Shown here: positions 1 through 64,000 of the stretch, piece by piece
Position numbering within the stretch: the first letter of the stretch is position 1
How the letters are laid out: each line of letters starts with the position of its first letter
Assembly (NCBI RefSeq): GCF_001610895.1
Contig: NZ_CP011273.1
Span: forward strand, 5,146,001 to 5,210,000
Source of the DNA: Planctomyces sp. SH-PL62
GTDB lineage: Bacteria; Planctomycetota; Planctomycetia; Isosphaerales; Isosphaeraceae
DNA: 64,000 nt
Reading direction: 5' to 3'
Program-made: the position numbers and the translations under genes
The notes under the pieces: model-generated
Seen by the model: the letters and a program-made list of their open reading frames with translations, nothing else
Told to the model about the DNA's origin: nothing
The model's database searches: none

Positions 1-956
1 CCCTGTCGCTGGAGCGGTCGGTCGTCGTCCGCGAGGGGGACGCCGTCCTCGCGGCGCATCCCAACTCGGCCGAGGGCTTGACGCTCTCGTATCACCTCGA
101 CTACGGCCAGGCGTCCCCGATCGGCAACCAGAGCGTCCTGCTGGCGGTGGCCCCCGACATCTTCCGCCGGGAAATCTCCCCCTGCCGCACCTTCCTCCTG
201 GAGCAGGAGGCCAAGGCGCTTCGAGCGGCCGGAATCGGGCTCCGAGCCAGTGAGGCCGACGTCCTGCTGTTCGGCCCCGACGGGGTCGTCGGGAACGCCC
301 TGCGGTTCCCCGACGAGTGCGCGCGGCACAAGGTCCTCGACATGGTGGGCGACCTCGCCCTCCTGGGTATGGACCTGCACGCCTTCGTCGTCGCCCACCG
401 CTCCGGGCACCACACCAACGCCCTGCTCGTCCGCAAGCTGATCCAGTCGATCGAGAAGGATCGCGAGAAGGACGCCCGGCCCCGGACCAGTCCCCTCCCC
501 ATCCGCGACGACGGCACGATCGACATCCAGGGCATCCTGGAGATCCTCCCGCACCGTTACCCGATGCTCCTGCTGGACCGCGTCGTCGAGCTGGAGCCCG
601 GCCGCCGGGTGGTGGGGATCAAGAATGTCTGCGCCAACGAGCCCTTCTTTCAAGGTCACTGGCCCGGCCGGCCGATCATGCCGGGTGTGCTCATCCTCGA
701 AGCGATGGCCCAGGCCGCCGGCGTCTTGATCGCCTCGACCGTGTGCCGACTGGGGAGGGCCGCGGTGATCGCCTCGGTCGACGGCGTGAAGCTGCGACGC
801 CAGGTGATCCCCGGCGATCAGCTCCGTCTGGAGGTGGAAGCGGTGAAGATCAAGTCGGCCTACGCCAGCGTCCGAAGCGTCGCCCGGGTCGGCGACGCCG
901 TGGCCGCCGAGGCGAGGATCCGTTTCGTGTTGATCGACGCCCCCCCGACCGCCTGA
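1..956 (+). CDS. lpxC/fabZ: UDP-3-O-acyl-GlcNAc deacetylase / 3-hydroxyacyl-ACP dehydratase fusion (LpxC-FabZ), 5' end missing
   Basis: The reading frame (codons from base 3) is open to the left window edge, so the LpxC N-terminus lies outside. The visible LpxC part carries HKVLDMVGDL (from about base 327), the zinc-ligand and active-site region, and the HRSGHHTN element. A short linker leads at about base 525 to a full FabZ hot-dog domain with LPHRYPMLLLDR and the catalytic-helix motif GHWPGRPIMPGVLILEAMAQ. In this family the first half makes the committed deacetylation step of lipid A synthesis and the second dehydrates 3-hydroxyacyl-ACP in fatty acid synthesis. The fusion is known from several phyla, including Bacteroidetes. 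lpxA follows 75 bp downstream, which supports a lipid A operon. The stop is TGA at 954-956. Confidence 0.95.
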   Translation, partial: LSLERSVVVREGDAVLAAHPNSAEGLTLSYHLDYGQASPIGNQSVLLAVAPDIFRREISPCRTFLLEQEAKALRAAGIGLRASEADVLLFGPDGVVGNALRFPDECARHKVLDMVGDLALLGMDLHAFVVAHRSGHHTNALLVRKLIQSIEKDREKDARPRTSPLPIRDDGTIDIQGILEILPHRYPMLLLDRVVELEPGRRVVGIKNVCANEPFFQGHWPGRPIMPGVLILEAMAQAAGVLIASTVCRLGRAAVIASVDGVKLRRQVIPGDQLRLEVEAVKIKSAYASVRSVARVGDAVAAEARIRFVLIDAPPTA

Positions 957-1031
957 GCCGGCGGGGCGGCCTCCTTTCGGAACAGCCAAGTATCTTCCAA
1001 TCCCGCTGACCGGCTGTAGGAACCCACACTC

Positions 1032-1847
1032 ATGGCCACCATGATCGCTGACACCGCGTGCATCGACCCCCGCGCCGAGATCGCGGACGGGGTGGAGATC
1101 GGCCCGTACTGCGTGATCGGCCCCGACGCCCGGATCGGTGAAGGCACCCGGCTGATCGCGCACGTCTGCATCCTGGGGCACACGACGGTCGGCGACCACA
1201 ACGTCGTCCACCCCAACACCGTGCTCGGCGGCGACCCCCAGGACTTCACCTACAAGGGCGAGCCCACCCGGCTGGAGATCGGCGACCACAACACCTTCCG
1301 CGAAGGGGTCACCATCCACCGCGGGAGCTGCAAGGAAGAGGGCGTCACCCGGATCGGCTCGCACAACTACTTCATGGCCAACGTCCACGTCGGCCACGAC
1401 TGCATCCTCGGCGACCGGATCCTGATCGCCAACAACACGATGCTCGCCGGCCACATCCACATGCAGTCGCACGCCACGGTCTCCGCCGGCTGCGGGCTGC
1501 ACCAGTTCGTCACGGTCGGCCAGTACAGCTACATCGGCGCCCTGACCCGGGCCTACCACGACGTGCCCCCCTACATGCTCGTCGAGGGGAACCCGTCGAA
1601 GGTCCGCTGCATCAACATCGTCGGCCTGAAGCGGCACGGGATCTCCCCCGAGGCCGTCACGGCCCTGCACGAGGCCCATCGCCTGATCTACCGCGCCCGG
1701 ATGATCGCCAAGCAGGCCCATGAGGTCCTCGAAGCCCACGGCCAGGTCTGCGCCGAGGTCCGCGGCCTCCTCGACTTCATCGAGGCCCAGCAGCAGGGCC
1801 GACACGGCCGGGGCCGCGATCGCGCCCGGCTCTCCGCCTCGGCCTGA
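1032..1847 (+). CDS. lpxA: acyl-ACP--UDP-N-acetylglucosamine O-acyltransferase
   Basis: This cytoplasmic enzyme transfers a 3-hydroxyacyl chain to UDP-GlcNAc, the first step of lipid A synthesis. The 271-aa protein begins with hexapeptide repeats typical of a left-handed beta-helix (for example ADGVEIGPYCVIGP). It carries the catalytic histidine in ANVHVGHDCILGD at about residue 122, followed by the conserved GCGLHQFVTVGQYSYIG and the SKVRCINIVGLKR entry to the C-terminal helical part. Length matches the family (262 in E. coli) apart from a short basic tail. A second ATG at 1041 is an equally possible start. It sits between lpxC-fabZ and a Gfo/Idh/MocA gene, an order also seen where the acceptor sugar is UDP-GlcNAc3N. 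Confidence 0.95.
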   Translation: MATMIADTACIDPRAEIADGVEIGPYCVIGPDARIGEGTRLIAHVCILGHTTVGDHNVVHPNTVLGGDPQDFTYKGEPTRLEIGDHNTFREGVTIHRGSCKEEGVTRIGSHNYFMANVHVGHDCILGDRILIANNTMLAGHIHMQSHATVSAGCGLHQFVTVGQYSYIGALTRAYHDVPPYMLVEGNPSKVRCINIVGLKRHGISPEAVTALHEAHRLIYRARMIAKQAHEVLEAHGQVCAEVRGLLDFIEAQQQGRHGRGRDRARLSASA

Positions 1848-1896
1848 ACGCCCGGGCAATGGAATGCCACGCCTTGAGACACGGAGTGTCCGTCCG

Positions 1897-3015
1897 ATGA
1901 AACCGCTGCGAGTCGCCGTCGTCGGCGTCGGCCACCTGGGCCGACATCACGCCCGGATCCTGGGCTCTCTCCCCGGGGTCGAACTGGTCGCCGTCGCGGA
2001 CTCGCGGCCTGAACAGGCCCAGGCCGTCGCCGAAAGCCTCGGCACCCGCGCCGTGCTCGACTACCGCGAGCTGATCGGCCGGGTCGACGCCGTGTCCGTG
2101 GCCGTGCCGACGGTCCTCCACCGCGAGGTCGCCGGCGCGTTCCTGGAGAACGGCGTTCCGGCGATGGTGGAGAAGCCCCTCGCCGGCACGATCGCCGAGG
2201 CCGAGGAGCTGGTGGCGATCGCCCGATCGACCGGCGCGGCGCTCCAGGTCGGACACATCGAACGCTTCAACCCGGCGTTCTCGACCCTCCAGGGCTCGCC
2301 GATCCGGCCCCGGTTCCTCAGCGCCGAGCGGCTGGCGATGTACACCTTCCGATCGACCGACGTGGGGGTCGTCTTCGATCTGATGATCCATGACATCGAC
2401 CTGGTGCTGAGCCTGGTCGATTCGCCCGTGCGGTCGGTCTCGGCCGTGGGGGTCGGCCTGTTCGGCGATCACGAGGACGTGGCCGACGCCCGGATCGAGT
2501 TCGCCAACGGGACCGTCGCCAACCTCTCCGCCAGCCGCGCCAGCTACGCGACCTCGCGCAAGATGCGGATCTGGGGGGCCGAGGGCTACGCCTCGCTCGA
2601 CTTCGCCGCCAAGCAGGCGACCGTCGTCCGGCCGTCGGACGAGTTCCTCGCCGGCGGAGTCGACCTGGAAGGGGTCGACCTCGCACAACCGGCCGCCATC
2701 AAGGAACACCTCTTCGGGAAGGTGCTCCGGGTCGACCGGATCGAGCCGCCGGGCTGCGATCAGCTCACCCTGGAACTCCAGGACTTCGTCGACTCGGTGC
2801 GGAACGGGACCCGCCCCCGCGTGACCGGCGAGGACGCGCTGGCCGCCGTGAGGCTGGCGGACCAGATCGTCCGCGCCATCGACGCCCATCGCTGGGAAGG
2901 GGACGCGCAGGCCCCCCCGCCGCCGGCCCACGCCGCCGAGGCCGGCTCTGCTCTCCGCGGGCCCCACGCCTGGAGCCGCAGCCGGCTGGAGCGGCTTTCT
3001 CGGACCACGAGCTGA
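1897..3015 (+). CDS. Gfo/Idh/MocA family oxidoreductase, GnnA-like
   Basis: A 372-aa NAD(P)-dependent sugar oxidoreductase. The N-terminal Rossmann fold starts directly at the chosen ATG (RVAVVGVGHLGRHHA, glycine motif at residues 10-15). The family catalytic lysine lies in VEKPLAGT (about Lys93), followed by VGHIERFNPAF and a beta-sheet substrate domain with DLMIHDIDLV. The frame is open further upstream into lpxA, but the Rossmann strand fixes the start at 1897. In Acidithiobacillus, gnnA lies between lpxA and lpxB and oxidises C3 of UDP-GlcNAc before transamination by GnnB. The position next to lpxA suggests the same role here, but no aminotransferase partner is in the window, so this is inference. 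The last 40 residues are low-complexity. Confidence 0.85.
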   Translation: MKPLRVAVVGVGHLGRHHARILGSLPGVELVAVADSRPEQAQAVAESLGTRAVLDYRELIGRVDAVSVAVPTVLHREVAGAFLENGVPAMVEKPLAGTIAEAEELVAIARSTGAALQVGHIERFNPAFSTLQGSPIRPRFLSAERLAMYTFRSTDVGVVFDLMIHDIDLVLSLVDSPVRSVSAVGVGLFGDHEDVADARIEFANGTVANLSASRASYATSRKMRIWGAEGYASLDFAAKQATVVRPSDEFLAGGVDLEGVDLAQPAAIKEHLFGKVLRVDRIEPPGCDQLTLELQDFVDSVRNGTRPRVTGEDALAAVRLADQIVRAIDAHRWEGDAQAPPPPAHAAEAGSALRGPHAWSRSRLERLSRTTS

Positions 3016-3095
3016 GCCGCCCCGGATCCGCCCGACCGGCGACCGCCGAATGCGGAGGATCACCCCGACCCGCCCCCGACCCGTTCCCGGTGCGC

Positions 3096-3125
3096 TTGCC
3101 AGGAGGGGCTGGTTTGGATTAGACT
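3096..3125 (+). promoter_or_regulatory. candidate sigma70-type promoter for the small basic protein
   Basis: TTGCCA at 3096-3101, an 18-base spacer and TAGACT at 3120-3125 lie about 130 bases ahead of the start at 3256. Both hexamers match consensus at four or more of six positions. Read by eye only. Confidence 0.45.
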
Positions 3126-3255
3126 ACTCGGGTCGAGGCCTGCGCCCGGAGTCCGGCCGTTTCGTCCGGCCGACCCGCGCGGGATGTGTTGCGACCGCCG
3201 CCGGCGGTCTGTTTCCTTATCTCTTTCCGCGCGAAGACGTTGCAGGATTCGATCG

Positions 3256-3618
3256 ATGGCCAAGAAAGACGCCGGCAAGGAAAATGTGAAGGTCAAGAAG
3301 CCCAAGCAGGGGCCTCCTCAGGACTCGGTTAAGCCCAAGAAGCCCAAGAAGGAAGCCGCCCCAGCCGAAGCCCCGGTGATCGAGGAGAAGAAGCCCGAGG
3401 CTCCCCGGCCTCCCGCCGACCCCCGCCTCAAGTACGTCAAGAAGTTCCACGGCCGGTTCCTGCCCCGCGGCCCGCTGCGCGACCGCCACACCGCCCTCTT
3501 CGCCCGCTGGAACAGCGGCGAGGATCACGGCGGCGTGACCGTCGAGGAACTCAAGTCGCTGTACGAGGACTGGCGGGCCACCCGTCAGAAGCCCGTCAAG
3601 AAGACCGCGGCCGTCTGA
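3256..3618 (+). CDS. small Lys/Pro-rich basic protein of unknown function
   Basis: I do not recognise a family. The 120-aa product starts at MAKKDAGKENVKVKKPK. Its first half is a lysine-, proline- and glutamate-rich tail with repeated KPKK and EKKPEAPRPP tracts, probably disordered. The second half is a compact segment, about residues 56-110, with RLKYVKKFHGRFLPRGPLRDRH and a helical EELKSLYEDWRATRQK stretch. The high positive charge would fit nucleic-acid binding, but that is only inference. The frame is open upstream to 3184, but the ATG at 3256 has the candidate promoter and leader ahead of it. A UUCG-capped hairpin follows the stop. Confidence 0.7.
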   Translation: MAKKDAGKENVKVKKPKQGPPQDSVKPKKPKKEAAPAEAPVIEEKKPEAPRPPADPRLKYVKKFHGRFLPRGPLRDRHTALFARWNSGEDHGGVTVEELKSLYEDWRATRQKPVKKTAAV

Positions 3619-3621
3619 CCC

Positions 3622-3682
3622 GAGTCCCTTCGGGGACTCTTCGGATCTTCCAGGGCGAGCGGGACATCCCGCCTCGCCCTGG
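3622..3682. terminator. two hairpins between convergent genes
   Basis: GAGTCCC (3622-3628), loop TTCG and GGGACTC (3633-3639) form a UUCG tetraloop hairpin just after the stop at 3618. A longer hairpin follows, with CCAGGGCGAG (3650-3659) pairing with CTCGCCCTGG (3673-3682) and an inner CGGG/CCCG pair. Neither is followed by a good T-run. Their place between convergent genes suggests bidirectional termination. Confidence 0.5.
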
Positions 3683-3715
3683 ACGCCTCCCCCCTTCCTT
3701 CTCGGCTCGCGACGG

Positions 3716-6565
3716 TCACTCGGCCCGGTCGCGAACTGCATAGCGACGAACCGACGAGGCCACGGCCTGAGCCACGCTCCGGGCCGTATCGTTCGGCGCG
3801 CATCCCACGGCGGCCATCGCCTGCTCATACGCCTCGTCGGCTCGGGCGTCGTCCTGTTCGAGAACGGCCAGGCCGTAGCGGGCCTCGAACAGCTTGGGGT
3901 CGGCCGCGATCGCCCGCAGGTAATGTTCGCGAGCCCGGTCGAAGCGACCTTCCACGACATCGCACACGGCGAGGCGTGCATCACGCACGGCGGGCCTTGG
4001 AACGTCCCCGGCGCTCTGGAGGTATTCGCGGGCTCGTCCCGGCTCCCCCAGATGCAGGAGCAGCGTGGAGAGCCGTTCAACGGCGTCCCAGCCCCCCTTC
4101 CCCACCGGATAGGCGTTCTCCAGCAGCCGGGCCGCCGTCTCCACCCGCCCCAGCTCCAGTTCATGGTTCACCAGCCGGTCCAGCTCGTCCAGGTTCCCCC
4201 AGCGCGTCGGGACGGGCTCGGACAGGCGCTGGGCGATCGGCCCCCGCGCGAGCTCGGCGGCGGCCTGCACTTCCGTCTGCTGCGGGTTGATCGGCCGAAG
4301 CTCCCGGATCCGGTCGAGCGTCGCCAGCAAGGGCTCCAGCATTCCCCGGTTCTCGTACGACCTCTGGAGCACGGCCAGCGTCAGGAAGTCGCGGGGGGCG
4401 ATGGCGGAGGCCCTCCGTAACGCGTAGGTCGCGCGGGACGTGGAGAGGTCGAAGATCGGGTCGAACGGCATGCGACATCGGGGCGCGGCGGCCGTGGGGT
4501 CGCGAATCATCTCGACGTAGCCGATCGACTTCCAGCCTTCCAGCGAGTCGGGCTCGGCCTTCACGACGCGCCAGGCGTAGTCGAGGGCGAGCCAGAGCAT
4601 GGGCCGGGCGAGGTCGCCGCGCCCCCCGGCACCGAGGAAGTTCGCGTAGTTCCGCATCCCCTTGGATGCGGCGATCAGCGCCGCTTCCCCCTGGGGCTCG
4701 ACGTCGGTCGAGGGGTGGAAGTGCCGGGCCGCGAAGTCGACCTCGTGGGCCGCCACGGCCTCCTCGTAGGATTCATGCACGAAGACCGCCGAGACCGTAT
4801 CGAACCGGACGCACCGCCAACGGCCGCTTTTCAGGAGTGCGGCCCCGGTCTCGGTGTTGTATTCGTGGTCGACCAGGATCGAGGGCCTGCCTTCGGCGTC
4901 AAGCTCGCGCTGCCAGCGCGGGTTGTCCTTCGCGATCCATTCCTTCAGGTCGAGATAGCGACGGTAGAGCTGCGGCCCGGTGACCTCCAGGCGAGGGTCC
5001 GTGAAGACGGTCTTCCCCGGACCTCCCGGTTTCTCCGGGCTGTGGTAGTAAATGAACAGCGAGGCGTGGCCGTTGTGGAAGCTGAGGAACCGATCGGGCA
5101 TGTCGGGCTCGCCCGCGAACTTGGCGGACTCGTGAGGGAACCAGAGCGGCTCCTCTCCCCAGCCGATCACCCGGCCTTCCCCGGCCCAGGTGTAGAACAA
5201 CCCGCTCCCCACCGCGAAGGTCAGGAAGATCAGAGCCACCAGGGCGACGAGTCTCGGGCGGATGCCGTCCGAGCGGCCGTCGTCGACCCCGGCGGCCTCG
5301 CGACGGGCGTGCCGTGCGGCGGCCCACTCGGCGAAGTTCCAGGCGGTCACGGTCCCCACCACGGCCGCGAACTGGTGGCTGTTCCGGGTGGCCTGGAAGC
5401 TCAGGATCGAGAAGGAGGCGAAGAGGAGCAGGCGGAGGAGGCTGATCCGCCACCCCGGTTCGGCCGCTTCGATCGCGGCCTCCGAAGCCTTCTTGCGCCG
5501 CGTCTCCCCCCCTTTTCTGGAGGCCGCGTCCGCCCCCTTGGCCCGCTTCCGCTTGCGACCGTCCGGCGCGGGCTCGGCCGCGGGACCGCTCCCCGCGCGA
5601 AGGCCCTGGAGCCGCGAGGCACCGGCGTCGAGGATCGGCAGGAGGAAGCTCAGAGCCCCGAGCACGATCGTCGCCATGTGGATCTGCAAGGGGACGTTGC
5701 CGAATCCGGACTCCTGGATGAACTGGGGGATCGGCTTCAGCTCGGCGATGGTCCGGGAGAAATCCGCGCCCCGCATCGTCCCGGCCAGTTCCAGGGGGTA
5801 AAGGGCCCCATGAAGACCGTATGGATTCAGCAGGCACGCCAGCCCCGTCGCGGCCGACGCCGGCACGACCGTCGACCACCACCGCCGACGCTCCACCGCG
5901 AGCGACCCGCGCCGGAGGGCGGCGTCGATCAGGGCGAACCCAAGGATGATCGGCCCCAGGATGAACAACCCGTGAGAGTTTACCCAGGCGACCTGCGCGA
6001 AAGGCAGGACCCAGGCCAGCCACGGGCGGCGGTCCCATCGGCACAGGACCGCGAGGAAGATGGAGAGGTAGAGGAGCGTCAGGGTCTCGGGCCGGATGTA
6101 CATGCGACCCGAGAGGACCAGGAGCGCCGGGAGCCAGGCCAGGACCATCGCCCAGACAGGCCAGGTCCGCCGCCTCGCGGTGATGAGCAGCAGCAGCGCC
6201 GCGCAGGTGACCAGGCACTTCGCCAGCGTCAGCGCGGGGACGCCACCCTGCTCATGGACCCAGCTGATGCAGACCTGGAAGATCCAGTGCAGGTCGATCC
6301 AGGGCGAACCGGCGCGGGTGAACGTGTAGAAGTCGACCCGGGGGATCTCGCCCCACTTGCGGATCAGGTCGCCCGTCCGCAGGTGCCAGTAGAAGTCCGT
6401 GTCCTTGAGCCGGAAGACGCCGAGCAGGAACCCCAGCGCCAGGAAGAATCCGATCAGCACGGCGTCGAAGAGTCGGAGGCCCCAGGCGGTCGCGGCGGCC
6501 TCCCGAGCATGCTCCGCCAGGGCCGAGGATCGTGGTTTGGGCGGCGAAAGACGACCCTCGGACAT
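3716..6565 (-). CDS. polytopic membrane protein with C-terminal TPR-like region
   Basis: A 949-aa protein of the planctomycete multi-pass membrane/TPR type. The N-terminal half has many hydrophobic helices starting at LFDAVLIGFFLALGFLLGVF. The first loop contains DTDFYWHLRTGD and SPWIDLHWIFQ, which resemble GT-C glycosyltransferase-like proteins. A basic loop rich in Lys, Arg and Ala (encoded near 5470-5600) interrupts the helices. The C-terminal third is helical, with TPR-like units such as GRFDRAREHYLRAIAADPKL. The frame allows a start at 6637, but the ATG at 6565 is preceded by GGGGAG at good spacing and is preferred. Substrate and reaction are unknown. It may act in envelope polysaccharide or protein modification. 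Confidence 0.75.
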   Translation of the reverse strand: MSEGRLSPPKPRSSALAEHAREAAATAWGLRLFDAVLIGFFLALGFLLGVFRLKDTDFYWHLRTGDLIRKWGEIPRVDFYTFTRAGSPWIDLHWIFQVCISWVHEQGGVPALTLAKCLVTCAALLLLITARRRTWPVWAMVLAWLPALLVLSGRMYIRPETLTLLYLSIFLAVLCRWDRRPWLAWVLPFAQVAWVNSHGLFILGPIILGFALIDAALRRGSLAVERRRWWSTVVPASAATGLACLLNPYGLHGALYPLELAGTMRGADFSRTIAELKPIPQFIQESGFGNVPLQIHMATIVLGALSFLLPILDAGASRLQGLRAGSGPAAEPAPDGRKRKRAKGADAASRKGGETRRKKASEAAIEAAEPGWRISLLRLLLFASFSILSFQATRNSHQFAAVVGTVTAWNFAEWAAARHARREAAGVDDGRSDGIRPRLVALVALIFLTFAVGSGLFYTWAGEGRVIGWGEEPLWFPHESAKFAGEPDMPDRFLSFHNGHASLFIYYHSPEKPGGPGKTVFTDPRLEVTGPQLYRRYLDLKEWIAKDNPRWQRELDAEGRPSILVDHEYNTETGAALLKSGRWRCVRFDTVSAVFVHESYEEAVAAHEVDFAARHFHPSTDVEPQGEAALIAASKGMRNYANFLGAGGRGDLARPMLWLALDYAWRVVKAEPDSLEGWKSIGYVEMIRDPTAAAPRCRMPFDPIFDLSTSRATYALRRASAIAPRDFLTLAVLQRSYENRGMLEPLLATLDRIRELRPINPQQTEVQAAAELARGPIAQRLSEPVPTRWGNLDELDRLVNHELELGRVETAARLLENAYPVGKGGWDAVERLSTLLLHLGEPGRAREYLQSAGDVPRPAVRDARLAVCDVVEGRFDRAREHYLRAIAADPKLFEARYGLAVLEQDDARADEAYEQAMAAVGCAPNDTARSVAQAVASSVRRYAVRDRAE

Positions 6566-6682
6566 CGACCGACTCCCCACCCGAACGACCTCGACGACCC
6601 CCGGGCGCGACCGCGATCCGGTCCCTGAGTCTACCATCGAGTCGCGGGCAGGGTCGAGGCTTCCACCCTTGTCGGGTTCGGC

Positions 6683-7159
6683 TCAGTTCTGGTCGATCCA
6701 GTTGATGCCGCTCGTCCACCACGGGGGCGTCCGGCTGGTCCGGGGTGCGTAGTAGTTGCTCCGCCGGGTGGGGTACACAAAAGGAGAGAGGATCGGCTGA
6801 TTCGGCGTCGAAGTCGAGGTCGCGGGCGCGGCGCGGACGACGCCGTCGTAGCCGCGGTTGTACGTCACGACGGGGGCCGAGACCGACCGCATCGCCGAGA
6901 ACGGGCCGTACAGCGACATCGACGTGTCGCCGAAATTGCCGAGCGGGGAGTAGCCCCCGGCGATCGGGGCGGCCCCGCCCACCATGATGTACGGAGTGGG
7001 CTCGAAAGTCCCGAGCGAACCGGGAGGCTCGCAGACCATCCCCGGCCCCTGGGCTCGGGCCGTCGCCCCGACGATCGTCGGGGCGACCAGGGCGGCGATC
7101 GCCGCCGCGATGCGGAGGATTCCGAAGTACGGACCAGCGGGGCGAGTGGGCAGACTCAT
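6683..7159 (-). CDS. small exported protein of unknown function
   Basis: A 158-aa protein not assigned to a family. It has a plausible signal peptide, with a basic start followed by the hydrophobic stretch ILRIAAAIAALVAPTIVGAT and a probable cleavage after ARA. The mature part is rich in Gly, Pro, Ser, Thr and Tyr, has little predicted helix, and ends in PPWWTSGINWIDQN. Composition fits an extracellular or periplasmic structural protein. It lies upstream of the membrane/TPR gene on the same strand, with 117 bp between them. Confidence 0.65.
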   Translation of the reverse strand: MSLPTRPAGPYFGILRIAAAIAALVAPTIVGATARAQGPGMVCEPPGSLGTFEPTPYIMVGGAAPIAGGYSPLGNFGDTSMSLYGPFSAMRSVSAPVVTYNRGYDGVVRAAPATSTSTPNQPILSPFVYPTRRSNYYAPRTSRTPPWWTSGINWIDQN

Positions 7160-7291
7160 GGGGAAACCTCGGGGTGGATTCGCCGCGACGGCGTTCGGGG
7201 AGGCGGCCCCCTCGACGGCTCGAAGGGGCGACTTGAGGAAATCTACCCTACGAATCGCCCCGAGATCGGATTTCTGCCGGTTCCGCAGACC

Positions 7292-7852
7292 TCAAGGGTT
7301 CTTCGCGTGAGGATTGCGAGGCTTGGGGACGAGCCCGTGCAACTCGTCGAGGATCCGCGCCACGCTGGCCCCGATCCCGGAGTGCAAGAGGTCGTGGAGC
7401 TTGGACATCAGCTCCCCTTCGCGGAGCAGGACGCTTTCATGCGTCGAGAGGGCCATCCTCGGGCCGGGCTCGGGATTCGCCCGCGCGGCCTCGCGATAGT
7501 CCTCGGAAATCCCCCGGACTCCGGGACTCGAACCGGCGGGTAAGGCGAGCGGCCCCCCCTCGGCGGGATACCAGCGGCCGACGGCCTGCGGCCTCGAAAG
7601 GGGCTGGGAACGATCGCCCGCCCCGCGAGGCGTGGGCGAGGTGGTCTCCTCGTCCTCTCCCAGCAGGGCGTCCATCGAGACTTCGAGGGCCACGGCGATC
7701 CTGCGGAGCGTCCCGGCACGCGGCAGCCCCGTCTTGCCGCTTTCGATCTGATAAAGCGCGGTGCGCGATATCTCCGCCCGATTGGCCAGTTCGTCGGGTC
7801 CCCAGCCTTTGGCGTATCGAAAATCCCGGACGCGTTGAGCCAGTGTCATCAT
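7292..7852 (-). CDS. XRE-family (Cro/CI-type) transcriptional regulator
   Basis: A 186-aa DNA-binding protein. Residues 3-65 form an XRE helix-turn-helix: LAQRVRDFRYAKGWGPDELA, then SRTALYQIESGKTGLPR and LRRIAVALEVSMDALLG. The remaining 120 residues are variable and may sense a ligand or partner, but no known effector domain is visible. The open frame continues to 8008, but the extension crosses the promoter read at 7990-8018 and has no HTH-like content. The paired ATGs at 7852 and 7849 follow a GAGG element, so 7852 is chosen. The -35 box of its own promoter lies inside a perfect palindrome, which suggests autoregulation. Confidence 0.85.
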   Translation of the reverse strand: MMTLAQRVRDFRYAKGWGPDELANRAEISRTALYQIESGKTGLPRAGTLRRIAVALEVSMDALLGEDEETTSPTPRGAGDRSQPLSRPQAVGRWYPAEGGPLALPAGSSPGVRGISEDYREAARANPEPGPRMALSTHESVLLREGELMSKLHDLLHSGIGASVARILDELHGLVPKPRNPHAKNP

Positions 7853-8355
7853 GGGAGTCCTCACCGCTTGAATTCCAGGATCGAGCCGCTCAAATCGGAT
7901 GGGAAGCGGATCGAAAGTGCGGACCACCCCATCGTGGCGACGCCGGATCCTCGCAAGCCTCTCAACCTTCACGCCCAACCCGAGACGAACTTTTACGAAA
8001 CCTAGCATTGACTGTCAATCAAGAGCCGACGAATCGCCAAATCAGGGCGATCCGAACAGCGCCTCGATCTCCCAAGGCTGGATCATCGTCGGCTCTCTCA
8101 ATCGGTGCAAGTGCGCCAAGGATCGAGGATCTGGCTCATTCAAACGAATCCATGCGGGATCTCCGCCTCGCAAGCGGGGATCGGCCGGGATTCGTCGTCG
8201 CACCATAAAGCCTGGAGACATTACGACCCAGGGATGAAAAAGGTGCGATCGTCCAGATCCTCACCGTTATTGTATGACTTCGGGTAGGTCGAGGAGAACC
8301 GCCGAAATCCTAATGACTTCGAATTTCCGCGGCGATGCGCTCCGGGCCTGCGGCG
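7853..8355. other. gene-free spacer with the XRE leader
   Basis: Apart from the XRE promoter and palindrome at 7990-8019 and the roughly 130-nt XRE leader, I see only short open frames without start signals. The 9-mer ATGACTTCG occurs at 8274 and again at 8313, which may be chance. Confidence 0.4.
7990..8019 (-). promoter_or_regulatory. XRE promoter with palindromic operator candidate
   Basis: On the minus strand a perfect TTGACA -35 (8018-8013) is followed by 17 bases and TAAAAG (7995-7990). The -35 box lies within the perfect palindrome ATTGAC-T-GTCAAT (8007-8019). This is the usual arrangement for a small HTH protein that represses its own gene. That it binds here is inference. Confidence 0.6.
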
Positions 8356-8616
8356 TCAGCTTCCGGCATCCAGTTCCTTCAGGATGGCGACGAGCAATTG
8401 CGGGTCGCGTTTGTCCATCAGGTGGGCGATCCGCGTTTCCGGGAATTCGACCTTCCGGAGGGCGTCCTCGACGCGTTTCCAGAGCCTTTCCTTCTGCTTG
8501 CCTTCGGAGAGGTAGAGGTCCGTGGCCAGCTCGGAGAGGCGCTGATAGGTGATGGCGTCGAAATTCTTGTAGTAGCGGTTGATGATCTTCTTTTGATGGG
8601 GCGAAAAGTCGGCCAT
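8356..8616 (-). CDS. small conserved-looking helical protein of unknown function
   Basis: An 86-aa, highly charged and apparently all-helical protein starting MADFSPHQKKIINRYYKNFD and ending in LLVAILKELDAGS. It has no signal peptide, membrane segment or cysteine. The pattern of Tyr, Lys and Leu resembles small cytoplasmic proteins annotated as hypothetical in planctomycete genomes, as far as I remember, but I cannot name a family. Start, length and codon use (GC-rich third positions) support a real gene. It stands alone between the XRE leader and the surface protein gene on the same strand. Confidence 0.65.
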   Translation of the reverse strand: MADFSPHQKKIINRYYKNFDAITYQRLSELATDLYLSEGKQKERLWKRVEDALRKVEFPETRIAHLMDKRDPQLLVAILKELDAGS

Positions 8617-8697
8617 GGGCGTCGAGTCTCGTGAGGAGAGGGTCCCGGAGAGTCCGCGCGATCATCCTATCGTACCGGGGGCTCGGGGAGCCAGCCT

Positions 8698-8729
8698 GGC
8701 CGAGGGGGTGAAGCCCATCCCCCTCGGCC
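8698..8729 (-). terminator. GC hairpin after the LEPR-XLL-like gene
   Basis: GGCCGAGGGGG (8698-8708) pairs perfectly with CCCCCTCGGCC (8719-8729) around a 10-base loop, 26 bases after the stop of the gene ending at 8755. There is no T-run, as at several other gene ends here. Confidence 0.5.
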
Positions 8730-8754
8730 CGGCTTGACGGGAAGGCTCGATGGG

Positions 8755-10383
8755 TCAGTGGGCCCCGCTCATCACGAGTTCCGAGTCCTGATCGGCCGGG
8801 ACGTCGACCTGATCGAGATAGTCCGTCATGCTGCGCTGGAGGCGGCCCGGGAGCTTGGACGCGTTCTGGGCGGTCGGGACGGAGACCACCTGGCGGGGCA
8901 TGTCGACCGGCGCGGCGAGGCCGCGAGCCGGGGAGGAGTAGTCCACGTTGACCGCGGAGGCGACGCTCGCCGAGGCCGCGCCGAGGTTCACGCGAGTCGG
9001 GGCGTAGCTCGCCGCGAGGCCTCCGGACGAGAGGCCGACGGACGACCCGCCCAGGACGCTCGGGTCGAGGATGGCGTCGGGGTTGCTCGCGGCCAGCCGG
9101 CGCAGCGACGTGTACTGCGACTGCCCGGTCCGGTTCATCAGGAACTTCAGCCGGCCCGAGGCCTGCGCCGAGTTCGGGATGTTCACGACCACGTTCGACG
9201 AGATGACGTCTTGGCCGTCCTTCGTCTTGCCGGTCAGGGTCAGCGTCTGGATGCCGGGCTCCGCCTGGATGTCGCTCGCGCGGAAGGCGAACATCTGGGC
9301 CGGATAGGGGTTCCTCGGGAACTGGTAGACCTTGGTGGCCACCGGCCGGGCACCGTTCAGCTCGACCGTGTCGGGGTCGATCGTTGCGGGATCGAAGCCC
9401 GAGGTCCCCTGGACGTACACCCGCACGAGGTCGCCGTGGGCGTTGTCGATGATCCGGTGTTCATGCGGGTTGATGAAGATCGGCGGCGAGATCGGCGGGC
9501 AGACCGGGGGCTCGGGCTCGGGCTCGGTCGCGGCGCTCAGGAGGACCGGCTGGGCCGGGAAGAAGGCCTCGCTGATCGGGCCGTCCTGGGCGGAGCCGGC
9601 GAACGCCCCCACGTTGAAGACGGCCGTCGGCAGGAGGGCCGAGCCCGTGATCGACTGGTAGAGCTGGTCGAAGTTGACGACCGACAGCTCCATGTTGGGA
9701 TGGTTGGGGTCGTTCTGGGTGTAGATGTTGCCGCGATACTGCGGCAGCGGGGCCCCGAACGTGGGCGCGACGTTGGGACCGGCCTGGTTGGCGGTCGCCA
9801 CCTGGAAGACCTTGGCGTCCTGGCCCGAGGGGACGGCCTGCGAGAATCCGGCGACGATCTGGCCGGTCCCCGTGCCCAGGAAGTCGAGATAGATGCCCAT
9901 GAATTCGGTGCCGCCGAAGTCCGGCGGATCCTGAACTCCGAGCGGGGGGATTAGAGCGGTAATAGCGGGGTTGACGGTTCCCGAATTTCCGTTATTGTCT
10001 GCATCGCTTGCGATCACGGGCCGCCCGAGCGGATCGTTCGGGCTGGCCGGCTGCTCGATGCCGATGGACAGCGTCCCGTTGTTCTCGGGCGAGTAGCTGA
10101 CGCGCAGGCTGGAGATGTCGAAGCCCGATACGCCGACGAGCTCGGCGAGCTGGGCGTCTCCGATGACCGGATGCTGGACGTTGGCGTTGTCGGGTAGGAT
10201 TACAACGCCTGGAGTTTGTGTAGCGGGAAAATCGGCTGCAACGTTTCCCGTGAAGGTGACGCTGAGCATTTGCCGATGATCAAGCTGTTCCATGGCGATG
10301 CCGGCGGTGCGGACCGTCCTCAGACCGCCACGACGGCGGCGCCACGAGCGAACAGCTTGCAGCAGTCTTGCGAATAGCGACAT
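8755..10383 (-). CDS. exported surface protein with N-terminal LEPR-XLL-like box
   Basis: A 542-aa protein. The N-terminus has a basic cluster (RSWRRRRGG) followed by MEQLDHRQMLSVTFTGN, a variant of the L-E-x-R-x-L-L-S box found near the start of many large planctomycete extracellular proteins (LEPR-XLL). The mature part looks beta-rich, with little charge and many Gly, Pro, Asn and Thr. A middle segment resembles an Ig-like or cadherin-type fold (ASDIQAEPGIQTLTLTGKTK). I see no enzyme motif. The start at 10383 (MSLFARLLQ) has AAAGGA 11 bases upstream and is preferred to the open-frame limit at 10464. The PEP-CTERM gene is divergent, 276 bp away. Confidence 0.7.
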   Translation of the reverse strand: MSLFARLLQAVRSWRRRRGGLRTVRTAGIAMEQLDHRQMLSVTFTGNVAADFPATQTPGVVILPDNANVQHPVIGDAQLAELVGVSGFDISSLRVSYSPENNGTLSIGIEQPASPNDPLGRPVIASDADNNGNSGTVNPAITALIPPLGVQDPPDFGGTEFMGIYLDFLGTGTGQIVAGFSQAVPSGQDAKVFQVATANQAGPNVAPTFGAPLPQYRGNIYTQNDPNHPNMELSVVNFDQLYQSITGSALLPTAVFNVGAFAGSAQDGPISEAFFPAQPVLLSAATEPEPEPPVCPPISPPIFINPHEHRIIDNAHGDLVRVYVQGTSGFDPATIDPDTVELNGARPVATKVYQFPRNPYPAQMFAFRASDIQAEPGIQTLTLTGKTKDGQDVISSNVVVNIPNSAQASGRLKFLMNRTGQSQYTSLRRLAASNPDAILDPSVLGGSSVGLSSGGLAASYAPTRVNLGAASASVASAVNVDYSSPARGLAAPVDMPRQVVSVPTAQNASKLPGRLQRSMTDYLDQVDVPADQDSELVMSGAH

Positions 10384-10659
10384 CGCGCCATCGTCCTTTC
10401 TAGCGAGATCCGAATCTCCCGACGAGGGAGACGGTGGTGAGCCGATCGCGAGCGAGCCGGGCACGAGCCCTGATCATTCCCGTCGGCTGGTAACAGCGAA
10501 TCGATCCGTCAATCCGACCATCTGGCAGAGTCGTGGTTTGCTCGCCAGGCCGTGGTCTCAACAACGCCTGGCCTAGATCGTCCCGGCTGACGCAGGAACG
10601 CGTCACGCCTCCCCCGGCTTCCGCGGGACGAAACGACCATACGTAGAAGGAGTCTCGTC

Positions 10660-11556
10660 ATGGTTTACCGTCGCTTTGGCCTGTGGAGCCTCGCACTCGG
10701 CGTGCTGATAGGGTCCGGCTCTTCCGCCACTCAGGCTGCCCCGCTCAATCTCACCGGTTACGTGGAGAAGGACTTCGCCGAGAGCAACGGCAACGCCAAA
10801 ACCGGCAAGGTCCACGTCGAACAGGTGACCTCGTCCCCCACGACGATCGGCCAGTCGAACTGGATCTCCCAGAACGGCTGGGTCTCGGGCTGGAACGTCA
10901 AGGACATCCGGTTCAGCTACAGCACCGCGGGCGACTCGCTGGCCGTGGGCTTCAACACCTGGGCCAACGGCTCCGGCCAGTACGCCCCGTTCGGCCAGGC
11001 CAACGGCGATCCCTCGGGGACGGCCACGGCCTACGACCCGGCCCACCTCGGCGCCGGCACCCCCACCAGCGACAAGTCGTTCGCCCTGCTGATCGCCAGG
11101 GAAGACCCCAACAATCCGGGCACCCCGGGCGAGGTCGTCGCCATCGCCGGCGTCCCGGCCGACAAGTCGCTCAACGGCCAGGGGACCAACGGCTTCACGG
11201 TCGCCAACGTAGACCTGAGCCGCTCGTCCGGCGGGCTCGCCTACATGTTCGGCACCCCGCTGGACAACAACAAGCACCTCGGCAACCTGGCCTTCGACCC
11301 CTCGCCGTCGCACCCCCAGCTCGAGTTCACCATCGCCAACTTCAAGGGGCTCATCGACCCCTCGAAGGGCTTCTGGGTGATGGCGTACGCCGGCTCCGGC
11401 CTCGACGGCGTCGCGGGCGAGACCTATATGGGCTGGCGGCACATCGCCCCGCTCGGCGAACAGGGCATCCCCGAGCCCGCCACCGTCCTGGCCTGGACGC
11501 TGGTCGTCGGTGGCCTCGCCTGGCGGACGCGGTCCCGTCGGAAGGTCGACGCCTGA
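10660..11556 (+). CDS. PEP-CTERM sorting-domain protein
   Basis: A 298-aa exported protein. It has a signal peptide (residues 1-27, ending ATQA), a beta-rich mature domain with many Asn, Gly and Ser, and a canonical C-terminal sorting signal: IPEPATVLAWTLVVGGLAW followed by the basic tail RTRSRRK. Proteins of this class are cut and probably anchored by an exosortase (EpsH family), which is not in this window. The mature domain has no recognised catalytic motif; IRFSYSTAGDSLAVGFNTW suggests a carbohydrate-binding-like beta sandwich, but that is a guess. AAGGAG lies 8 bases before the ATG, and a strong terminator follows. Confidence 0.85.
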   Translation: MVYRRFGLWSLALGVLIGSGSSATQAAPLNLTGYVEKDFAESNGNAKTGKVHVEQVTSSPTTIGQSNWISQNGWVSGWNVKDIRFSYSTAGDSLAVGFNTWANGSGQYAPFGQANGDPSGTATAYDPAHLGAGTPTSDKSFALLIAREDPNNPGTPGEVVAIAGVPADKSLNGQGTNGFTVANVDLSRSSGGLAYMFGTPLDNNKHLGNLAFDPSPSHPQLEFTIANFKGLIDPSKGFWVMAYAGSGLDGVAGETYMGWRHIAPLGEQGIPEPATVLAWTLVVGGLAWRTRSRRKVDA

Positions 11557-11601
11557 AGTGTGACGAGTTTCATACGAAGGCATAGAACGCATCCCTGCGC
11601 G

Positions 11602-11633
11602 AAGCGGCGGCCGATCCAACGGTCGCCGCTTTT
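11602..11633 (+). terminator. rho-independent terminator of the PEP-CTERM gene
   Basis: AAGCGGCGGCCG (11602-11613) pairs with CGGTCGCCGCTT (11620-11631), a 12-bp stem with one G-U pair and a 6-base loop. TTTT runs at 11630-11633, 46 bases after the stop. Confidence 0.85.
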
Positions 11634-11808
11634 GTCATCGGCCCCTCCTCCGATCAGGCTCCTTTTCTTTCCCACTTCCCAGCCGTGTCCGTACCTTGCC
11701 GTTGCTATGGCTCCTTCTCCTTGCCGAGACGCCCGAATCTACCAGGCCTACGCGACCCCGCACGCCTTCCACGCCAATCGGCCTTTCGCCTACCTCTAGA
11801 ATGCAACA

Positions 11809-11840
11809 AGGCGTCCGACCCCCAAAGGAGTAGGACGCCT
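11809..11840 (-). terminator. weak hairpin after the BON gene
   Basis: AGGCGTCC (11809-11816) pairs with GGACGCCT (11833-11840) around 16 bases. On the minus strand it is followed by TTGTTGCATT, a poor U-tract. Confidence 0.35.
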
Positions 11841-11880
11841 GGCCTAAGGCTCCGACCTGCGAACGCTGGGGGAGCGAGCC

Positions 11881-12129
11881 TCAGCGTCCCGAGAGGACCG
11901 GACCCACCACGGTGATCCGCTCCCGGAAGCGATCCCCGGAGAGTAATTCGAGCGCCCCTTGCAGGGCCTGCTGCTTGGCGTGCCAGGTTCGGACCTCGCC
12001 GGTGACCACCACACGGCCCTCGTCCTCCTCGACTCGGAGATTCCGGATGCGGCCGTAGGTCGATCGACGAATTTGATCGGCCACCTGATCCGCGAGAGAC
12101 GCCACTTCCACGGCGATGCGGGAATCCAT
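11881..12129 (-). CDS. BON domain protein
   Basis: An 82-aa protein that is almost entirely one BON domain. The alpha-beta-beta pattern is visible as ADQVADQIRRSTYGRIRNL, then RVVVTGEVRTWHAKQQALQGA and ERITVVGPVL. BON domains bind phospholipid or other membrane-associated partners; many are periplasmic, but this protein has no signal peptide and would be cytoplasmic or membrane-peripheral. AGGAGGAG nine bases before the ATG is among the strongest ribosome sites in the window, so the protein may be abundant. Confidence 0.8.
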   Translation of the reverse strand: MDSRIAVEVASLADQVADQIRRSTYGRIRNLRVEEDEGRVVVTGEVRTWHAKQQALQGALELLSGDRFRERITVVGPVLSGR

Positions 12130-12296
12130 GGAACTTGACTCCTCCTAAGTAAGCACCCTTGCGGACATCAATGGATTGCGCAAGTGACGGGCGTTAGTGT
12201 GGAGATGTTCGTCCAGCTTGACACGCCGGGCGTGGGGAAAACAAGGGAAAACCGGGAGGATTCCTCCGGGCGGTCATTTTCGCAATAAGCTTAGGC

Positions 12297-12355
12297 CACG
12301 AATTGCGAACCCTCTCCTCAATTCCCGGGGCGGTGAGAACGGGAATCAATTCGTG
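12297..12355. other. two-part inverted repeat downstream of holA
   Basis: CACGAATTG (12297-12305) is the exact complement of CAATTCGTG (12347-12355). Directly inside the right arm, ATTCCCG (12321-12327) pairs with CGGGAAT (12340-12346). The left side has a 15-base bulge. It starts 32 bases after the holA stop and could be a terminator or a small structured element. Confidence 0.4.
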
Positions 12356-12386
12356 CGAGATCTGGCATTGCAGGGGAGGAAGCACA

Positions 12387-13391
12387 TCAATCTCGTCGCG
12401 GCTGCGAGAGGCGGACGAGGAGCCGCTCCAGGACGACCCGGGGATTGAGCTGGCTCCCCCCCTTGACGTCGAGGTCGGCCTGGAGGAGCCAGGCGGGGAG
12501 TTGATCGACGCGGCCGGGGCCGAGGTGGGAGTGCTGCCGGGTGGTCTGCTGGACGGCGAAGGGGCGGATGCCGGCGATCTCGCAGGCCTCGGCGACGCTC
12601 AGCCGGGCCGCGCGCAGCCTCCCGGCGTGGTGGAGCCGCATCAGCGAGGAGGTCATCTGGGCCAGGAGCTTGACCGGGTGTTCCCCCTTGGCGATCAGGT
12701 CGTCCAGGAGCCGGGCCGCGACGTCGCCCCTCCCCTCGGTGGCGGCGTTGACGACGTCCCAGACCTCCTCGATCCGTCCGGCCTCCACGAACTTCGCCAC
12801 GTCTTCGCGGCGGATCTCGCCGACGTGGGCCGTCGCGATCGCCAGCTTGTCGACCTCGGCGGTCAGGATCCCCAGCTCCGGGCCGACGAGTTCCAGCAGC
12901 AGCTTGGCCGCGTCGGGCCCGAGTTTGGACTGGGCCTTCGATGCGCATCCGGGTAGCCATCGGAGCAGGTCGGCCTCGGGCGGGCTGGAGCAGTCGATCG
13001 CCATCCCCGCCTTGGCCGCCGACTTGGCCAGCCTCGTATTGCCCGGCCAGGAACGGACCGCCAGGATCAGGCTCCCGGACGAGCTGGGGGCCTCGACGTA
13101 CGCCTCCAGCTCCTTGCGATAGGCGGAGACGAACGGGTCGGCCTCCTCGACCAGAACGACCCGACGCTTCGAGAAGAACGGCAGCGTACGCAACTCGTCG
13201 ACCACGTCCGCCAGCTTGGCGGACGCCCCCTCGAACCGGGCGACCCCCATCTCGTCGTCGTCGTCCGAAAGCTCGACGCCGATCGCCCGCTTGATGGCCT
13301 CGCGACGGAGGTACGGATCGTCGCCGAAGACCACGTACAGGGGCGAGGCCCCCTTCCCCGACCCATCCTTCAACCAGTCCAGGCCGCGCAT
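12387..13391 (-). CDS. holA: DNA polymerase III subunit delta
   Basis: A 334-aa clamp-loader subunit that opens the beta sliding clamp at the replication fork. The N-terminal region has the family pattern SPLYVVFGDDPYLRREAIKR, then VDELRTLPFFSKRRVVLVEE. The LGILTAEVDKLAIA segment and GEHPVKLLAQMTSSLMRLHH in the C-terminal collar domain are typical of HolA. It lacks the P-loop of the other clamp-loader subunits, as expected. The open frame reaches 13445, but the ATG at 13391 follows GGGAGG and gives the usual length. The TetR gene is divergent. Confidence 0.9.
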   Translation of the reverse strand: MRGLDWLKDGSGKGASPLYVVFGDDPYLRREAIKRAIGVELSDDDDEMGVARFEGASAKLADVVDELRTLPFFSKRRVVLVEEADPFVSAYRKELEAYVEAPSSSGSLILAVRSWPGNTRLAKSAAKAGMAIDCSSPPEADLLRWLPGCASKAQSKLGPDAAKLLLELVGPELGILTAEVDKLAIATAHVGEIRREDVAKFVEAGRIEEVWDVVNAATEGRGDVAARLLDDLIAKGEHPVKLLAQMTSSLMRLHHAGRLRAARLSVAEACEIAGIRPFAVQQTTRQHSHLGPGRVDQLPAWLLQADLDVKGGSQLNPRVVLERLLVRLSQPRRD

Positions 13392-13480
13392 CGCCGCCCT
13401 CCCGCCCGCATTCCGATCGTTCGTCCCACGTGCATCGTGACACATTCCTCACCCACTGACGAGCCGGATCGCTCCTCCCC

Positions 13481-13508
13481 TTGACCGCCGTATGGTCCGC
13501 CGTAGAAT
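13481..13508 (+). promoter_or_regulatory. promoter of the TetR-led exporter operon
   Basis: TTGACC (13481-13486), a 16-base spacer and TAGAAT (13503-13508) match the sigma70 consensus at five of six positions each. Transcription would start near 13515, at the beginning of the TTGA array. Confidence 0.7.
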
Positions 13509-13511
13509 GAA

Positions 13512-13563
13512 TTGAAACACCCGTTTGAATCATTCGATTGAATCTTTTGTTTGAGGCTTGGCG
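13512..13563 (+). repeat. four TTGA boxes with exact 13-nt period, operator candidate
   Basis: TTGAAAC (13512), TTGAATC (13525), TTGAATC (13538) and TTGAGGC (13551) start exactly 13 bases apart, between the promoter and the TetR start. Two abutting 9-bp palindromes, GAATCATTC (13527-13535) and GATTGAATC (13536-13544), lie in the middle. The stretch is AT-rich against a GC-rich background. A regulator-binding site is the natural reading. Confidence 0.6.
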
Positions 13564-13569
13564 AGTCTC

Positions 13570-14217
13570 ATGGAGAATCAGGAGACGACGAAGGACCGAT
13601 TGATCGAGGCGGCGGGTCGGGAATTTGCGGAGAAGGGATTCGACCAGGCCCGGATTCGCACGATCTGCGAGCGCGCCGGGGCGAATCTGGCGGCGGTGAA
13701 CTACCACTTCGGCGACAAGGAGCGGCTCTACCGCGAGGTGTTGCTGGAAGCGTACCGGCGTCGTAGCTCGGTCGTGCTGCCGTCACTCGGGGACGCGACG
13801 GCCGCGGAGAAGCTTCGCGCGTTCATCCGCTTTTTCTTCAACCAGGTCGTCGCGCTCAAGGAGGAGGATTCCTGGCAGACGCGGATGATGGCCCGCGAGG
13901 TTTCCGATCCGACGTCGGCCCTGGACGAGGTGATCCGAGATTGGGTCCGTCCCCGGTTCGAGATGCTCAAGTCGATCATGCGGGAGATCCGCCCCGAGGC
14001 CGACGACCGCCGTTTGAACGCCCTGTGCTTCAGCGTCGTCGGCCAGTGCCTCATGTACCGGCTGGCCCGCACGGTGACGGGCCGGCTGATCGGCCCGGAG
14101 GGCGACGGCCTCCTGGACGACGACTATCTCGCCGATCACGTCGCCACGTTCACGCTCGCGGCCCTGGGCCTGGGCCCCCCGTTCGGGCGGGACGCGGGCG
14201 AAACTCCTGACGTCTGA
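13570..14217 (+). CDS. TetR-family transcriptional regulator
   Basis: A 215-aa repressor-type protein. Residues 6-55 form the TetR helix-turn-helix: TKDRLIEAAGREFAEKGFDQ, ICERAGANLAAVNYHFGDKE and LYREVLLEAY. The C-terminal half is helical, with AFIRFFFNQV and a DEVIRDWVRPRFEML stretch, resembling the ligand-binding half of the YbiH/CerR group. The frame also has a TTG at 13558, but ATG 13570 is taken. It is the first gene of a run with an ABC permease, ATPase and adaptor, with 10 bp to the permease. It therefore probably controls export of a compound it senses. The operator candidate lies immediately upstream. Confidence 0.88.
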   Translation: MENQETTKDRLIEAAGREFAEKGFDQARIRTICERAGANLAAVNYHFGDKERLYREVLLEAYRRRSSVVLPSLGDATAAEKLRAFIRFFFNQVVALKEEDSWQTRMMAREVSDPTSALDEVIRDWVRPRFEMLKSIMREIRPEADDRRLNALCFSVVGQCLMYRLARTVTGRLIGPEGDGLLDDDYLADHVATFTLAALGLGPPFGRDAGETPDV

Positions 14218-14227
14218 GGAGCGGGCC

Positions 14228-15661
14228 ATGTCCTGGATCGCGATCAAGATGCTGATGGGCGACCGGGCCAAGTTCCTGGGGATCGTCATCGGCCTGACGT
14301 TCGCCGCGGCCCTCATCACGCAGCAGGGCTCGATCTTCTGCGGGCTCATGCTCCGCACCTGCTCCCAGATCTCGGACGTCACCGGCGCGGACCTGTGGGT
14401 GATGGACCCGGGCGTCCGGTTCGCCGACGACGTCAAGCCGATGCTGGAGAGCCACCTCGACCGGGTGCGCGGGGTGGACGGCGTGAAATGGGCGGTGCCG
14501 CTCTACAAGGGGAACGCCCGGGCGAGGCTGACCTTCGACCCGGCGACGCTGCGGGCGAAGACGGAACCTCCCGACGCCCGCCGGCGCGAGCGACGGGCCC
14601 CGCCGACGCCGCCGGCGAACGTCTTCACCAGGGCCCTGGACCTGTTCGCGCCGGGCTCCGGCGACTTCTCGACGCCCCCGCCGCGATGGTACGACCCCGG
14701 CCAGGTCAACGTGGTGGAATCGGTGGTCCTGATCGGGGTCGACGACGCGTCGATGGTGGGCGCCCCGCCGGGGGGCGCGATGGTCGGCCCCGGCCCCAGG
14801 GGACGCATGTGGGTCGGCGATTTGGAAGACCTGCGGCGACCGGAGTCGATCGTGATCGACCGTGTGGGGCTCCGCAAGCTCTTCCCCGGCTGCCACCTGG
14901 AGGAACCGCTGGCCGACCCTCCCGAGTCCGATGCGGAATACGTCGCCAGGCTGCGGGCCTTCGTCCGGTCGGCCCCGGAACTCGAAATGAACGACCGGCG
15001 AGCGGTGGTCGTGGGGGTCTGCGAGGCGACCCGGACGTTCCAGTCCAGCCCGGTGGTCTACACGCTCTACAGCCGGGCCAAGCGGTTCATGCCGATGGAG
15101 CGGAAGATGCTCACGTTCATCCTGGCCAGGACGGCCGACGACCCGTCCGGGGCCAAGCTCGCCCCCGCGATCGTCGCCGACCGGATCCGCCGCGCGACCG
15201 GGCTGGGGGCCTGGACCAGCGAGAGCTTCATGTACCGCACGATCAAGTATTACTTGATCTACACGGGCATCCCGATCAACTTCGGGATCACGGTCTTCCT
15301 GGGCTTCCTCGTGGGGACGGCGATCGCCGGCCAGACCTTCTACAACTTCACGATCGAGAACATCAAGCAGTTCGGCTCGCTCAAGGCGATGGGGGCGTCG
15401 AACGGCCGGATCGTCGCCATGATCCTGCTCCAGGCGGCCATCGTCGGGGCGATCGGTTATGGGATCGGCGTGGGGCTCTCCACGCTCTTCGGGTTCAAGA
15501 CGCTGGATCGCTGGGGCAACCCCACCGAACTGGCGTACTTCACCCCCTGGCAGCTCTTGCCGATCACGGCGGCGGCGATCCTCTTCATCTGCATGCTCGC
15601 GAGCCTGCTGAGCGTCCAGCGGGTCGTCTGCCTGGAGCCGGCCGTCGTCTTCCGGAGCTGA
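14228..15661 (+). CDS. ABC exporter permease, FtsX/DevC-like
   Basis: A 477-aa membrane subunit with the four-helix layout of MacB/DevC-type permeases. TM1 is at about residues 17-37, followed by a periplasmic domain of about 300 residues, then TM2 (about 350-371), TM3 (about 397-423) and TM4 (about 443-465). The segment FGSLKAMGASNGRIV between TM2 and TM3 is the conserved coupling-helix region of the FtsX fold. The periplasmic domain contains a Pro/Arg-rich insert around residues 115-150. It is followed after 4 bp by the ATPase and then the adaptor, giving a complete tripartite-type exporter apart from an outer membrane channel, which is not in the window. Confidence 0.88.
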   Translation: MSWIAIKMLMGDRAKFLGIVIGLTFAAALITQQGSIFCGLMLRTCSQISDVTGADLWVMDPGVRFADDVKPMLESHLDRVRGVDGVKWAVPLYKGNARARLTFDPATLRAKTEPPDARRRERRAPPTPPANVFTRALDLFAPGSGDFSTPPPRWYDPGQVNVVESVVLIGVDDASMVGAPPGGAMVGPGPRGRMWVGDLEDLRRPESIVIDRVGLRKLFPGCHLEEPLADPPESDAEYVARLRAFVRSAPELEMNDRRAVVVGVCEATRTFQSSPVVYTLYSRAKRFMPMERKMLTFILARTADDPSGAKLAPAIVADRIRRATGLGAWTSESFMYRTIKYYLIYTGIPINFGITVFLGFLVGTAIAGQTFYNFTIENIKQFGSLKAMGASNGRIVAMILLQAAIVGAIGYGIGVGLSTLFGFKTLDRWGNPTELAYFTPWQLLPITAAAILFICMLASLLSVQRVVCLEPAVVFRS

Positions 15662-15665
15662 TCCC

Positions 15666-16424
15666 ATGACCGCCGAGACTTCCCGAACGATCGACGTCGA
15701 CGCGACGCCCGGAAGCCCGAGCCTGGCCGTGCGGGTACGCGGCCTGTCCAAGCACTTCGGCCGAGGCGACCAGCGGGTCGCGGCGCTCGACGGGGTGGAC
15801 CTGGACGTCCTCGCCGGGCAGATGTCGCTGATCGTCGGGCCGTCGGGCTGCGGCAAGACCACGCTCCTCTCCGTGATCGCCGGCATCCTCGACGCCGACG
15901 CGGGCGAGGTGACCGTCTTCGGTGAAGACGTCGCCCGGATGGGCGACCGGGCCAAGACCCGGTTCCGCGCCCGTCGGATCGGCTTCATCTTCCAGCAATA
16001 CAACCTCCTCCCCGCCCTGACGGCCGCCGAGAACGCGTCGATCCCCCTGGTCATCGCCGGCTGGCGAAAGCGCCCGGCCGTCGCCAGGGCGGCCGAGGTC
16101 CTCGACTCGATCGGCATGGGCAAAAAAGTGGGGAGTCTCCCCTCTCAGCTCTCCGGAGGCCAGATGCAGCGGGTCGCGATCGCCAGGGCCCTGGTCCACG
16201 ACCCCCAGCTTCTGGTCTGCGACGAGCCGACCGCCGCGCTCGACCACGAGACCGGGCTCACCGTCATGGAGCTGCTGCGCGCGTCGGCCGTCCGCAGCGA
16301 CCGCGCCGTGGTCGTCGTCACGCACGACAACCGCGTCTTCCACTTCGGCGACCGGATCGCCCACATGGACGACGGCCGCGTCGTCCGAGTCGAGGACCGC
16401 GCCCCGGACAGGTCCGCCGCCTGA
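15666..16424 (+). CDS. ABC exporter ATP-binding protein, DevA/MacB-type
   Basis: A 252-aa ATPase with all motifs in order: Walker A GPSGCGKT (58-65), Q-loop FIFQQYN (Gln110), signature LSGGQMQR (162-169), Walker B LLVCDE (182-187) with D-loop ALD, and the switch histidine in VVVVTHDNR. It powers the adjacent permease, and its stop is 27 bases before the adaptor start. The sequence resembles the lipoprotein/macrolide/glycolipid exporter ATPases (LolD, MacB, DevA), which work in mechanotransmission with an FtsX-type permease. Confidence 0.92.
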   Translation: MTAETSRTIDVDATPGSPSLAVRVRGLSKHFGRGDQRVAALDGVDLDVLAGQMSLIVGPSGCGKTTLLSVIAGILDADAGEVTVFGEDVARMGDRAKTRFRARRIGFIFQQYNLLPALTAAENASIPLVIAGWRKRPAVARAAEVLDSIGMGKKVGSLPSQLSGGQMQRVAIARALVHDPQLLVCDEPTAALDHETGLTVMELLRASAVRSDRAVVVVTHDNRVFHFGDRIAHMDDGRVVRVEDRAPDRSAA

Positions 16425-16451
16425 CGGCCCATCTCCTTGTGGACCCCAATC

Positions 16452-17578
16452 ATGTTCCTGCGCATCCTGCTGCCGATCGTCGCCCTGCTGGGAATCATCC
16501 TCGCCGTCCGCGGCGTCGTGCCGTACGACCTCGGCATGGAGGCGGGCCGGCCGGTGCTGAGACGCAAGGCCCCCCGGCCTCGGAGCCGGTCGCTCCGCCG
16601 CCGGAACGGCCGTCGCGGTTCCGGGAGAGCCTGCACGGGATGGGCCTGGTGGAAGCCCAGCGCGAGAACATCCCGATCGGGACGCCGGTCCCGGGCGTCG
16701 TCCTGGAAGTCTTCGTCGACGGCCGCCCGGGGTACGATCCGCCCCATAAGCGGGTCGGCGACCGGGTCGAGAAGGGCGAGCCCCTGTTCCGCATCGACGG
16801 CCGCGAGCTGGAGGCCGAGCTGACGACTCGCGAGGCCGCGCTGGCCGCCGCCGAGGCCCAGCTCCACCGGCTGGAACGGATGCCGCGCGCCGAGGACCTC
16901 CCCCCGGCCATGGCCGCCGTCGAGGAGGCCGAGGCCCGATTGCTCGACGCCGAGGCGGCCTTTGCGCGAAGCTCCCAGCTCCAGCAGCGGAGCATGATCG
17001 CCGCCAGCGACTACGACCACGACCGCTACGCCAGGCTCGCCGCCAAGGGCGCCGTCGACCGCGCCAGGGCCGACCTGGAGAAGCTCCAGGCGGGGGCCTG
17101 GAAAGAGGACGTCGCGGTCCAGCGCGCGGCGGTCCTCCAGGCCCGAAGCCAGGTCGACGGCGCGCGGATCCTGCTCGACCGGCTGGTCGTCCGCGCGCCG
17201 GTCGACGGCGTCGTCCTCCAGGTCAACGTCCGGCCGGGGCAGATCGCGACCCAGGCGTGGAAGGAGCCCATGCTGGTGATCGGCGAGACCGACCGGCTCC
17301 ACGTCCGGGTCGACATCGACGAGAACGACCTCCCGCGGTTTCGCGAGGGGGTCCCCGGCGTCGCCACCCTCAAGGGCCGGACGACGCCCGAATTCCCCCT
17401 GACGTTCTTCCGCATCGAGCCCTACGTCATCCCCAAGCGCAGCCTCACCGGGGACAACGCCGAACGAGTGGACACCCGGGTCCTCCAGGTGCTCTACGCG
17501 CTCCCCGACGTCCCTCCGGCCCGGGTCTACGTCGGCCAGCAGATGGACGTCTTCCTCGACCTCGGGGAAGGCCGTTGA
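16452..17578 (+). CDS. HlyD-type membrane fusion (adaptor) protein, frame broken at a C-run
   Basis: Two frames are needed to make one normal adaptor. From ATG 16452 the first frame gives the inner-membrane anchor FLRILLPIVALLGIILAVRG and a short linker. After the run of six C at 16570-16575 the sense passes to the -1 frame, which gives the periplasmic part to 17578: a lipoyl/barrel start with PIGTPVPGVVLEVFVD, a coiled-coil hairpin (LEAELTTREAALAAAEAQLH), the returning half-motif LVVRAPVDGVVLQVNVRPGQ, and a beta-barrel and membrane-proximal domain. One extra C would fuse them as KAPPASEPVAPPPERP. The downstream frame alone (possible GTG 16439) has no anchor. It is the adaptor for the upstream permease and ATPase. 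Confidence 0.75.
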
Positions 17579-17591
17579 GGACCGTTCGCCC

Positions 17592-18131
17592 TCACGGTTC
17601 CGGCGCGGGGAGCCGCGCCGGGACGATCCGGAAGGGGACGCTCGCCGTGGTCGTCGCCGCCGCTCCCCCGGCGTTCTCGTCCCGCAGGATCATGTCGTAC
17701 TCGTAGTCGCCGGGAGGGAGCCCCTTCAGGGAGAACGTGTTGCTGAAGTAGACCTCGCGCGGGGGCCTCGCCGCGACGGCCTCGTAGTCCAGCAGCTTCG
17801 CCTTTCGCAGGAGGACCTTCTTCTTCCCACGGGCGCGGACCTGCCCGTCCTGGGTGAAGCGAGCGGCGAAACGGTCTCCCTTGGGGACGATCTTGTAGCC
17901 CTTCGGCCGCAGGTAGACCAGGAGCTTCTCGTCGCTCGTCTGCTCGGCGCCGGGGAGTTCCTCGTAATCCTCGAAGCCCTTGATCGACCGACAGACGACC
18001 GGCTTCTCGATGCTCAGGGGCGGCTCGGCGGCCCCGTCCTTCGACGGCTCCTGGGCCTGCGCCGAGGCGGTCGCGACCATCAGGCCGAGGCAGAATCCCT
18101 GGGCGATCCGTCGGACGAGCATCGACGTCAT
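17592..18131 (-). CDS. exported protein of unknown function
   Basis: A 179-aa protein with a signal peptide (LVRRIAQGFCLGLMVATASA, cleavage probably after AQA). The mature region has a YEELPGAEQTSDEKLLVYLR start, a KVLLRKAKLLDYEAV segment and a final beta-rich LPPGDYEYDMILRDE motif that resembles transthyretin-like or Ig-like sandwiches. It has no catalytic motif I recognise. The ATG at 18122 is an alternative start. It is the last gene of a minus-strand run of exported proteins, 85 bp after the M13 peptidase gene, and converges on the exporter operon with only 13 bp between stops. Confidence 0.65.
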   Translation of the reverse strand: MTSMLVRRIAQGFCLGLMVATASAQAQEPSKDGAAEPPLSIEKPVVCRSIKGFEDYEELPGAEQTSDEKLLVYLRPKGYKIVPKGDRFAARFTQDGQVRARGKKKVLLRKAKLLDYEAVAARPPREVYFSNTFSLKGLPPGDYEYDMILRDENAGGAAATTTASVPFRIVPARLPAPEP

Positions 18132-18216
18132 GGGGAGGCTCCCGGTGTGCGGAGGATCGCGTCGCGACGGCGGGCGGACGGGACGGCCTGCGCGCCGCCC
18201 GCCCGCCCCTTGCGGG

Positions 18217-20265
18217 TCACCAGATCCGGACGCGTTTTTCGGGGGGGAGCCAGAGCCCGTCCCCTTCCTTCACGCCGAACGCCTCGTAGAACTCGGGGAG
18301 ATTGCGGAGCACGCCGTTGCAGCGGAACTCGGACGGCGAGTGAGGGTCGACGGCGAGCCGTCGCGAGAGCTCGGCGTCGCGGATCTTGCCGCGCCACGCT
18401 TGGGCCCAGCCCAGGAAGAACCGCTGATCGCCGGTGAGGCCGTCGATCACCGGGGCGTCCTGACCGCCGAGCGATCGCTTGTAGGCCTTGTAGGCGATCG
18501 TGAGGCCCCCCAGGTCGCCGATGTTCTCGCCGATGGTGAGCGCGCCGTTCACCTTCTGGCCGGGGAGTTGGCGGGGCTCGAAGCCGTCGTATTGCTCGAT
18601 CAGCTTCTTGGCGCGGGCGTCGAACTCCTTGCGGTCGGCGTCGGTCCACCAGTTCACGAGGTTGCCGTCGCCGTCGGACTTGGACCCCTGGTCGTCGAAG
18701 CCGTGGCCGATCTCATGGCCGATGACCGCGCCGATGGCCCCGTAGTTCACGGCGTCGTCGGCCTCCAGGTCGAAGAACGGGGGCTGGAGGATGGCGGCCG
18801 GGAAGACGATCTCGTTGAGCGTGGAGTTGTAATAGGCGTTGACCGTGTGCGGGGTCATCCCCCACTCGTCCCGGTCGATCGGCCCGCCCAGCTTGGCGAA
18901 CTCGCGGTCGTTCTCGAAGGCGTCGGCGCGGCGGACGTTACCCAGCAGGTCGTCGGCCTTGATCTCCAGCTTGGAGTAGTCTCGCCACTTGTCCGGGTAG
19001 CCGATCTTGGGGGTGAACTTGGCGAGCTTGTCCAGGGCCTTGGCCCGGGTCTCGGGGCTCATCCAGTCCAGCTCGGAGATGTTCGCTCGATAGGCGGCGG
19101 TCAGGTTGTCCACCAGCTCCTTCATGCGGGACTTGGCGGCCGGCGGGAAGTGCTTCTCGACGTACAGCTTGCCCACGGCCTCGCCCATCGCGCCGGAGAC
19201 CAGGCCGACGCCGCGCTTCCAGCGGGGGCGAAGCTCCGGCGTCCCGGAGAGGGTCCGGCCGAAGAACGCGAAGTCCTCGTCCACGAACGGCCGGCTCAGG
19301 TACGCCGAGGCGTCGTGGATCAGACGCCAGCGGACCCAGGTCTTCCAGTCGTCGAGCGGGGTCTCCTCGACCAGTTTGGAGATCGCGGCGAAGAAGTCGG
19401 GCTGGGCGACGACCACCTCGTCGAGCCTGGGCGCGCCGAGGTTTTCGAGCCAGGTCTTCCAGTCGATCGCCGGGGCGAGCGCCTCGACCTCGGCGAGCGT
19501 CTTCTTGTTGTAGCTGAGCGTCCGGTCCCGCCGCTTGACGCGGTCCCAATGGTGCTTGGCGATCGCGGTCTCCAGCTCCAGGACGCGGGCCGCCTTCGCC
19601 TTGGGGTCGGGGATTCCGGCGAGGGTCAGCATCTTCTCGACGTGGGCGACGAACTGGTCGCGGATCTCCTGGTACTTCGCCTCGCGGTAGTACGACTCGT
19701 CGGGGAGGCTGATCCCCCCCTGCCCCATGTAGGTGACGTACTGGTCGGACTTCTTGGCGTCGACGCCGACCCCCGCGCCGAAGAGGCCGCCGACCCCCTG
19801 CCGCTGGAGCGAGCCCAGGAGGGCGACGAGGGCTTTCTTGTCGGCCAGGGCGTCGACCCGGGCGAGGTCGTCGGCGAGGGGCTTCACGCCCAGTTCGTCG
19901 GCGCGGGCCTCGTCCATGAAGCTCGTGTAAAGGTCGCCGATCTTGCGGGCCTCGGAGCCGGCCGGCGCGTCGGCCTTCGCCGCCTCCTCGATGATGGCGC
20001 GGATGGCGGCGTCGCTCTCGTCGATGAGCTGATCGAAGGTCCCCCAGCGCGACTTGTCGGGGGGGATCTCGGTCTTCTGGATCCAGCCGCCGTTGACGTG
20101 GCGGAAGAAGTCGTCCTGGGGCCGGACCTCCTTGTCGAAGCCCGACGGGTCGACGCCCGATCGGGCCGAGGCCGGGGCCGGGTCGTCGGCTCGCGCCGTG
20201 GGGGGCGCGGCGGCGGCCGCGGCGGCCAGGATGAGGGCGCAACGGAGTCCTGACGGATGGATCAC
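18217..20265 (-). CDS. exported M13-family zinc metallopeptidase (PepO/neprilysin type)
   Basis: A 682-aa peptidase. A signal peptide (residues 1-26, [20 protein letters not shown]) precedes the mature N-terminal M13 domain starting at GFDKEVRPQDDFFRHVNGGW. The catalytic domain contains NAYYNSTLNEIVFPA, zinc motif VIGHEIGHGFDD (about residue 515), the third-ligand and acid motif ENIGDLGG (about residue 580), and the terminal VRIW characteristic of the family. Length fits (PepO 630, neprilysin 750). M13 enzymes cut short peptides; in this position it probably acts in the periplasm. All catalytic residues are present. Confidence 0.93.
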   Translation of the reverse strand: MIHPSGLRCALILAAAAAAAPPTARADDPAPASARSGVDPSGFDKEVRPQDDFFRHVNGGWIQKTEIPPDKSRWGTFDQLIDESDAAIRAIIEEAAKADAPAGSEARKIGDLYTSFMDEARADELGVKPLADDLARVDALADKKALVALLGSLQRQGVGGLFGAGVGVDAKKSDQYVTYMGQGGISLPDESYYREAKYQEIRDQFVAHVEKMLTLAGIPDPKAKAARVLELETAIAKHHWDRVKRRDRTLSYNKKTLAEVEALAPAIDWKTWLENLGAPRLDEVVVAQPDFFAAISKLVEETPLDDWKTWVRWRLIHDASAYLSRPFVDEDFAFFGRTLSGTPELRPRWKRGVGLVSGAMGEAVGKLYVEKHFPPAAKSRMKELVDNLTAAYRANISELDWMSPETRAKALDKLAKFTPKIGYPDKWRDYSKLEIKADDLLGNVRRADAFENDREFAKLGGPIDRDEWGMTPHTVNAYYNSTLNEIVFPAAILQPPFFDLEADDAVNYGAIGAVIGHEIGHGFDDQGSKSDGDGNLVNWWTDADRKEFDARAKKLIEQYDGFEPRQLPGQKVNGALTIGENIGDLGGLTIAYKAYKRSLGGQDAPVIDGLTGDQRFFLGWAQAWRGKIRDAELSRRLAVDPHSPSEFRCNGVLRNLPEFYEAFGVKEGDGLWLPPEKRVRIW

Positions 20266-20433
20266 GCGAAGGGTCCTTCCCTGATGGAGTTTCGAAAAGT
20301 CGAACGCCCGCGCCCGGCGGGGCCGGTCGCGGGCGCGACGCCGGAGCTTCCAGATTCGGGGATCGCGGGGGGGAAATCAAGGCGGCTCGCCAGGAGGTGC
20401 CGCCGCCTCATCTCCTCGCCCGCTCGCGGGGGC

Positions 20434-21324
20434 TCACTTCTTGGGGTCGAGGTTCTGCTTCAGGTCTTCGGGAGAGACCTCGGAGGCTACGCCGGCGGCG
20501 GGGACGTCGAGCCCGGCGGTCCAGAGGATGGCGTTGAGGTTGAGCTTCCGGAAATTCGGGTCGCCCCAGTTCTTGTGGGCGTGGCCCCCGGTGAAGCCGT
20601 AACCACGACCGCCGTCGGGACGCTCGACGACCCAGGCGAGCACCTCGGGGCGGCCCTTGGCCTCCTGGACGTGCTTGAGCGGGCCGGCGGGCGAGGTGTG
20701 CGAGGTGTCGCGGGTCTGGTCGTCCGGCTTGGCGACGAGGATCGGGGTGATCCCCTTCATCTCGGGCCGGAACCGGATGTTGTAGTACCACTCGTCGACG
20801 ACCGCGAACGGCTCGACGCCGCGGGTGACCGGGTGCTCGGGCAGGCTCTCGATCTCGGCCTTCCAGTGGGGGTTGGTCGAGAAGTACGTCTCGTAGTAGC
20901 CGCCGATCCAGTCGCGGAACTTGTCGCCGGGCTCTCCCTTGGGGACCTCGACGGCGTAGTGCATGAAGCCCAGGCCGACCCCCTTGTCCGCGAGCTTCTG
21001 GAGCTTGGCGAGGTGGTCCCCCTGGATGGCGGGATGGCCCGCGCCGCCGTCCATGAAGAAGATCAGGGCCTTGGCGCCGTCGAAGACGGACTCGTCGGCG
21101 GGCCAGCCGCCGGCGACGACCACGGGCTCGACGCCCGGGACCTGGGCGAGGCATTTGGCGAGCAGCTTGCAGCCGGCGTTGAACTCGTGATCGCCGGGGC
21201 CGTGGCTGGGCCGGCCGGCGATCAGGACGATCTTGGTCGGGTCCGCGGCCGAGGCGGAGACGGTGGCGGCGAACGTCGCCGCGAGGAAGAGGGCCGCGAG
21301 GCCGACGAATCGATACCGCGTCAT
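20434..21324 (-). CDS. exported ThuA-like domain protein
   Basis: A 296-aa protein with a signal peptide (YRFVGLAALFLAATFAATVS, cleavage near ASA) and one ThuA-like domain, a glutamine-amidotransferase-like fold. Visible family features are KIVLIAGRPSHGPGDHEFNA, ALIFFMDGGAGHP, GFMHYAVEVP, the WIGGYYETYFSTNPHW segment, and the closing GGHAHKNWGDPNFRKL. ThuA works with the oxidoreductase ThuB in rhizobial keto-sugar metabolism, and here a Tat-exported oxidoreductase lies directly upstream on the same strand. Reaction and substrate remain unproven. The start at 21324 (MTRYRF) is chosen because the signal peptide begins there; the frame is open to 21444. Confidence 0.88.
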   Translation of the reverse strand: MTRYRFVGLAALFLAATFAATVSASAADPTKIVLIAGRPSHGPGDHEFNAGCKLLAKCLAQVPGVEPVVVAGGWPADESVFDGAKALIFFMDGGAGHPAIQGDHLAKLQKLADKGVGLGFMHYAVEVPKGEPGDKFRDWIGGYYETYFSTNPHWKAEIESLPEHPVTRGVEPFAVVDEWYYNIRFRPEMKGITPILVAKPDDQTRDTSHTSPAGPLKHVQEAKGRPEVLAWVVERPDGGRGYGFTGGHAHKNWGDPNFRKLNLNAILWTAGLDVPAAGVASEVSPEDLKQNLDPKK

Positions 21325-21496
21325 GGGGCGTCCTCTGCTGGGGGTCTGTCGAGGGGTGGGCGTCCGGGGAGAGGGCGAGGGCGAGGGGGGCGATCGAGAA
21401 GGGGCGGGGCGCCGGGAGGATGTCCTCGCGACGTCCCGCCCCATCGGCGGTCGGGTCGTCAGGCGGGCCGGGGCGGCCGAAGCCGCCCGACGCGGG

Positions 21497-22762
21497 TCAG
21501 ATCAGCTCGGTGACGCCGGGCCTGGGGAACTCGGGCTCCGCCAGGCTCCCCTTCAGGTCGAGCCCCTGGGGGAAGGTGTCGAGCTTGGACTCGAGCGCCT
21601 GCTCCCAGGTGACGGCCTTGCCGGTGTAGGCCGACATCCGGCCCATGATCGCCGTCAGGGTGCTCTCGGCGACCTGGTGCAGCTCGTTCAGCGGCTGGCC
21701 GGCGACGATGCTCTCCAGCAGGTGGACGTGCTCGTGGACGTAGGGGTTGCCGTCGGTGACGCGGACGCGGTCCTTCTTCTCGCCGGTGAACCGGTAGCCG
21801 TTGCTCTGGAACCGGCCCTTGGTGCCGACGATCGTCTCGGAGACGTTGTTCTCGCAGTCGGGGATCTGGCGGCACATCGACATGACGTGCACCTCGTTGG
21901 GGTACTCGTAGTCGATCGCGAAGTGGTCGTAGCTCTGGCCCAGTTCGGGACCGGCGAGCATCTGACGGCCGCCCATGCCCACGGCGCGGACGGGGTGGGA
22001 GCCGATGGCCCAGTTGGCGACGTCCAGGTTGTGGACGTGCTGCTCGACGATGTGGTCGCCGCAGAGCCACAGGTAGTGGTACCAGTTGCGGAGCTGGTAC
22101 TCGACGTCGGTCCACTCGGGCTGGCGCTTGCGGGCCCAGATGGCGCCCTGGTTCCAGTAGACCTGGCCGCCGATGATCTCGCCGATGGCACCGTCGTGGA
22201 TCCGCTTGAGGCTCTCCAGGTAGCCGGGCTGGTGGCGGCGCTGGGTGCCGACGACGACGGCCAGCTTCTTCTTCTTGGCCTCCTCGGCGGCGGCCATGAC
22301 CTTGCGGATGCCGGTGCCGTCGACGGCGACCGGCTTCTCGGCGAACAGGTGCTTGCCGGCCTTGACCACGGCCTCGATGTGCTGGGGGCGGAACCCCGGC
22401 GGGGTGGCGAGGATGACCAGGTCGCAGCAGTCGATGACCTTCTGATAGGCGTCGAGCCCGACGAAGCAGCGATCGTCGGCGACGTCGTACTTCTCCTTGG
22501 AGGCCGGGCTGTTCTTGACGCTCTCGCGACAGTTCTTGAGGTGGTCCTCGAAGACGTCGCCGAGGGCGTGGATCTTGATGTTGAAGGTGGTGCCGGCCGC
22601 CTCGCAGATGTTGTCGGCCGCGCCGGTGCCGCGACCGCCGCAGCCGACGACGCCGACCTTGATGACGTCGTTGCCGCGGGCGTAGGCGTTGCTCAAGAAC
22701 CCGAGGCCGGCGGCGGCCGCGGACGAAGCCTTCAGGAACGTGCGACGACTGGGATCGGTCAT
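21497..22762 (-). CDS. Tat-exported Gfo/Idh/MocA family oxidoreductase
   Basis: A 421-aa NAD(P)-dependent oxidoreductase. It has a twin-arginine signal SRRTFLKASSAAAAGLGFLS, so it is exported folded with its cofactor. The Rossmann fold starts at VIKVGVVGCGGRGTGAADN, the catalytic motif is LFAEKPVAVD, and the C-terminal domain has the long GGQVYWNQGAIWARKRQPEW region typical of the planctomycete exported subfamily. These enzymes oxidise hydroxyls of sugars or cyclitols, often at C3 of glycosides. The neighbouring ThuA-like gene, 172 bp downstream, makes a keto-sugar role plausible. Confidence 0.9.
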   Translation of the reverse strand: MTDPSRRTFLKASSAAAAGLGFLSNAYARGNDVIKVGVVGCGGRGTGAADNICEAAGTTFNIKIHALGDVFEDHLKNCRESVKNSPASKEKYDVADDRCFVGLDAYQKVIDCCDLVILATPPGFRPQHIEAVVKAGKHLFAEKPVAVDGTGIRKVMAAAEEAKKKKLAVVVGTQRRHQPGYLESLKRIHDGAIGEIIGGQVYWNQGAIWARKRQPEWTDVEYQLRNWYHYLWLCGDHIVEQHVHNLDVANWAIGSHPVRAVGMGGRQMLAGPELGQSYDHFAIDYEYPNEVHVMSMCRQIPDCENNVSETIVGTKGRFQSNGYRFTGEKKDRVRVTDGNPYVHEHVHLLESIVAGQPLNELHQVAESTLTAIMGRMSAYTGKAVTWEQALESKLDTFPQGLDLKGSLAEPEFPRPGVTELI

Positions 22763-22909
22763 GACTCGGCGACTCCCGGGGAAAGGAAGGGGCGGGACGC
22801 CGCCGGCCTCACGCGGCCGGGCGGGACGTCGTCGCCCCGGACAGGGGACGTTCTCGGTGCGAGGCGGTCTGGCTGAAGCGATGCTCCGATCGGATCCTTG
22901 AAGCGGGTC

Positions 22910-23962
<1,053 letters not shown>

Positions 23963-24054
23963 TTTTGATATGCTCCAGCTGATGGAGTTCCGACCGAGAC
24001 GCGCTCGGACGGCGAATGAGGATCGTCAGGGGAGGTACCGTGGCGCCATCACCC

Positions 24055-25080
24055 ATGAGCGTTCGCCTGAGCGTTGTCGTCCTGGTCTTGACACTCGTCG
24101 GTTCGGGGTCGGCGGGCGAGCTCGCGCGTTTCGAATACCTCGAGACGCACATGGGAAGCTCGTTCAAGATTCTCTTATACTCCACCCAGGAAACCGCCGC
24201 CAGACGCGCCTCCCGGGCCGCCTTCGATCGAATCGCCGCGCTCGACGCGGTCCTCAGCGACTACGACCCGGACAGCGAGCTTTCCCGGCTGGCGACCTCC
24301 GCGGGGGGTCCCCCCGTCGCGGTCGGCCCGGACCTCTTCGACGTCCTGGAGAAATCCCGGTACTGGTACGACGAGACCGGGGGCTGGCTCGACCCGACCA
24401 TCGCCCCGGTCGGTCGGCTCTGGCGCCGCGCCCGCCGCGAGCGCAAGCTCCCGGACGACGCGAAGCTCGACGCCGCCCTCGCGCTGGTCGGCATGGAGAA
24501 GCTGGTCCTCGACCCGAAGGCCCGGACCGTCCGGCTGACGAGGCCCGGCATGAAGCTGGACGTCGGCGGCGTCGCCAAGGGATACGCCGCGCAGGCCGCG
24601 ATCGACGTCCTGCGGGAGCAGGGGGTCGACCGGGCCCTGGTGGCGGGCGCGGGGGATATCGTCGTCTCGGGGCCGCCCCCGGACGCCGAGGGCTGGACGA
24701 TCGGGGTCGCCACCCTGGAGCCCTCGAAGACGGCGCCCGAGATCTATCTGTCGATCAAGGACGCGGCCGTCTCCACCTCCGGCGACGCCGAGCGGTTCGT
24801 GATCATCGACGGACGCCGATACTCACATATCATCAACCCCAGGACCGGCCGGCCGATCGAGGATCGGGCGAGCGTGACCGTGGTCGCGCCGGACGGCACC
24901 ACCGCCGACGTCCTGGAGACCACGGCCTACATGCTCGGGCCGGAAAAGGGCCTGGAATTCATCGATTCCATCCCCGGCGCGGCGGCCGTCTTCACCCGCG
25001 AGACCCCCGAGGGAATCCGACGTTACGAGTCGGCCCGGTTCAAGGACGTGCCCCGGGCGCAGCCGCGGCCTGCGCCTTGA
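24055..25080 (+). CDS. apbE: FAD:protein FMN transferase
   Basis: A 341-aa enzyme that attaches FMN covalently to threonine of partner proteins (for example Rnf/Nqr subunits) in the periplasm. It has a signal peptide starting at MSVRLSVVVLVLTLVGSGSA, then DAVLSDYDPDSELSRL, GGWLDPTIAPVGRLWRRA, the FAD site LDVGGVAKGYAAQAA, GAGDIVVSG, SHIINPRTGRP and the Mg-binding DVLETTAYMLG. All conserved family positions I know are present. Upstream codons to 24016 are open, but the signal peptide supports 24055. No obvious flavinylation target is adjacent. Its 3' end overlaps mscL by 41 bp on the opposite strand. Confidence 0.92.
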   Translation: MSVRLSVVVLVLTLVGSGSAGELARFEYLETHMGSSFKILLYSTQETAARRASRAAFDRIAALDAVLSDYDPDSELSRLATSAGGPPVAVGPDLFDVLEKSRYWYDETGGWLDPTIAPVGRLWRRARRERKLPDDAKLDAALALVGMEKLVLDPKARTVRLTRPGMKLDVGGVAKGYAAQAAIDVLREQGVDRALVAGAGDIVVSGPPPDAEGWTIGVATLEPSKTAPEIYLSIKDAAVSTSGDAERFVIIDGRRYSHIINPRTGRPIEDRASVTVVAPDGTTADVLETTAYMLGPEKGLEFIDSIPGAAAVFTRETPEGIRRYESARFKDVPRAQPRPAP

Positions 25081-25492
25081 GGAGGTCGCGGATTTCCTCC
25101 AGCAGCGCCTGGTCCTTCGTCAGCGGCGGGGCCGCGGCGGCCGCCTCCTCCTTCCGGGTCCGCATCACCCAGCCCAGGAACTTCACGATGAAGAAGAAGA
25201 GGGCCGCGGCCACGATCAGGAAGTTGACGACCTCGGCCAGGAACTGGCCGTAAGGGACCTGCTGGCCCCGGATCGTCCAAGCCCAATTCTGGTAGCCTTG
25301 ATTCGAGGGGAGCACGACGCTCAGCAGGGGCATGACGATGCTCTTGACCAGCGAGTCCACGATCTTGCCGAACGCGGCCCCGATGATCACGCCGACCGCC
25401 AGGTCGATGACGTTCCCCTTGAAGGCGAACGCCTTGAACTCCTCGGCCAGGGACAGGGCGTGCTTCCTGGGATCAATTCGCGCGACGTTCAT
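25040..25492 (-). CDS. mscL: large-conductance mechanosensitive channel
   Basis: A 150-aa inner membrane channel that opens under hypo-osmotic stress. The N-terminal helix and TM1 are clear: FKAFAFKGNVIDLAVGVIIG, then AAFGKIVDSLVKSIVMPLL. A periplasmic loop of about 27 residues follows, then TM2 VNFLIVAAALFFFIVKFLGW and a C-terminal helix with an unusually alanine-rich linker (EEAAAAAPPLTKDQALLEEI). Length and layout match the family. Its stop lies inside the convergent apbE gene. Confidence 0.96.
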   Translation of the reverse strand: MNVARIDPRKHALSLAEEFKAFAFKGNVIDLAVGVIIGAAFGKIVDSLVKSIVMPLLSVVLPSNQGYQNWAWTIRGQQVPYGQFLAEVVNFLIVAAALFFFIVKFLGWVMRTRKEEAAAAAPPLTKDQALLEEIRDLLKAQAAAAPGARP

Positions 25493-25717
25493 GGGAGATC
25501 CCTCCGATGGTCGGAATCACGGATCCGCCCCACAGAAGCCGCATATGTCGTGCCGAAGCCGCTCCGGGCGACGCCTGCGAATAGCGCCAGAGGCCCAGGG
25601 CGGATCCATCCGGCTCGTCGCGGCGTCCCGATCCCGGTCCCGGCCCGCTCGCTCGCTCGATCGTCACGCTCCGGGTCGAACTCGCGGATTGAACCCGGCG
25701 TTCCGACCTGGAGGACT

Positions 25718-25759
25718 ACCAGGGCGGCGTCGACGAGCCTGTCGACGCCCCGCCCTGGT
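25718..25759 (-). terminator. hairpin after gltA
   Basis: ACCAGGGCGGCGTCGAC (25718-25734) pairs with its complement at 25741-25759, interrupted only by a two-C bulge, around a 6-base loop. It lies 24 bases after the gltA stop. There is no T-run. Confidence 0.6.
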
Positions 25760-25782
25760 CGGCGTGCCCGCGTCGGGCGTCA

Positions 25783-27072
25783 TCAGCGCTGGTCGATGGG
25801 GACGTAGCGCTTCTCGGTGGGGCCGGTGTAGATCTGGCGGGGCCGGGCGATGCGGGCCTTGGGATCGTCGGCCTGTTCCTTCCACTGGGCGATCCAGCCG
25901 GGCATCCGGCCGATGGCGAAGATGACCGTGAACATGTTGGTCGGGATGCCGATCGCCCGCATGATGATGCCGCTGTAGAAGTCGACGTTGGGGTACAGGC
26001 GGCGGTCGACGAAGTACGAGTCCTTGAGCGCCATCTCTTCGAGCTGGCGTGCGACGTCGAGCAGCGGGTCCTTGACGCCGAGTTGGCCGAGGACCTTGTC
26101 GGCGGCCTGCTTGAGGATCTTGGCGCGGGGGTCGAAGTTCTTGTAGACCCGGTGGCCGAAGCCCATCAGGCGGAAGCCGCTGGAGGAGTCCTTGGCCATC
26201 TTGATGGCGTCGGCGGCGCTGATGCCCCCCTTGTGGATCTTCTCGAGCATCTCGAGGACGGCCATGTTGGCGCCGCCGTGGAGCGGCCCCCAGAGCGCGC
26301 CGACGGCCGCGGCGCACGAGGCGTAGATGTTCGCCTGGCTGGAGCCGACGATCCGGACGGTCGAGGTGCTGCAGTTCTGCTCGTGGTCGGCGTGCAGCAG
26401 CAGGATGAGGTTCAGGGCGTCGACCACCTCGGGCGAGGCGACGTGCTCCGCGTACGGGGCCGAGAACATCATGTGCAGGAAGTTCGCGACGTACGGCAGC
26501 TTGGAGTCGGGGTAGACGAAGGGGAGGCCCATCGCTCGGCGGTAAGAGCAGGCCGCGATGGTGCGGACCTTGCTGATGAGCTGCGAGGCGTCCTCGAGGA
26601 ACCGCTCCTCGGGGGACTCGTCCTCGGTGCCCCGGCGGGGGAAGCAGGCGATGGTGTTGACCATCGCCGACAGGATCGCCATCGGCGGGGCGTCGACGAG
26701 GAAGCCCTCGAAGTGGTGCCTGAAGGCCTCGTGGAGGGCGGCGTTGCGGACCAGCCGCTCGCGGAAGTCGTCGAGCTCGGCCTGCTGGGGCAGGCGGCCG
26801 AAGATCAGCAGCCAGGCGACCTCGACGAACGTCGACTCCCTGGCGAGCTCCTCGATCGGGATGCCGCGATAGCGGAGCACCCCCTTCTCTCCGTCGATGA
26901 AGGTGATCGCGCTGGTGCAGGCGCCGGTGTTGCCGTACCCCGGATCGAGGGTGATCAGGCCGGTCTCGGACCGGAGCTTCGAGATATCGAGCCCCAGCTC
27001 GCCCTCGGAACCTTCCACGACCGGCAACTGGATCGACCGGTCATTGAACGTCAAGGTCGCAGTCCGCGCCAT
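25783..27072 (-). CDS. gltA: citrate synthase
   Basis: A 429-aa enzyme condensing acetyl-CoA and oxaloacetate, the entry step of the citric acid cycle. The hexameric (type II) form is indicated by the N-terminal beta region TLTFNDRSIQLPVVEGSEGE. Catalytic elements are visible: LLLHADHEQNCSTSTVR, LWGPLHGGANMAVLEML and LMGFGHRVYKNFDPRAK with the catalytic aspartate. The open frame extends to 27270, but only the ATG at 27072 (MARTATL) matches the family start, with GTGAGG just upstream. It diverges from argB with 297 bp between starts. Confidence 0.96.
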   Translation of the reverse strand: MARTATLTFNDRSIQLPVVEGSEGELGLDISKLRSETGLITLDPGYGNTGACTSAITFIDGEKGVLRYRGIPIEELARESTFVEVAWLLIFGRLPQQAELDDFRERLVRNAALHEAFRHHFEGFLVDAPPMAILSAMVNTIACFPRRGTEDESPEERFLEDASQLISKVRTIAACSYRRAMGLPFVYPDSKLPYVANFLHMMFSAPYAEHVASPEVVDALNLILLLHADHEQNCSTSTVRIVGSSQANIYASCAAAVGALWGPLHGGANMAVLEMLEKIHKGGISAADAIKMAKDSSSGFRLMGFGHRVYKNFDPRAKILKQAADKVLGQLGVKDPLLDVARQLEEMALKDSYFVDRRLYPNVDFYSGIIMRAIGIPTNMFTVIFAIGRMPGWIAQWKEQADDPKARIARPRQIYTGPTEKRYVPIDQR

Positions 27073-27154
27073 CGCCTCACACTCCACGCAGTCAAGCCTG
27101 CAGGGCTTCCCGCCGACAAGAAGATCTGGTTCGAACCCGCTCACAAGATATTTC

Positions 27155-27182
27155 ATTCTACACGCGGTTTTCGACTTGGGAA
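27155..27182 (-). promoter_or_regulatory. candidate gltA promoter
   Basis: On the minus strand TTCCCA (27182-27177), 16 bases and TAGAAT (27160-27155) give four and five of six consensus matches, about 75 bases before the start codon. Confidence 0.5.
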
Positions 27183-27288
27183 TGATCCGCCGCCGGTGGA
27201 AGAACTTCCCGGTCCGAAGGCTTCGAAGGGATCGCAAAGGGCGAGCGGGACGGATCTTAAAGCCTCTCAATGCGGACGTCGATCGCCC

Positions 27289-27317
27289 TTTACATTTGCG
27301 GGGCGGTCGGGCAAAAT
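27289..27317 (+). promoter_or_regulatory. candidate argB promoter
   Basis: TTTACA (27289-27294), 17 bases and CAAAAT (27312-27317) lie about 50 bases before the GTG start at 27370. The -35 matches five of six positions. Confidence 0.5.
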
Positions 27318-27369
27318 GGCGGTTTGCTCGCGGCGCACGCGGAATTCAACGGGGTCGAGGTGCCGAGCC

Positions 27370-28308
27370 GTGTATGAAGAGGCGATCCAAAAAGCCGACG
27401 TCTTGATCGCAGCCCTGGGCTACATGCGGAAGTTCCACGGCCGATTCACCGTGATCAAGGTGGGCGGTTCGGTGATGGAAGATCCCGAATCTCTGCGCGC
27501 GCTTTTGGTCGACGTCGTGTTCATGCAGACGGTGGGCATGCGGCCGGTGGTGGTCCACGGCGGCGGCAAGGCGATCACGGTGGCGATGGAGAAGGCCGGG
27601 CTGACCCCGCGGTGGGTCAAGGGGCGGCGCTACACCGACGACGCCACGCTCGAGATCGTCGCCCGCGTGCTCGCCGAGGAGATCAACTCCGACATCGAGC
27701 GGCACATCAACAAGTTCGGCGGCCGGGCCTCGGGCCTGCACCACAAGACCCACCAGTGCCTCTACGGGCGTCGCCTGTCCATGCCCGGCGACGACGGCGA
27801 GCCGGTCGACCTGGGCCGGGTGGGCGAGGTCGTCGAGGTCGACGTGACGCCGATCGAGAACCTCTGCCTGGCCGGCGTCGTCCCCGTCCTCCCCTCGCTC
27901 GCCGAGGACGACGACGAGGAGGAGAAGCTCCTGAACGTCAACGCCGACACGGCCGCCGCCGCCGTCGCCCAGGCGCTCCGCGCCGACAAGCTCGTCTTCC
28001 TGACCGACACCCCCGGCATCCTGCGCGACCGAAACGACCCCTCCAGCCTGATCACCGGGCTGAACCCGGACGAGTGCCGCGAGCTGATCCGCGACGGCGT
28101 GATCGACAAGGGGATGATCCCCAAGGTCGAGGCCTGCCTGACCAGCCTCGAAGCGGGCGTCCGCAAGACGCACATCATCGACGGCCGGCTCCGCCACTCG
28201 CTCCTGCTGGAAATCTTCACCGAGAGCGGCGTCGGCACCGAGATCGCCCAGGACGAACACACCGACCGAGCCTCGCCCCAGGGCCGACGACCCGTCCTCG
28301 TCCGCTGA
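27370..28308 (+). CDS. argB: acetylglutamate kinase
   Basis: A 312-aa kinase phosphorylating N-acetylglutamate in arginine synthesis. The frame is open far upstream through the gltA region, but family similarity begins at YEEAIQKADVLIAALGYMRK. This puts the start at GTG 27370, nine bases after GAGG. Motifs include VIKVGGSVMED, VVHGGGKAITVAMEKAGL, NVNADTAAAAVAQAL and LVFLTDTPGILRD. An acidic insert (PSLAEDDDEEEKLLNV) is slightly longer than usual. It heads the argB-argD-argF run, 76 bp before argD. Confidence 0.94.
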   Translation: MYEEAIQKADVLIAALGYMRKFHGRFTVIKVGGSVMEDPESLRALLVDVVFMQTVGMRPVVVHGGGKAITVAMEKAGLTPRWVKGRRYTDDATLEIVARVLAEEINSDIERHINKFGGRASGLHHKTHQCLYGRRLSMPGDDGEPVDLGRVGEVVEVDVTPIENLCLAGVVPVLPSLAEDDDEEEKLLNVNADTAAAAVAQALRADKLVFLTDTPGILRDRNDPSSLITGLNPDECRELIRDGVIDKGMIPKVEACLTSLEAGVRKTHIIDGRLRHSLLLEIFTESGVGTEIAQDEHTDRASPQGRRPVLVR

Positions 28309-28384
28309 TCGATTCGAGGCCGATCGCGGCCCCGATCCCCCCTTCCCCGACCCCCCTCGTCCTGGCGCCGCAAAGGCTGGCGGG

Positions 28385-29644
28385 ATGCGACGATCGTCGA
28401 TCCGTCGCCCCCCTCCCGGAGTCCTTCCCTTGGCACACGCAGAGCACACGCATCCGACCTCGCAGGAGACCATCGCCGAGTTCGACCGCTACGTCGTGCC
28501 GAACTACCGGCGCTATCCCGTCTCCCTGGTCCGCGGCGAGAATTCCTGGATCTGGGACGCCGAGGGGAGACGCTACCTGGACTTCTTCCCCGGCTGGGGC
28601 TGCAACCTGATCGGCCATTGCCCGCCGCGCGTGGTCGAGGCCGTGCGCGACCAGGTCGGCCGGCTCATCCACGTCCCGAACACGTGGTACATGGAAGCCC
28701 AGGGTGAATTCGCCAGAGCCCTCTCCGAGCGCAGCTTCGGCGGCCAGTGCTTCTTCTGCAACAGCGGGGCGGAGGCCAACGAGGCCGCCATCAAGCTGGC
28801 GCGGGCCTACGGCCACGCCCGCGGGAAGTTCAAGATCGTCACGATGGAGGGGGGCTTCCACGGCCGGACGTTCGCCGCCCTGACCGCCACCGCCCAGCCC
28901 AAATACCATGAAGGCTTCGAGCCCATGGTCCCCGGCTTCGTCTACACCAAGTACGACGACCTGGAAGCCGCCGCCGCCGCGATCGACGACGAGACCGCCG
29001 CCGTGATGCTGGAGCCGATCCAGGGCGAGGGGGGCGTCCGGATCCCGTCCGCCGGCTACCTGCCGGGCCTCCGCAAGCTGTGCGACCAGCGCGGGGCCTT
29101 GCTGATCCTCGACGAGGTCCAGACCGGCATGGGCCGGACCGGGTCGTGGTTCGCCTACCAGAATCTGGGGGTCGTCCCCGACGTCCTCACCTGCGCCAAG
29201 GCCCTGGCCGGCGGGATCGCCGCGGGGGTCATGATCGCCAGGCCCGAGGTGGCGGCGGTGTTCAAGCCCGGGATGCACGCCTCGACCTTCGGCGGCAACC
29301 CGATCGCCTGCCGCGCCGGGATCGCGACCGTCGAGACGATCGAAGAAGAAAACCTCCTGGAGCGGGGCCTCGCCATCGGCGAGCGGTTCCGCGGCCAGTT
29401 CGAAGCCCTCCAGCTCGAGATCCCCGAGAAGATCCGGGAGATCCGCATCCGGGGGGTGATGATCGGCCTGGACCTCTCCTTCGACGCCTCGGACGTCGTG
29501 GCCCGCTGCCTCGAACGCCGGCTCCTGATCAACGCGACCCACGGCCACGTCGTCCGGCTCCTGCCGGCCCTGACCATCAGCGACGAACAGATCGACCAGG
29601 GCTGCGCCATCCTGGCCGACGTCTTGCGGGAGGCAGTCATCTGA
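28385..29644 (+). CDS. argD: acetylornithine aminotransferase
   Basis: A 419-aa class III PLP aminotransferase converting N-acetylglutamate semialdehyde to N-acetylornithine. Motifs are FFPGWGCNLIGHCPPRVVEA, FFCNSGAEANEAAIKLAR, EPIQGEGGVRIPS, LILDEVQTGMGRTG and the PLP lysine in TCAKALAGG (about Lys272). A TTG at 28430 is an alternative start and would remove 15 basic residues not typical of the family. Its stop codon overlaps the probable CTG start of argF (CTGA at 29641-29644), indicating translational coupling. Confidence 0.94.
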   Translation: MRRSSIRRPPPGVLPLAHAEHTHPTSQETIAEFDRYVVPNYRRYPVSLVRGENSWIWDAEGRRYLDFFPGWGCNLIGHCPPRVVEAVRDQVGRLIHVPNTWYMEAQGEFARALSERSFGGQCFFCNSGAEANEAAIKLARAYGHARGKFKIVTMEGGFHGRTFAALTATAQPKYHEGFEPMVPGFVYTKYDDLEAAAAAIDDETAAVMLEPIQGEGGVRIPSAGYLPGLRKLCDQRGALLILDEVQTGMGRTGSWFAYQNLGVVPDVLTCAKALAGGIAAGVMIARPEVAAVFKPGMHASTFGGNPIACRAGIATVETIEEENLLERGLAIGERFRGQFEALQLEIPEKIREIRIRGVMIGLDLSFDASDVVARCLERRLLINATHGHVVRLLPALTISDEQIDQGCAILADVLREAVI

Positions 29645-30681
29645 AAAACTCCAAGAACCGCGGCCCGAAGCTCGCGGCCGTCCCCGACGGCGTGGCCGCC
29701 GCGCCGTCTCCCCGAGCGGCCGGCGAGGACCACGCCGGGCCTCGCCACTTCCTCGACCTGAAAGGGATCGACGGCGACCGCGCCCGCGCCCTGCTCGACC
29801 GCGCCGTCGCGCTCAAGGAAGGGCGGCTCGAACCCGGCTGGACGCCGCCGCTGCTGGGGAGGAGCCTCGGCCTGGTGTTCGAGAAGCCGTCGCTGCGCAC
29901 CCGCGTCAGCTTCGAGACGGCCTTCGCCCGGCTCGGGGGGAGCTCGATCTTCCTCCGGGGCAAGGACGTGGGGATGGGGGTCCGCGAGAGCGTGGCCGAC
30001 TTCGCCCGCGTGATCAGCCAGTACGTCGACGCCCTGGCGGTGCGGACCTTCGCCCACGCCACGCTCGAGGAACTGGCGGAATACGCCACGGTCCCCGTGG
30101 TCAACGCCCTGTCGGACGACGCCCACCCCTGCCAGGCCATGGCCGACATGCTCACGCTCCTGGAGTTGAAAGGGTCCCTGCCGGGGATCAAGCTCGGCTT
30201 CGTGGGCGACGGCAACAACGTCGCGATGTCGCTGGCCGAGGCCGCCGCCCTGCTGGGCGTGGACTTCGTGCTGGCCTGCCCCGAAGGCTACGAGTACCCC
30301 GAGGCGTTCACGGCCGCGTACGCCGCGCGATTCCCGGACGCGCCGCTGCGGGTCTCGAACGACCCCCGCGACGCCGCCGACGGGGCCGACGCGCTCTACA
30401 CCGACGTCTGGGCCAGCATGGGCCAGGAGCACGAGGCCGACCAGCGCCGCGAGATCTTCTCGCCGTTCCAGGTCGACGAGGAGCTGATGGCGGCCGCCAA
30501 GCCCGACGCCGTCTTCCTCCACTGCCTCCCCGCCCACCGCGGCGAGGAGGTGGCCTCGAACGTCCTCGACGGCCCCCGAAGCCGGGTCTTCCAGCAGGCC
30601 GCCAACCGCATGTATTTCCAGATGGCCCTGCTCGAATGGCTGGTGCGCGACCGATCGGCCGCCGACCGGCTTCGGGTTTGA
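29641..30681 (+). CDS. argF: ornithine carbamoyltransferase, probable CTG start
   Basis: This enzyme makes citrulline from ornithine and carbamoyl phosphate. It has the carbamoyl-phosphate site KPSLRTRVSFETAF, HPCQAMADMLTLLE, the ornithine-side GDGNNVAMSLAE and FLHCLPAHRGEEV. The mature fold starts at RHFLDLKGIDGDRA. No ATG lies upstream of it in this frame after argD. The CTG at 29641 is 7 bases after GGGAGG and overlaps the argD stop, giving 346 aa with an N-terminal extension of about 38 residues. GTG 29692 is the other option but has no ribosome site. The start choice is inference. Confidence 0.88.
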   Translation: MKNSKNRGPKLAAVPDGVAAAPSPRAAGEDHAGPRHFLDLKGIDGDRARALLDRAVALKEGRLEPGWTPPLLGRSLGLVFEKPSLRTRVSFETAFARLGGSSIFLRGKDVGMGVRESVADFARVISQYVDALAVRTFAHATLEELAEYATVPVVNALSDDAHPCQAMADMLTLLELKGSLPGIKLGFVGDGNNVAMSLAEAAALLGVDFVLACPEGYEYPEAFTAAYAARFPDAPLRVSNDPRDAADGADALYTDVWASMGQEHEADQRREIFSPFQVDEELMAAAKPDAVFLHCLPAHRGEEVASNVLDGPRSRVFQQAANRMYFQMALLEWLVRDRSAADRLRV

Positions 30682-30695
30682 AGGAGCGAGACGCC

Positions 30696-31400
30696 ATGAG
30701 TCGCAGGGATGGACGCAACGACGACGAGATCCGGCCGGTGCGGATCGTCCCCGGCTTCGCGACCAACAGCGCCGGGAGCGTGCTCTACTCGTGCGGGGGG
30801 ACGACCGTCCTGGTCACCGCCCAGCACTCCGAATCGGTCCCCCCGTTCCTCGAAGGCAAGGGGGTGGGCTGGCTCACGGCCGAGTACGCCATGCTCCCCG
30901 GCAGCACGCCGAGCCGGATCTCCCGGCGGACCGACGGCCGGGCGACCGAGATCCAGCGGCTGATCGGCCGGAGCCTCCGCGCGATCGTCGACCGCCAGGC
31001 CCTCGGCCCCTGGACGATCCACGTCGATTGCGACGTGGTCAACGCCGACGGCGGCACCCGGACCGCCGCCATCACCGGCGCGTACGTCGCCGTGGCGCTC
31101 GGGCTGCGGAACCGATTCGGCCCGGAACGCGCCGCGGAGGTGCTCAAGGAATCGATCGCGGCCGTCAGCGTCGGGATCGTGGGCGGCAGGCCCATGCTCG
31201 ACCTGGACTACTCCGAGGACTCCAAGGCCGAGGTCGACGCCAACGTCGTCCGGCTCGGCTCCGGCGGCCTCGTCGAGGTCCAGGGGACCGGCGAGGGGGG
31301 CGTCTACTCGCGGCGTCAGCTGGACCAGCTCCTCGACCTGGCCGAAGCCGGCATCGACCGTCTCGGGCAGGTGCAGCGAGAGGCCCTCCAGGGGGGCTGA
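30696..31400 (+). CDS. rph: ribonuclease PH
   Basis: A 234-aa phosphate-dependent 3'-5' exoribonuclease that trims tRNA 3' ends. The sequence starts MSRRDGRNDDEIRPVRIVPG with the family RxDGR element, and has VLYSCGGTTVLVTAQ, the acidic HVDCDVVNADGGTRTAAITG and LDLDYSEDSKAEVDANVV. AAGGAG nine bases before the ATG fixes the start. It is 14 bp after argF on the same strand, so it may be co-transcribed with the arginine genes. It lies one gene upstream of rdgB, a common partner of rph. Confidence 0.95.
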   Translation: MSRRDGRNDDEIRPVRIVPGFATNSAGSVLYSCGGTTVLVTAQHSESVPPFLEGKGVGWLTAEYAMLPGSTPSRISRRTDGRATEIQRLIGRSLRAIVDRQALGPWTIHVDCDVVNADGGTRTAAITGAYVAVALGLRNRFGPERAAEVLKESIAAVSVGIVGGRPMLDLDYSEDSKAEVDANVVRLGSGGLVEVQGTGEGGVYSRRQLDQLLDLAEAGIDRLGQVQREALQGG

Positions 31401-31617
31401 CCGCCGGCCTTTCGATTTTCCTTCCCATTCGATCTGGGCGGTTCCCGGACGTTTTGCTAAAGTCCCGCGCGTGTTCCGCCGGTGGGGTTCGATCGAACCG
31501 ATCCTCCCCGCCCCGCGCGGCGACCTTCGGAATTCTGTTCGGAACGCCGGACGCCGGCCCTTCTCGGGCCTCGACGCGTCCCGGCCGTCGATGATCCGAC
31601 AAGGAAGGGGATCGTCC

Positions 31618-32694
31618 ATGAAAAAGCCTCTTGCCATGATGGCACTCCTGGGAGCCCTGGCGGGCGGGCCCGCCTGGGGGCAGGCCCTCCCGAGCGGCGG
31701 CCCCGCCGACTCGGCCGAGGACGCGTCGCCGGCCGCCGGCTTCGAGCCGACGCCCGTCGACCAGCTCAAGGCCCCGACGATGGACCTGCCCGACGACCCC
31801 GTCGAGCCCTACCTCCTGACGAAGAACAACGGGCCGTTCATGGTCCTCGCCAAGACCTTCCAGGGGCCCGACTCCCAGAAGCTGGCCCTGGCGCTCGTCA
31901 AGGAGCTGCGCAACGAATACAACCTGCCGGCCTACATCCTCCGCAACAAGGATAGGCCGGGGGGGAGCAATATCCGAGGCGTCCCGCCCCAGGCCGATCC
32001 GCACGTCGTCCAGGCCAACACGAACGTCCCGGAGAAGGTCCGGACCTACGACCAGGCGGCCGTCCTGGTCGGCGACGAGAAGACCGAGAAAGCGGCATCC
32101 GCGCTGCTCCACAAGGTCAAGAAGATCGACCCCCGGTGCCTGCAGAACGTCTCGACGATCTTCCACTGGCGGAAGGGCCTGAGCAACGCCATCCGCACCA
32201 CCAACCCCTACGTCGCGGCCCAGGACCTGTACCCGGCCAAGAAGGATCGCCTGATCGTCCAGATGAACTCCGGCGAGGAGAGCATCGCCTACTGCCCGGG
32301 CCGCTACACCCTCCAGGTCGCCGAGTTCGCCGGCCGGTCCACGCTCAACGAGAAGGATCCCACCTTCCAGGGCAACTGGAACCTCCTCAAGAGCCCCCTC
32401 CGCACCGCCGCCAGCGACGCCGAGAAGATGGCCAACACGCTCCGCAAGGACAAGGACGTGGCGCAGCTCGGCCAGCCCGTCTACGTCTACCACGACCGGA
32501 CCTCCAGCAAGGTCTTCGTCGGCTCGTTCGAAGCCCCCGACGACCCCCGCGCCGGGGCCATGCGGGACGCCCTGGTCAAGCTCGCGGTGCCGCTCATGCA
32601 GCCGGGCAAGCGGGCGAAGACCCTGGACACGATGATCGCCCCGGCCTCGATGCTGACCGACCTGGAGCCGATCAAGCAGAACTTCCGGAAATGA
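31618..32694 (+). CDS. secreted protein of unknown function with SPOR-like halves
   Basis: A 358-aa protein with a signal peptide (KPLAMMALLGALAGGPAWGQ). I do not recognise the family. Two halves each look like a compact alpha-beta unit. The first has FMVLAKTFQGPDSQKLALAL followed by VKELRNEYNLPAYILRN, the second YTLQVAEFAGRSTLNEKDP and a DAEKMANTLRKDKDVA helix with VYVYHDRTSSKVFVGSF. This alternation resembles SPOR-type peptidoglycan-binding domains, which is inference only. AAGGAAGGGG precedes the start. It lies between rph and rdgB and has its own terminator. Confidence 0.65.
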   Translation: MKKPLAMMALLGALAGGPAWGQALPSGGPADSAEDASPAAGFEPTPVDQLKAPTMDLPDDPVEPYLLTKNNGPFMVLAKTFQGPDSQKLALALVKELRNEYNLPAYILRNKDRPGGSNIRGVPPQADPHVVQANTNVPEKVRTYDQAAVLVGDEKTEKAASALLHKVKKIDPRCLQNVSTIFHWRKGLSNAIRTTNPYVAAQDLYPAKKDRLIVQMNSGEESIAYCPGRYTLQVAEFAGRSTLNEKDPTFQGNWNLLKSPLRTAASDAEKMANTLRKDKDVAQLGQPVYVYHDRTSSKVFVGSFEAPDDPRAGAMRDALVKLAVPLMQPGKRAKTLDTMIAPASMLTDLEPIKQNFRK

Positions 32695-32746
32695 GCCTGG
32701 GGGGGCGTCGTCGCCCCTTCTCGGCCATCTCGCCGTCCGAGACAAT

Positions 32747-32795
32747 AAGTCGCCGCCCTTCCGCATCCGACGGGGGGGCGGCGACTTCGCGTTTT
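32747..32795 (+). terminator. rho-independent terminator
   Basis: AAGTCGCCGCCC (32747-32758) pairs perfectly with GGGCGGCGACTT (32776-32787), followed after CGCG by TTTT at 32792-32795. It ends the secreted-protein gene. Confidence 0.8.
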
Positions 32796-32850
32796 CCGAC
32801 CCCTTCGCGGCCCCCGGCCCGGGCCGCCGCCCCCGGAACGAAGAGTGATC

Positions 32851-33519
32851 ATGAGCGACTCGACGGCCTCCCGCCTCCCGATCCACCTCGTCCTCGGCTC
32901 CCGGAACGTCAAGAAATGCCGGGAGATGGCCGAGCTGATCGCTCCGCCGTGGGAGCGTCGGCCGTGGATGGAACTGATCCGCGTCGAGTCGATCGCGGCG
33001 CATCCCGACGCCCCCGAGGTGGTCGAGGACGCCGACACGTTCGCCGGCAACGCGCGCAAGAAGGCGTCGGAGACGGCCCTGGCTCTCGGCCTCTGGGTCC
33101 TCGCCGACGACTCGGGCCTGGCGGTCGACGCGCTCGACGGCGCGCCGGGCGTCTTCTCGGCCCGGTACGCGGGCGAGCCCTGCGACGACGACGCCAACTG
33201 CCGCAAGCTCCTGGAGGCGCTGGCCGACGTCCCCGACGACCGTCGCGGGGCGGCGTTCCGATGCGCCCTGGCCATCTCCGACCCCGAGGGCCGCATCCGG
33301 CTCGAATCCGAAGGGTCGGTCCGGGGTCGGATCCTCCGCGAGCTTCGCGGGCCGGGCGGGTTCGGGTACGACCCGATGTTCCTGATCCCGGAGTATCACA
33401 GGTCTTTCGGCGAGCTGTCCCCCCTGGTGAAGCACCAGCTGAGCCATCGCTCGCGGGCCTTCGCCCACCTCCGCGTCGGCCTGGAGAAGCTTACAAGGGA
33501 AGTCGCCGCCGGGAACTGA
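32851..33519 (+). CDS. rdgB: RdgB/HAM1-family XTP/dITP diphosphatase
   Basis: A 222-aa house-cleaning enzyme hydrolysing non-canonical purine nucleoside triphosphates. Family motifs in order are HLVLGSRNVKKCREMAELI, TFAGNARKKASETALAL, LADDSGLAVDAL with PGVFSARYAG, RCALAISDPEGRI, GPGGFGYDPMFLIPEY and LSHRSRAFAHL. The ATG at 32851 is preferred; a GTG two codons upstream is in frame. A terminator separates it from the secreted-protein gene, so it is transcribed on its own. Slightly longer than the 190-200 aa usual for the family. Confidence 0.93.
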   Translation: MSDSTASRLPIHLVLGSRNVKKCREMAELIAPPWERRPWMELIRVESIAAHPDAPEVVEDADTFAGNARKKASETALALGLWVLADDSGLAVDALDGAPGVFSARYAGEPCDDDANCRKLLEALADVPDDRRGAAFRCALAISDPEGRIRLESEGSVRGRILRELRGPGGFGYDPMFLIPEYHRSFGELSPLVKHQLSHRSRAFAHLRVGLEKLTREVAAGN

Positions 33520-33645
33520 TACGTAATGGCTTCGACGACTCGCCTTATCCGAGCGGCCTCGGATGGGCACGGGTTCGGGGACGGACCCGTGGCGCCCAAA
33601 GGTCGGTGATCGAGGCGATCTGGCATGATCGGTCCCCGGAATACG

Positions 33646-33681
33646 AAAACGCCCCCCGACGGTCTCCCGTCGGGGGGCGTT
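33646..33681 (-). terminator. rho-independent terminator of the repeat-protein gene
   Basis: A perfect 15-bp stem, AACGCCCCCCGACGG (33648-33662) with its complement at 33667-33681, has a TCTC loop. On the minus strand it continues into GTTTTCG, a T-run. The repeat-protein stop at 33756 is 75 bases upstream. Confidence 0.85.
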
Positions 33682-33755
33682 CGCCGATCAGGGAGCGCCG
33701 AAAGGCTGACCTGAATCGGAGGGCTGGCTTCTGGCGGGCGATTCGCCCGTCCGGC

Positions 33756-36044
33756 TCAACGGAAGAGGTGGAGTCCCTTCTTGGCGAAGAACGGGTGCTT
33801 GACGTCGCAGGCGTCGCAGGCCGGGAGCGTGGTCATCGGCAGGCTGGTGGCCTGGGGCGAGGCGAGCACGCTCTGGGCCGAGGGGACGATCTGGGCCGAG
33901 GGGAGGACCGCCGGCTCGCAGGCGACCTGCACGGGGACGCGGACGCAGACCTCGACCGGGACCTGCTTGCAGACGGTCCGGGGGACGCAGATGGTCTTGG
34001 TCTCGGCCACCTGGCGCTGGACGGTCACCGGGCAGTTGACGACCTTGGTGTCGACGACCTGCTTGCAGGTCGTGTAGGGGACCTGGCGGGTGCAGACGAC
34101 CTGCTGCATCTCGCAGACGGTCACGGGCACCTGCTTGGTCCGCTGTTCGACGACGGTCTCGCAGATGGTCTGCGGGACCTGCTTGACGCGCTGCTCGACC
34201 ACGGTCCGGCAGGTGGTCACGGGGACCTGGCAGGTGCGGGTCTCGGCGACCATCCGGCAGGTGGTCACGGGGACCTGCTTGCTGCGGGTCTCGGTGACGA
34301 CGCGGCAGGTGGTGATCGGGACGCGCTTCACGCAGGTCTGCGGGACCATCCGGGTGATCGTGCACGGCACCTGCTTGGCGCGGGTCTCGCGGACCATGCG
34401 GGTGAAGGTGTACGGCACCTGCTTGGTCTGCCGCTCGGCGACGTACGTCGTGACCTGATAGGGGTCCTGACGGTACTCCGTCTTGGCGCACATCTTGGTC
34501 ACGCTGACCGGCACGCAACGGGTCCGGGTCTGGGGGACCATCGAGCAGACCGTGTAGGGGACGGTCTTCGTGCAGGTCTCCTGGACCGTCTTGCAGACCG
34601 TCACCGGCACCTGCTTGACGACCTCCTGGGAGACGTACTCGCAGACCGTGTACGGGACCTGCTTGGTCTGGACTTCCTGGACGGTGCGGCAGACGGTCAC
34701 GGGGACCTGCTTGACGACCTCTTCCGAGACCATCTGGCAGGTGGTGACCGGGACCTGCTCGGTCACCACGGTGGGGACCGTCTTGCAGACCGTCACCGGC
34801 ACCTGCTTGCGGACCGTCTGGGTCTCATAGACCGTGCACTCGACGTTCTCGACGACCGTCTGGGGGCACATCACCGTCCGCTGGCACCAGGCGCCGGGCG
34901 TCTCGACGAGGCAGCCGTTGATGCAGACCGTCTTGCCGGGGACGTAGTACGACTGGACGACCGGCACGCAGACCGTCTTGGAGACCTGCTTGACCACCGT
35001 CCTGGGGACGGAGACCGTCTCGCAGACGTCCTTCATGACAGTCTCGGTGACGGTCTGGTTGACCGTCTTGCAGACCGTCTTCATGCTGGTGGTCTGGACC
35101 GGGCGGCAGACCGTGTAGCGGCACTCCTTCATGACCGTCTCGCGGACGGGACGGCTGACGGTGTAGGTGCAGGTCTTGTAGGCCGTCCGCTTGACGGGGA
35201 CCTGGACCGTGTACCGGCACTCCTTCATGACCGTCTCGCGGACCGGGCGGGAGACCGTGTAGGCCACCTGCTTGTAGGCGGTCTGCTTGACGGGCACCAT
35301 CTCGGTGTACTGCTGGGACTGCATGACCGTCGACTGCACCGGCACCTGGACGGTGTAGGGGACGGTGCGGTAGCAGGTCTTCTGGACCGGCCGCTGGACC
35401 GTGTAGCAGACGGTCTTGTAGGCGGTCTCCTGGACCGGGGTGCAGATCACCTCGTTGACGGTCTTGAAGATCGTCTCCTGGACCGGCCGGCAGACGGTGT
35501 ACGTCACGTCCTTGAAGGACGTCTCGCGCACCTGGCGGCTGACGTTGTAGTAGGTGGTCTTGAGGGTCGTCTCCCGGACGGGACGCTGGACCGTGTAGGC
35601 CCGGGTCTCGTAGTGGGTCTCGCGGACCGGCCGGCTGACCGTGTACGCGACGTCCTTCCAGACTGTCCGGGTGACCGGCTTCTGGACGGTGTAATTCACC
35701 GTCTGGTTCACCGTGCGGTAGACCGGCCGGTTGACCGTGTACTGCTCATTCCGGACGTGGTTCTCGACGACGTTGCGGACCGTCTGGACCGTCCGCGGCT
35801 GCATCACCGTCTCGGTCACCGTCCGGACGCAAGGGATCTGCTGCGTCTCATAGACGGTCTCCTGCACGTTGCGCAGGACCGTCTGACGCTGCATCTGATA
35901 TTCGACGTGCCCGCCGCATTCCTGGGGCACGGGGCAGTGCCGCAACGAGGCACCGCCCGCATAACTGGCCTGGGCCGGGTGAGTGGCGGCCCCGAGTCCC
36001 AATCCTAGGACCGTCAGGGCGAGCCACGGTAGTTTTCTCAACAT
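33756..36044 (-). CDS. exported YTV-repeat envelope protein, 16-residue repeats
   Basis: A 762-aa exported protein with a signal peptide (LPWLALTVLGLGLGAATHPA). Nearly all of the mature chain is a 16-residue repeat. In the first half the unit reads YTVxRPVxETxxKxxx (for example YTVSRPVRETVMKECR, present twice). After a break around residues 330-400 with YYVPGKTVCINGCLVET, the second half reads QVPVTVCKTVxExxTK, with Cys at a fixed place. The C-terminus is non-repetitive and ends KHPFFAKKGLHLFR. YTV-motif proteins have been reported from planctomycete cell walls. The regular cysteines suggest disulfide or metal bridging. The start at 36044 is set by the signal peptide; the frame is open to 36176. 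It is not an enzyme as far as I can see. Confidence 0.85.
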   Translation of the reverse strand: MLRKLPWLALTVLGLGLGAATHPAQASYAGGASLRHCPVPQECGGHVEYQMQRQTVLRNVQETVYETQQIPCVRTVTETVMQPRTVQTVRNVVENHVRNEQYTVNRPVYRTVNQTVNYTVQKPVTRTVWKDVAYTVSRPVRETHYETRAYTVQRPVRETTLKTTYYNVSRQVRETSFKDVTYTVCRPVQETIFKTVNEVICTPVQETAYKTVCYTVQRPVQKTCYRTVPYTVQVPVQSTVMQSQQYTEMVPVKQTAYKQVAYTVSRPVRETVMKECRYTVQVPVKRTAYKTCTYTVSRPVRETVMKECRYTVCRPVQTTSMKTVCKTVNQTVTETVMKDVCETVSVPRTVVKQVSKTVCVPVVQSYYVPGKTVCINGCLVETPGAWCQRTVMCPQTVVENVECTVYETQTVRKQVPVTVCKTVPTVVTEQVPVTTCQMVSEEVVKQVPVTVCRTVQEVQTKQVPYTVCEYVSQEVVKQVPVTVCKTVQETCTKTVPYTVCSMVPQTRTRCVPVSVTKMCAKTEYRQDPYQVTTYVAERQTKQVPYTFTRMVRETRAKQVPCTITRMVPQTCVKRVPITTCRVVTETRSKQVPVTTCRMVAETRTCQVPVTTCRTVVEQRVKQVPQTICETVVEQRTKQVPVTVCEMQQVVCTRQVPYTTCKQVVDTKVVNCPVTVQRQVAETKTICVPRTVCKQVPVEVCVRVPVQVACEPAVLPSAQIVPSAQSVLASPQATSLPMTTLPACDACDVKHPFFAKKGLHLFR

Positions 36045-36452
36045 CGGACGCTCCACGGTACACTCCCGACTGACTTCGGCGCTCATACGACCGTCGGATC
36101 CGAGGCTCCGCCTCAGAGACCCTGGGCCGCCAACCAACCTTATTGTTCGTCTCCCCCTGGCCCCCCCCTTCAGCAACTTTATCTAAATCTCCCAATAGCC
36201 CTCTCTGCCCAGGATGCACTTCCCTTACATTCGTTACCTCACCAACCCAGCCGGCCGCACTTCCGCGAGAATCAGCCCATCCCCCGGGACCCGCGACCTC
36301 CGATTCCCCGCTCCTGCGAACCCGCCGCGAGGGGACGGCGTCCGAACGGAGCCCTCGCCGACGCCTGGTCATCCCGGCCGGTCGTCGGTATTTTCGAGGG
36401 ACGCGGGGCGGGGTCGTCCCGAGGTTCACCGCCGGTTTCGAGGTCCAGGCCC
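36045..36452. other. divergent spacer between repeat protein and argJ
   Basis: No gene is seen. It should hold both promoters, but I found no convincing -35/-10 pair on either strand; the AT-richer patch around 36140-36200 is the likeliest place. Confidence 0.35.
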
Positions 36453-37643
36453 ATGAGCGAAGCGTCGCCGATCGTCGTCCCCCAAGGCTTCCGCGCGTCG
36501 GCCGTCAAGGCGGGCGTCAAACCGTCCGGGGGGCTGGACCTGGCCTTGCTGGCGGCCGACGTCCCCTGTACGGCCGCCGGGACGTTCACGACCAATCGCG
36601 TCTGCGCGGCGCCGGTGCGCTGGTGTCGGGAACTCGTGCCGTCGGAGACGATCCGGGCGGTGGTGGTGAACGCCGGGAACGCCAACGCGGCCACCGGGGC
36701 GCAGGGCGAGGCGAACGTCAGGCGCACGGCGGAGGTCGCCGCCGGGCTCGTCGGCTGCGACGCCCGTCAGGTCCTGATCGCGTCCACGGGGGTCATCGGC
36801 CACCAGCTGCCGATGGAGAAGATCGAGGCCGGCCTTCGCGCGGCGGCCCCCGGGCTGTCGACCGATCCGGAGAGCTTCCGGACGGCCGCGCAGGCGATCC
36901 TCACCACGGACACGCGCACCAAGATCGTCTCGCGATCGGTCGGCGGGGCGTCCCTGTTCGGCATGGCGAAGGGAGCGGCGATGATCGGCCCCCGGATGGC
37001 GACGATGCTCGCCTTCCTGACGACCGACGCCCGGATCGCGCCGGCCGACCTCCAGGCGGTGCTGTCCGAAGCCGTCGAGGAGAGCTTCAACTGCCTCTCG
37101 GTCGAGGGCCACACCAGCACGAACGACACGGTGCTGCTGCTGGCCTCCGGGCTGGCCTCCTCCGACCCCCTGCGCGGGGAGGCCCTCAAGTCGTTCGCGG
37201 GCGAGCTTCACGACGCCTGCCAGACGCTGGCGCAGGAGATGGCGGCCGACGGCGAGGGCTCGACCCACTTCATCACGATCGACGTCGAGGGCTGCTCCGA
37301 CCGCGAGGAGGCTCGGACCCTGGCCCGCGCGGTGGCCGACAGCCCGCTCGTGAAGACGGCCATCCACGGCGCCGACCCGAACTGGGGCCGGATCGTCTCG
37401 GCGGCGGGCTACGCCGGGGTCCCGTTCGAGGAGACCGAACTCTCGCTCTGGATCAACGGCGTTTCCGTCTACGAGCGAGGCACGCCGACGGCCTTCGACG
37501 CGGCCGCCCTTTCGGCGGACCTGCGCGCCAACCGCGCCGTCCACCTCCGCCTGCTTTTCGCGCGAGGCCCGGCTTCCATCCGCTTCTGGACCTGCGACCT
37601 GACCGCCGAGTACGTCCACCTCAACGCCGACTACACGACCTGA
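36453..37643 (+). CDS. argJ: glutamate N-acetyltransferase / amino-acid acetyltransferase
   Basis: A 396-aa enzyme that moves the acetyl group from N-acetylornithine to glutamate, closing the cyclic arginine pathway. Motifs are AAGTFTTNRVCAAPVRW, VVVNAGNANAATGAQGEA, LIASTGVIGHQLPM and the self-cleavage site IGPRMATMLAFLTTDA, where Thr of MATML becomes the nucleophile. The C-terminal chain has GADPNWGRIVSAAGYAGV. The ending, AEYVHLNADYTT, is typical. GAGG lies nine bases before the ATG. It is unlinked to argBDF by about 5.8 kb, but completes four of the eight steps within the window. Confidence 0.95.
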   Translation: MSEASPIVVPQGFRASAVKAGVKPSGGLDLALLAADVPCTAAGTFTTNRVCAAPVRWCRELVPSETIRAVVVNAGNANAATGAQGEANVRRTAEVAAGLVGCDARQVLIASTGVIGHQLPMEKIEAGLRAAAPGLSTDPESFRTAAQAILTTDTRTKIVSRSVGGASLFGMAKGAAMIGPRMATMLAFLTTDARIAPADLQAVLSEAVEESFNCLSVEGHTSTNDTVLLLASGLASSDPLRGEALKSFAGELHDACQTLAQEMAADGEGSTHFITIDVEGCSDREEARTLARAVADSPLVKTAIHGADPNWGRIVSAAGYAGVPFEETELSLWINGVSVYERGTPTAFDAAALSADLRANRAVHLRLLFARGPASIRFWTCDLTAEYVHLNADYTT

Positions 37644-37693
37644 GCCGGCCGTCCCCATTCGGCCGCGTGGAGACGAAGGCGGGACGAGGGGCG

Positions 37694-37726
37694 GCGATCC
37701 CGGGCGCTTGAGGCGCCCGGGATCGC
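37694..37726. terminator. bidirectional hairpin between argJ and the CRTAC1 gene
   Basis: GCGATCCCGGGCGC (37694-37707) pairs perfectly with GCGCCCGGGATCGC (37713-37726) around TTGAG, between two convergent stops. No T-run. Confidence 0.65.
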
Positions 37727-37734
37727 TCCACGGC

Positions 37735-39831
37735 TCATTTCACGACGGGCTTCGGCCCGGACTCGGCCTCGGCGGGGGGGGCGGCGGCCGGTTCCTTCGC
37801 GGCCTTGCGCTTCACGCGGGCCTGGCCGTAGGGCATGGTCGGCGGCTGGTCGGCGGGCTCGACGAGCTTGTGCTCCCGGTCGAGTTCGGGCTTCTCCAGC
37901 ACGCTGACGATCCCCGAGGGCCAGACGATCGTGAGCTTGTCGATGGGCTCTGCGCCGACGCCGATGAGCAGGCGGGGGTCGTTGGCGGACTCCATGCTCA
38001 CGCCCCCCTTGAGCTGGCGGTAGATGGTGCGCCGGGGGGTCTCGACGATGGCCAGCGAGCCGATGGCGTCGCGGTTGCTTTTGGTCCCTTGCAGGGCGAG
38101 GCGGACCCAGTGGTTCGTCGTCGGGGTGTCGTTGCGGAGGATCGCGGCGGGGCCGTCCTTCTCGTTGACGACGATGTCGACGTCGCCGTCGTCGTCCAGG
38201 TCGCCGAACGCCGCGCCCCGGCCGACGTGCTTCTTTTCGAAGTACGGGCCGACGTCGCGGGTGGAGAGGCGGAAGCGCTTCCCGGCCATGTTGCGGAAGA
38301 GGAGCGGGGGCTCCTCGTAGTCGATCGGCTGATTCAGCTCGCGGCGGTTGTTGTCGACGTGGCCGTTGCTGATGAAGAGGTCGGGCCAGCCGTCCTTGTC
38401 GAAGTCGGCCAGGGCGGTCCCCCACTTGACGAAGGGCATGGTGTCGGACGCCAGGCCGAAGAAGGCGGTGTTGTCGAAGAAGCCGCGGTTCCCGAAGTTC
38501 TGGTAGAGCGTGGCGTATTCCTGCGCGAAGTTGGTGACGAGCAGTTCGGGGAGGCCGTCGCCGTCGACGTCCTCGGCGTCCACGCCCATTCCCGACTGGG
38601 CGGAGCCGTTGTAGTCGAAGGCGGCGCCCGAGAGTTCGGTGGCGTCCTCGAAGGTGCCGTCGCCCCGGTTGAAGAAGAGGAAGTTGGGGGTCATGTCGTT
38701 GGCGACGTAGAGGTCGATGAGGCCGTCGTCGTTGAGGTCGGCGGCGACGACGCCGAAGCCGTGGCCGTCGGACCTGGGGTTGGGCGTCCGCTTCTTCTCG
38801 ATCACGTCGACCATCTTCTTGGCGCCGGTCTCGGGGTCGACCTCCTCTTTCTGGCCGACGACCACGTCCGACTCGACCGTGATGGCCTGGTCGTAGACGT
38901 CGGTGAAGGTCAGGTCGCCGTTGTTGCGGTAGAGCATGTGCTTCACGCCGACGATGGTGCGGGGCGAGGCGTAGAGCCAGATCTTCTTCTCGGGATCGCC
39001 GACGCGCTGGTGGTCCTCGGGATAGTTCCAGCGGCCGTAATTGGCGACGTAGATGTCCAGGTCGCCGTCGTTGTCGAAGTCGAGCATCGCCCCGCCGGAA
39101 GACCACGAGGGTCGATCGACGCCGGCGGCCGCGCTCACGTCCTGGAACGTCCCGTCGCCCTTGTTGAGGTAGAGCTTGTTGGGGCCGTAGTTGCAGAGGA
39201 AGACGTCGGCGTCGCCGTCGTTGTCCACGTCGCCGACGATGATCCCGTGGCAGAAGCCCCGGTAGCCGAGGCCCGATCGCTCGGTCACGTCTTCGTACCG
39301 GCCCCCGCCCAGGTTCTTGTACAGGCGGTTCGGCCCCTTCTCGGCGGTCCCCAGCGGCAGCAAGGTCTGGGTGGCGAAGTAGAGGTCGAGCAGGCCGTCG
39401 CCGTCATGGTCGAAGACGGCGACGCCGGAGCCGTTGGCGGTGGGGAAGTGCTTCTCATCGTTCATCCCCGAGAAGTGGACGAAATCCACCCCCCATTCCT
39501 GGGCGACCTCGGTGAAGCGGAACGGGCTCGACTCGGTCTGCTTGGAGAGGGTCGCGGAGTCCGAGAGCAGGGTCACGCGGTCGCCGGCGATGGAAGAGAC
39601 CGCGCGGGCCGGCTTCTTCGCCGCCGCCGAGGTCGACGACCTGGCGGCGGTCTTCCCGGCCGGACGTGTTGCACCGGGGCTTGCGGTCCCGGCGGGTTCG
39701 GAAACCTCGCCGTCGCCCTCCTTGCCGCAACCCGCCACGGCGAGGGCGAGAGCGGCCCACGCTGCAACCCCGAAGATCCAAACCACGCGGCCGCCGCGTG
39801 GTGACTGGCCTCGACGAATCGTGCATCCCAT
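37735..39831 (-). CDS. CRTAC1-family lipoprotein with FG-GAP/VCBS repeats and ASPIC/UnbV domain
   Basis: A 698-aa extracytoplasmic protein. The N-terminus carries a lipobox LALAVAGCGK, so it is probably a lipoprotein. Calcium-binding FG-GAP/VCBS repeats follow, each with a D-x-D-x-D-G core (VFDHDGDGLLDLYFA, VGDVDNDGDADVFLC, LDFDNDGDLDIYVANYG, AADLNDDGLIDLYVAND, LADFDKDGWPDLFISNG), suggesting a seven-bladed propeller. The C-terminal ASPIC/UnbV domain has HWVRLALQGTKSNRDAIGS and IDKLTIVWPSG. The mature N-terminus is a Ser/Ala/Lys-rich linker. Such proteins are numerous in planctomycetes and their substrates are unknown. Start at 39831 follows GAGGGC; 39846 is an alternative. Confidence 0.88.
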   Translation of the reverse strand: MGCTIRRGQSPRGGRVVWIFGVAAWAALALAVAGCGKEGDGEVSEPAGTASPGATRPAGKTAARSSTSAAAKKPARAVSSIAGDRVTLLSDSATLSKQTESSPFRFTEVAQEWGVDFVHFSGMNDEKHFPTANGSGVAVFDHDGDGLLDLYFATQTLLPLGTAEKGPNRLYKNLGGGRYEDVTERSGLGYRGFCHGIIVGDVDNDGDADVFLCNYGPNKLYLNKGDGTFQDVSAAAGVDRPSWSSGGAMLDFDNDGDLDIYVANYGRWNYPEDHQRVGDPEKKIWLYASPRTIVGVKHMLYRNNGDLTFTDVYDQAITVESDVVVGQKEEVDPETGAKKMVDVIEKKRTPNPRSDGHGFGVVAADLNDDGLIDLYVANDMTPNFLFFNRGDGTFEDATELSGAAFDYNGSAQSGMGVDAEDVDGDGLPELLVTNFAQEYATLYQNFGNRGFFDNTAFFGLASDTMPFVKWGTALADFDKDGWPDLFISNGHVDNNRRELNQPIDYEEPPLLFRNMAGKRFRLSTRDVGPYFEKKHVGRGAAFGDLDDDGDVDIVVNEKDGPAAILRNDTPTTNHWVRLALQGTKSNRDAIGSLAIVETPRRTIYRQLKGGVSMESANDPRLLIGVGAEPIDKLTIVWPSGIVSVLEKPELDREHKLVEPADQPPTMPYGQARVKRKAAKEPAAAPPAEAESGPKPVVK

Positions 39832-40349
39832 GACGGGCCCTCGCATCGCCCGCGGGACTCCGACGGGGATGACCTTCGCTGGAGAATGGATGGAGTAGGA
39901 CGATCGGCCGACGGACCGGGCCGGGGACCTCGCCCCTCGCAAGGCGAGGAGTCCGGGAGGAGGCGGCCGCCGCCTTACCGATCGTACCACGCCCCCTTGC
40001 TCCTTGGCGATCCGGTCCCCCGGGCGGTCCGAAGTGGGCCGCCTCGGATGAACCGATGCCGGCTGGTACGGGATTCGCAACACTGCAGGCGACAAGTTCC
40101 GGCAAGGCCCGCGCATCCCCCCCATACGACCAGCGAAACCTTGGCGCGGCTTACGCAGTCCAACCAGACGGTGTATCTTTCAGATAACCTTGAGAACCCG
40201 AAACCTCCGTGTATCCGTTGACATGCTCAGGTTGTCTCCGCAACGTCGAGGGGCACCCGGGAAACCGTCAACTCGATGCCGCGCCCGAGCGATAGACCCT
40301 TTGATCGGCCTCTCCACGGAGGGCGGAAAACCACCCTGGGAGTTTATTC
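39832..40349. other. divergent spacer upstream of the 746-aa secreted protein
   Basis: No gene or clear promoter. A perfect TTGACA occurs at 40218-40223 but lacks a -10 box at the right distance. TATCTT near 40172 has only a weak -35. Confidence 0.35.
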
Positions 40350-42590
40350 ATGCAACGACTCGTATCGACCTCGGTCCTGGCGGCGATCGCCGCGGCCCTG
40401 GGTCTCTTCGGAACGCCGAGCGCATCGGCGGCACCGGCGCCCTCCACCTATGCAAACGTCGAGAAAGCGATCCGAGACGTCAACCATGCCTGGGACCGCA
40501 AGGACGTCCCCAGCGACCCCAACGCCCCGGGCTGGGGGGTCTTCTTCGAGGCCATCCTCGGGCAGCTCAAGACGTATTCGGAGGCCCAGACTCCGGAAGC
40601 CCGCCTCGTCCCGTTGAACCAGCTCTACCAGATGTCGGCCGCGCTGGCGCCCGTCCCCTGGCAGCCGGCCCAGACGATCCGTGAGGAGCTTCGATCCTGG
40701 CTCCGCCCCCGCGTCCAGCTCGCCTGGGCCGAGCGTCGGCTCAACGACCGGCTCCGGGGCCTCCCGCCCACCGACGATCCGGCCCTGCAGGCGAACCGCC
40801 AGCGATGGGTCGATTTCGTCGGCGAGGACCTCGGCCAGGCGCTGTCGAAGTACCACGCGGCGTCCACGGTCACCCAGCGGCAGGACGGCCTGAAGGAGAT
40901 CCACCGCGCCCTGGGCGAGTTGAGCGAGCGGAACGCCGCGCAGCCGTGGCAGCCCTCGGCCGAGCTTCAGGCCGCGATCAACGGCCTGTTCAATCAGCCG
41001 AACCTCGACATCACCGCCGACCTCTCGATCGTCCAGCCGATCTTCGACGCCAACCTGGTCACCACCGGCCCGGTCTACCGCAAGGGCTACTGGTCGCAGG
41101 TGACGGCCGGCCCCAAGACGGGCTTCGGCCTGCTCCCCAGCGATGACGGCATCCTCTTCTACAACAAGCAGCTCCTCCAGAGCACCACGCCGATCCACGA
41201 CTTCCAGAACCAGGTGGCCGCCGACGACCAGGGCCGTCGCGCCGCCCGGATGTACCAGTTCTCCGCGACCTCCCTCGACTGGGCCGAGCAGACGGTCTAC
41301 GCCCTGATCAGCAGCGGGGGCCTGTCGCTCACCCCGATCGCCTCGCACAACGTCAACGCCCAGATCTGCACCACGCCCCAGGCGGGCGGCGGGTTCATGC
41401 GGGCGATCGCCGGGCTGGTCGGCTACAACCAGGACCGGATCACGAACGAGGCCTATCAGAAGGCGCTGGCCGAGTTCCGGCAGCGAATCCCCCAGGAGGC
41501 CCAGGAGGAAGCCCAGGAGCGGATCGCCGGCGAGATCGCCCAGCGCAACGCCCAGATCCAGCAGTACCTGATCGGCGACAACCTGCTGGCCATTCAGGAG
41601 TTCCTCGTCTCCGGGCTGTCGATGCGGTCTCGGCCCGACGCCGTCTACGTCGGCGGCCTGTTCCAGTCCCGCACCGGCGACGCCCAGCGCGGGGCCGACG
41701 CCCCGCAGCCGGCGCGGCTCGCCGCCCCCGACGCCGGGCTGACCGCCGACATCCACGTCGGCTCGGTCCTCACCAGCGCGGTCGACGCCCTGTTCCGCCG
41801 GCCGGGGGTCCAGAACGTCCAGAACGTCATGATCGTCACCCATGACGTGCCCCCCGGCACGCCCCCGGCCCAGGCCGTGACGATCACCACCAACGTCGAC
41901 TTCCCGACCTACCTCAAGGCCGTCGAGGAGGCCGTGAAGGCCAAGAACCCCAAGGTCCAGGCCCTGCGGATCCGCCGCCCGGCCCAGCCGCCCGAGTTCG
42001 CCGCCGACGCCCGCGGGTTCCTGGTCGCCCTGGTCAAGGACATCGAGATCGACCTCCCCGCCCCCGACCCGTCGACCCAGGCGGGCTCGGCCCTCGGCGC
42101 CGGCGCCAAGGTCCTGCGCATGAAGCTGCCCCAGGCGGAGATCGCGCTCTCCTACAACGTGGAGCCCCGCTCCGCGACTTCGTACCACGTCGGTGGCAAG
42201 ATCGAGGACATCACCGTCCCGCCGACGGCCCAGGTGCTGGCGATCCGCGACGCCGAGGCCGAGGCCGAGGCCAAGCCCCTCAACCGCTTCAGCGGCGCCC
42301 TGGTCATCACCGCCGTGCTCGGCCGGCTCCGCACCCAGCCGCTCGACGCGAACCTCGACAACGTCCGCCTGCCGGGCCTGGCCATCCAGTCGGTCTCGCC
42401 GGTCGACCCCTCGGGCTGGGTCCGCGTGAACCTCGTGCGGACGACCGAGGAGACGCCCGTCGTGGCCCCGGTCGTCGACGCGACGCCGACGCAGCCGGCC
42501 GCCCCGGAGACCGTCGCGGTCGACGCGACGATCCCGATCCAGGTCCAGGTCCCCGCCCAGGCGGCCGTCGTCACCTACGAGCAGCAGTGA
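40350..42590 (+). CDS. large secreted protein of unknown function
   Basis: A 746-aa protein with a clear signal peptide (STSVLAAIAAALGLFGTPSA, cleavage near ASA). I do not recognise the family. The mature N-terminal half is helical (YANVEKAIRDVNHAWDRKD and later IPQEAQEEAQERIAGEIAQR, near residue 385). The middle contains FGLLPSDDGILFYNKQLLQS, which looks like a beta-domain. The C-terminal half is beta-rich with KIEDITVPPTAQVLAIRDAE and ends in a Pro/Val/Ala/Thr-rich tail. No lipobox, PEP-CTERM or membrane segment is visible, so it is probably periplasmic or secreted. GGGAG precedes the ATG and a strong terminator follows. Confidence 0.7.
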   Translation: MQRLVSTSVLAAIAAALGLFGTPSASAAPAPSTYANVEKAIRDVNHAWDRKDVPSDPNAPGWGVFFEAILGQLKTYSEAQTPEARLVPLNQLYQMSAALAPVPWQPAQTIREELRSWLRPRVQLAWAERRLNDRLRGLPPTDDPALQANRQRWVDFVGEDLGQALSKYHAASTVTQRQDGLKEIHRALGELSERNAAQPWQPSAELQAAINGLFNQPNLDITADLSIVQPIFDANLVTTGPVYRKGYWSQVTAGPKTGFGLLPSDDGILFYNKQLLQSTTPIHDFQNQVAADDQGRRAARMYQFSATSLDWAEQTVYALISSGGLSLTPIASHNVNAQICTTPQAGGGFMRAIAGLVGYNQDRITNEAYQKALAEFRQRIPQEAQEEAQERIAGEIAQRNAQIQQYLIGDNLLAIQEFLVSGLSMRSRPDAVYVGGLFQSRTGDAQRGADAPQPARLAAPDAGLTADIHVGSVLTSAVDALFRRPGVQNVQNVMIVTHDVPPGTPPAQAVTITTNVDFPTYLKAVEEAVKAKNPKVQALRIRRPAQPPEFAADARGFLVALVKDIEIDLPAPDPSTQAGSALGAGAKVLRMKLPQAEIALSYNVEPRSATSYHVGGKIEDITVPPTAQVLAIRDAEAEAEAKPLNRFSGALVITAVLGRLRTQPLDANLDNVRLPGLAIQSVSPVDPSGWVRVNLVRTTEETPVVAPVVDATPTQPAAPETVAVDATIPIQVQVPAQAAVVTYEQQ

Positions 42591-42626
42591 CCCCGGCCCG
42601 ATCCCTGATCGAAGCCGCCTGAATCC

Positions 42627-42679
42627 ACGGCCGAGGCGTCCCGGAACCAACCCGCGACGCCTCGGCCGTCTTCGTTTTC
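42627..42679. terminator. terminator between secreted protein and threonine aldolase genes
   Basis: ACGGCCGAGGCGTC (42627-42640) pairs perfectly with GACGCCTCGGCCGT (42656-42669) around a 15-base loop. CTTCGTTTTC follows on the plus strand. The minus-strand aldolase gene also ends toward it. Confidence 0.75.
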
Positions 42680-42719
42680 GAAGCCCAGCGCCTGATCGGC
42701 TCGCCCCCTCGGCCGGCGC

Positions 42720-43787
<1,068 letters not shown>

Positions 43788-43957
43788 CGGCTGCATCTCC
43801 CCTGGGGCGTTCGGGTTCTCGACGACCGCGATTGTCCGGCCCGGCGGCCGGCGCGGTCAACCCGGAACCTTCGCCGGTCGACGTTCGCGCCGCTTCCTCG
43901 TATCCTGGAGGAGACCGCCGACCCTCCCCCACTTCCCCCCCCCGAGGAACCGCCCGG

Positions 43958-45787
43958 ATGGGCTATCGCTCGCTCGCCGAATGCGTCCAGGACCTCCGAC
44001 GGACCGGCCAGCTCGTCGACGTCGACGAGGAGGTCGACCCCCATCTCGAAGTCGCCGCGATCCAGCGCCGGGTGTATCAGGCGGGGGGGCCCGCGGTCTA
44101 CTTCTCTCGGGTGAAGGGGACGCCGTTCCCCATGGTCGGGAACCTGTTCGGGACCATCGACCGCGCCCGGTTCCTGTTCCGCGACACCCTCGAATCGGTC
44201 CGCCGACTGGTCGAGGTGAAGGTGGACCCCTCGGCGGCGATGAAGCGGCCCTGGCGCTATCGCGGCCTGCCCGCGACCGCGCTGCGGCTCCTCCCCCGAA
44301 AGGTCCGCCGGGGCCCCATCCTCGCGCACCAGACGACCATCTCGCAGCTCCCCGCGCTGACCTCCTGGCCGGACGACGGCGGCCCGTTCGTCACGCTGCC
44401 GCTGGTCTACACCGAGGACCCGGACCGCCCCGGGCTGGCGCGGTCGAACCTCGGAATGTACCGAGTCCAGCTCTCGGGGAACGCCTACGAGAGGGATCGG
44501 GAGGTCGGACTCCATTACCAGATCCATCGCGGGATCGGCGTCCACCACGCGGCGGCGATCCGCCGGGGCGAGCCGCTGCGGGTCAACGTGGTGGTCGGCG
44601 GGCCCCCCGCCATGAGCGTCGCCGCCGTGATGCCGCTCCCGGAGGGACTCCCCGAGCTGGCCTTCGCGGGGGCGCTGGGGGGGCGTCGCGTGGCGATGGT
44701 GGCCCCCGAGGGGCGGCTGGCGATGCCCGCCGAGGCCGACTTCGTCATCTCCGGGATCGTCGACCCCGACGCCCGCAAGCCCGAGGGTCCGTTCGGCGAC
44801 CACCTCGGCTATTACAGCCTGGCCCACGACTTCCCCTTCCTCCGGGTGGACCGGGTCTATCATCGCGAGGGGGCCGTCTGGCCGTTCACGTCGGTCGGCC
44901 GCCCCCCGCAGGAGGACACGACGTTCGGCGAGCTGATCCACGACCTGACCGGGCCGATCATCCCCACCGTCCTTCCCGGCCTCCACGCCGTCCACGCCGT
45001 CGACGCCGCCGGCGTCCACCCCCTGCTCCTGGCGATCGCCAGCGAGCGCTACGTCCCCTACGCCGAGGTCCGCCAGCCCCAGGAGATCCTGACCGTCGCC
45101 AACGCCGTGCTCGGCCAGGGTCAGCTCTCGCTGGCCAAGTACCTCCTGATCGTCGCCCGCGAGGACGACCCGGATCTGGACATCAACGACATCGCCGCCT
45201 TCCTCCGCCACCTGCTCGAACGGATCGACTGGACGAGGGACCTCCACTTCCAGACCCGGACCACCATGGACACCCTGGACTACTCCGGCCACGGGCTGAA
45301 CCAGGGCTCGAAGGTCGTGATGGCCGCCGCCGGCCCCAGGCGCCGGGAACTTCCCCGCGAGCTTCCCCCCGGCTTGCGGCTCCCCGACGGCTTCCGCGAC
45401 CCCCGACTGGTCATCCCCGGCGTCCTGGCCGTCTCCGGCCCGAAGTTCGAGCCCGACGCCACCCGGATCCGGGAGTTCTCCGCCTCCTTCGGCCCCGACG
45501 ACCCGATCCGGGCCTTCCCGATGATCGTGGTGGTCGACGACGCCGAGTTCACCGCCCGCAACCTCACGAACTTCCTCTGGGTCGTCTTCACCCGGTCCAA
45601 CCCGGCCGTCGACGTCCACGGGATCGGCGAGTTCGTCCAGGACAAGCACTGGGGATGCACCGGCCCGCTCGTGATCGACGCCCGCATCAAGCCCCACCAC
45701 GCCCCCCCCCTGATCGACGACCCCGAGACCGAAGCCCGCGTCGACCGCCTCGCCGCCCCCGGAGGCCCGCTGCACGGCATCCTCTGA
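43958..45787 (+). CDS. UbiD-family decarboxylase, long form
   Basis: A 609-aa prenyl-FMN-dependent decarboxylase-type protein. The start MGYRSLAECVQDLRRTGQL follows GAGG. Family features are the VDPHLEVAAIQRRVYQAGGP opening, LGMYRVQLSGN and NAYERDREVGLHYQIHRG, ELAFAGALGGRRVAMV and the cofactor/metal region EGPFGDHLGYYS. UbiD enzymes act on aromatic acids, for example in ubiquinone or menaquinone synthesis, and need prenyl-FMN from UbiX, which is not here. It is about 110 residues longer than E. coli UbiD. The C-terminal part after about residue 450 (RREL... to DDPIRAFPMIVVVDDAEFTA) is a second alpha-beta unit. Substrate unknown. Confidence 0.87.
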   Translation: MGYRSLAECVQDLRRTGQLVDVDEEVDPHLEVAAIQRRVYQAGGPAVYFSRVKGTPFPMVGNLFGTIDRARFLFRDTLESVRRLVEVKVDPSAAMKRPWRYRGLPATALRLLPRKVRRGPILAHQTTISQLPALTSWPDDGGPFVTLPLVYTEDPDRPGLARSNLGMYRVQLSGNAYERDREVGLHYQIHRGIGVHHAAAIRRGEPLRVNVVVGGPPAMSVAAVMPLPEGLPELAFAGALGGRRVAMVAPEGRLAMPAEADFVISGIVDPDARKPEGPFGDHLGYYSLAHDFPFLRVDRVYHREGAVWPFTSVGRPPQEDTTFGELIHDLTGPIIPTVLPGLHAVHAVDAAGVHPLLLAIASERYVPYAEVRQPQEILTVANAVLGQGQLSLAKYLLIVAREDDPDLDINDIAAFLRHLLERIDWTRDLHFQTRTTMDTLDYSGHGLNQGSKVVMAAAGPRRRELPRELPPGLRLPDGFRDPRLVIPGVLAVSGPKFEPDATRIREFSASFGPDDPIRAFPMIVVVDDAEFTARNLTNFLWVVFTRSNPAVDVHGIGEFVQDKHWGCTGPLVIDARIKPHHAPPLIDDPETEARVDRLAAPGGPLHGIL

Positions 45788-45805
45788 GACCCCCCGGCCG
45801 ACGTC

Positions 45806-46160
45806 GCGGCGATTGGGTTCAAAATTGGGTTCGTTCGCGCGCGGTCGAACGAACCCATCGGACGTAAACCATTGCCACCAAATAGGTTTATCTGGATACC
45901 GCCGCACCATGGATTGGCTTCCTTCGGCGTTTTTCGCCTCGGCGACCTTGTTCGGCGGGACCGGAAGGTCATCTGAAGCCCCTGCTGCCGGCATCACGGC
46001 GATTGGGTTCAAAATTGGGTTCGTTCGCGCCGCGGCCGGACGAACCCATCGGACGCAACTTCTTATTTTCAAAGTCCTTTTGATAGATCCAACCGCCCCG
46101 TGGATTGGCTTCCTTCGGCGTTTTCTCCTCGTCGATCTCGTTCGCCGGGGTCGGGTGGGC
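45806..46160. repeat. two copies of a hairpin-bearing repeat, about 190-bp period
   Basis: A 60-bp block starting GGCGATTGGGTTCAAAATTG occurs at 45808 and again at 45998. A second block starting TGGATTGGCTTCCTTCGGCG occurs at 45909 and 46101. The 46-50 bases between blocks differ. The first block holds a 12-bp inverted repeat, TGGGTTCGTTCG (45826-45837) with CGAACGAACCCA (45846-45857); in the second copy one pair is lost. The short open frames across both copies change with the variable parts, so I read this as a non-coding repeat rather than a gene. Confidence 0.75.
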
Positions 46161-46307
46161 GGTCGACATTCGACCGTCTCGGCACCGCGTGCAAGGCGGC
46201 GTCGAGGAGGAGGCGCGACGGAACGCCCCACCAGGACAATGCGCCCGGTCCGGCGGTCGCGAACGAGATTCGGCGTGGAGAGCAGGGCCATGCCCCGGCG
46301 GCGGCAT

Positions 46308-46336
46308 TTGACGAGCCGGTCAAGGGGCGATAGACT
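46308..46336 (+). promoter_or_regulatory. rpsB-tsf promoter
   Basis: TTGACG (46308-46313), 17 bases and TAGACT (46331-46336) match well in sequence and spacing. The leader to the rpsB start is about 234 nt, long enough for an S2-binding autoregulatory structure, as known for rpsB in other bacteria. Confidence 0.7.
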
Positions 46337-46576
46337 GAGTCTCCCTTGGAAGAGAGGGGGGTGCGCGGTCGTTGCGCGAAGACCGTCAGGACTCGGGCTT
46401 GCGTTCGCTCCTCGCGGGCGTTGCGCGGCGTCGGGCTCGTCGTGTTCGCGTCAGGCTGGATCGGCACACAGTACCCATGTGACCTCGTTTCCATTCGACC
46501 CTGGCAAGGCCGCCCCGGGCGCGACGCTCCGGGGAGCGCGGCTGGATCGAAATCGTCGTCAAGAGAGGTGGAATTC

Positions 46577-47649
46577 GTGTCTTTGGTCGTCAAAGATCTG
46601 ATCGACGCCGGCGTACACTTCGGCCACCGGGCCAGCCGCTGGAACCCGAAGATGAAGCCGTACATCTACGGCAAGCGCAACCTGATCCACATCATCGACT
46701 TGAAGGAGACGGTGCGCGGGCTGCTTCGCGCCACCAAGTACTTCCACAAGGTCGCCTCGCAGAACGGGCTGATCCTGTTCGTCGGAACCAAGCGGCAGGC
46801 TTCCGAGACGCTCGTCGAGGAATGCACCCGCAGCGGCATGCCCTACGTCACCGAGCGTTGGCTGGGCGGCACGCTGACCAACTTCCGGACGATCCGCAGC
46901 CGGCTGGAACGGCTTGAGGAGCTGGAGACGATCCTCGACGGCGAGCAGGCCGCGAGCTACTCCAAGAAGATGATCTCCACGCTCACCCGCGAGCGTCGGA
47001 AGATCGAGCGTAACCTCAGCGGCATCCGCAACATGACGCGGCTCCCCGAGGCCCTGCTGGTGGTCGACCCGCGTCGCGAGCACATCGCCGTCGCCGAGGC
47101 CCGCAAGCTGGGCGTCAAGGTCGTCGCGCTCCTGGACACGGACTGCGATCCGGACCTGGTCGACCTGCCGGTCCCGGCCAACGACGACAGCATGCGGTCG
47201 ATCGAGCTGCTGATCAAGCGGCTGAACGACGCGATCATCGAGGGCAAGGCCATCGCCCCCGACCTGCCGCCGCAGGTGGAAGAGCGCGAGGAGCGCGGCC
47301 CGCGTCGCGGCCGTGACGACCGTGGCGGTCGCCGTGGACCCGGCGGTCCCCGCGACGGCATCCGCATGGGCGGCGGCGGCGGCAGCGGCCCCGTCCCCCG
47401 TCGGGCCCCGGACAGGCCCCGGTCCCGGCTCCGGCCCCCGTCGCCCCCGCCCCGGTCGCCGAAGCGGCCCCGGCCGTCGACGCGGCCCCGGCCGCCGACG
47501 CAGCCCCTGTCGCCGAGGCGGCTCCCGTCGCCGAAGCGGCCCCGGCCGTCGAGTCGGCCCCGGCCCCTGTCGAGCAGCCCGCCGAGTCGGCGTCCGCCGA
47601 GCCGAAGGACGAGGCCCCGGCCGCCGAGCCGACCGGCGAAGGCGCCTGA
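46577..47649 (+). CDS. rpsB: 30S ribosomal protein S2 with acidic Ala/Pro tail, frame broken at a C-run
   Basis: The S2 core is intact: [97 protein letters not shown] 46577 follows GAGAGGTGG, and similarity starts there although the frame is open to 46346. After a Gly/Arg-rich stretch the observed frame turns into unnatural Arg/Pro text running to 47929, inside tsf. The -1 frame instead reads an orderly acidic tail ([15 protein letters not shown] and similar units) to TGA 47647-47649. One extra C in the runs at 47395-47399 or 47406-47409 joins them. Corrected length would be about 357 aa, versus 241 in E. coli. Confidence 0.85.
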
Positions 47650-47868
47650 CCCTCGCCCCGCGAGGGTCCGCCATCGGACCATCAACCGGCCGCCGTCTCC
47701 GCGACGGCGGCCGGCCCCTCGCGCCGTCCCGATCCCCCCGATCGGCCAGCCGATCCGTTTCGACGGTCCTTCGACCGACGCTTCCCGGGATCGATCGGAC
47801 GCGCGACACCCCCCGCACAGATCCGCTCGAAGCCACGAGTCGACCGAAAGCAAGAGGAGAGTTCCCGA

Positions 47869-48465
47869 ATGGCCGCGATCACGGCTCAGGTTGTCAATGA
47901 GTTCCGCAAGAAGACCGGACTGGGCCTGATGGAGTGCAAGAAGCTCCTGACCGAGGCCGACGGCGACCTGGCCAAGGCCGAAACCCTGGCCAAGGAGCGT
48001 GGGCTCAAGCAGGCCGAACTTCGCGCCGGGCGCGCCGCCACCGCCGGCCGCGTCGAGGCGTACATCCACCACGACTCGAAGTCGGGCGTCCTGGTCGAGC
48101 TGAACTGCGAGACCGACTTCGTCGCCCGCAACGACGAGTTCAAGCAGCTCGCCAAGGACCTCGCCCTGCACGTCATGGCGGTCAACCCCAAGTACGTCCG
48201 CCGCGAGGACGTGCCGGCCGACGCCGTCGCCGAGCAGAAGCGGATCTTCATCAGCCAGGTGGCCGACAAGCCCGAGGCCATCCAGGAGAAGATCGCCGTC
48301 GGCAAGCTCGACTCGTGGTACGCCGAGTCGGTCCTGATGGACCAGCCGTTCATCCGAGACGACACGAAGAGCGTCAAGGACGTCATCATGGCCGTCAACG
48401 CCCGCGTCGGCGAGAACATCTCGATCGCCCGCTTCGCCCGCTTCATCGTCGGCGAGGCTCGCTGA
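47869..48465 (+). CDS. tsf: elongation factor Ts
   Basis: A 198-aa nucleotide exchange factor for EF-Tu, of the short Thermus-like length rather than the 283 aa of E. coli. The N-terminal UBA-type helix motif [18 protein letters not shown], the connecting helix [19 protein letters not shown] and the TDFV core element [20 protein letters not shown] are clear. The C-terminal [17 protein letters not shown] is the conserved end. GAGGAGAG precedes the ATG. It follows rpsB as in most bacteria. Confidence 0.96.
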
Positions 48466-48476
48466 GCCGAACTTCG

Positions 48477-48513
48477 ACGCGCCGGACGCCTTCGGCCCTG
48501 GCGTCCGGCGCGT
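48477..48513 (+). terminator. strong hairpin between tsf and pyrH
   Basis: ACGCGCCGGACGCC (48477-48490) pairs perfectly with GGCGTCCGGCGCGT (48500-48513) around a 9-base loop, 11 bases after the tsf stop. Only TCGTCC follows. It could terminate fully or attenuate read-through to pyrH and frr. Confidence 0.55.
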
Positions 48514-48580
48514 TCGTCCCCCCGCTCCGAGGCCGGATGGACCCCTCGCGCCGCCCCGATCCGCAATGAAGGAAAAGGAC

Positions 48581-49357
48581 ATGGACTCCCCCGCCTCGAC
48601 CGAGCGCCCCGCCTTCCGACGCATCCTCCTGAAGCTCTCCGGCGAGAGCTTCTGCCGCCCCGGCGAGGGGGGGATCAGCGTGGAGGAGGTCAGCCGGATC
48701 GCCCGCCAGGTGACGCGGGTCGCCTCGCTCGGCGTCGAGATCGCCATCGTCGTCGGCGGCGGCAACATCCTCCGCGGCGCCCAGCTCAGCCGGGGCTCGG
48801 ACGTCATCAAGGAGGCGACCGCCCACTACATGGGGATGACGGCCACCGTCATCAACGGCCTGGCCCTCCAGGACGCGCTCGAGAGCCTGGGCTGCGAGAC
48901 CCGGCTCCAGACCACGATCCGGATGGACGAGATCGCCGAGCCGTTCATCCGCCGCCGGGCGCTCTCCCACCTGGCCAAGGGCCGCGTCGTCGTCCTGGCG
49001 ACCGGGACCGGCAGCCCGTTCGTCACCACCGACACCGCCGCCGCCCTCCGCGGCAAGGAGTTGGGGGTCGACGTCCTCATGAAGGCCACCCGCGTCGACG
49101 GCGTCTACTCGGCCGACCCCGAGAAGAACCCCCACGCCCTGCTCTACGAGTCCCTCTCGTACGACCAGGTGCTCCGCGACGAGCTCAAGGTCATGGACAT
49201 GACGGCCATCGGCATGTGCATGGAGAACCGGCTGCCGATCCTCGTGTTCAACTTCAAGAAGGAAGGGAACATCCAGCGGGCCGTCTGCGGCGAGCCGATC
49301 GGCACCTGGGTCGGCGTCTCCCCCCGGCCTCGGGCCGGCGCGGCGGCCTCCGCCTGA
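48581..49357 (+). CDS. pyrH: uridylate kinase
   Basis: A 258-aa kinase converting UMP to UDP in pyrimidine nucleotide synthesis. It belongs to the amino-acid kinase fold: [92 protein letters not shown] and [17 protein letters not shown]. The ATG at 48581 has AAGGA at a good distance; the ATG at 48566 overlaps that site and is less likely. It lies in the conserved order rpsB-tsf-pyrH-frr. Confidence 0.96.
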
Positions 49358-49559
49358 TCCCGGCCCGACCCCTCCGAACCGCCCCGCTCCTCACGCCAGC
49401 CCCCAGGGGGCCTTTGCCCGCAGGCCGCGATCCGGGTAAGCTGGCGGATTGATCGCGCGGGCGTCCGACGTCCCACGTCGACGCCCGGGCCTCTCCGTTC
49501 ATTCCGATTCGATCCGACCCGATTCAACGCGTCCGCCGACGAGCCTGGGAGCCGTTCCG

Positions 49560-50120
49560 ATGAGCATCGAAGAAATCGCCCTCGAAGCCGAAGATCGGAT
49601 GGAGAAGAGCGTCACCCTGCTGATCGACCAGCTCCGGGGCATCCGCACCGGGAGGGCCAACGTGGGGCTCGTCGAATCGGTCCGGGTCGAGTACTACGGC
49701 TCGTTCACCCCGCTCAAGCAGCTTGCGAACCTGAGCACGCCCGAGCCCCAGCAGATCCTGATCCGCCCCTTCGACCCCTCCGTCGTCGGCGACATCATCC
49801 GGGCCATCCAGGTCAGCGAGCTGGGCCTCACCCCCAACTCCGACGGCAAGGCCGTCCGCCTGAACATCCCCCCGCTCTCCGTCGAGCAGCGCAAGAAGCT
49901 CGTCGGTCGCGTCAAGGACCTCGCCGAGGAGGCCCGCGTCTCGATCCGCAACATCCGCCGAGACGCCAACAAGCAGGGCGACCAGGAGCAGACCGACAAG
50001 ATCCTCACCGAGGACGACCTCACCACCTGCAAGGAAGAGATCCAGGCCCTCACCAAGAAGTTCGAGGGCAAGGTCAACGACCTCGCCGAGAAGAAGTCCG
50101 CCGAGATCCTCGAATCCTGA
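49560..50120 (+). CDS. frr: ribosome recycling factor
   Basis: A 186-aa factor that splits post-termination ribosomes with EF-G. Typical elements are AEDRMEKSVTLLIDQLRGIR, TGRANVGLVESVRVEYYGS, PLKQLANLSTPEPQQILIRP, LNIPPLSVEQRKKLVGRVKD and a C-terminal three-helix bundle. GGGAG nine bases before the ATG at 49560 and the family length decide the start; the frame is open to 49449. A modest hairpin at 50130-50158 follows without a T-run. Confidence 0.96.
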   Translation: MSIEEIALEAEDRMEKSVTLLIDQLRGIRTGRANVGLVESVRVEYYGSFTPLKQLANLSTPEPQQILIRPFDPSVVGDIIRAIQVSELGLTPNSDGKAVRLNIPPLSVEQRKKLVGRVKDLAEEARVSIRNIRRDANKQGDQEQTDKILTEDDLTTCKEEIQALTKKFEGKVNDLAEKKSAEILES

Positions 50121-50166
50121 TCCGCCCCCCGGGGAGAGGAAAATCCGACGTCTCCCCGCCGCTCTC

Positions 50167-50196
50167 TTGACCCACGCCCCCGAGGATCTCTATAGT
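50167..50196 (+). promoter_or_regulatory. promoter of tRNA-Val copy 1
   Basis: TTGACC (50167-50172), 18 bases and TATAGT (50191-50196), ending 40 bases before the tRNA. The stretch GAGG-x-TCTCTATA is shared with the promoter of copy 2. Confidence 0.7.
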
Positions 50197-50236
50197 GGGG
50201 AACCCCGGGGGCGAACGGCTCCCAGCCTCAATCTCC

Positions 50237-50310
50237 GGGCGATTAGCTCAGTTGGCTAGAGCGCATGCTCGACACGCATGAGGTCACAGGTTCGAATCCT
50301 GTATCGCCCA
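50237..50310 (+). tRNA. tRNA-Val (anticodon GAC), copy 1
   Basis: A 74-base cloverleaf. Acceptor GGGCGAT pairs with ATCGCCC, D-stem GCTC with GAGC, anticodon stem CATGC with GCATG, and T-stem ACAGG with CCTGT around TTCGAAT. The anticodon loop is TCGACAC, giving GAC for valine codons. Position 33 is C instead of the nearly universal T. The 3' CCA is not encoded. It is identical to the copy at 53706. Confidence 0.93.
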
Positions 50311-50527
50311 CTCCCTCCGCCTCGTCCCGGGACGACGCCAGGTCGTCCCCCTTGCGTCGACCGAGTCCCCCCTCGCTCGACGCGTCCGAACTCGTCGTGG
50401 CGTACGCCAGGTCCGTGGACGTGCAGTCCGAGCCGAACGGCGGCGTCGGGCCAGGAACGTCCGGCGAGCGCTCGGTCCGTCGCCGCTTGATGACGGGGAC
50501 GAATGGAAGCCGCACCTGAAGGCGGAA

Positions 50528-50558
50528 CGGACGTCGGATCGAGACCCGCCGACGTCCG
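50528..50558 (-). terminator. hairpin after cysNC
   Basis: CGGACGTCGG (50528-50537) pairs perfectly with CCGACGTCCG (50549-50558) around 11 bases, 27 bases beyond the cysNC stop. There is no T-run. Confidence 0.55.
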
Positions 50559-50585
50559 CTTCAAGCTCCACCGGCCCGCCCCGGA

Positions 50586-52523
50586 TCAGGTGGGCAGACA
50601 GCCCCTCGACTTCATCAACTCGATGATGCGGTCGACGCATTCATCCACATTGATTTGATCGGTCTGGAGCACGAGGTCCGGCGATTTTGGTTCCTCGAAC
50701 GCCGCCGTCACGCCGGGCATCTGCGCGATCTTGCCCTCGTCGGCCATCCGATACGCGCCGCTCTGGTCGCGATCTCGGAGCACTTCCATCGGCGCGGTGC
50801 AGTAGACCTCCAGGATGCGGTCCCGGCCGATGAGCTGCTTCGTCCGTTCGCGTACCGCCTCATGGGGTGCGACGAAGGCCGCGATCGTGATGATCCCCGC
50901 GTCGTTGAGCAGTTTCGCCACCTCGGCCGACCGCCGCAGGTTCTCCGAGCGGTCGTCGGCGGTGAACCCCAGGTCGCGGTTCAGCCCCTGGCGCATGTTC
51001 TGGCCGTAGAGCACCGTCACCGCCCGGCCCTCGTCCCACAGGCGGCGTTCCAGCCCGAAGGCGATCCGGCTCTTGCCGCTGCCGGTCAGGCCGACCAGTA
51101 AGACCGTGACCGGCACCTGGTGGTAGCGCTGCTCGCGCTCGGCCGGCTCGACCAGGCTTCCGCGCTGCTTGAGGCGGGCCGCCGGCTCGGACGCCCAGAC
51201 GTCGCCCGGCGGTCGACTCCCGCCGGCCTCCAGGATCATGCCCGCGCCGACCGTGTCGTTCGTCAGCCGGTCGATGAGGATGAACGCCCCGGTCGCGTGA
51301 TTGATGGAGTAGGGGTCGCAGGCCAGCGCCCGGGTCAGGCTGAGCTGGACGTGGCCGACCTCGTTCAGCCCCAGGCGGGTGATCTCGCGGTGCTCCAGGG
51401 TGTTGACGTCGACGCCGTAGCGGAAGGCCGAGACCTCCGCCGACACCTGCCGCGTGGTGTGCTTGAGCGTGTACGATCGGCCGGGGACGAGCGGTTGCTC
51501 GGTCATCCAGACCACCATCGCCTCGATCTCGCTGGTCAGGTGCGGCTGGGAGTCCGGCCGCACCAGCATGTCGCCGCGGCTGACGTCCACCTCGTCGGCC
51601 AGAGTGACCGTCACCGCCTGGGGCGCGAAGGCTTCTTCCAGCTCGCCGTCGTAGGTCACGATCGACTTCACCCGGGTGCGCGTGCCCGACGGCAGCACCA
51701 CGACCTCGTCGCCCTTGCGGACGATGCCGGACGCCACGGTGCCGGCGAAGCCGCGGAAGTCGAGGTTGGGGCGGATGACGTACTGCACCGGGAACCGCAT
51801 GTCGGTCATGTTGCGGTCGCTGGCGATGTGCACCGTCTCCAGGTGGTCCAGCAGCGGCGGGCCGGCGTACCACGGCATCGCGTCGCTCTTGGCGACGATG
51901 TTGTCGCCCTTCAGGGCCGACATGGGGATGAAGGTGATGTCGCGCAGCTCGAGCTTGGCGACGAAGCCGGTGTAGTCGTCCTTGATCCGCTCGAAGACGT
52001 CCCGCGAGTAGTCGACGAGGTCCATCTTGTTGACGGCGACGACGACGTGGCGGATGCCCAGGAGCGACACGATGAACGAGTGCCGGCGGGTCTGGGTCAT
52101 GACGCCGTGTCGGGCGTCGATCAGGATGATGGCCAGCTGGCACGTCGAGGCGCCGGTGGCCATGTTGCGGGTGTACTGCTCGTGGCCGGGGGTGTCGGCG
52201 ATGATGAACTTGCGGCGGTCGGTCGAGAAGTAGCGATAGGCGACGTCGATGGTGATCCCCTGCTCGCGCTCGGCCTTCAGGCCGTCGGTCAGCAGGGCGA
52301 GGTCGACCTCGCCGGCGCCGGTGGTGCCGACCTTCTCGCTGTCGCGCTTCACGGCGGCGAGCTGGTCCTCATAGATCGTCTTGGTGTCGTGCAGGAGCCG
52401 GCCGATGACCGTGCTCTTGCCGTCGTCGACGCTGCCGCACGTGAGGAAGCGCAGCAGTTCTTTCTTCTGATGGCGGGCGAGGTAGGAGTGGATGTCTTCC
52501 TGGCTCAGGTCAACAGCTTGCAT
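50586..52523 (-). CDS. cysNC: bifunctional sulfate adenylyltransferase subunit 1 / adenylylsulfate kinase
   Basis: A 645-aa fusion for sulfate activation to APS and PAPS. The N-terminal CysN GTPase has [37 protein letters not shown] and [15 protein letters not shown], followed by two beta-barrels. From about residue 465 a CysC kinase follows with P-loop [18 protein letters not shown] (about residue 475), [20 protein letters not shown] and the [16 protein letters not shown] region. It starts two bases after the cysD stop, so the pair is one operon. The frame is open upstream into cysD but similarity starts at [18 protein letters not shown]. Confidence 0.95.
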
Positions 52524-52525
52524 CT

Positions 52526-53440
52526 TCAGAAGTACCCCTCGCGCTTCTTCTGCTCCATCGACCCCGTCTCGTCGTGGTCGATCATCCGGCCCTGCCGCTC
52601 GGAGTTCCTGGCCAGCAGCATCTCCTCGATGATCTCCGGCAGCGTCGTCGCGTCGCTTTCGATCGCCCCCGTGAGGGGGTAGCAGCCCAGGGTGCGGAAC
52701 CGCACCCGCTTGAGCATCGGCTCCTCGCCGGGCCGCAGCCGCATCCGGTCGTCGTCCACCATGATGAGCGTGCCGTCGCGTTCGACGACCGGGCGGACCT
52801 CGGCGAAGTAGAGCGGGACGATCGGGATGTTCTCCAGGTGGACGTATTGCCAGACGTCCAGCTCGGTCCAGTTGCTCAGCGGGAAGGCGCGGATGCTCTC
52901 GCCCTTTTCCACCTTGGAATTGTACAGGTCCCAGAGCTCCGGCCGCTGGTTCTTGGGGTCCCACTGGTGGAGCCGGTCGCGGAAGCTGTAGACGCGTTCC
53001 TTGGCCCGGCTCTTCTCCTCGTCGCGACGGGCGCCACCGAACGCGGCGTCGAACTGGTAGTGGTTCAACGCCTGCTTGAGCGCCGCCGTCTTCATGACGT
53101 CGGTATGCGTCTTCGATCCGTGGTCGAACGGGTTGATGCCCTGTTCCACCCCTTCCTGGTTGACCCAGATCTTCAGGTCGAGCCCCTGCTCGCGGCAGAA
53201 CCGGTCGCGGAACTCGATCATCGCCCGGAACTTCCAGGTCGTATCGACGTGCAGCAGCGGGAACGGGAGCCGGCCTGGGTAGAACGCCTTCTGCGCCAGC
53301 CGGAGCATGACGGCGGAGTCCTTGCCGATCGAATAGAGCATCACCGGCCGCTCGAACTCGGCGGCGACCTCGCGGATGATGTGGATGCTCTCCGCCTCGA
53401 GCACTCTCAGATGGGTCAGGTTGTAACTGCTGCTGATCAT
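52526..53440 (-). CDS. cysD: sulfate adenylyltransferase subunit 2
   Basis: A 304-aa ATP sulfurylase subunit of the PP-loop type, forming APS with CysN. It shows [20 protein letters not shown], the PP-loop [78 protein letters not shown] and [26 protein letters not shown] lies directly before the ATG at 53440, whereas the open frame to 53587 has no such site. It is the first gene of the cysD-cysNC operon, between two identical tRNA-Val genes. No regulatory site was found upstream. Confidence 0.96.
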
Positions 53441-53638
53441 TCCCTCTCCTCTTACGACCTCGCTCTCCTCGATCCTATACGAAACGCCCTCGGTCGGGTA
53501 GAGGCTCTTCACGGGCGGGCGTCCCGCGCGACTTCGGGGCTTCGCTCCGCCGCGTGGAAACCGGCTCGACGGAGGGGCCGAGACCACCGGGACCGGACCG
53601 CACGAGGCGGTTCGGAGCGGATTGATGCTCCCGGGGAT

Positions 53639-53667
53639 TGACCGCCGGCCTCGAGGTCTCTATATTA
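53639..53667 (+). promoter_or_regulatory. promoter of tRNA-Val copy 2
   Basis: TTGACC (53639-53644), 17 bases and TATATT (53662-53667), 39 bases before the tRNA. Similar in sequence and placing to the promoter of copy 1. Confidence 0.7.
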
Positions 53668-53705
53668 AGGCTCCCGGGGCGACAAGCTCCAAACCAAGGG
53701 ACCCC

Positions 53706-53779
53706 GGGCGATTAGCTCAGTTGGCTAGAGCGCATGCTCGACACGCATGAGGTCACAGGTTCGAATCCTGTATCGCCCA
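53706..53779 (+). tRNA. tRNA-Val (anticodon GAC), copy 2
   Basis: Identical over all 74 bases to the gene at 50237, including C at position 33 and the lack of an encoded CCA. Identity extends a few bases into both flanks (CCGGGCG before, CTC after) and then stops. It has its own promoter, and a terminator-like hairpin lies downstream. Confidence 0.93.
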
Positions 53780-53866
53780 CTCATTCCGACCCGGTTTCCG
53801 CGACCCATCTCCCTTCCTCTTGAGATTGGTCGCGGCGAAACGCCGGTCGTTCAGGAACTTCGATGA

Positions 53867-53909
53867 GAAGGAAGGTCGAGCCGATCCGGGCTCACCTTCC
53901 TTCCTTCGT
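53867..53909. terminator. hairpin between tRNA-Val copy 2 and the convergent secreted-protein gene
   Basis: GAAGGAAGGT (53867-53876) pairs with ACCTTCCTTC (53894-53903), with inner GAGCC/GGCTC and a single bulged C. CTTCGTTTC follows on the plus strand. Confidence 0.65.
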
Positions 53910-54046
53910 TTCGAAGCCCCGTGCGATGGAAGAATCGGCGCAGCGGCGATTTCGACGAAGAAGCCGTCGAAGGACCGCCCTGCGGGGCGAGCCTCGACGG
54001 CTTCCGGTGGATCGAACGGCTTCCGGTCGGGTTCGGCCGGGCCTGG

Positions 54047-55603
54047 TCAGTTGCCGACGACGAAGTGGGCGTCGCTGGCCTCGGGGTCGCTGACGATCCG
54101 GCCGATGAGCTCGAATTCCAGCTTCTGGTTGAACGGCAGCTTCACGGCCAGGGCCTTGAGGGGCATCAGGAACTGGGCGCCCTGGAAGGGGATCGGGAAG
54201 ACGTTCGAGCCGACCAGCGAATTCAGCGGCTGCAAGGCCTCCAGCCCCTTGATCGACGGCAGGCGGAACGACGACTTGATCGCCTTCGCGTCGGTCTTCA
54301 CGGCCTCCGTCGCCGGTCGTTCCGGCGGCTGAGGAGTCGGGGTTTCGATCGCGGGCGTCGCCGGGGCCGAGCTCGGGGCCGGGGCCGCGTCCTGGTCCTT
54401 GTCCGGGGCCGGGATCGTCGGCCTGGCGGCGGGCTTGGGCTTGCGGCGGGACTGGGGGCTGGGGACGGGCTCGGAGGAGGCGTCGTCGGCCGCGGCGGCG
54501 GGCTCCTCGTCTTCGGGGAGGGCGGGGAGCGGCGCGGGGGTGCCGTCGACGTGGACGCCCTGCGGGAGCGTGCGGCTGGGGAGTTCGGGGAGGGCCGCCG
54601 CGGTGCGCGGGACCTCGGGGCGATCCGTCGTCGCCGGATGGGCGTCTTCGGGCGCGATGCCGGCCTGGGGAGGAGCCGGCGTGTCGTCGTCGGCGACCTC
54701 GGCCGAGATCACGGCGAGGTGTTCGCGGACGACGGCCCTGCCGTCGGCGTCGGCCACGGTGTGCGGGCCGAAGGCGACGACGAGGACCTCGCCGTCGGGG
54801 ATCAGCCACTCGCCGGCGGCGGCGGCCCGGCCGACCTCGGGGATCTGGACCTGGGGCTCGGCCGGAGTCCAGCTCGCCCGGCCGGTCGCCTCATCGGTCT
54901 TGGCGGCGGGGGCGGCTTCGGCCTGGCAGCAGGGCGACTTTTCCTTGCCCTTCTCCTTGCACTGGGCCAGGATCGCGATCGCCTTACTGGGATGATGGTT
55001 CGCCTTCACGGCGTCGGCGTCGATTTTGGGGTCGGCGTCCATCGAGGCCGAGACGGTCACCGTCACGGCGGCCGGCTTGTCGCAGTCGGCGTGCACGTGG
55101 GCGACGGCCTTTTTGTCGGCGGGCGACCCAATGTTGTGGACGCTTCGGACGTCGACGTCGTCGATGACGACCTGGGCCAGCACGCCCTGGTCGAGCTTGC
55201 GGCCGACGATGGTGGCGGCGAGGCCCTCGCGGACCTTCTCGGTGATGGGTCGGGGGGCCTTGTCCTTGCCCTTCCAGACCACCTGCGTCACGAACTCCTG
55301 GTTCTTGCGGGTGGTGATGTGGACGGGGCTCTGCGCCTTCCCCTTCACCGCGACCGGGGCGACGGCGACGCCCTGGTCGACGCCGGAGAGGCGGTCGAGG
55401 AAGTCGTCCGGGGAGGTCCAGACGCTCACGGCGTTGTGCTGGGCGACCGATTTCAGCCCGGCGCCGGCCTGGCGCCAGTCGAGGCCGCGCACCGCGACGG
55501 AACGAATCCGGTAGGTGATTTCCGGCCTGGCGGCTTCATCCGGCGGCGAGCCTGCGCCCGCGGCGGCCAGGGCCGCGGCCACCCATCCTAGTGCGACGCC
55601 CAT
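54047..55603 (-). CDS. exported protein of unknown function with long proline-rich linker
   Basis: A 518-aa protein with a short signal peptide (GVALGWVAAALAAAGAGS). The N-terminal domain, about residues 25-170, is alpha-beta (ITYRIRSVAVRGLDWRQAG, VSVWTSPDDFLDRLSGVDQG), and contains KNQEFVTQVVWKGKDKAPRP, which resembles late parts of secretin or type II secretion accessory proteins. A short CKEKGKEKSPCC cysteine cluster lies near residue 220. A long Pro/Ala/Glu-rich linker follows, ending in a small C-terminal domain with LPFNQKLEFELIGRIVSDPE. No family is assigned. The frame is open to 55702, but the signal peptide fixes 55603. Confidence 0.65.
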   Translation of the reverse strand: MGVALGWVAAALAAAGAGSPPDEAARPEITYRIRSVAVRGLDWRQAGAGLKSVAQHNAVSVWTSPDDFLDRLSGVDQGVAVAPVAVKGKAQSPVHITTRKNQEFVTQVVWKGKDKAPRPITEKVREGLAATIVGRKLDQGVLAQVVIDDVDVRSVHNIGSPADKKAVAHVHADCDKPAAVTVTVSASMDADPKIDADAVKANHHPSKAIAILAQCKEKGKEKSPCCQAEAAPAAKTDEATGRASWTPAEPQVQIPEVGRAAAAGEWLIPDGEVLVVAFGPHTVADADGRAVVREHLAVISAEVADDDTPAPPQAGIAPEDAHPATTDRPEVPRTAAALPELPSRTLPQGVHVDGTPAPLPALPEDEEPAAAADDASSEPVPSPQSRRKPKPAARPTIPAPDKDQDAAPAPSSAPATPAIETPTPQPPERPATEAVKTDAKAIKSSFRLPSIKGLEALQPLNSLVGSNVFPIPFQGAQFLMPLKALAVKLPFNQKLEFELIGRIVSDPEASDAHFVVGN

Positions 55604-55876
55604 GCGACGACCTCCATTTCGTCTTGTCGATCCTTGAAGCGCATCTCGACCGAGCCCGGTCAAATCGGGGCGGATCATACGGCCGTCGCTCGGGGCGGTC
55701 AACCGCGGCTCCCGGCCTTTCCGGGCCGGAACTTGAGGAATCTAGGAAAAAGGTTCCGGCGCGGCCGATGTCAGGCGTCTGGCAAACCGAGGCCCGGGAC
55801 CGGACAATCGAGGGATCGGGGTGCGACCGCGCGGTCGTTGCGAACGCCGTCGCCTCGGGAAACGCCTGGAATCGCC

Positions 55877-57472
55877 ATGTCGCCGAATACGTTGTCGCGC
55901 GGAGAAAATCTGGATCGCGTCCGCGCCGGGGGGATCTGGGACGTCGTCATCATCGGCGGGGGCGCGACCGGGCTGGGGGCCGCGGTCGATGCGGCCTCGC
56001 GAGGCTACCGGACGCTCTTGCTGGAGGCGGTCGACTTCGCCCACGGCACGTCGAGCCGGAGCACGAAGCTGGTCCACGGCGGGGTCCGCTATCTCGCCCA
56101 GGGGAACGTCCCGCTGGTCCGCGAGGCGCTCCGTGAACGCGGCCTCCTCGCGCGCAACGCCCCGCACGTGGTGCATTCCCGCGACTTCATCGTGCCCGCG
56201 TACCGCTACTGGCAACTGCCGTTTTATGGGATCGGGCTCTGGCTGTACGACCGGCTGGCGGGCCGCCTCAGCCTGGGCCGGTCGAGATGGCTCTCACGCG
56301 CGGAGGTCCTGCGGCGGACGCCGACGATCCGCGAGTCCGGCCTTCGCGGCGGCATCCTCTACACCGACGGCCAGTTCGACGACGCCCGGCTGGCGATCTC
56401 GCTGGCCAGGACGGCGGCCGACCTGGGGGCCTCGATCCTCAATCATTTCGCGGTGGTCGGGCTCGTCAAGGAGATGGGCCGGATCGTCGGCGTGCGGGCG
56501 AAGGACGAGGAGACGGGCGAGACCTTCGAGATCCGCGCGCGGTCGGTCGTCAACGCCACGGGGGTCTACGTCGACGCGGTGCGGCGGCTCGACCAGCCCG
56601 ACGCCTCGGCCCTGCTGGCCCCGAGCCAGGGGGCGCACATCGTGCTGGACCGGTCGTTCCTGCCGGGCGATGCGGCGGTGATGATCCCCAAGACCGACGA
56701 CGGCCGGGTCCTGTTCGCGATCCCCTGGCACGACCGCACGCTCATCGGGACGACCGACGTCCCGCTGTCGGCCACGCCCCGCGAGCCCCGGCCGCTGGCC
56801 GAGGAGCTGGAGTTCCTGATGGAGCACGCCGGGCGGTATCTGAGCAAGACGCCCCGTCGCGAGGACGTGCGGAGCCAGTTCGCCGGCCTCCGGCCGCTGA
56901 TCAACGCCGAGGCGGGGCGCGGCGGCCAGACCAAGAAGCTCTCGCGCGAGCACGCCGTCGTCGTCTCGGACTCGGGCCTGATCACGATCACGGGAGGGAA
57001 ATGGACCACCTACCGGGTCATGGGCCGCGACGTCGTGGACCACGCGGCCGAGGTCGGCGGCCTGCCGCGCAAGCCCAGCAAGACCGAGTCCCTCCATCTC
57101 CACGGCTGGACCGAACACCCCGCCGCGAAGGAGGAAACCCTGGCGCTCTACGGCTCCGAGGCGGCCGACATCCGGGCGATCGTCGACGCATCGCCCGAAG
57201 CCGGTCGGAAGCTGCACGAACGGCTCCCCTACCTCGAAGCCGAGGTCGTCTGGGGAGTCCGCCACGAGGCCGCGAGGACGATCGAGGACGTCCTGTCCCG
57301 GCGCACCCGCGCCCTGTTCCTGGACGCCCGCGCCTGCATCGAAGCCGCCCCCCGGGTCGCCGCGATCATGGCCGAGGAGCTGGGCGAGGACGAGGCCTGG
57401 CGCGATCGCGAGGTCTCGCGGTTCCTCGCCCTGGCCGCCACCTACCTCCCGGCGTCCGGCGAGGGATCGTGA
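55877..57472 (+). CDS. glpD: glycerol-3-phosphate dehydrogenase (FAD-dependent, aerobic type)
   Basis: A 531-aa flavoenzyme oxidising glycerol 3-phosphate to dihydroxyacetone phosphate at the inner membrane and feeding electrons to quinone. FAD-binding WDVVIIGGGATGLGAAVDAA, then DFAHGTSSRSTKLVHGGVRY, GILYTDGQFDDARLAISLAR, VVNATGVYVDAVRRL and ITITGGKWTTYRVMGRDVVD are all characteristic. The C-terminal helical domain has VVWGVRHEAARTIEDVLSRR. ATG 55877 gives a normal N-terminus; the frame is open to 55634. No glpK or glpF neighbour is present. Confidence 0.94.
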   Translation: MSPNTLSRGENLDRVRAGGIWDVVIIGGGATGLGAAVDAASRGYRTLLLEAVDFAHGTSSRSTKLVHGGVRYLAQGNVPLVREALRERGLLARNAPHVVHSRDFIVPAYRYWQLPFYGIGLWLYDRLAGRLSLGRSRWLSRAEVLRRTPTIRESGLRGGILYTDGQFDDARLAISLARTAADLGASILNHFAVVGLVKEMGRIVGVRAKDEETGETFEIRARSVVNATGVYVDAVRRLDQPDASALLAPSQGAHIVLDRSFLPGDAAVMIPKTDDGRVLFAIPWHDRTLIGTTDVPLSATPREPRPLAEELEFLMEHAGRYLSKTPRREDVRSQFAGLRPLINAEAGRGGQTKKLSREHAVVVSDSGLITITGGKWTTYRVMGRDVVDHAAEVGGLPRKPSKTESLHLHGWTEHPAAKEETLALYGSEAADIRAIVDASPEAGRKLHERLPYLEAEVVWGVRHEAARTIEDVLSRRTRALFLDARACIEAAPRVAAIMAEELGEDEAWRDREVSRFLALAATYLPASGEGS

Positions 57473-57513
57473 CCGGACGAGCGGCGGGGCCGAGATCGAC
57501 CCCCGATCGCGGC

Positions 57514-57879
57514 TCAGCGCCAGAAGCAGTCCATGGGGTCCTTGGCGATGTATTCGAGGGCGTCGTCGAGGGTCAGGACGACGTCGCCGAAGTCGCCGAC
57601 CGACCGCCAGCGCTCGTTGAAGACGTTCCAGTAGAGGACCGCGAACCGGCCGTCGGCCTGGGGCCGAAGCCGAGCGAGCGGCTCGCCGCAGTCCTCGCGG
57701 AAGAGCGTGTAGCCGTGGCGGTCCTTCCGGACCCCCACGCCGCCTCCCATCATCCCGTCATAGGCCGCGATCCGATTTTGCACGAAATCGAGGATGACCG
57801 GGCGCGGAGCCGCGACGGCGCCCCCCTGACCCTTCCCGCTCCCGGAGGACTTCCGACCGCCCGACTTGCTGGATTTCAT
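57514..57879 (-). CDS. small conserved-looking protein of unknown function
   Basis: A 121-aa protein. The first 22 residues are a Lys/Ser/Gly-rich flexible tail. The rest is a compact alpha-beta unit: VILDFVQNRIAAYDGMMGGG, VRKDRHGYTLFREDCGEPLA, RFAVLYWNVFNERWRSVGDF and the closing LTLDDALEYIAKDPMDCFW. I do not recognise the domain; it has no signal peptide or membrane segment, so it is probably cytoplasmic. It converges on glpD, 41 bp between stops. Confidence 0.65.
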   Translation of the reverse strand: MKSSKSGGRKSSGSGKGQGGAVAAPRPVILDFVQNRIAAYDGMMGGGVGVRKDRHGYTLFREDCGEPLARLRPQADGRFAVLYWNVFNERWRSVGDFGDVVLTLDDALEYIAKDPMDCFWR

Positions 57880-58217
57880 GTCCGAGATCCGGTGAGAACC
57901 GGCCCCCTCACTGCGAAGTGATCCGCGCGTCCCGCCCCGGCGTTCGATTCCCTAGAATCATCCCGACCGCCCCAGCTCGAACGCAAGGATAATCCGCCGC
58001 ACCCAAGCGACATTTGTTCAGATTATCCGCGAGGATCCCGGCCGAGGGAACCCCCGATCGAGGCCGTCACGCGGAATGGGCTTGCCACCGGCGCCCTTCC
58101 GGCGGACCTTAGAGGATGTCAGCTTGGCCCCCCCAACCCGTCCGGGTCCGGGAATCGGAGCCAATCCACCCTTCCAGGAGACGCCGCCCGGACCGATCCG
58201 GGCGTTGCGAAAGACCA
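57880..58217. other. spacer between divergent small-protein and DinB genes
   Basis: No gene seen. GGATAATC at 57987-57994 and GATTATCC at 58021-58028 form an 8-bp inverted repeat with a 26-base loop, in an AT-richer patch. It could be an operator for either gene, but I have no further support. Confidence 0.35.
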
Positions 58218-58715
58218 ATGTCCGACCAGACGCTACTGACCCTGTGGGACGACGTCCGCACCAAGACTCTCGACGTGCTCAAGGGCCTGGACGACGTACA
58301 CGCAAGATGGGCGCCGCCGAACCTTCAGAACTCCTGCCTGTGGCACGCCGGCCACAACTTCGTGGTGGCCGAATTCCTGGCCTCGCGGGCCCTGGGAGTC
58401 CCGGCGCAGCTCCCCGAGAACTGGCTCAAGATGTTCAGCTGGGAGAGCAACCCGGCGCATATCCGCACCGAGGAATGGCCGCCGCTGGCGGTGGTGACGA
58501 CGGCCCTGTCGGAGCAGCACCGACGGCTCCGCGAGGTCTTCGCCGGCCTGACGCCGGACCAGCTCGACGCCGCCGACCCGGGCAAGCCCGAGCGCTCGGC
58601 CCGCCGCACGATCCTGATCGCCATGCAGGATGAGGCCCGCCACATCGGCGAGGTCATGCTGCTCCGCAAGATGATGACCAAGACGTTCGTCGTCGCCGGG
58701 ACGTCGTTCGCCTGA
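58218..58715 (+). CDS. DinB-family protein
   Basis: A 165-aa four-helix-bundle protein of the DinB/YfiT type. The metal-binding histidines expected in the family are visible in LWHAGHNFVVAEFLASR and DEARHIGEVMLLRKM. The first helix is LLTLWDDVRTKTLDVLKGLD. Such proteins often act as thiol-dependent transferases (bacillithiol or mycothiol) or damage-inducible proteins; no thiol pathway gene is nearby, so the role is open. ATG 58218 removes an Arg/Pro-rich upstream extension that does not match the fold. It converges on the SGNH-like gene with 19 bp between stops. Confidence 0.82.
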   Translation: MSDQTLLTLWDDVRTKTLDVLKGLDDVHARWAPPNLQNSCLWHAGHNFVVAEFLASRALGVPAQLPENWLKMFSWESNPAHIRTEEWPPLAVVTTALSEQHRRLREVFAGLTPDQLDAADPGKPERSARRTILIAMQDEARHIGEVMLLRKMMTKTFVVAGTSFA

Positions 58716-58734
58716 TCCGCGATCGCGATCGAAA

Positions 58735-60111
58735 TCAGCGCCTCGCGGGCGCGACGACCGGATCGCCCGCGAGACGGCCGAGGCGACGCTCCAGCACGGG
58801 GGCGATCGCCTCGGCCGCGATGCGATGCCCTTCCTCCGACCAGTGGGTGTCGTCGGGGAGATAGGCCAGCCCGCCCGACGCGGCCGACGCGCGGAACGGC
58901 CCGGTGAGGTCCACGAAGCCGACGTCCGGCGCGATCTCCTCGACCGCCCGCCGAAGGTCGTCCGGCAGGTCGTCGGACGGCCAATCGTTGCAGGGGGAGT
59001 CGGCCGCGAACCGGCAGAAGTCGCGGTAGACCCGCAGCTTGGCGGGCACGAACGCGACGACCAAATCGACGCCGTTCTCGCGGCAGAGCGCGTACGCGTC
59101 GGCCAGGATGGCCTGCACCCGCTTCAACTCGGGCGAGTCCCCGCGCGGGAAATCCGGTCCCCCGGACCCATGCTGAATGCCCGTGCCGAAGTAGAGCGGG
59201 ATTTCGCGACCGTCGCGGTCGTGGAACAGCCCCGTGTACGCCTCGGCGGGCCGGGTCGGATCGGGACGGATCCAGTTCCTGATGAGGAACCCGAGGCCGT
59301 TGCGGGCGAAGCTCCGGCCGTAGGCCCCCTCGGCCCGGCGGCTGTCGAGGATGTAGCGCAGGTTCTTCTGGTTCGCGTCGTACTCGTGAAGATCCTGGAG
59401 GTCGTTCCCCTCGTAGAAGGCCCAGACGCAGGCGGACGGCCGATAGCCCACCCCGAAGCGTCTGAGGACGTTCCACTCCTGCTGCGGGCCGTAGCCGGTG
59501 CGTCCCAGGTTGACGACGCCCCGGCCGAGGAGCCCCGCCAGCCGGGTCGTCACCAGGTCGTCGGCCTCGACATGGAGCCCTTCGATGAACGAATCGCCGA
59601 CGACCACGACGTCGGAGCGGTCGGCGTCGGTCGGGTTTCGGAAGCCGTTGGCGTCGGTGATCAGCTCGCAGTTGTACCGCCGCCAGGGCTTCGCGCCGCG
59701 AAGTCCGTACAATTCGGCGCCGTCGTAGCGGAACCGAGTCCGCTGGTGGGGCTCGCGGACGTAGATCAGGTCCGCATCGGGCTGGTTCCCCGAACGCCGC
59801 CAGGGGGGCGTCGGCGCCGTGAAGACGACGCGATAATCGATCAGTCGCAACAGCGCCGGGAGTTCCAGCGCGCCGAGCGCGAGCCCGAGCGTCGCCGTGC
59901 AGAGCGCGAATCGCCCCAGCGTCCCGGCGGGGCCGTGCGTCGAGAAGACGAAGAACGGCCCCCAGGCCGCGAGGTAGGCCAGGCCCAGGAGGCCGACGAG
60001 ATGCTCGGGATTGGTATCGAACGCGGTGGCGCCGAAACGAAGGGCCAGCACGACTGACGCCGCCCAGGCCGCGAAAACCAGCATCCGCAAGGCGCGTTTC
60101 CGTCGCTCCAT
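58735..60111 (-). CDS. membrane-anchored SGNH-hydrolase-like protein
   Basis: A 458-aa protein with N-terminal membrane helices (LVFAAWAASVVLALRFGATA, HLVGLLGLAYLAAWGPFFVF, FALCTATLGLALGALELPAL) and a C-terminal SGNH/GDSL-type domain. Block I is SDVVVVGDSFIEGLHVEADD with the likely nucleophile serine near residue 173; a GRTGYGPQQEW glycine block and an EGNDLQDLHEYDAN segment follow; the terminal D-x-x-H pair is LPDDTHWSEEGHRIA (about residues 418-430). Proteins of this shape occur as acyl-esterases or O-acetyl-transfer partners in polysaccharide modification. Substrate is unknown. Confidence 0.8.
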   Translation of the reverse strand: MERRKRALRMLVFAAWAASVVLALRFGATAFDTNPEHLVGLLGLAYLAAWGPFFVFSTHGPAGTLGRFALCTATLGLALGALELPALLRLIDYRVVFTAPTPPWRRSGNQPDADLIYVREPHQRTRFRYDGAELYGLRGAKPWRRYNCELITDANGFRNPTDADRSDVVVVGDSFIEGLHVEADDLVTTRLAGLLGRGVVNLGRTGYGPQQEWNVLRRFGVGYRPSACVWAFYEGNDLQDLHEYDANQKNLRYILDSRRAEGAYGRSFARNGLGFLIRNWIRPDPTRPAEAYTGLFHDRDGREIPLYFGTGIQHGSGGPDFPRGDSPELKRVQAILADAYALCRENGVDLVVAFVPAKLRVYRDFCRFAADSPCNDWPSDDLPDDLRRAVEEIAPDVGFVDLTGPFRASAASGGLAYLPDDTHWSEEGHRIAAEAIAPVLERRLGRLAGDPVVAPARR

Positions 60112-60290
60112 CGCCCGCTCGCCCCCCCTCCCCGCAGCCTGCCCACCCGGGACCCTCCCGGCGGGAGTCGGATTAGGGGCGCGATGCGGATTCCTGTCAA
60201 CGGCGGACCGCGTACGCGTAGGTGCACAAAATCCACGAATCGCCCGGATCTTGTTTGGCTCACCCTTTGACGGAGGGTAATCTAGACCTC

Positions 60291-61703
60291 ATGGTAAACT
60301 ATTCGAGAAACCATGTTGGATCCCGACCCTCTCCGCCCCCGCCGCTTGCCGGAGACGGTCGACGAAACAACCGCCGGGGAACGGCCCCTGGGGCCCTCAC
60401 GCGCCGGATGCTGGCGCGAGGATGCGTGGCGGTCGCCCTGGCGGCCTGCTGCGTCGTCGCCAGGGCCGACCTGCCGTACGAGCGCGAGCCGATCAATTAC
60501 ATGTCGGCCGAGGCCCAGGACCCCGTCGCCGGGCTGCAGAAGCTCGTCGAGTCCAAGAAGCTCGTGCTGGAGAAAGAGGGACCGCAGGGGTATCTGCGAG
60601 CCGTCCTCCAGGCGCTGGACATCCCGGTCTCCTCTCAGGTCCTCGTCTTCTCGAAGACGAGTTTCCAGAGTTCTCGGATCTCTCCGCAGACGCCCCGGGC
60701 CTTGTATTTCAACGACGAGGTCTACATCGGGTACGTCAAGGGGGGGGAATCGATCGAGTTCTCGGCCGTGGACCCCGAGCTGGGGGCGGTCTTCTACCTG
60801 CTCGACCAGACGGCGGACGAGACGCCCGAGATCGAGCGACGGACGCACGACTGCCTCCAGTGCCACGTCTCCGGGAAGACGCAGGACGTCCCCGGCCACC
60901 TCGTCCGGTCGATCCCGACCGAGCCCTCCGGCCGCCCCGTCTTCAGCGCGGGGAGCTACATCAGCACCCATGAGAGCCCCCTGAAGGAACGCTGGGGGGG
61001 CTGGTACGTCACGGGGACGACGGGTTCCCAGCCGCACATGGGGAACATCCTCACGAGGCTGGAGGACGGAACCCTGGCGCCCGACGCTCGGGCCGAAGCC
61101 AGCCTGATGGACGTCTCGAAGCGGCTGAACGTCAGGCCGTACCTCTCGTCCCACAGCGACGTCGTCGCGCTCCTGGTGCTGGAGCATCAGGTCAAGATGC
61201 AGAACCTGATCGCCGTGGCGAACTACCAGGCGAAGCTGGCGATGCAGTACGCCAAGGAGATCAACAAGGCGTTCGGCGAGCCCGAGGACGCCCTCTCCGA
61301 GAGCACCGCCCGGCGCTTCGAGAGCCCGGCCGAGCATCTCGTGAAGTACATGCTGTTCGTCGAGGAGACCGAGCTCACCGATCGGGTCGAGGGCTCGTCC
61401 CCGTTCGCCGCCGAGTTCGCCGCGCGGGGGCCTCGCGACCCGCAGGGCCGATCGCTCCGCGACTTCGACCTGTCGACCCGCCTGTTCAAGTATCCGTGCA
61501 GCTACTTGATCTACTCCAAGGCGTTCGACGCCCTCCCCGCCCCCGTCAAGGAGCGGACGTACCGTCGGCTCTGGGAAGTCCTCAGCGGTCAGGATCGGTC
61601 GCCGGCCTATGCCCGTCGCACCCCCGAGGAACGCAAGGCGATCCTCGAAATCCTGCTCGCCACGAAGCCCGACCTGCCGGAATACTGGCGGACGACTCCC
61701 TGA
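60291..61703 (+). CDS. exported single-haem c-type protein of unknown function
   Basis: A 470-aa protein with a hydrophobic export segment (MLARGCVAVALAACCVVARA) that begins 39 residues after ATG 60291. ATG 60408, directly before that segment, is an equally likely start. The mature chain carries one CxxCH haem site, THDCLQCHVSGKT (first Cys about residue 188 from 60291), with SQPHMGNILTRLEDG later as a possible distal-ligand region. The C-terminal half is helical (HQVKMQNLIAVANYQAKLAM) and ends LATKPDLPEYWRTTP. It resembles planctomycete haem proteins annotated only as hypothetical. It precedes another haem protein gene by 123 bp. Confidence 0.75.
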   Translation: MVNYSRNHVGSRPSPPPPLAGDGRRNNRRGTAPGALTRRMLARGCVAVALAACCVVARADLPYEREPINYMSAEAQDPVAGLQKLVESKKLVLEKEGPQGYLRAVLQALDIPVSSQVLVFSKTSFQSSRISPQTPRALYFNDEVYIGYVKGGESIEFSAVDPELGAVFYLLDQTADETPEIERRTHDCLQCHVSGKTQDVPGHLVRSIPTEPSGRPVFSAGSYISTHESPLKERWGGWYVTGTTGSQPHMGNILTRLEDGTLAPDARAEASLMDVSKRLNVRPYLSSHSDVVALLVLEHQVKMQNLIAVANYQAKLAMQYAKEINKAFGEPEDALSESTARRFESPAEHLVKYMLFVEETELTDRVEGSSPFAAEFAARGPRDPQGRSLRDFDLSTRLFKYPCSYLIYSKAFDALPAPVKERTYRRLWEVLSGQDRSPAYARRTPEERKAILEILLATKPDLPEYWRTTP

Positions 61704-61826
61704 TTCGGGGCCGCCCCCCACCGGTTGCCCCGATGGCGGCCGGGCGATACCCTGGGGATGTGGAGGCGCGCCGTCGCCCTTCGCCGAACATCCCCCGGCC
61801 CCCGCCCGGTCACCAAGGGTTTACAC

Positions 61827-64000
61827 ATGCCGAAGCCGCCTTCGCCCCGCCCCCGCTCGCGGACGATCGCCCGGGCCTTTCTCCTCGCCCTCCTCGGCCT
61901 CTTCGGCGCCGACGTGGTCCGGGTGCAGGCGCAACAGCCCGAAGCCCAGGACTCGCCCGAAGCGGGCACGCCGAAGGACGCGAAGGCCGCCGGGATCTTC
62001 GCCCGCGACAACCTGACGGCCTGGTGCATCGTCCCCTTCGATTCCAAGAATCGCACCCCCGAGGAGCGGGCGGCGATGCTGGAACGTCTGGGCTTCACGC
62101 ACTTCGCCTACGACTGGCGGGCCGAGCACGTCCCGACGTTCGACCAGGAGGTCGAGGCCCTCAAGCGGCACGGCGTCGCGCTCGACGCGTTCTGGTGCCC
62201 CGGCGAGCTGAACGACGACTCCAGGCGCATCCTGGACCTGCTCAAGCGGCACGGCCTCAAGTCTCAGCTCTGGATTCTGACGGATCTCGGGGCCGACCCG
62301 GCTGAGGGAGCCGAGCAGGAGCGTCGCGTGGCCGAAGGGGTCGCGCGGATCAAGCCGCTGGCCCAGGCCGCCGCCGAGATCGGCTGCACCGTGGCCCTCT
62401 ACAACCACGGCGGCTGGTTCGGCGAGCCTGAGAACCAGATCGCGATCATCGAGCGGCTGAAGCAGGACGGGGTCGCGAACGTCGGCCTCGTCTACAACCT
62501 GCACCACGGGCACCCGCACGTCGACCGCCTGAAGCCGCTGTTGCAGACGATGATGCCGTATCTCCTGGCCCTGAACATCAACGGCATGGACCCCGGCGGC
62601 GACGGAGGGGCCCGCAAGATCCTGCCGCTGGGCCAGGGCGGGCTCGACCTGGAGATCCTCCGCACGATCCGGGAGAGCGGCTACACGGGCCTGATCGGCA
62701 TCCTCGGCCACACGCAGGACGACGCCGAGGAGCGGCTCCGCGACAACCTCGACGGCCTGGATTGGCTCGTCCCCCAGCTCGACGGCGCGGCGCCCGGCCC
62801 CAGACCCACCCCGCGCACGCCGGTCCCCCCCTGCCCGCCCCGGCCGCCGCGGCCGGGCTCTCGCCGGCGGAGGCGCAGGAAGTCGCGACCGTGCTGGAAG
62901 CCGCAAGACGCGAGGGCGACCCCACTCGGGGCGCGTCGGCGTTTACCGACGTCCGCTTCACCTGCTTCTCCTGCCACAAGGTGGGCGAGGTGGGTGGAGG
63001 GATCGGTCCCGAGCTGACCACGTTGACCCGGACGACGACGCCCGAGGAGATCATCGCCTCGGTGCTCTGGCCCCGGCGCACGGTCAAGGAGGGCTACGAG
63101 GCGTTCGCCTTCGCCCTCGACGACGGCCGGTTCGTCCAGGGTTACAAGGCGGCGGAGACCCCGGCCGAGGTCCAGGTCCGCGACGCGGCCTCCGGCGAAG
63201 TCGTCCCGATCGCGAAAGACTCGATCGAGGAGGTCAAGCCCCTGGGCACCCTGATGCCCGAGGGCCTGGCCTCCTCGATGTCCCCTCGCGAGCGGAGCGA
63301 CCTTGTCAGCTTCCTGTTGACCCTGGGGGCCGAGGGGGTGATGACCCCCTCGCTGACCCCGCCGGCGCACGCCCACGCCCCGGCCGAGTTCGCGTACGAC
63401 CAGAAGCCCCTCCGCCCCGAGTTCTACACCAGCGCCGACGACCATGTGAACCGGAACCGGGTCTTCGACTTCTACGCCAAGGAGGCGGACCACTTCCGCA
63501 AGCAGGCGAATCCGCCGTCGCTGCTGCCGATGTACCCCGGCCTCGACGGCGGCAAGTCGGGCCACTGGGGCAACCAGAACGAGTCCACCTGGGCCGACGG
63601 CCGCTGGAATGAGAGCGACCTGGGCTCGGTCCTGGCGGGCGTCTTCCGGGCCGAGGGCCTCACCATCCCCAAGGCCGTCTGCCTGCGGCTGGGCGAGAAC
63701 GGCGAGCTCTCCGCCTGCTTCAACCCCCAGACGCTGACCTATGAGGCGCTCTGGACCGGCGGCTTCGTCCGCTTCTCCAGCGTCCGCCACGGCTTCATGG
63801 AGGGCCTGATCCAGGACGGCCAGCCCCTGCCACGGCCCGAAGCCGCCGCGCCCGGCGGGCCGTTCGTCTACAAGGGATACTACCGACACGGCAAGCGCGT
63901 GATCTTCTCGTACACGATCGACGGCGAGGACTGGCTCGACGCCCCCTGGGTGGACGAGTCCGGCCGGTTCGTGCGGGAGGCCGGCCCGGCCGCCTCGCAC
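61827..64000 (+). CDS. exported TIM-barrel (sugar isomerase-like) protein joined to cytochrome c / DUF6797-like region, frame broken, 3' end outside
   Basis: After a signal peptide (RSRTIARAFLLALLGLFGAD), residues to about 330 form a xylose-isomerase-like TIM barrel: DNLTAWCIVPFDSKNRTPEE, RLGFTHFAYDWRAEHVPTFD, WFGEPENQIAIIERLKQDG and GLVYNLHHGHPHVDRLKPLL. A Pro-rich linker then meets seven C at 62825-62831, where sense passes to the -1 frame. One extra C would join the halves. The second frame has a haem site TCFSCHKVGEVGGG (62963-62977), a cytochrome-like region with GTLMPEGLASSMSPRERSDL, then MYPGLDGGKSGHWGNQNES as in DUF6797 proteins, open to the window edge. Probably a periplasmic sugar-oxidation protein. 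Confidence 0.78.

Follow-up and report, generated by a model that had tools for sequence, protein, structure and literature searches.

The double repeat between ubiD and rpsB in Planctomyces sp. SH-PL62 belongs to a large, non-coding, Paludisphaera-wide family of repeats built on a direct 13-bp box, TTGGSTTCGTTCG. At most loci a promoter-like module beyond the array reads back into it, the distances between boxes and from box to module step by about 11 bp, and many arrays persist at orthologous sites in a second species. These features taken together, it seems probable that the elements are phased arrays of boxes in duplex DNA, each tied to a promoter of its own and bound by a putative looping protein.

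The window (the whole stretch of 64,000 nucleotides that was analysed) contains direct repeats of 54, 39 and 28 nt, spaced by 190/191 bp and 87-89% identical, between the stop codon of ubiD (45787) and rpsB, which has a recognisable start near 46577. The 23-mer of the second conserved block occurs twice in the window, against a mean of 0.00 in 100 shuffles. The initial annotation, which described two tandem copies of about 190 bp at this position, with hairpin arms perfect in copy 1 and nearly kept in copy 2, was accurate on each of these points: the 12-bp arms are 100% complementary in copy 1 (45826-45837/45846-45857) and 92% in copy 2 (46016-46027/46037-46048). Its limits of 45806-46160 enclose both copies, but the feature reaches to about 46263, as a promoter-like module on the minus strand (46236-46263) also belongs to it. 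Neither this module nor the helical spacing of the boxes is described in the initial annotation. Each unit holds one 13-bp box three times: two of the copies form the hairpin arms and the third lies in the second block (45914-45926, 46105-46117). The features are:

45825..45837, plus strand: unit 1 box A, TTGGGTTCGTTCG, a box conserved over the family
45846..45857, minus strand: unit 1 inverted box A', CGAACGAACCCA on the plus strand, pairing with A in a perfect hairpin of 12 bp
45858..45913: unit 1 AT-rich core, variable in sequence, with conserved CGYAA and TT positions and near-fixed length in the family
45914..45926, plus strand: unit 1 box A'', TTGGCTTCCTTCG then GCGTTTTTC, 89 bp from A
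46015..46027, plus strand: unit 2 box A, 101 bp from unit 1 A''
46037..46048, minus strand: unit 2 inverted box A', CGGACGAACCCA on the plus strand, with 11/12 pairs to A
46105..46117, plus strand: unit 2 box A'', TTGGCTTCCTTCG, 90 bp from unit 2 A
45812..45820, plus strand: extra half-box ATTGGGTTC, 12 bp before the ATTGGGTTC of unit 1 box A
46002-46010: extra half-box before unit 2, in the same arrangement as that of unit 1
46236..46241, minus strand: -10-like CATTGT, its A at 46240, 135 bp from unit 2 A''; score 33.6
46258..46263, minus strand: -35-like TTCGCG, 16 bp before the -10-like element; the family consensus here is TYCSCR
45822..46229, minus strand: predicted non-coding transcript of both units, its start near 46229 as judged from the module
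43832..45787, plus strand: ubiD-family gene whose start is uncertain; it converges with the predicted transcript

We take the gene at 43832..45787 to be of the ubiD family, as in the initial annotation; its stop codon precedes the 5' edge of the first unit (45822) by 34 bp, and homologues were found in all 15 genomes searched. The rpsB frame (46577-47929) runs on beyond its conserved region; this extension is long, of low complexity and overlaps the following gene, presumably tsf, perhaps through a frameshift.

A DNA search of the organism's own genome with copy 1 returned 68 matches (40 of 105 candidates scored). With a sequence-only profile built from 32 copies, 150 of 3050 candidates were scored and 158 matches had E<=1; the 126 with E up to 1.3e-4 were kept as units. 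In the 6.78 Mb SH-PL62 genome these form 91 loci, 58 with a single unit, 31 with a pair and 2 with a triplet, and nearly all are intergenic: only two overlap a called gene, the gene calls being rough ones from a small script of our own, which missed rpsB. All units of a locus are on one strand; overall 65 are on the plus and 61 on the minus strand. The search for further intergenic copies with variable centres, proposed in the initial annotation as the check on a dispersed non-coding element, thus came out in its favour. The gene on the 5' side of the boxes is on the same strand at 56 loci and on the opposite strand at 34, and is absent at one; at 32 of the 56 the stop codon lies no more than 28 nt from the first box. 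On the other side, 49 of 50 convergent genes leave a gap of 111 nt or more, and it was this gap that led to the promoter-like module. Exact boxes number 134 in SH-PL62, and among 100 of them that were listed, 87 lie in a unit or within 40 bp of one, 6 within 700 bp and 7 alone. Two unit matches lie on a second contig of 98 kb, likely a plasmid (G000:C2:85872-85991 and 24259-24322).

The initial annotation knew of no named family, and Rfam gave no match over any unit tested. In the 64-kb window Rfam recognised only two tRNAs, plus-strand genes at 50237-50310 and 53706-53779 with an equal score of 69.4 bits, and in nine loci one weak match to whalefall-1, which falls below the gathering threshold (E 0.028) and does not overlap the units of its locus (L031). 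In the open-access literature on Isosphaeraceae, Paludisphaera, Planctomycetes and Singulisphaera, no title or opening of an abstract describing such an element was found.

A unit consists, in order, of box A, a loop, usually the inverted box A', an AT-rich core and the direct box A'', which is followed by GGCGnTTTTC. Of 118 units, 99 have an A-A' loop of 9-10 nt, and 99 have an AT-rich middle of 54-56 nt. The middle, called unrelated between the two copies in the initial annotation, is indeed variable in sequence, but over the family it has a near-fixed length and near-invariant positions: in the 67 units where it is exactly 55 nt, AA is present in 65 and 61 and TT in 61 and 64. The S base of the box is C in 56 and G in 34 of the 90 last A'' boxes, and never A or T. 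The hairpin is mostly imperfect, with 12/12 pairs in 13 of 118 units and at least 10 pairs in 56. A and A' of the same unit form 9.50 pairs on average compared with 9.35 for arms swapped between copies (z 2.1), and there is weak covariation at the S base (Fisher p=0.006).

The module lies past the last unit on the opposite strand and scores above 8 at 82 of the 91 loci; in control scans 90 of 91 were at or below 1.7 and one reached 6.0. Its consensus is TYCSCR, 16 bp, CATnnT, a purine start and then GGGG. Since the seed pattern used in the search fixed the A and T of CATnnT, the presence of these bases in 82/82 loci partly reflects the search itself. When the search was run from random starts and given no seed, it found the same motif in the same register at 75 of the 82 loci and placed it elsewhere at a few, and control windows gave only a codon-like pattern. 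A purine is found 12 nt after the first -10 base at 64 of the 82 loci, preceded by T at 48. In the window there is a single hit above 14 on either strand, at 46241 on the minus strand (score 33.6), and the 472 kb around the loci contain seven others, two of which are the own modules of two overlapping loci. Among the best 40 of 60 P. soli loci, 34 have the module, each of them with a single hit, while the opposite strand has none. In P. borealis the SH-PL62 profile performs poorly, and the random-start search gives GTCGTAnAnT; a profile refitted to 25 P. borealis loci has a TAnAnT -10 and a mean score of 23.5 compared with 13.8 on the control side.

In sequence the module has the hallmarks of a bacterial promoter: the A2 and T6 of a -10 element, a -35 element about 16-18 bp before it and a purine start about 7 nt after it. 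The SH-PL62 -10-like element begins with C (CATnnT) rather than with the T of the textbook TATAAT. We infer that the module may be an active promoter that transcribes the array. The predicted one-unit transcript would measure 180-189 nt to the unit end at 26 of 48 loci. By eye, GAAAAACGCGC is often seen before the first box in the P. borealis loci L171-L175 and L231-L250.

The spacing of the boxes is regular. From A to A'' the start-to-start distance is 88-91 bp in 164 of 173 units and 77-80 bp in seven (two species). From A'' to the A of the next unit the distances cluster near 47, 58, 69, 81, 91 and 102 bp, and from A'' to the module near 101, 112, 123 and 134 bp; those in the window are 89, 101, 90 and 135 bp. 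The unit-to-unit period is 11.0 bp (39 of 46 distances, under 180 bp; R 0.72, p~1e-9) and the A''-to-module period 11.1 bp (98 of 114, under 170 bp; R 0.46, p~1e-9), these p-values being optimistic because units within a species share ancestry. Jitter controls reached neither in 2000 trials (0/2000 each), and the phasing in SH-PL62 was robust to other cut-offs. The box-to-box period in P. borealis is 11.1 bp (n=42, R 0.61, p~1e-7, jitter 0/5000), as obtained from the first 100 boxes listed, 97 of which were entered and three omitted for want of a same-strand neighbour within 180 bp. Fits of lac loops in E. coli in vivo give 11.08-11.60 bp per turn (PMC1762422). Spacing periodic at the in-vivo helical repeat, a mark of DNA-looping operator arrays, is present overall, with subsets that are weaker or have other best periods. 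P. soli alone gives a weaker signal (best period 10.5, n=28, R 0.40, p~0.01), and the P. borealis box-to-module distances, the two lowest-scoring of the 25 loci being left out, fit best at 10.6 (n=23, R 0.65; 0.54 at 11.0). The 33 spacings of exact boxes from the list of 100 fit best at 10.1 (R 0.69; 0.60 at 11.2), and the common 82-83-bp spacing of P. borealis falls off the ladder of about 11 bp.

Of the best 40 of the 60 P. soli loci, 30 share flanks with the 91 loci of SH-PL62, which together cover about 7% of that genome. When 17 equal-length pairs of orthologous units are compared, the cores are 0.377 identical, compared with 0.370 for random units; the values are 0.842 for A (random 0.855) and 0.886 for A'' (random 0.881), and the S base is the same in just 10 and 9 of the 17 pairs. 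As the boxes are kept at their sites, the core is saturated and the S base swaps between G and C, we read this as purifying selection on duplex DNA that would hold the boxes at each site; gene conversion between copies may also be a source of their likeness. Both modules are present in 23 orthologous pairs. In 15 of these pairs the two A''-to-module distances are within 60 bp of each other, and the phase at 11 bp is kept moderately (mean cosine 0.50, falling to 0.43 in the 10 pairs whose distances are more than 3 bp apart).

The favoured reading of these results is as follows. The module would read into one to several units of direct TTGGSTTCGTTCG boxes about 90 bp apart on either side of the AT-rich core (in P. 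borealis about 82 bp or at other rungs), as a rule with an inverted copy in SH-PL62 and P. soli, and the steps of about 11 bp from box to box and from box to promoter would each correspond to one helical turn of supercoiled DNA in vivo. A putative protein would bind the boxes as double-stranded DNA, oligomerise or loop over the array along one face of the helix, and so control RNA polymerase at the coupled promoter, or local chromosome folding. Boxes at whole-turn spacings beside a promoter-like signal suggest a protein that folds or loops DNA, and direct boxes at whole turns, a base that is only ever G or C, the lack of RNA structure and the phased module together favour a protein on double-stranded DNA. 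The interchange of G and C at the S base would point to readout through the minor groove. The act or the product of transcription may still matter. A bolder version, possible rather than probable, is that the arrays are some ninety stand-alone nucleoprotein loci, transcribed, read through the minor groove and serving as looping, insulating or chromosome-folding stations between genes, a bacterial counterpart of insulator sites, with a promoter belonging to each.

A rather unlikely alternative to phased duplex DNA is that the loci are small-RNA genes, in which the boxes (CGAACGAASCCAA in the transcript) would be sites for an RNA-binding protein, as in a CsrB-like sponge, or the variable centre an antisense guide. 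The module that reads into the array at most loci and the uniform length of many predicted one-unit transcripts would fit this, as would a motif near CTCTTTGnCAATYCGG, noticed by eye 25-45 nt after the -10 in the P. borealis leaders (L171-L175, L231-L250). However, RNAalifold returned no pair and no consensus structure for the box strand or for the transcribed strand (the latter from 30 of the 32 sequences), and 40 of the 48 predicted one-unit RNAs, taken for folding, were no better than dinucleotide shuffles (mean z -0.37). Covariation did not go beyond neighbouring columns and was strongest among columns 73-89, which resembles register shifts; the interchange of G and C is hard to accept in single-stranded RNA, and unpaired RNA would gain nothing obvious from helical spacing. 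A CRISPR-like spacer or guide role for the centres is weakened by their conserved positions, by their saturation between orthologues and by the lack of any phage match for the 16 centres searched out of 103 eligible. That the repeat is coding, or an artefact of simple repeats, is scarcely credible: open frames do cross the region, but closed frames in the 48 one-unit RNAs average 31.6 codons compared with 36.6 in shuffles, the middle is mostly 55 nt, which is not a multiple of three, and the family search returned 126 strong matches.

The initial annotation likened the repeat to REP/BIME or MITE elements, and a non-autonomous mobile element of this or a Correia-like kind, carrying a promoter and spreading in the genome, would account for the high copy number, the intergenic positions, the imperfect hairpin and the tandem copies. 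Six ubiD-rpsB spacers were examined, nine of the 15 ubiD loci not being located by our script: P. soli has two units there and G029 one, the boxes are reversed in G030, the array is absent from P. borealis (G028), and no boxes were seen after ubiD in G032, a patchiness that also suits mobility. Against this, the Y1 (RAYT) transposase family PF01797 has no match in the SH-PL62 genome and matches in 5 of 14 control genomes. The hairpin barely beats swapped copies, and in place of a palindrome with covarying arms there is the weak signal at the S base and an inverted arm nearly lacking in P. borealis (exact CGAASCCA after 1 of 133 boxes). A and A'' are direct and the sole inverted copy is internal, so that terminal inverted repeats are missing. 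On the features examined the likeness is not upheld, and mobility is improbable also in view of the 30 loci common to P. soli and of boxes that persist beside saturated cores and flanks, unlike relics. Still more improbable, and by a long way, is a terminator or attenuator at the 3' end of the upstream gene, with A:A' and A':A'' as alternative hairpins: the stop codons close to many first boxes and the GGCGnTTTTC after A'' would suit it, but the upstream gene is on the opposite strand at 34 of 91 loci, A:A' pairing is only slightly above that of swapped copies, and the inverted arm is lacking in P. borealis. Between A' and A'' there is no covariation (Fisher p=1.0, with a z of 0.04 for pairing), and a terminator/antiterminator switch was rejected on this ground. 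A second palindromic, MITE-like repeat (GACTCCTCACTCAAC...CCACGGGTTC...GAACCCGTGG...GTTGAGTGAGGAGTC) is present beside or inside some arrays (L009 at about 1500-1800, L019, L028 and L147), and at G000:C1 ~5507290-5507570 such a repeat splits a unit just 5' of A''.

Several known systems resemble the phased arrays in part. Class I (CRP-like) activator sites stand at helical-turn distances from promoters, and the positions here also step by about 11 bp relative to the promoter-like module; the boxes, however, are direct repeats located downstream of the predicted start and up to 12 or more turns away. The Correia/NEMIS elements of Neisseria are dispersed intergenic elements of 100-200 bp with promoters and protein sites, but they have terminal inverted repeats and MITE features, whereas here the boxes are direct, the number of units varies and the sites are largely common between species. 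REP/BIME repeats with their RAYT transposase are dispersed, intergenic and hairpin-bearing, often near gene ends; the present family differs in having no Y1 transposase, a dispensable hairpin, a third direct box and a promoter-like module. The looping operators of lac, ara and gal in E. coli share with it several copies of a site near a promoter and spacing that counts modulo one turn, the in-vivo period for lac being about 11.1-11.6 bp (PMC1762422), but they are single loci with known genes, whereas some 90 loci here share array and module with no common downstream gene. Intergenic repeats of halovirus HF2 also carry promoters; they are short (58 and 29 bp) and confined to one virus, and the opening of the abstract mentions no phased box array (PMC8707807).

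If the favoured reading is right, helical phasing at many independent loci records naturally, and across the whole genome of a planctomycete, how DNA is twisted in vivo; it also points to a protein that loops DNA and has some ninety conserved stations in each genome. A repeat resembling a hairpin element could then be an element of DNA architecture, kept at orthologous sites.

The full profile has hits in all six Paludisphaera members searched and in 2 of 39 other family members, with one match each. The box followed by GGCG, with one mismatch allowed, is found in 23 of 45 Isosphaeraceae genomes, reversed-pattern controls being near zero, and the binding factor may therefore predate the genus. 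With one mismatch allowed, 522 boxes are found in P. borealis (control 16), in arrays of 3 to 8 boxes at the loci read. Other Isosphaeraceae genomes arrange the box differently, in repeats of 24, 36 and 51 bp that have no obvious fit to the ladder. In G007, a member of another genus, the boxes of L156-L161 are about 34-51 bp apart, with no promoter-like hit above 11, and in a further genome L162 (G011:C1:3705500-3706700) is a 24-bp tandem array of around two dozen copies of TTGGGTTCGttcggcccgccgcgg.
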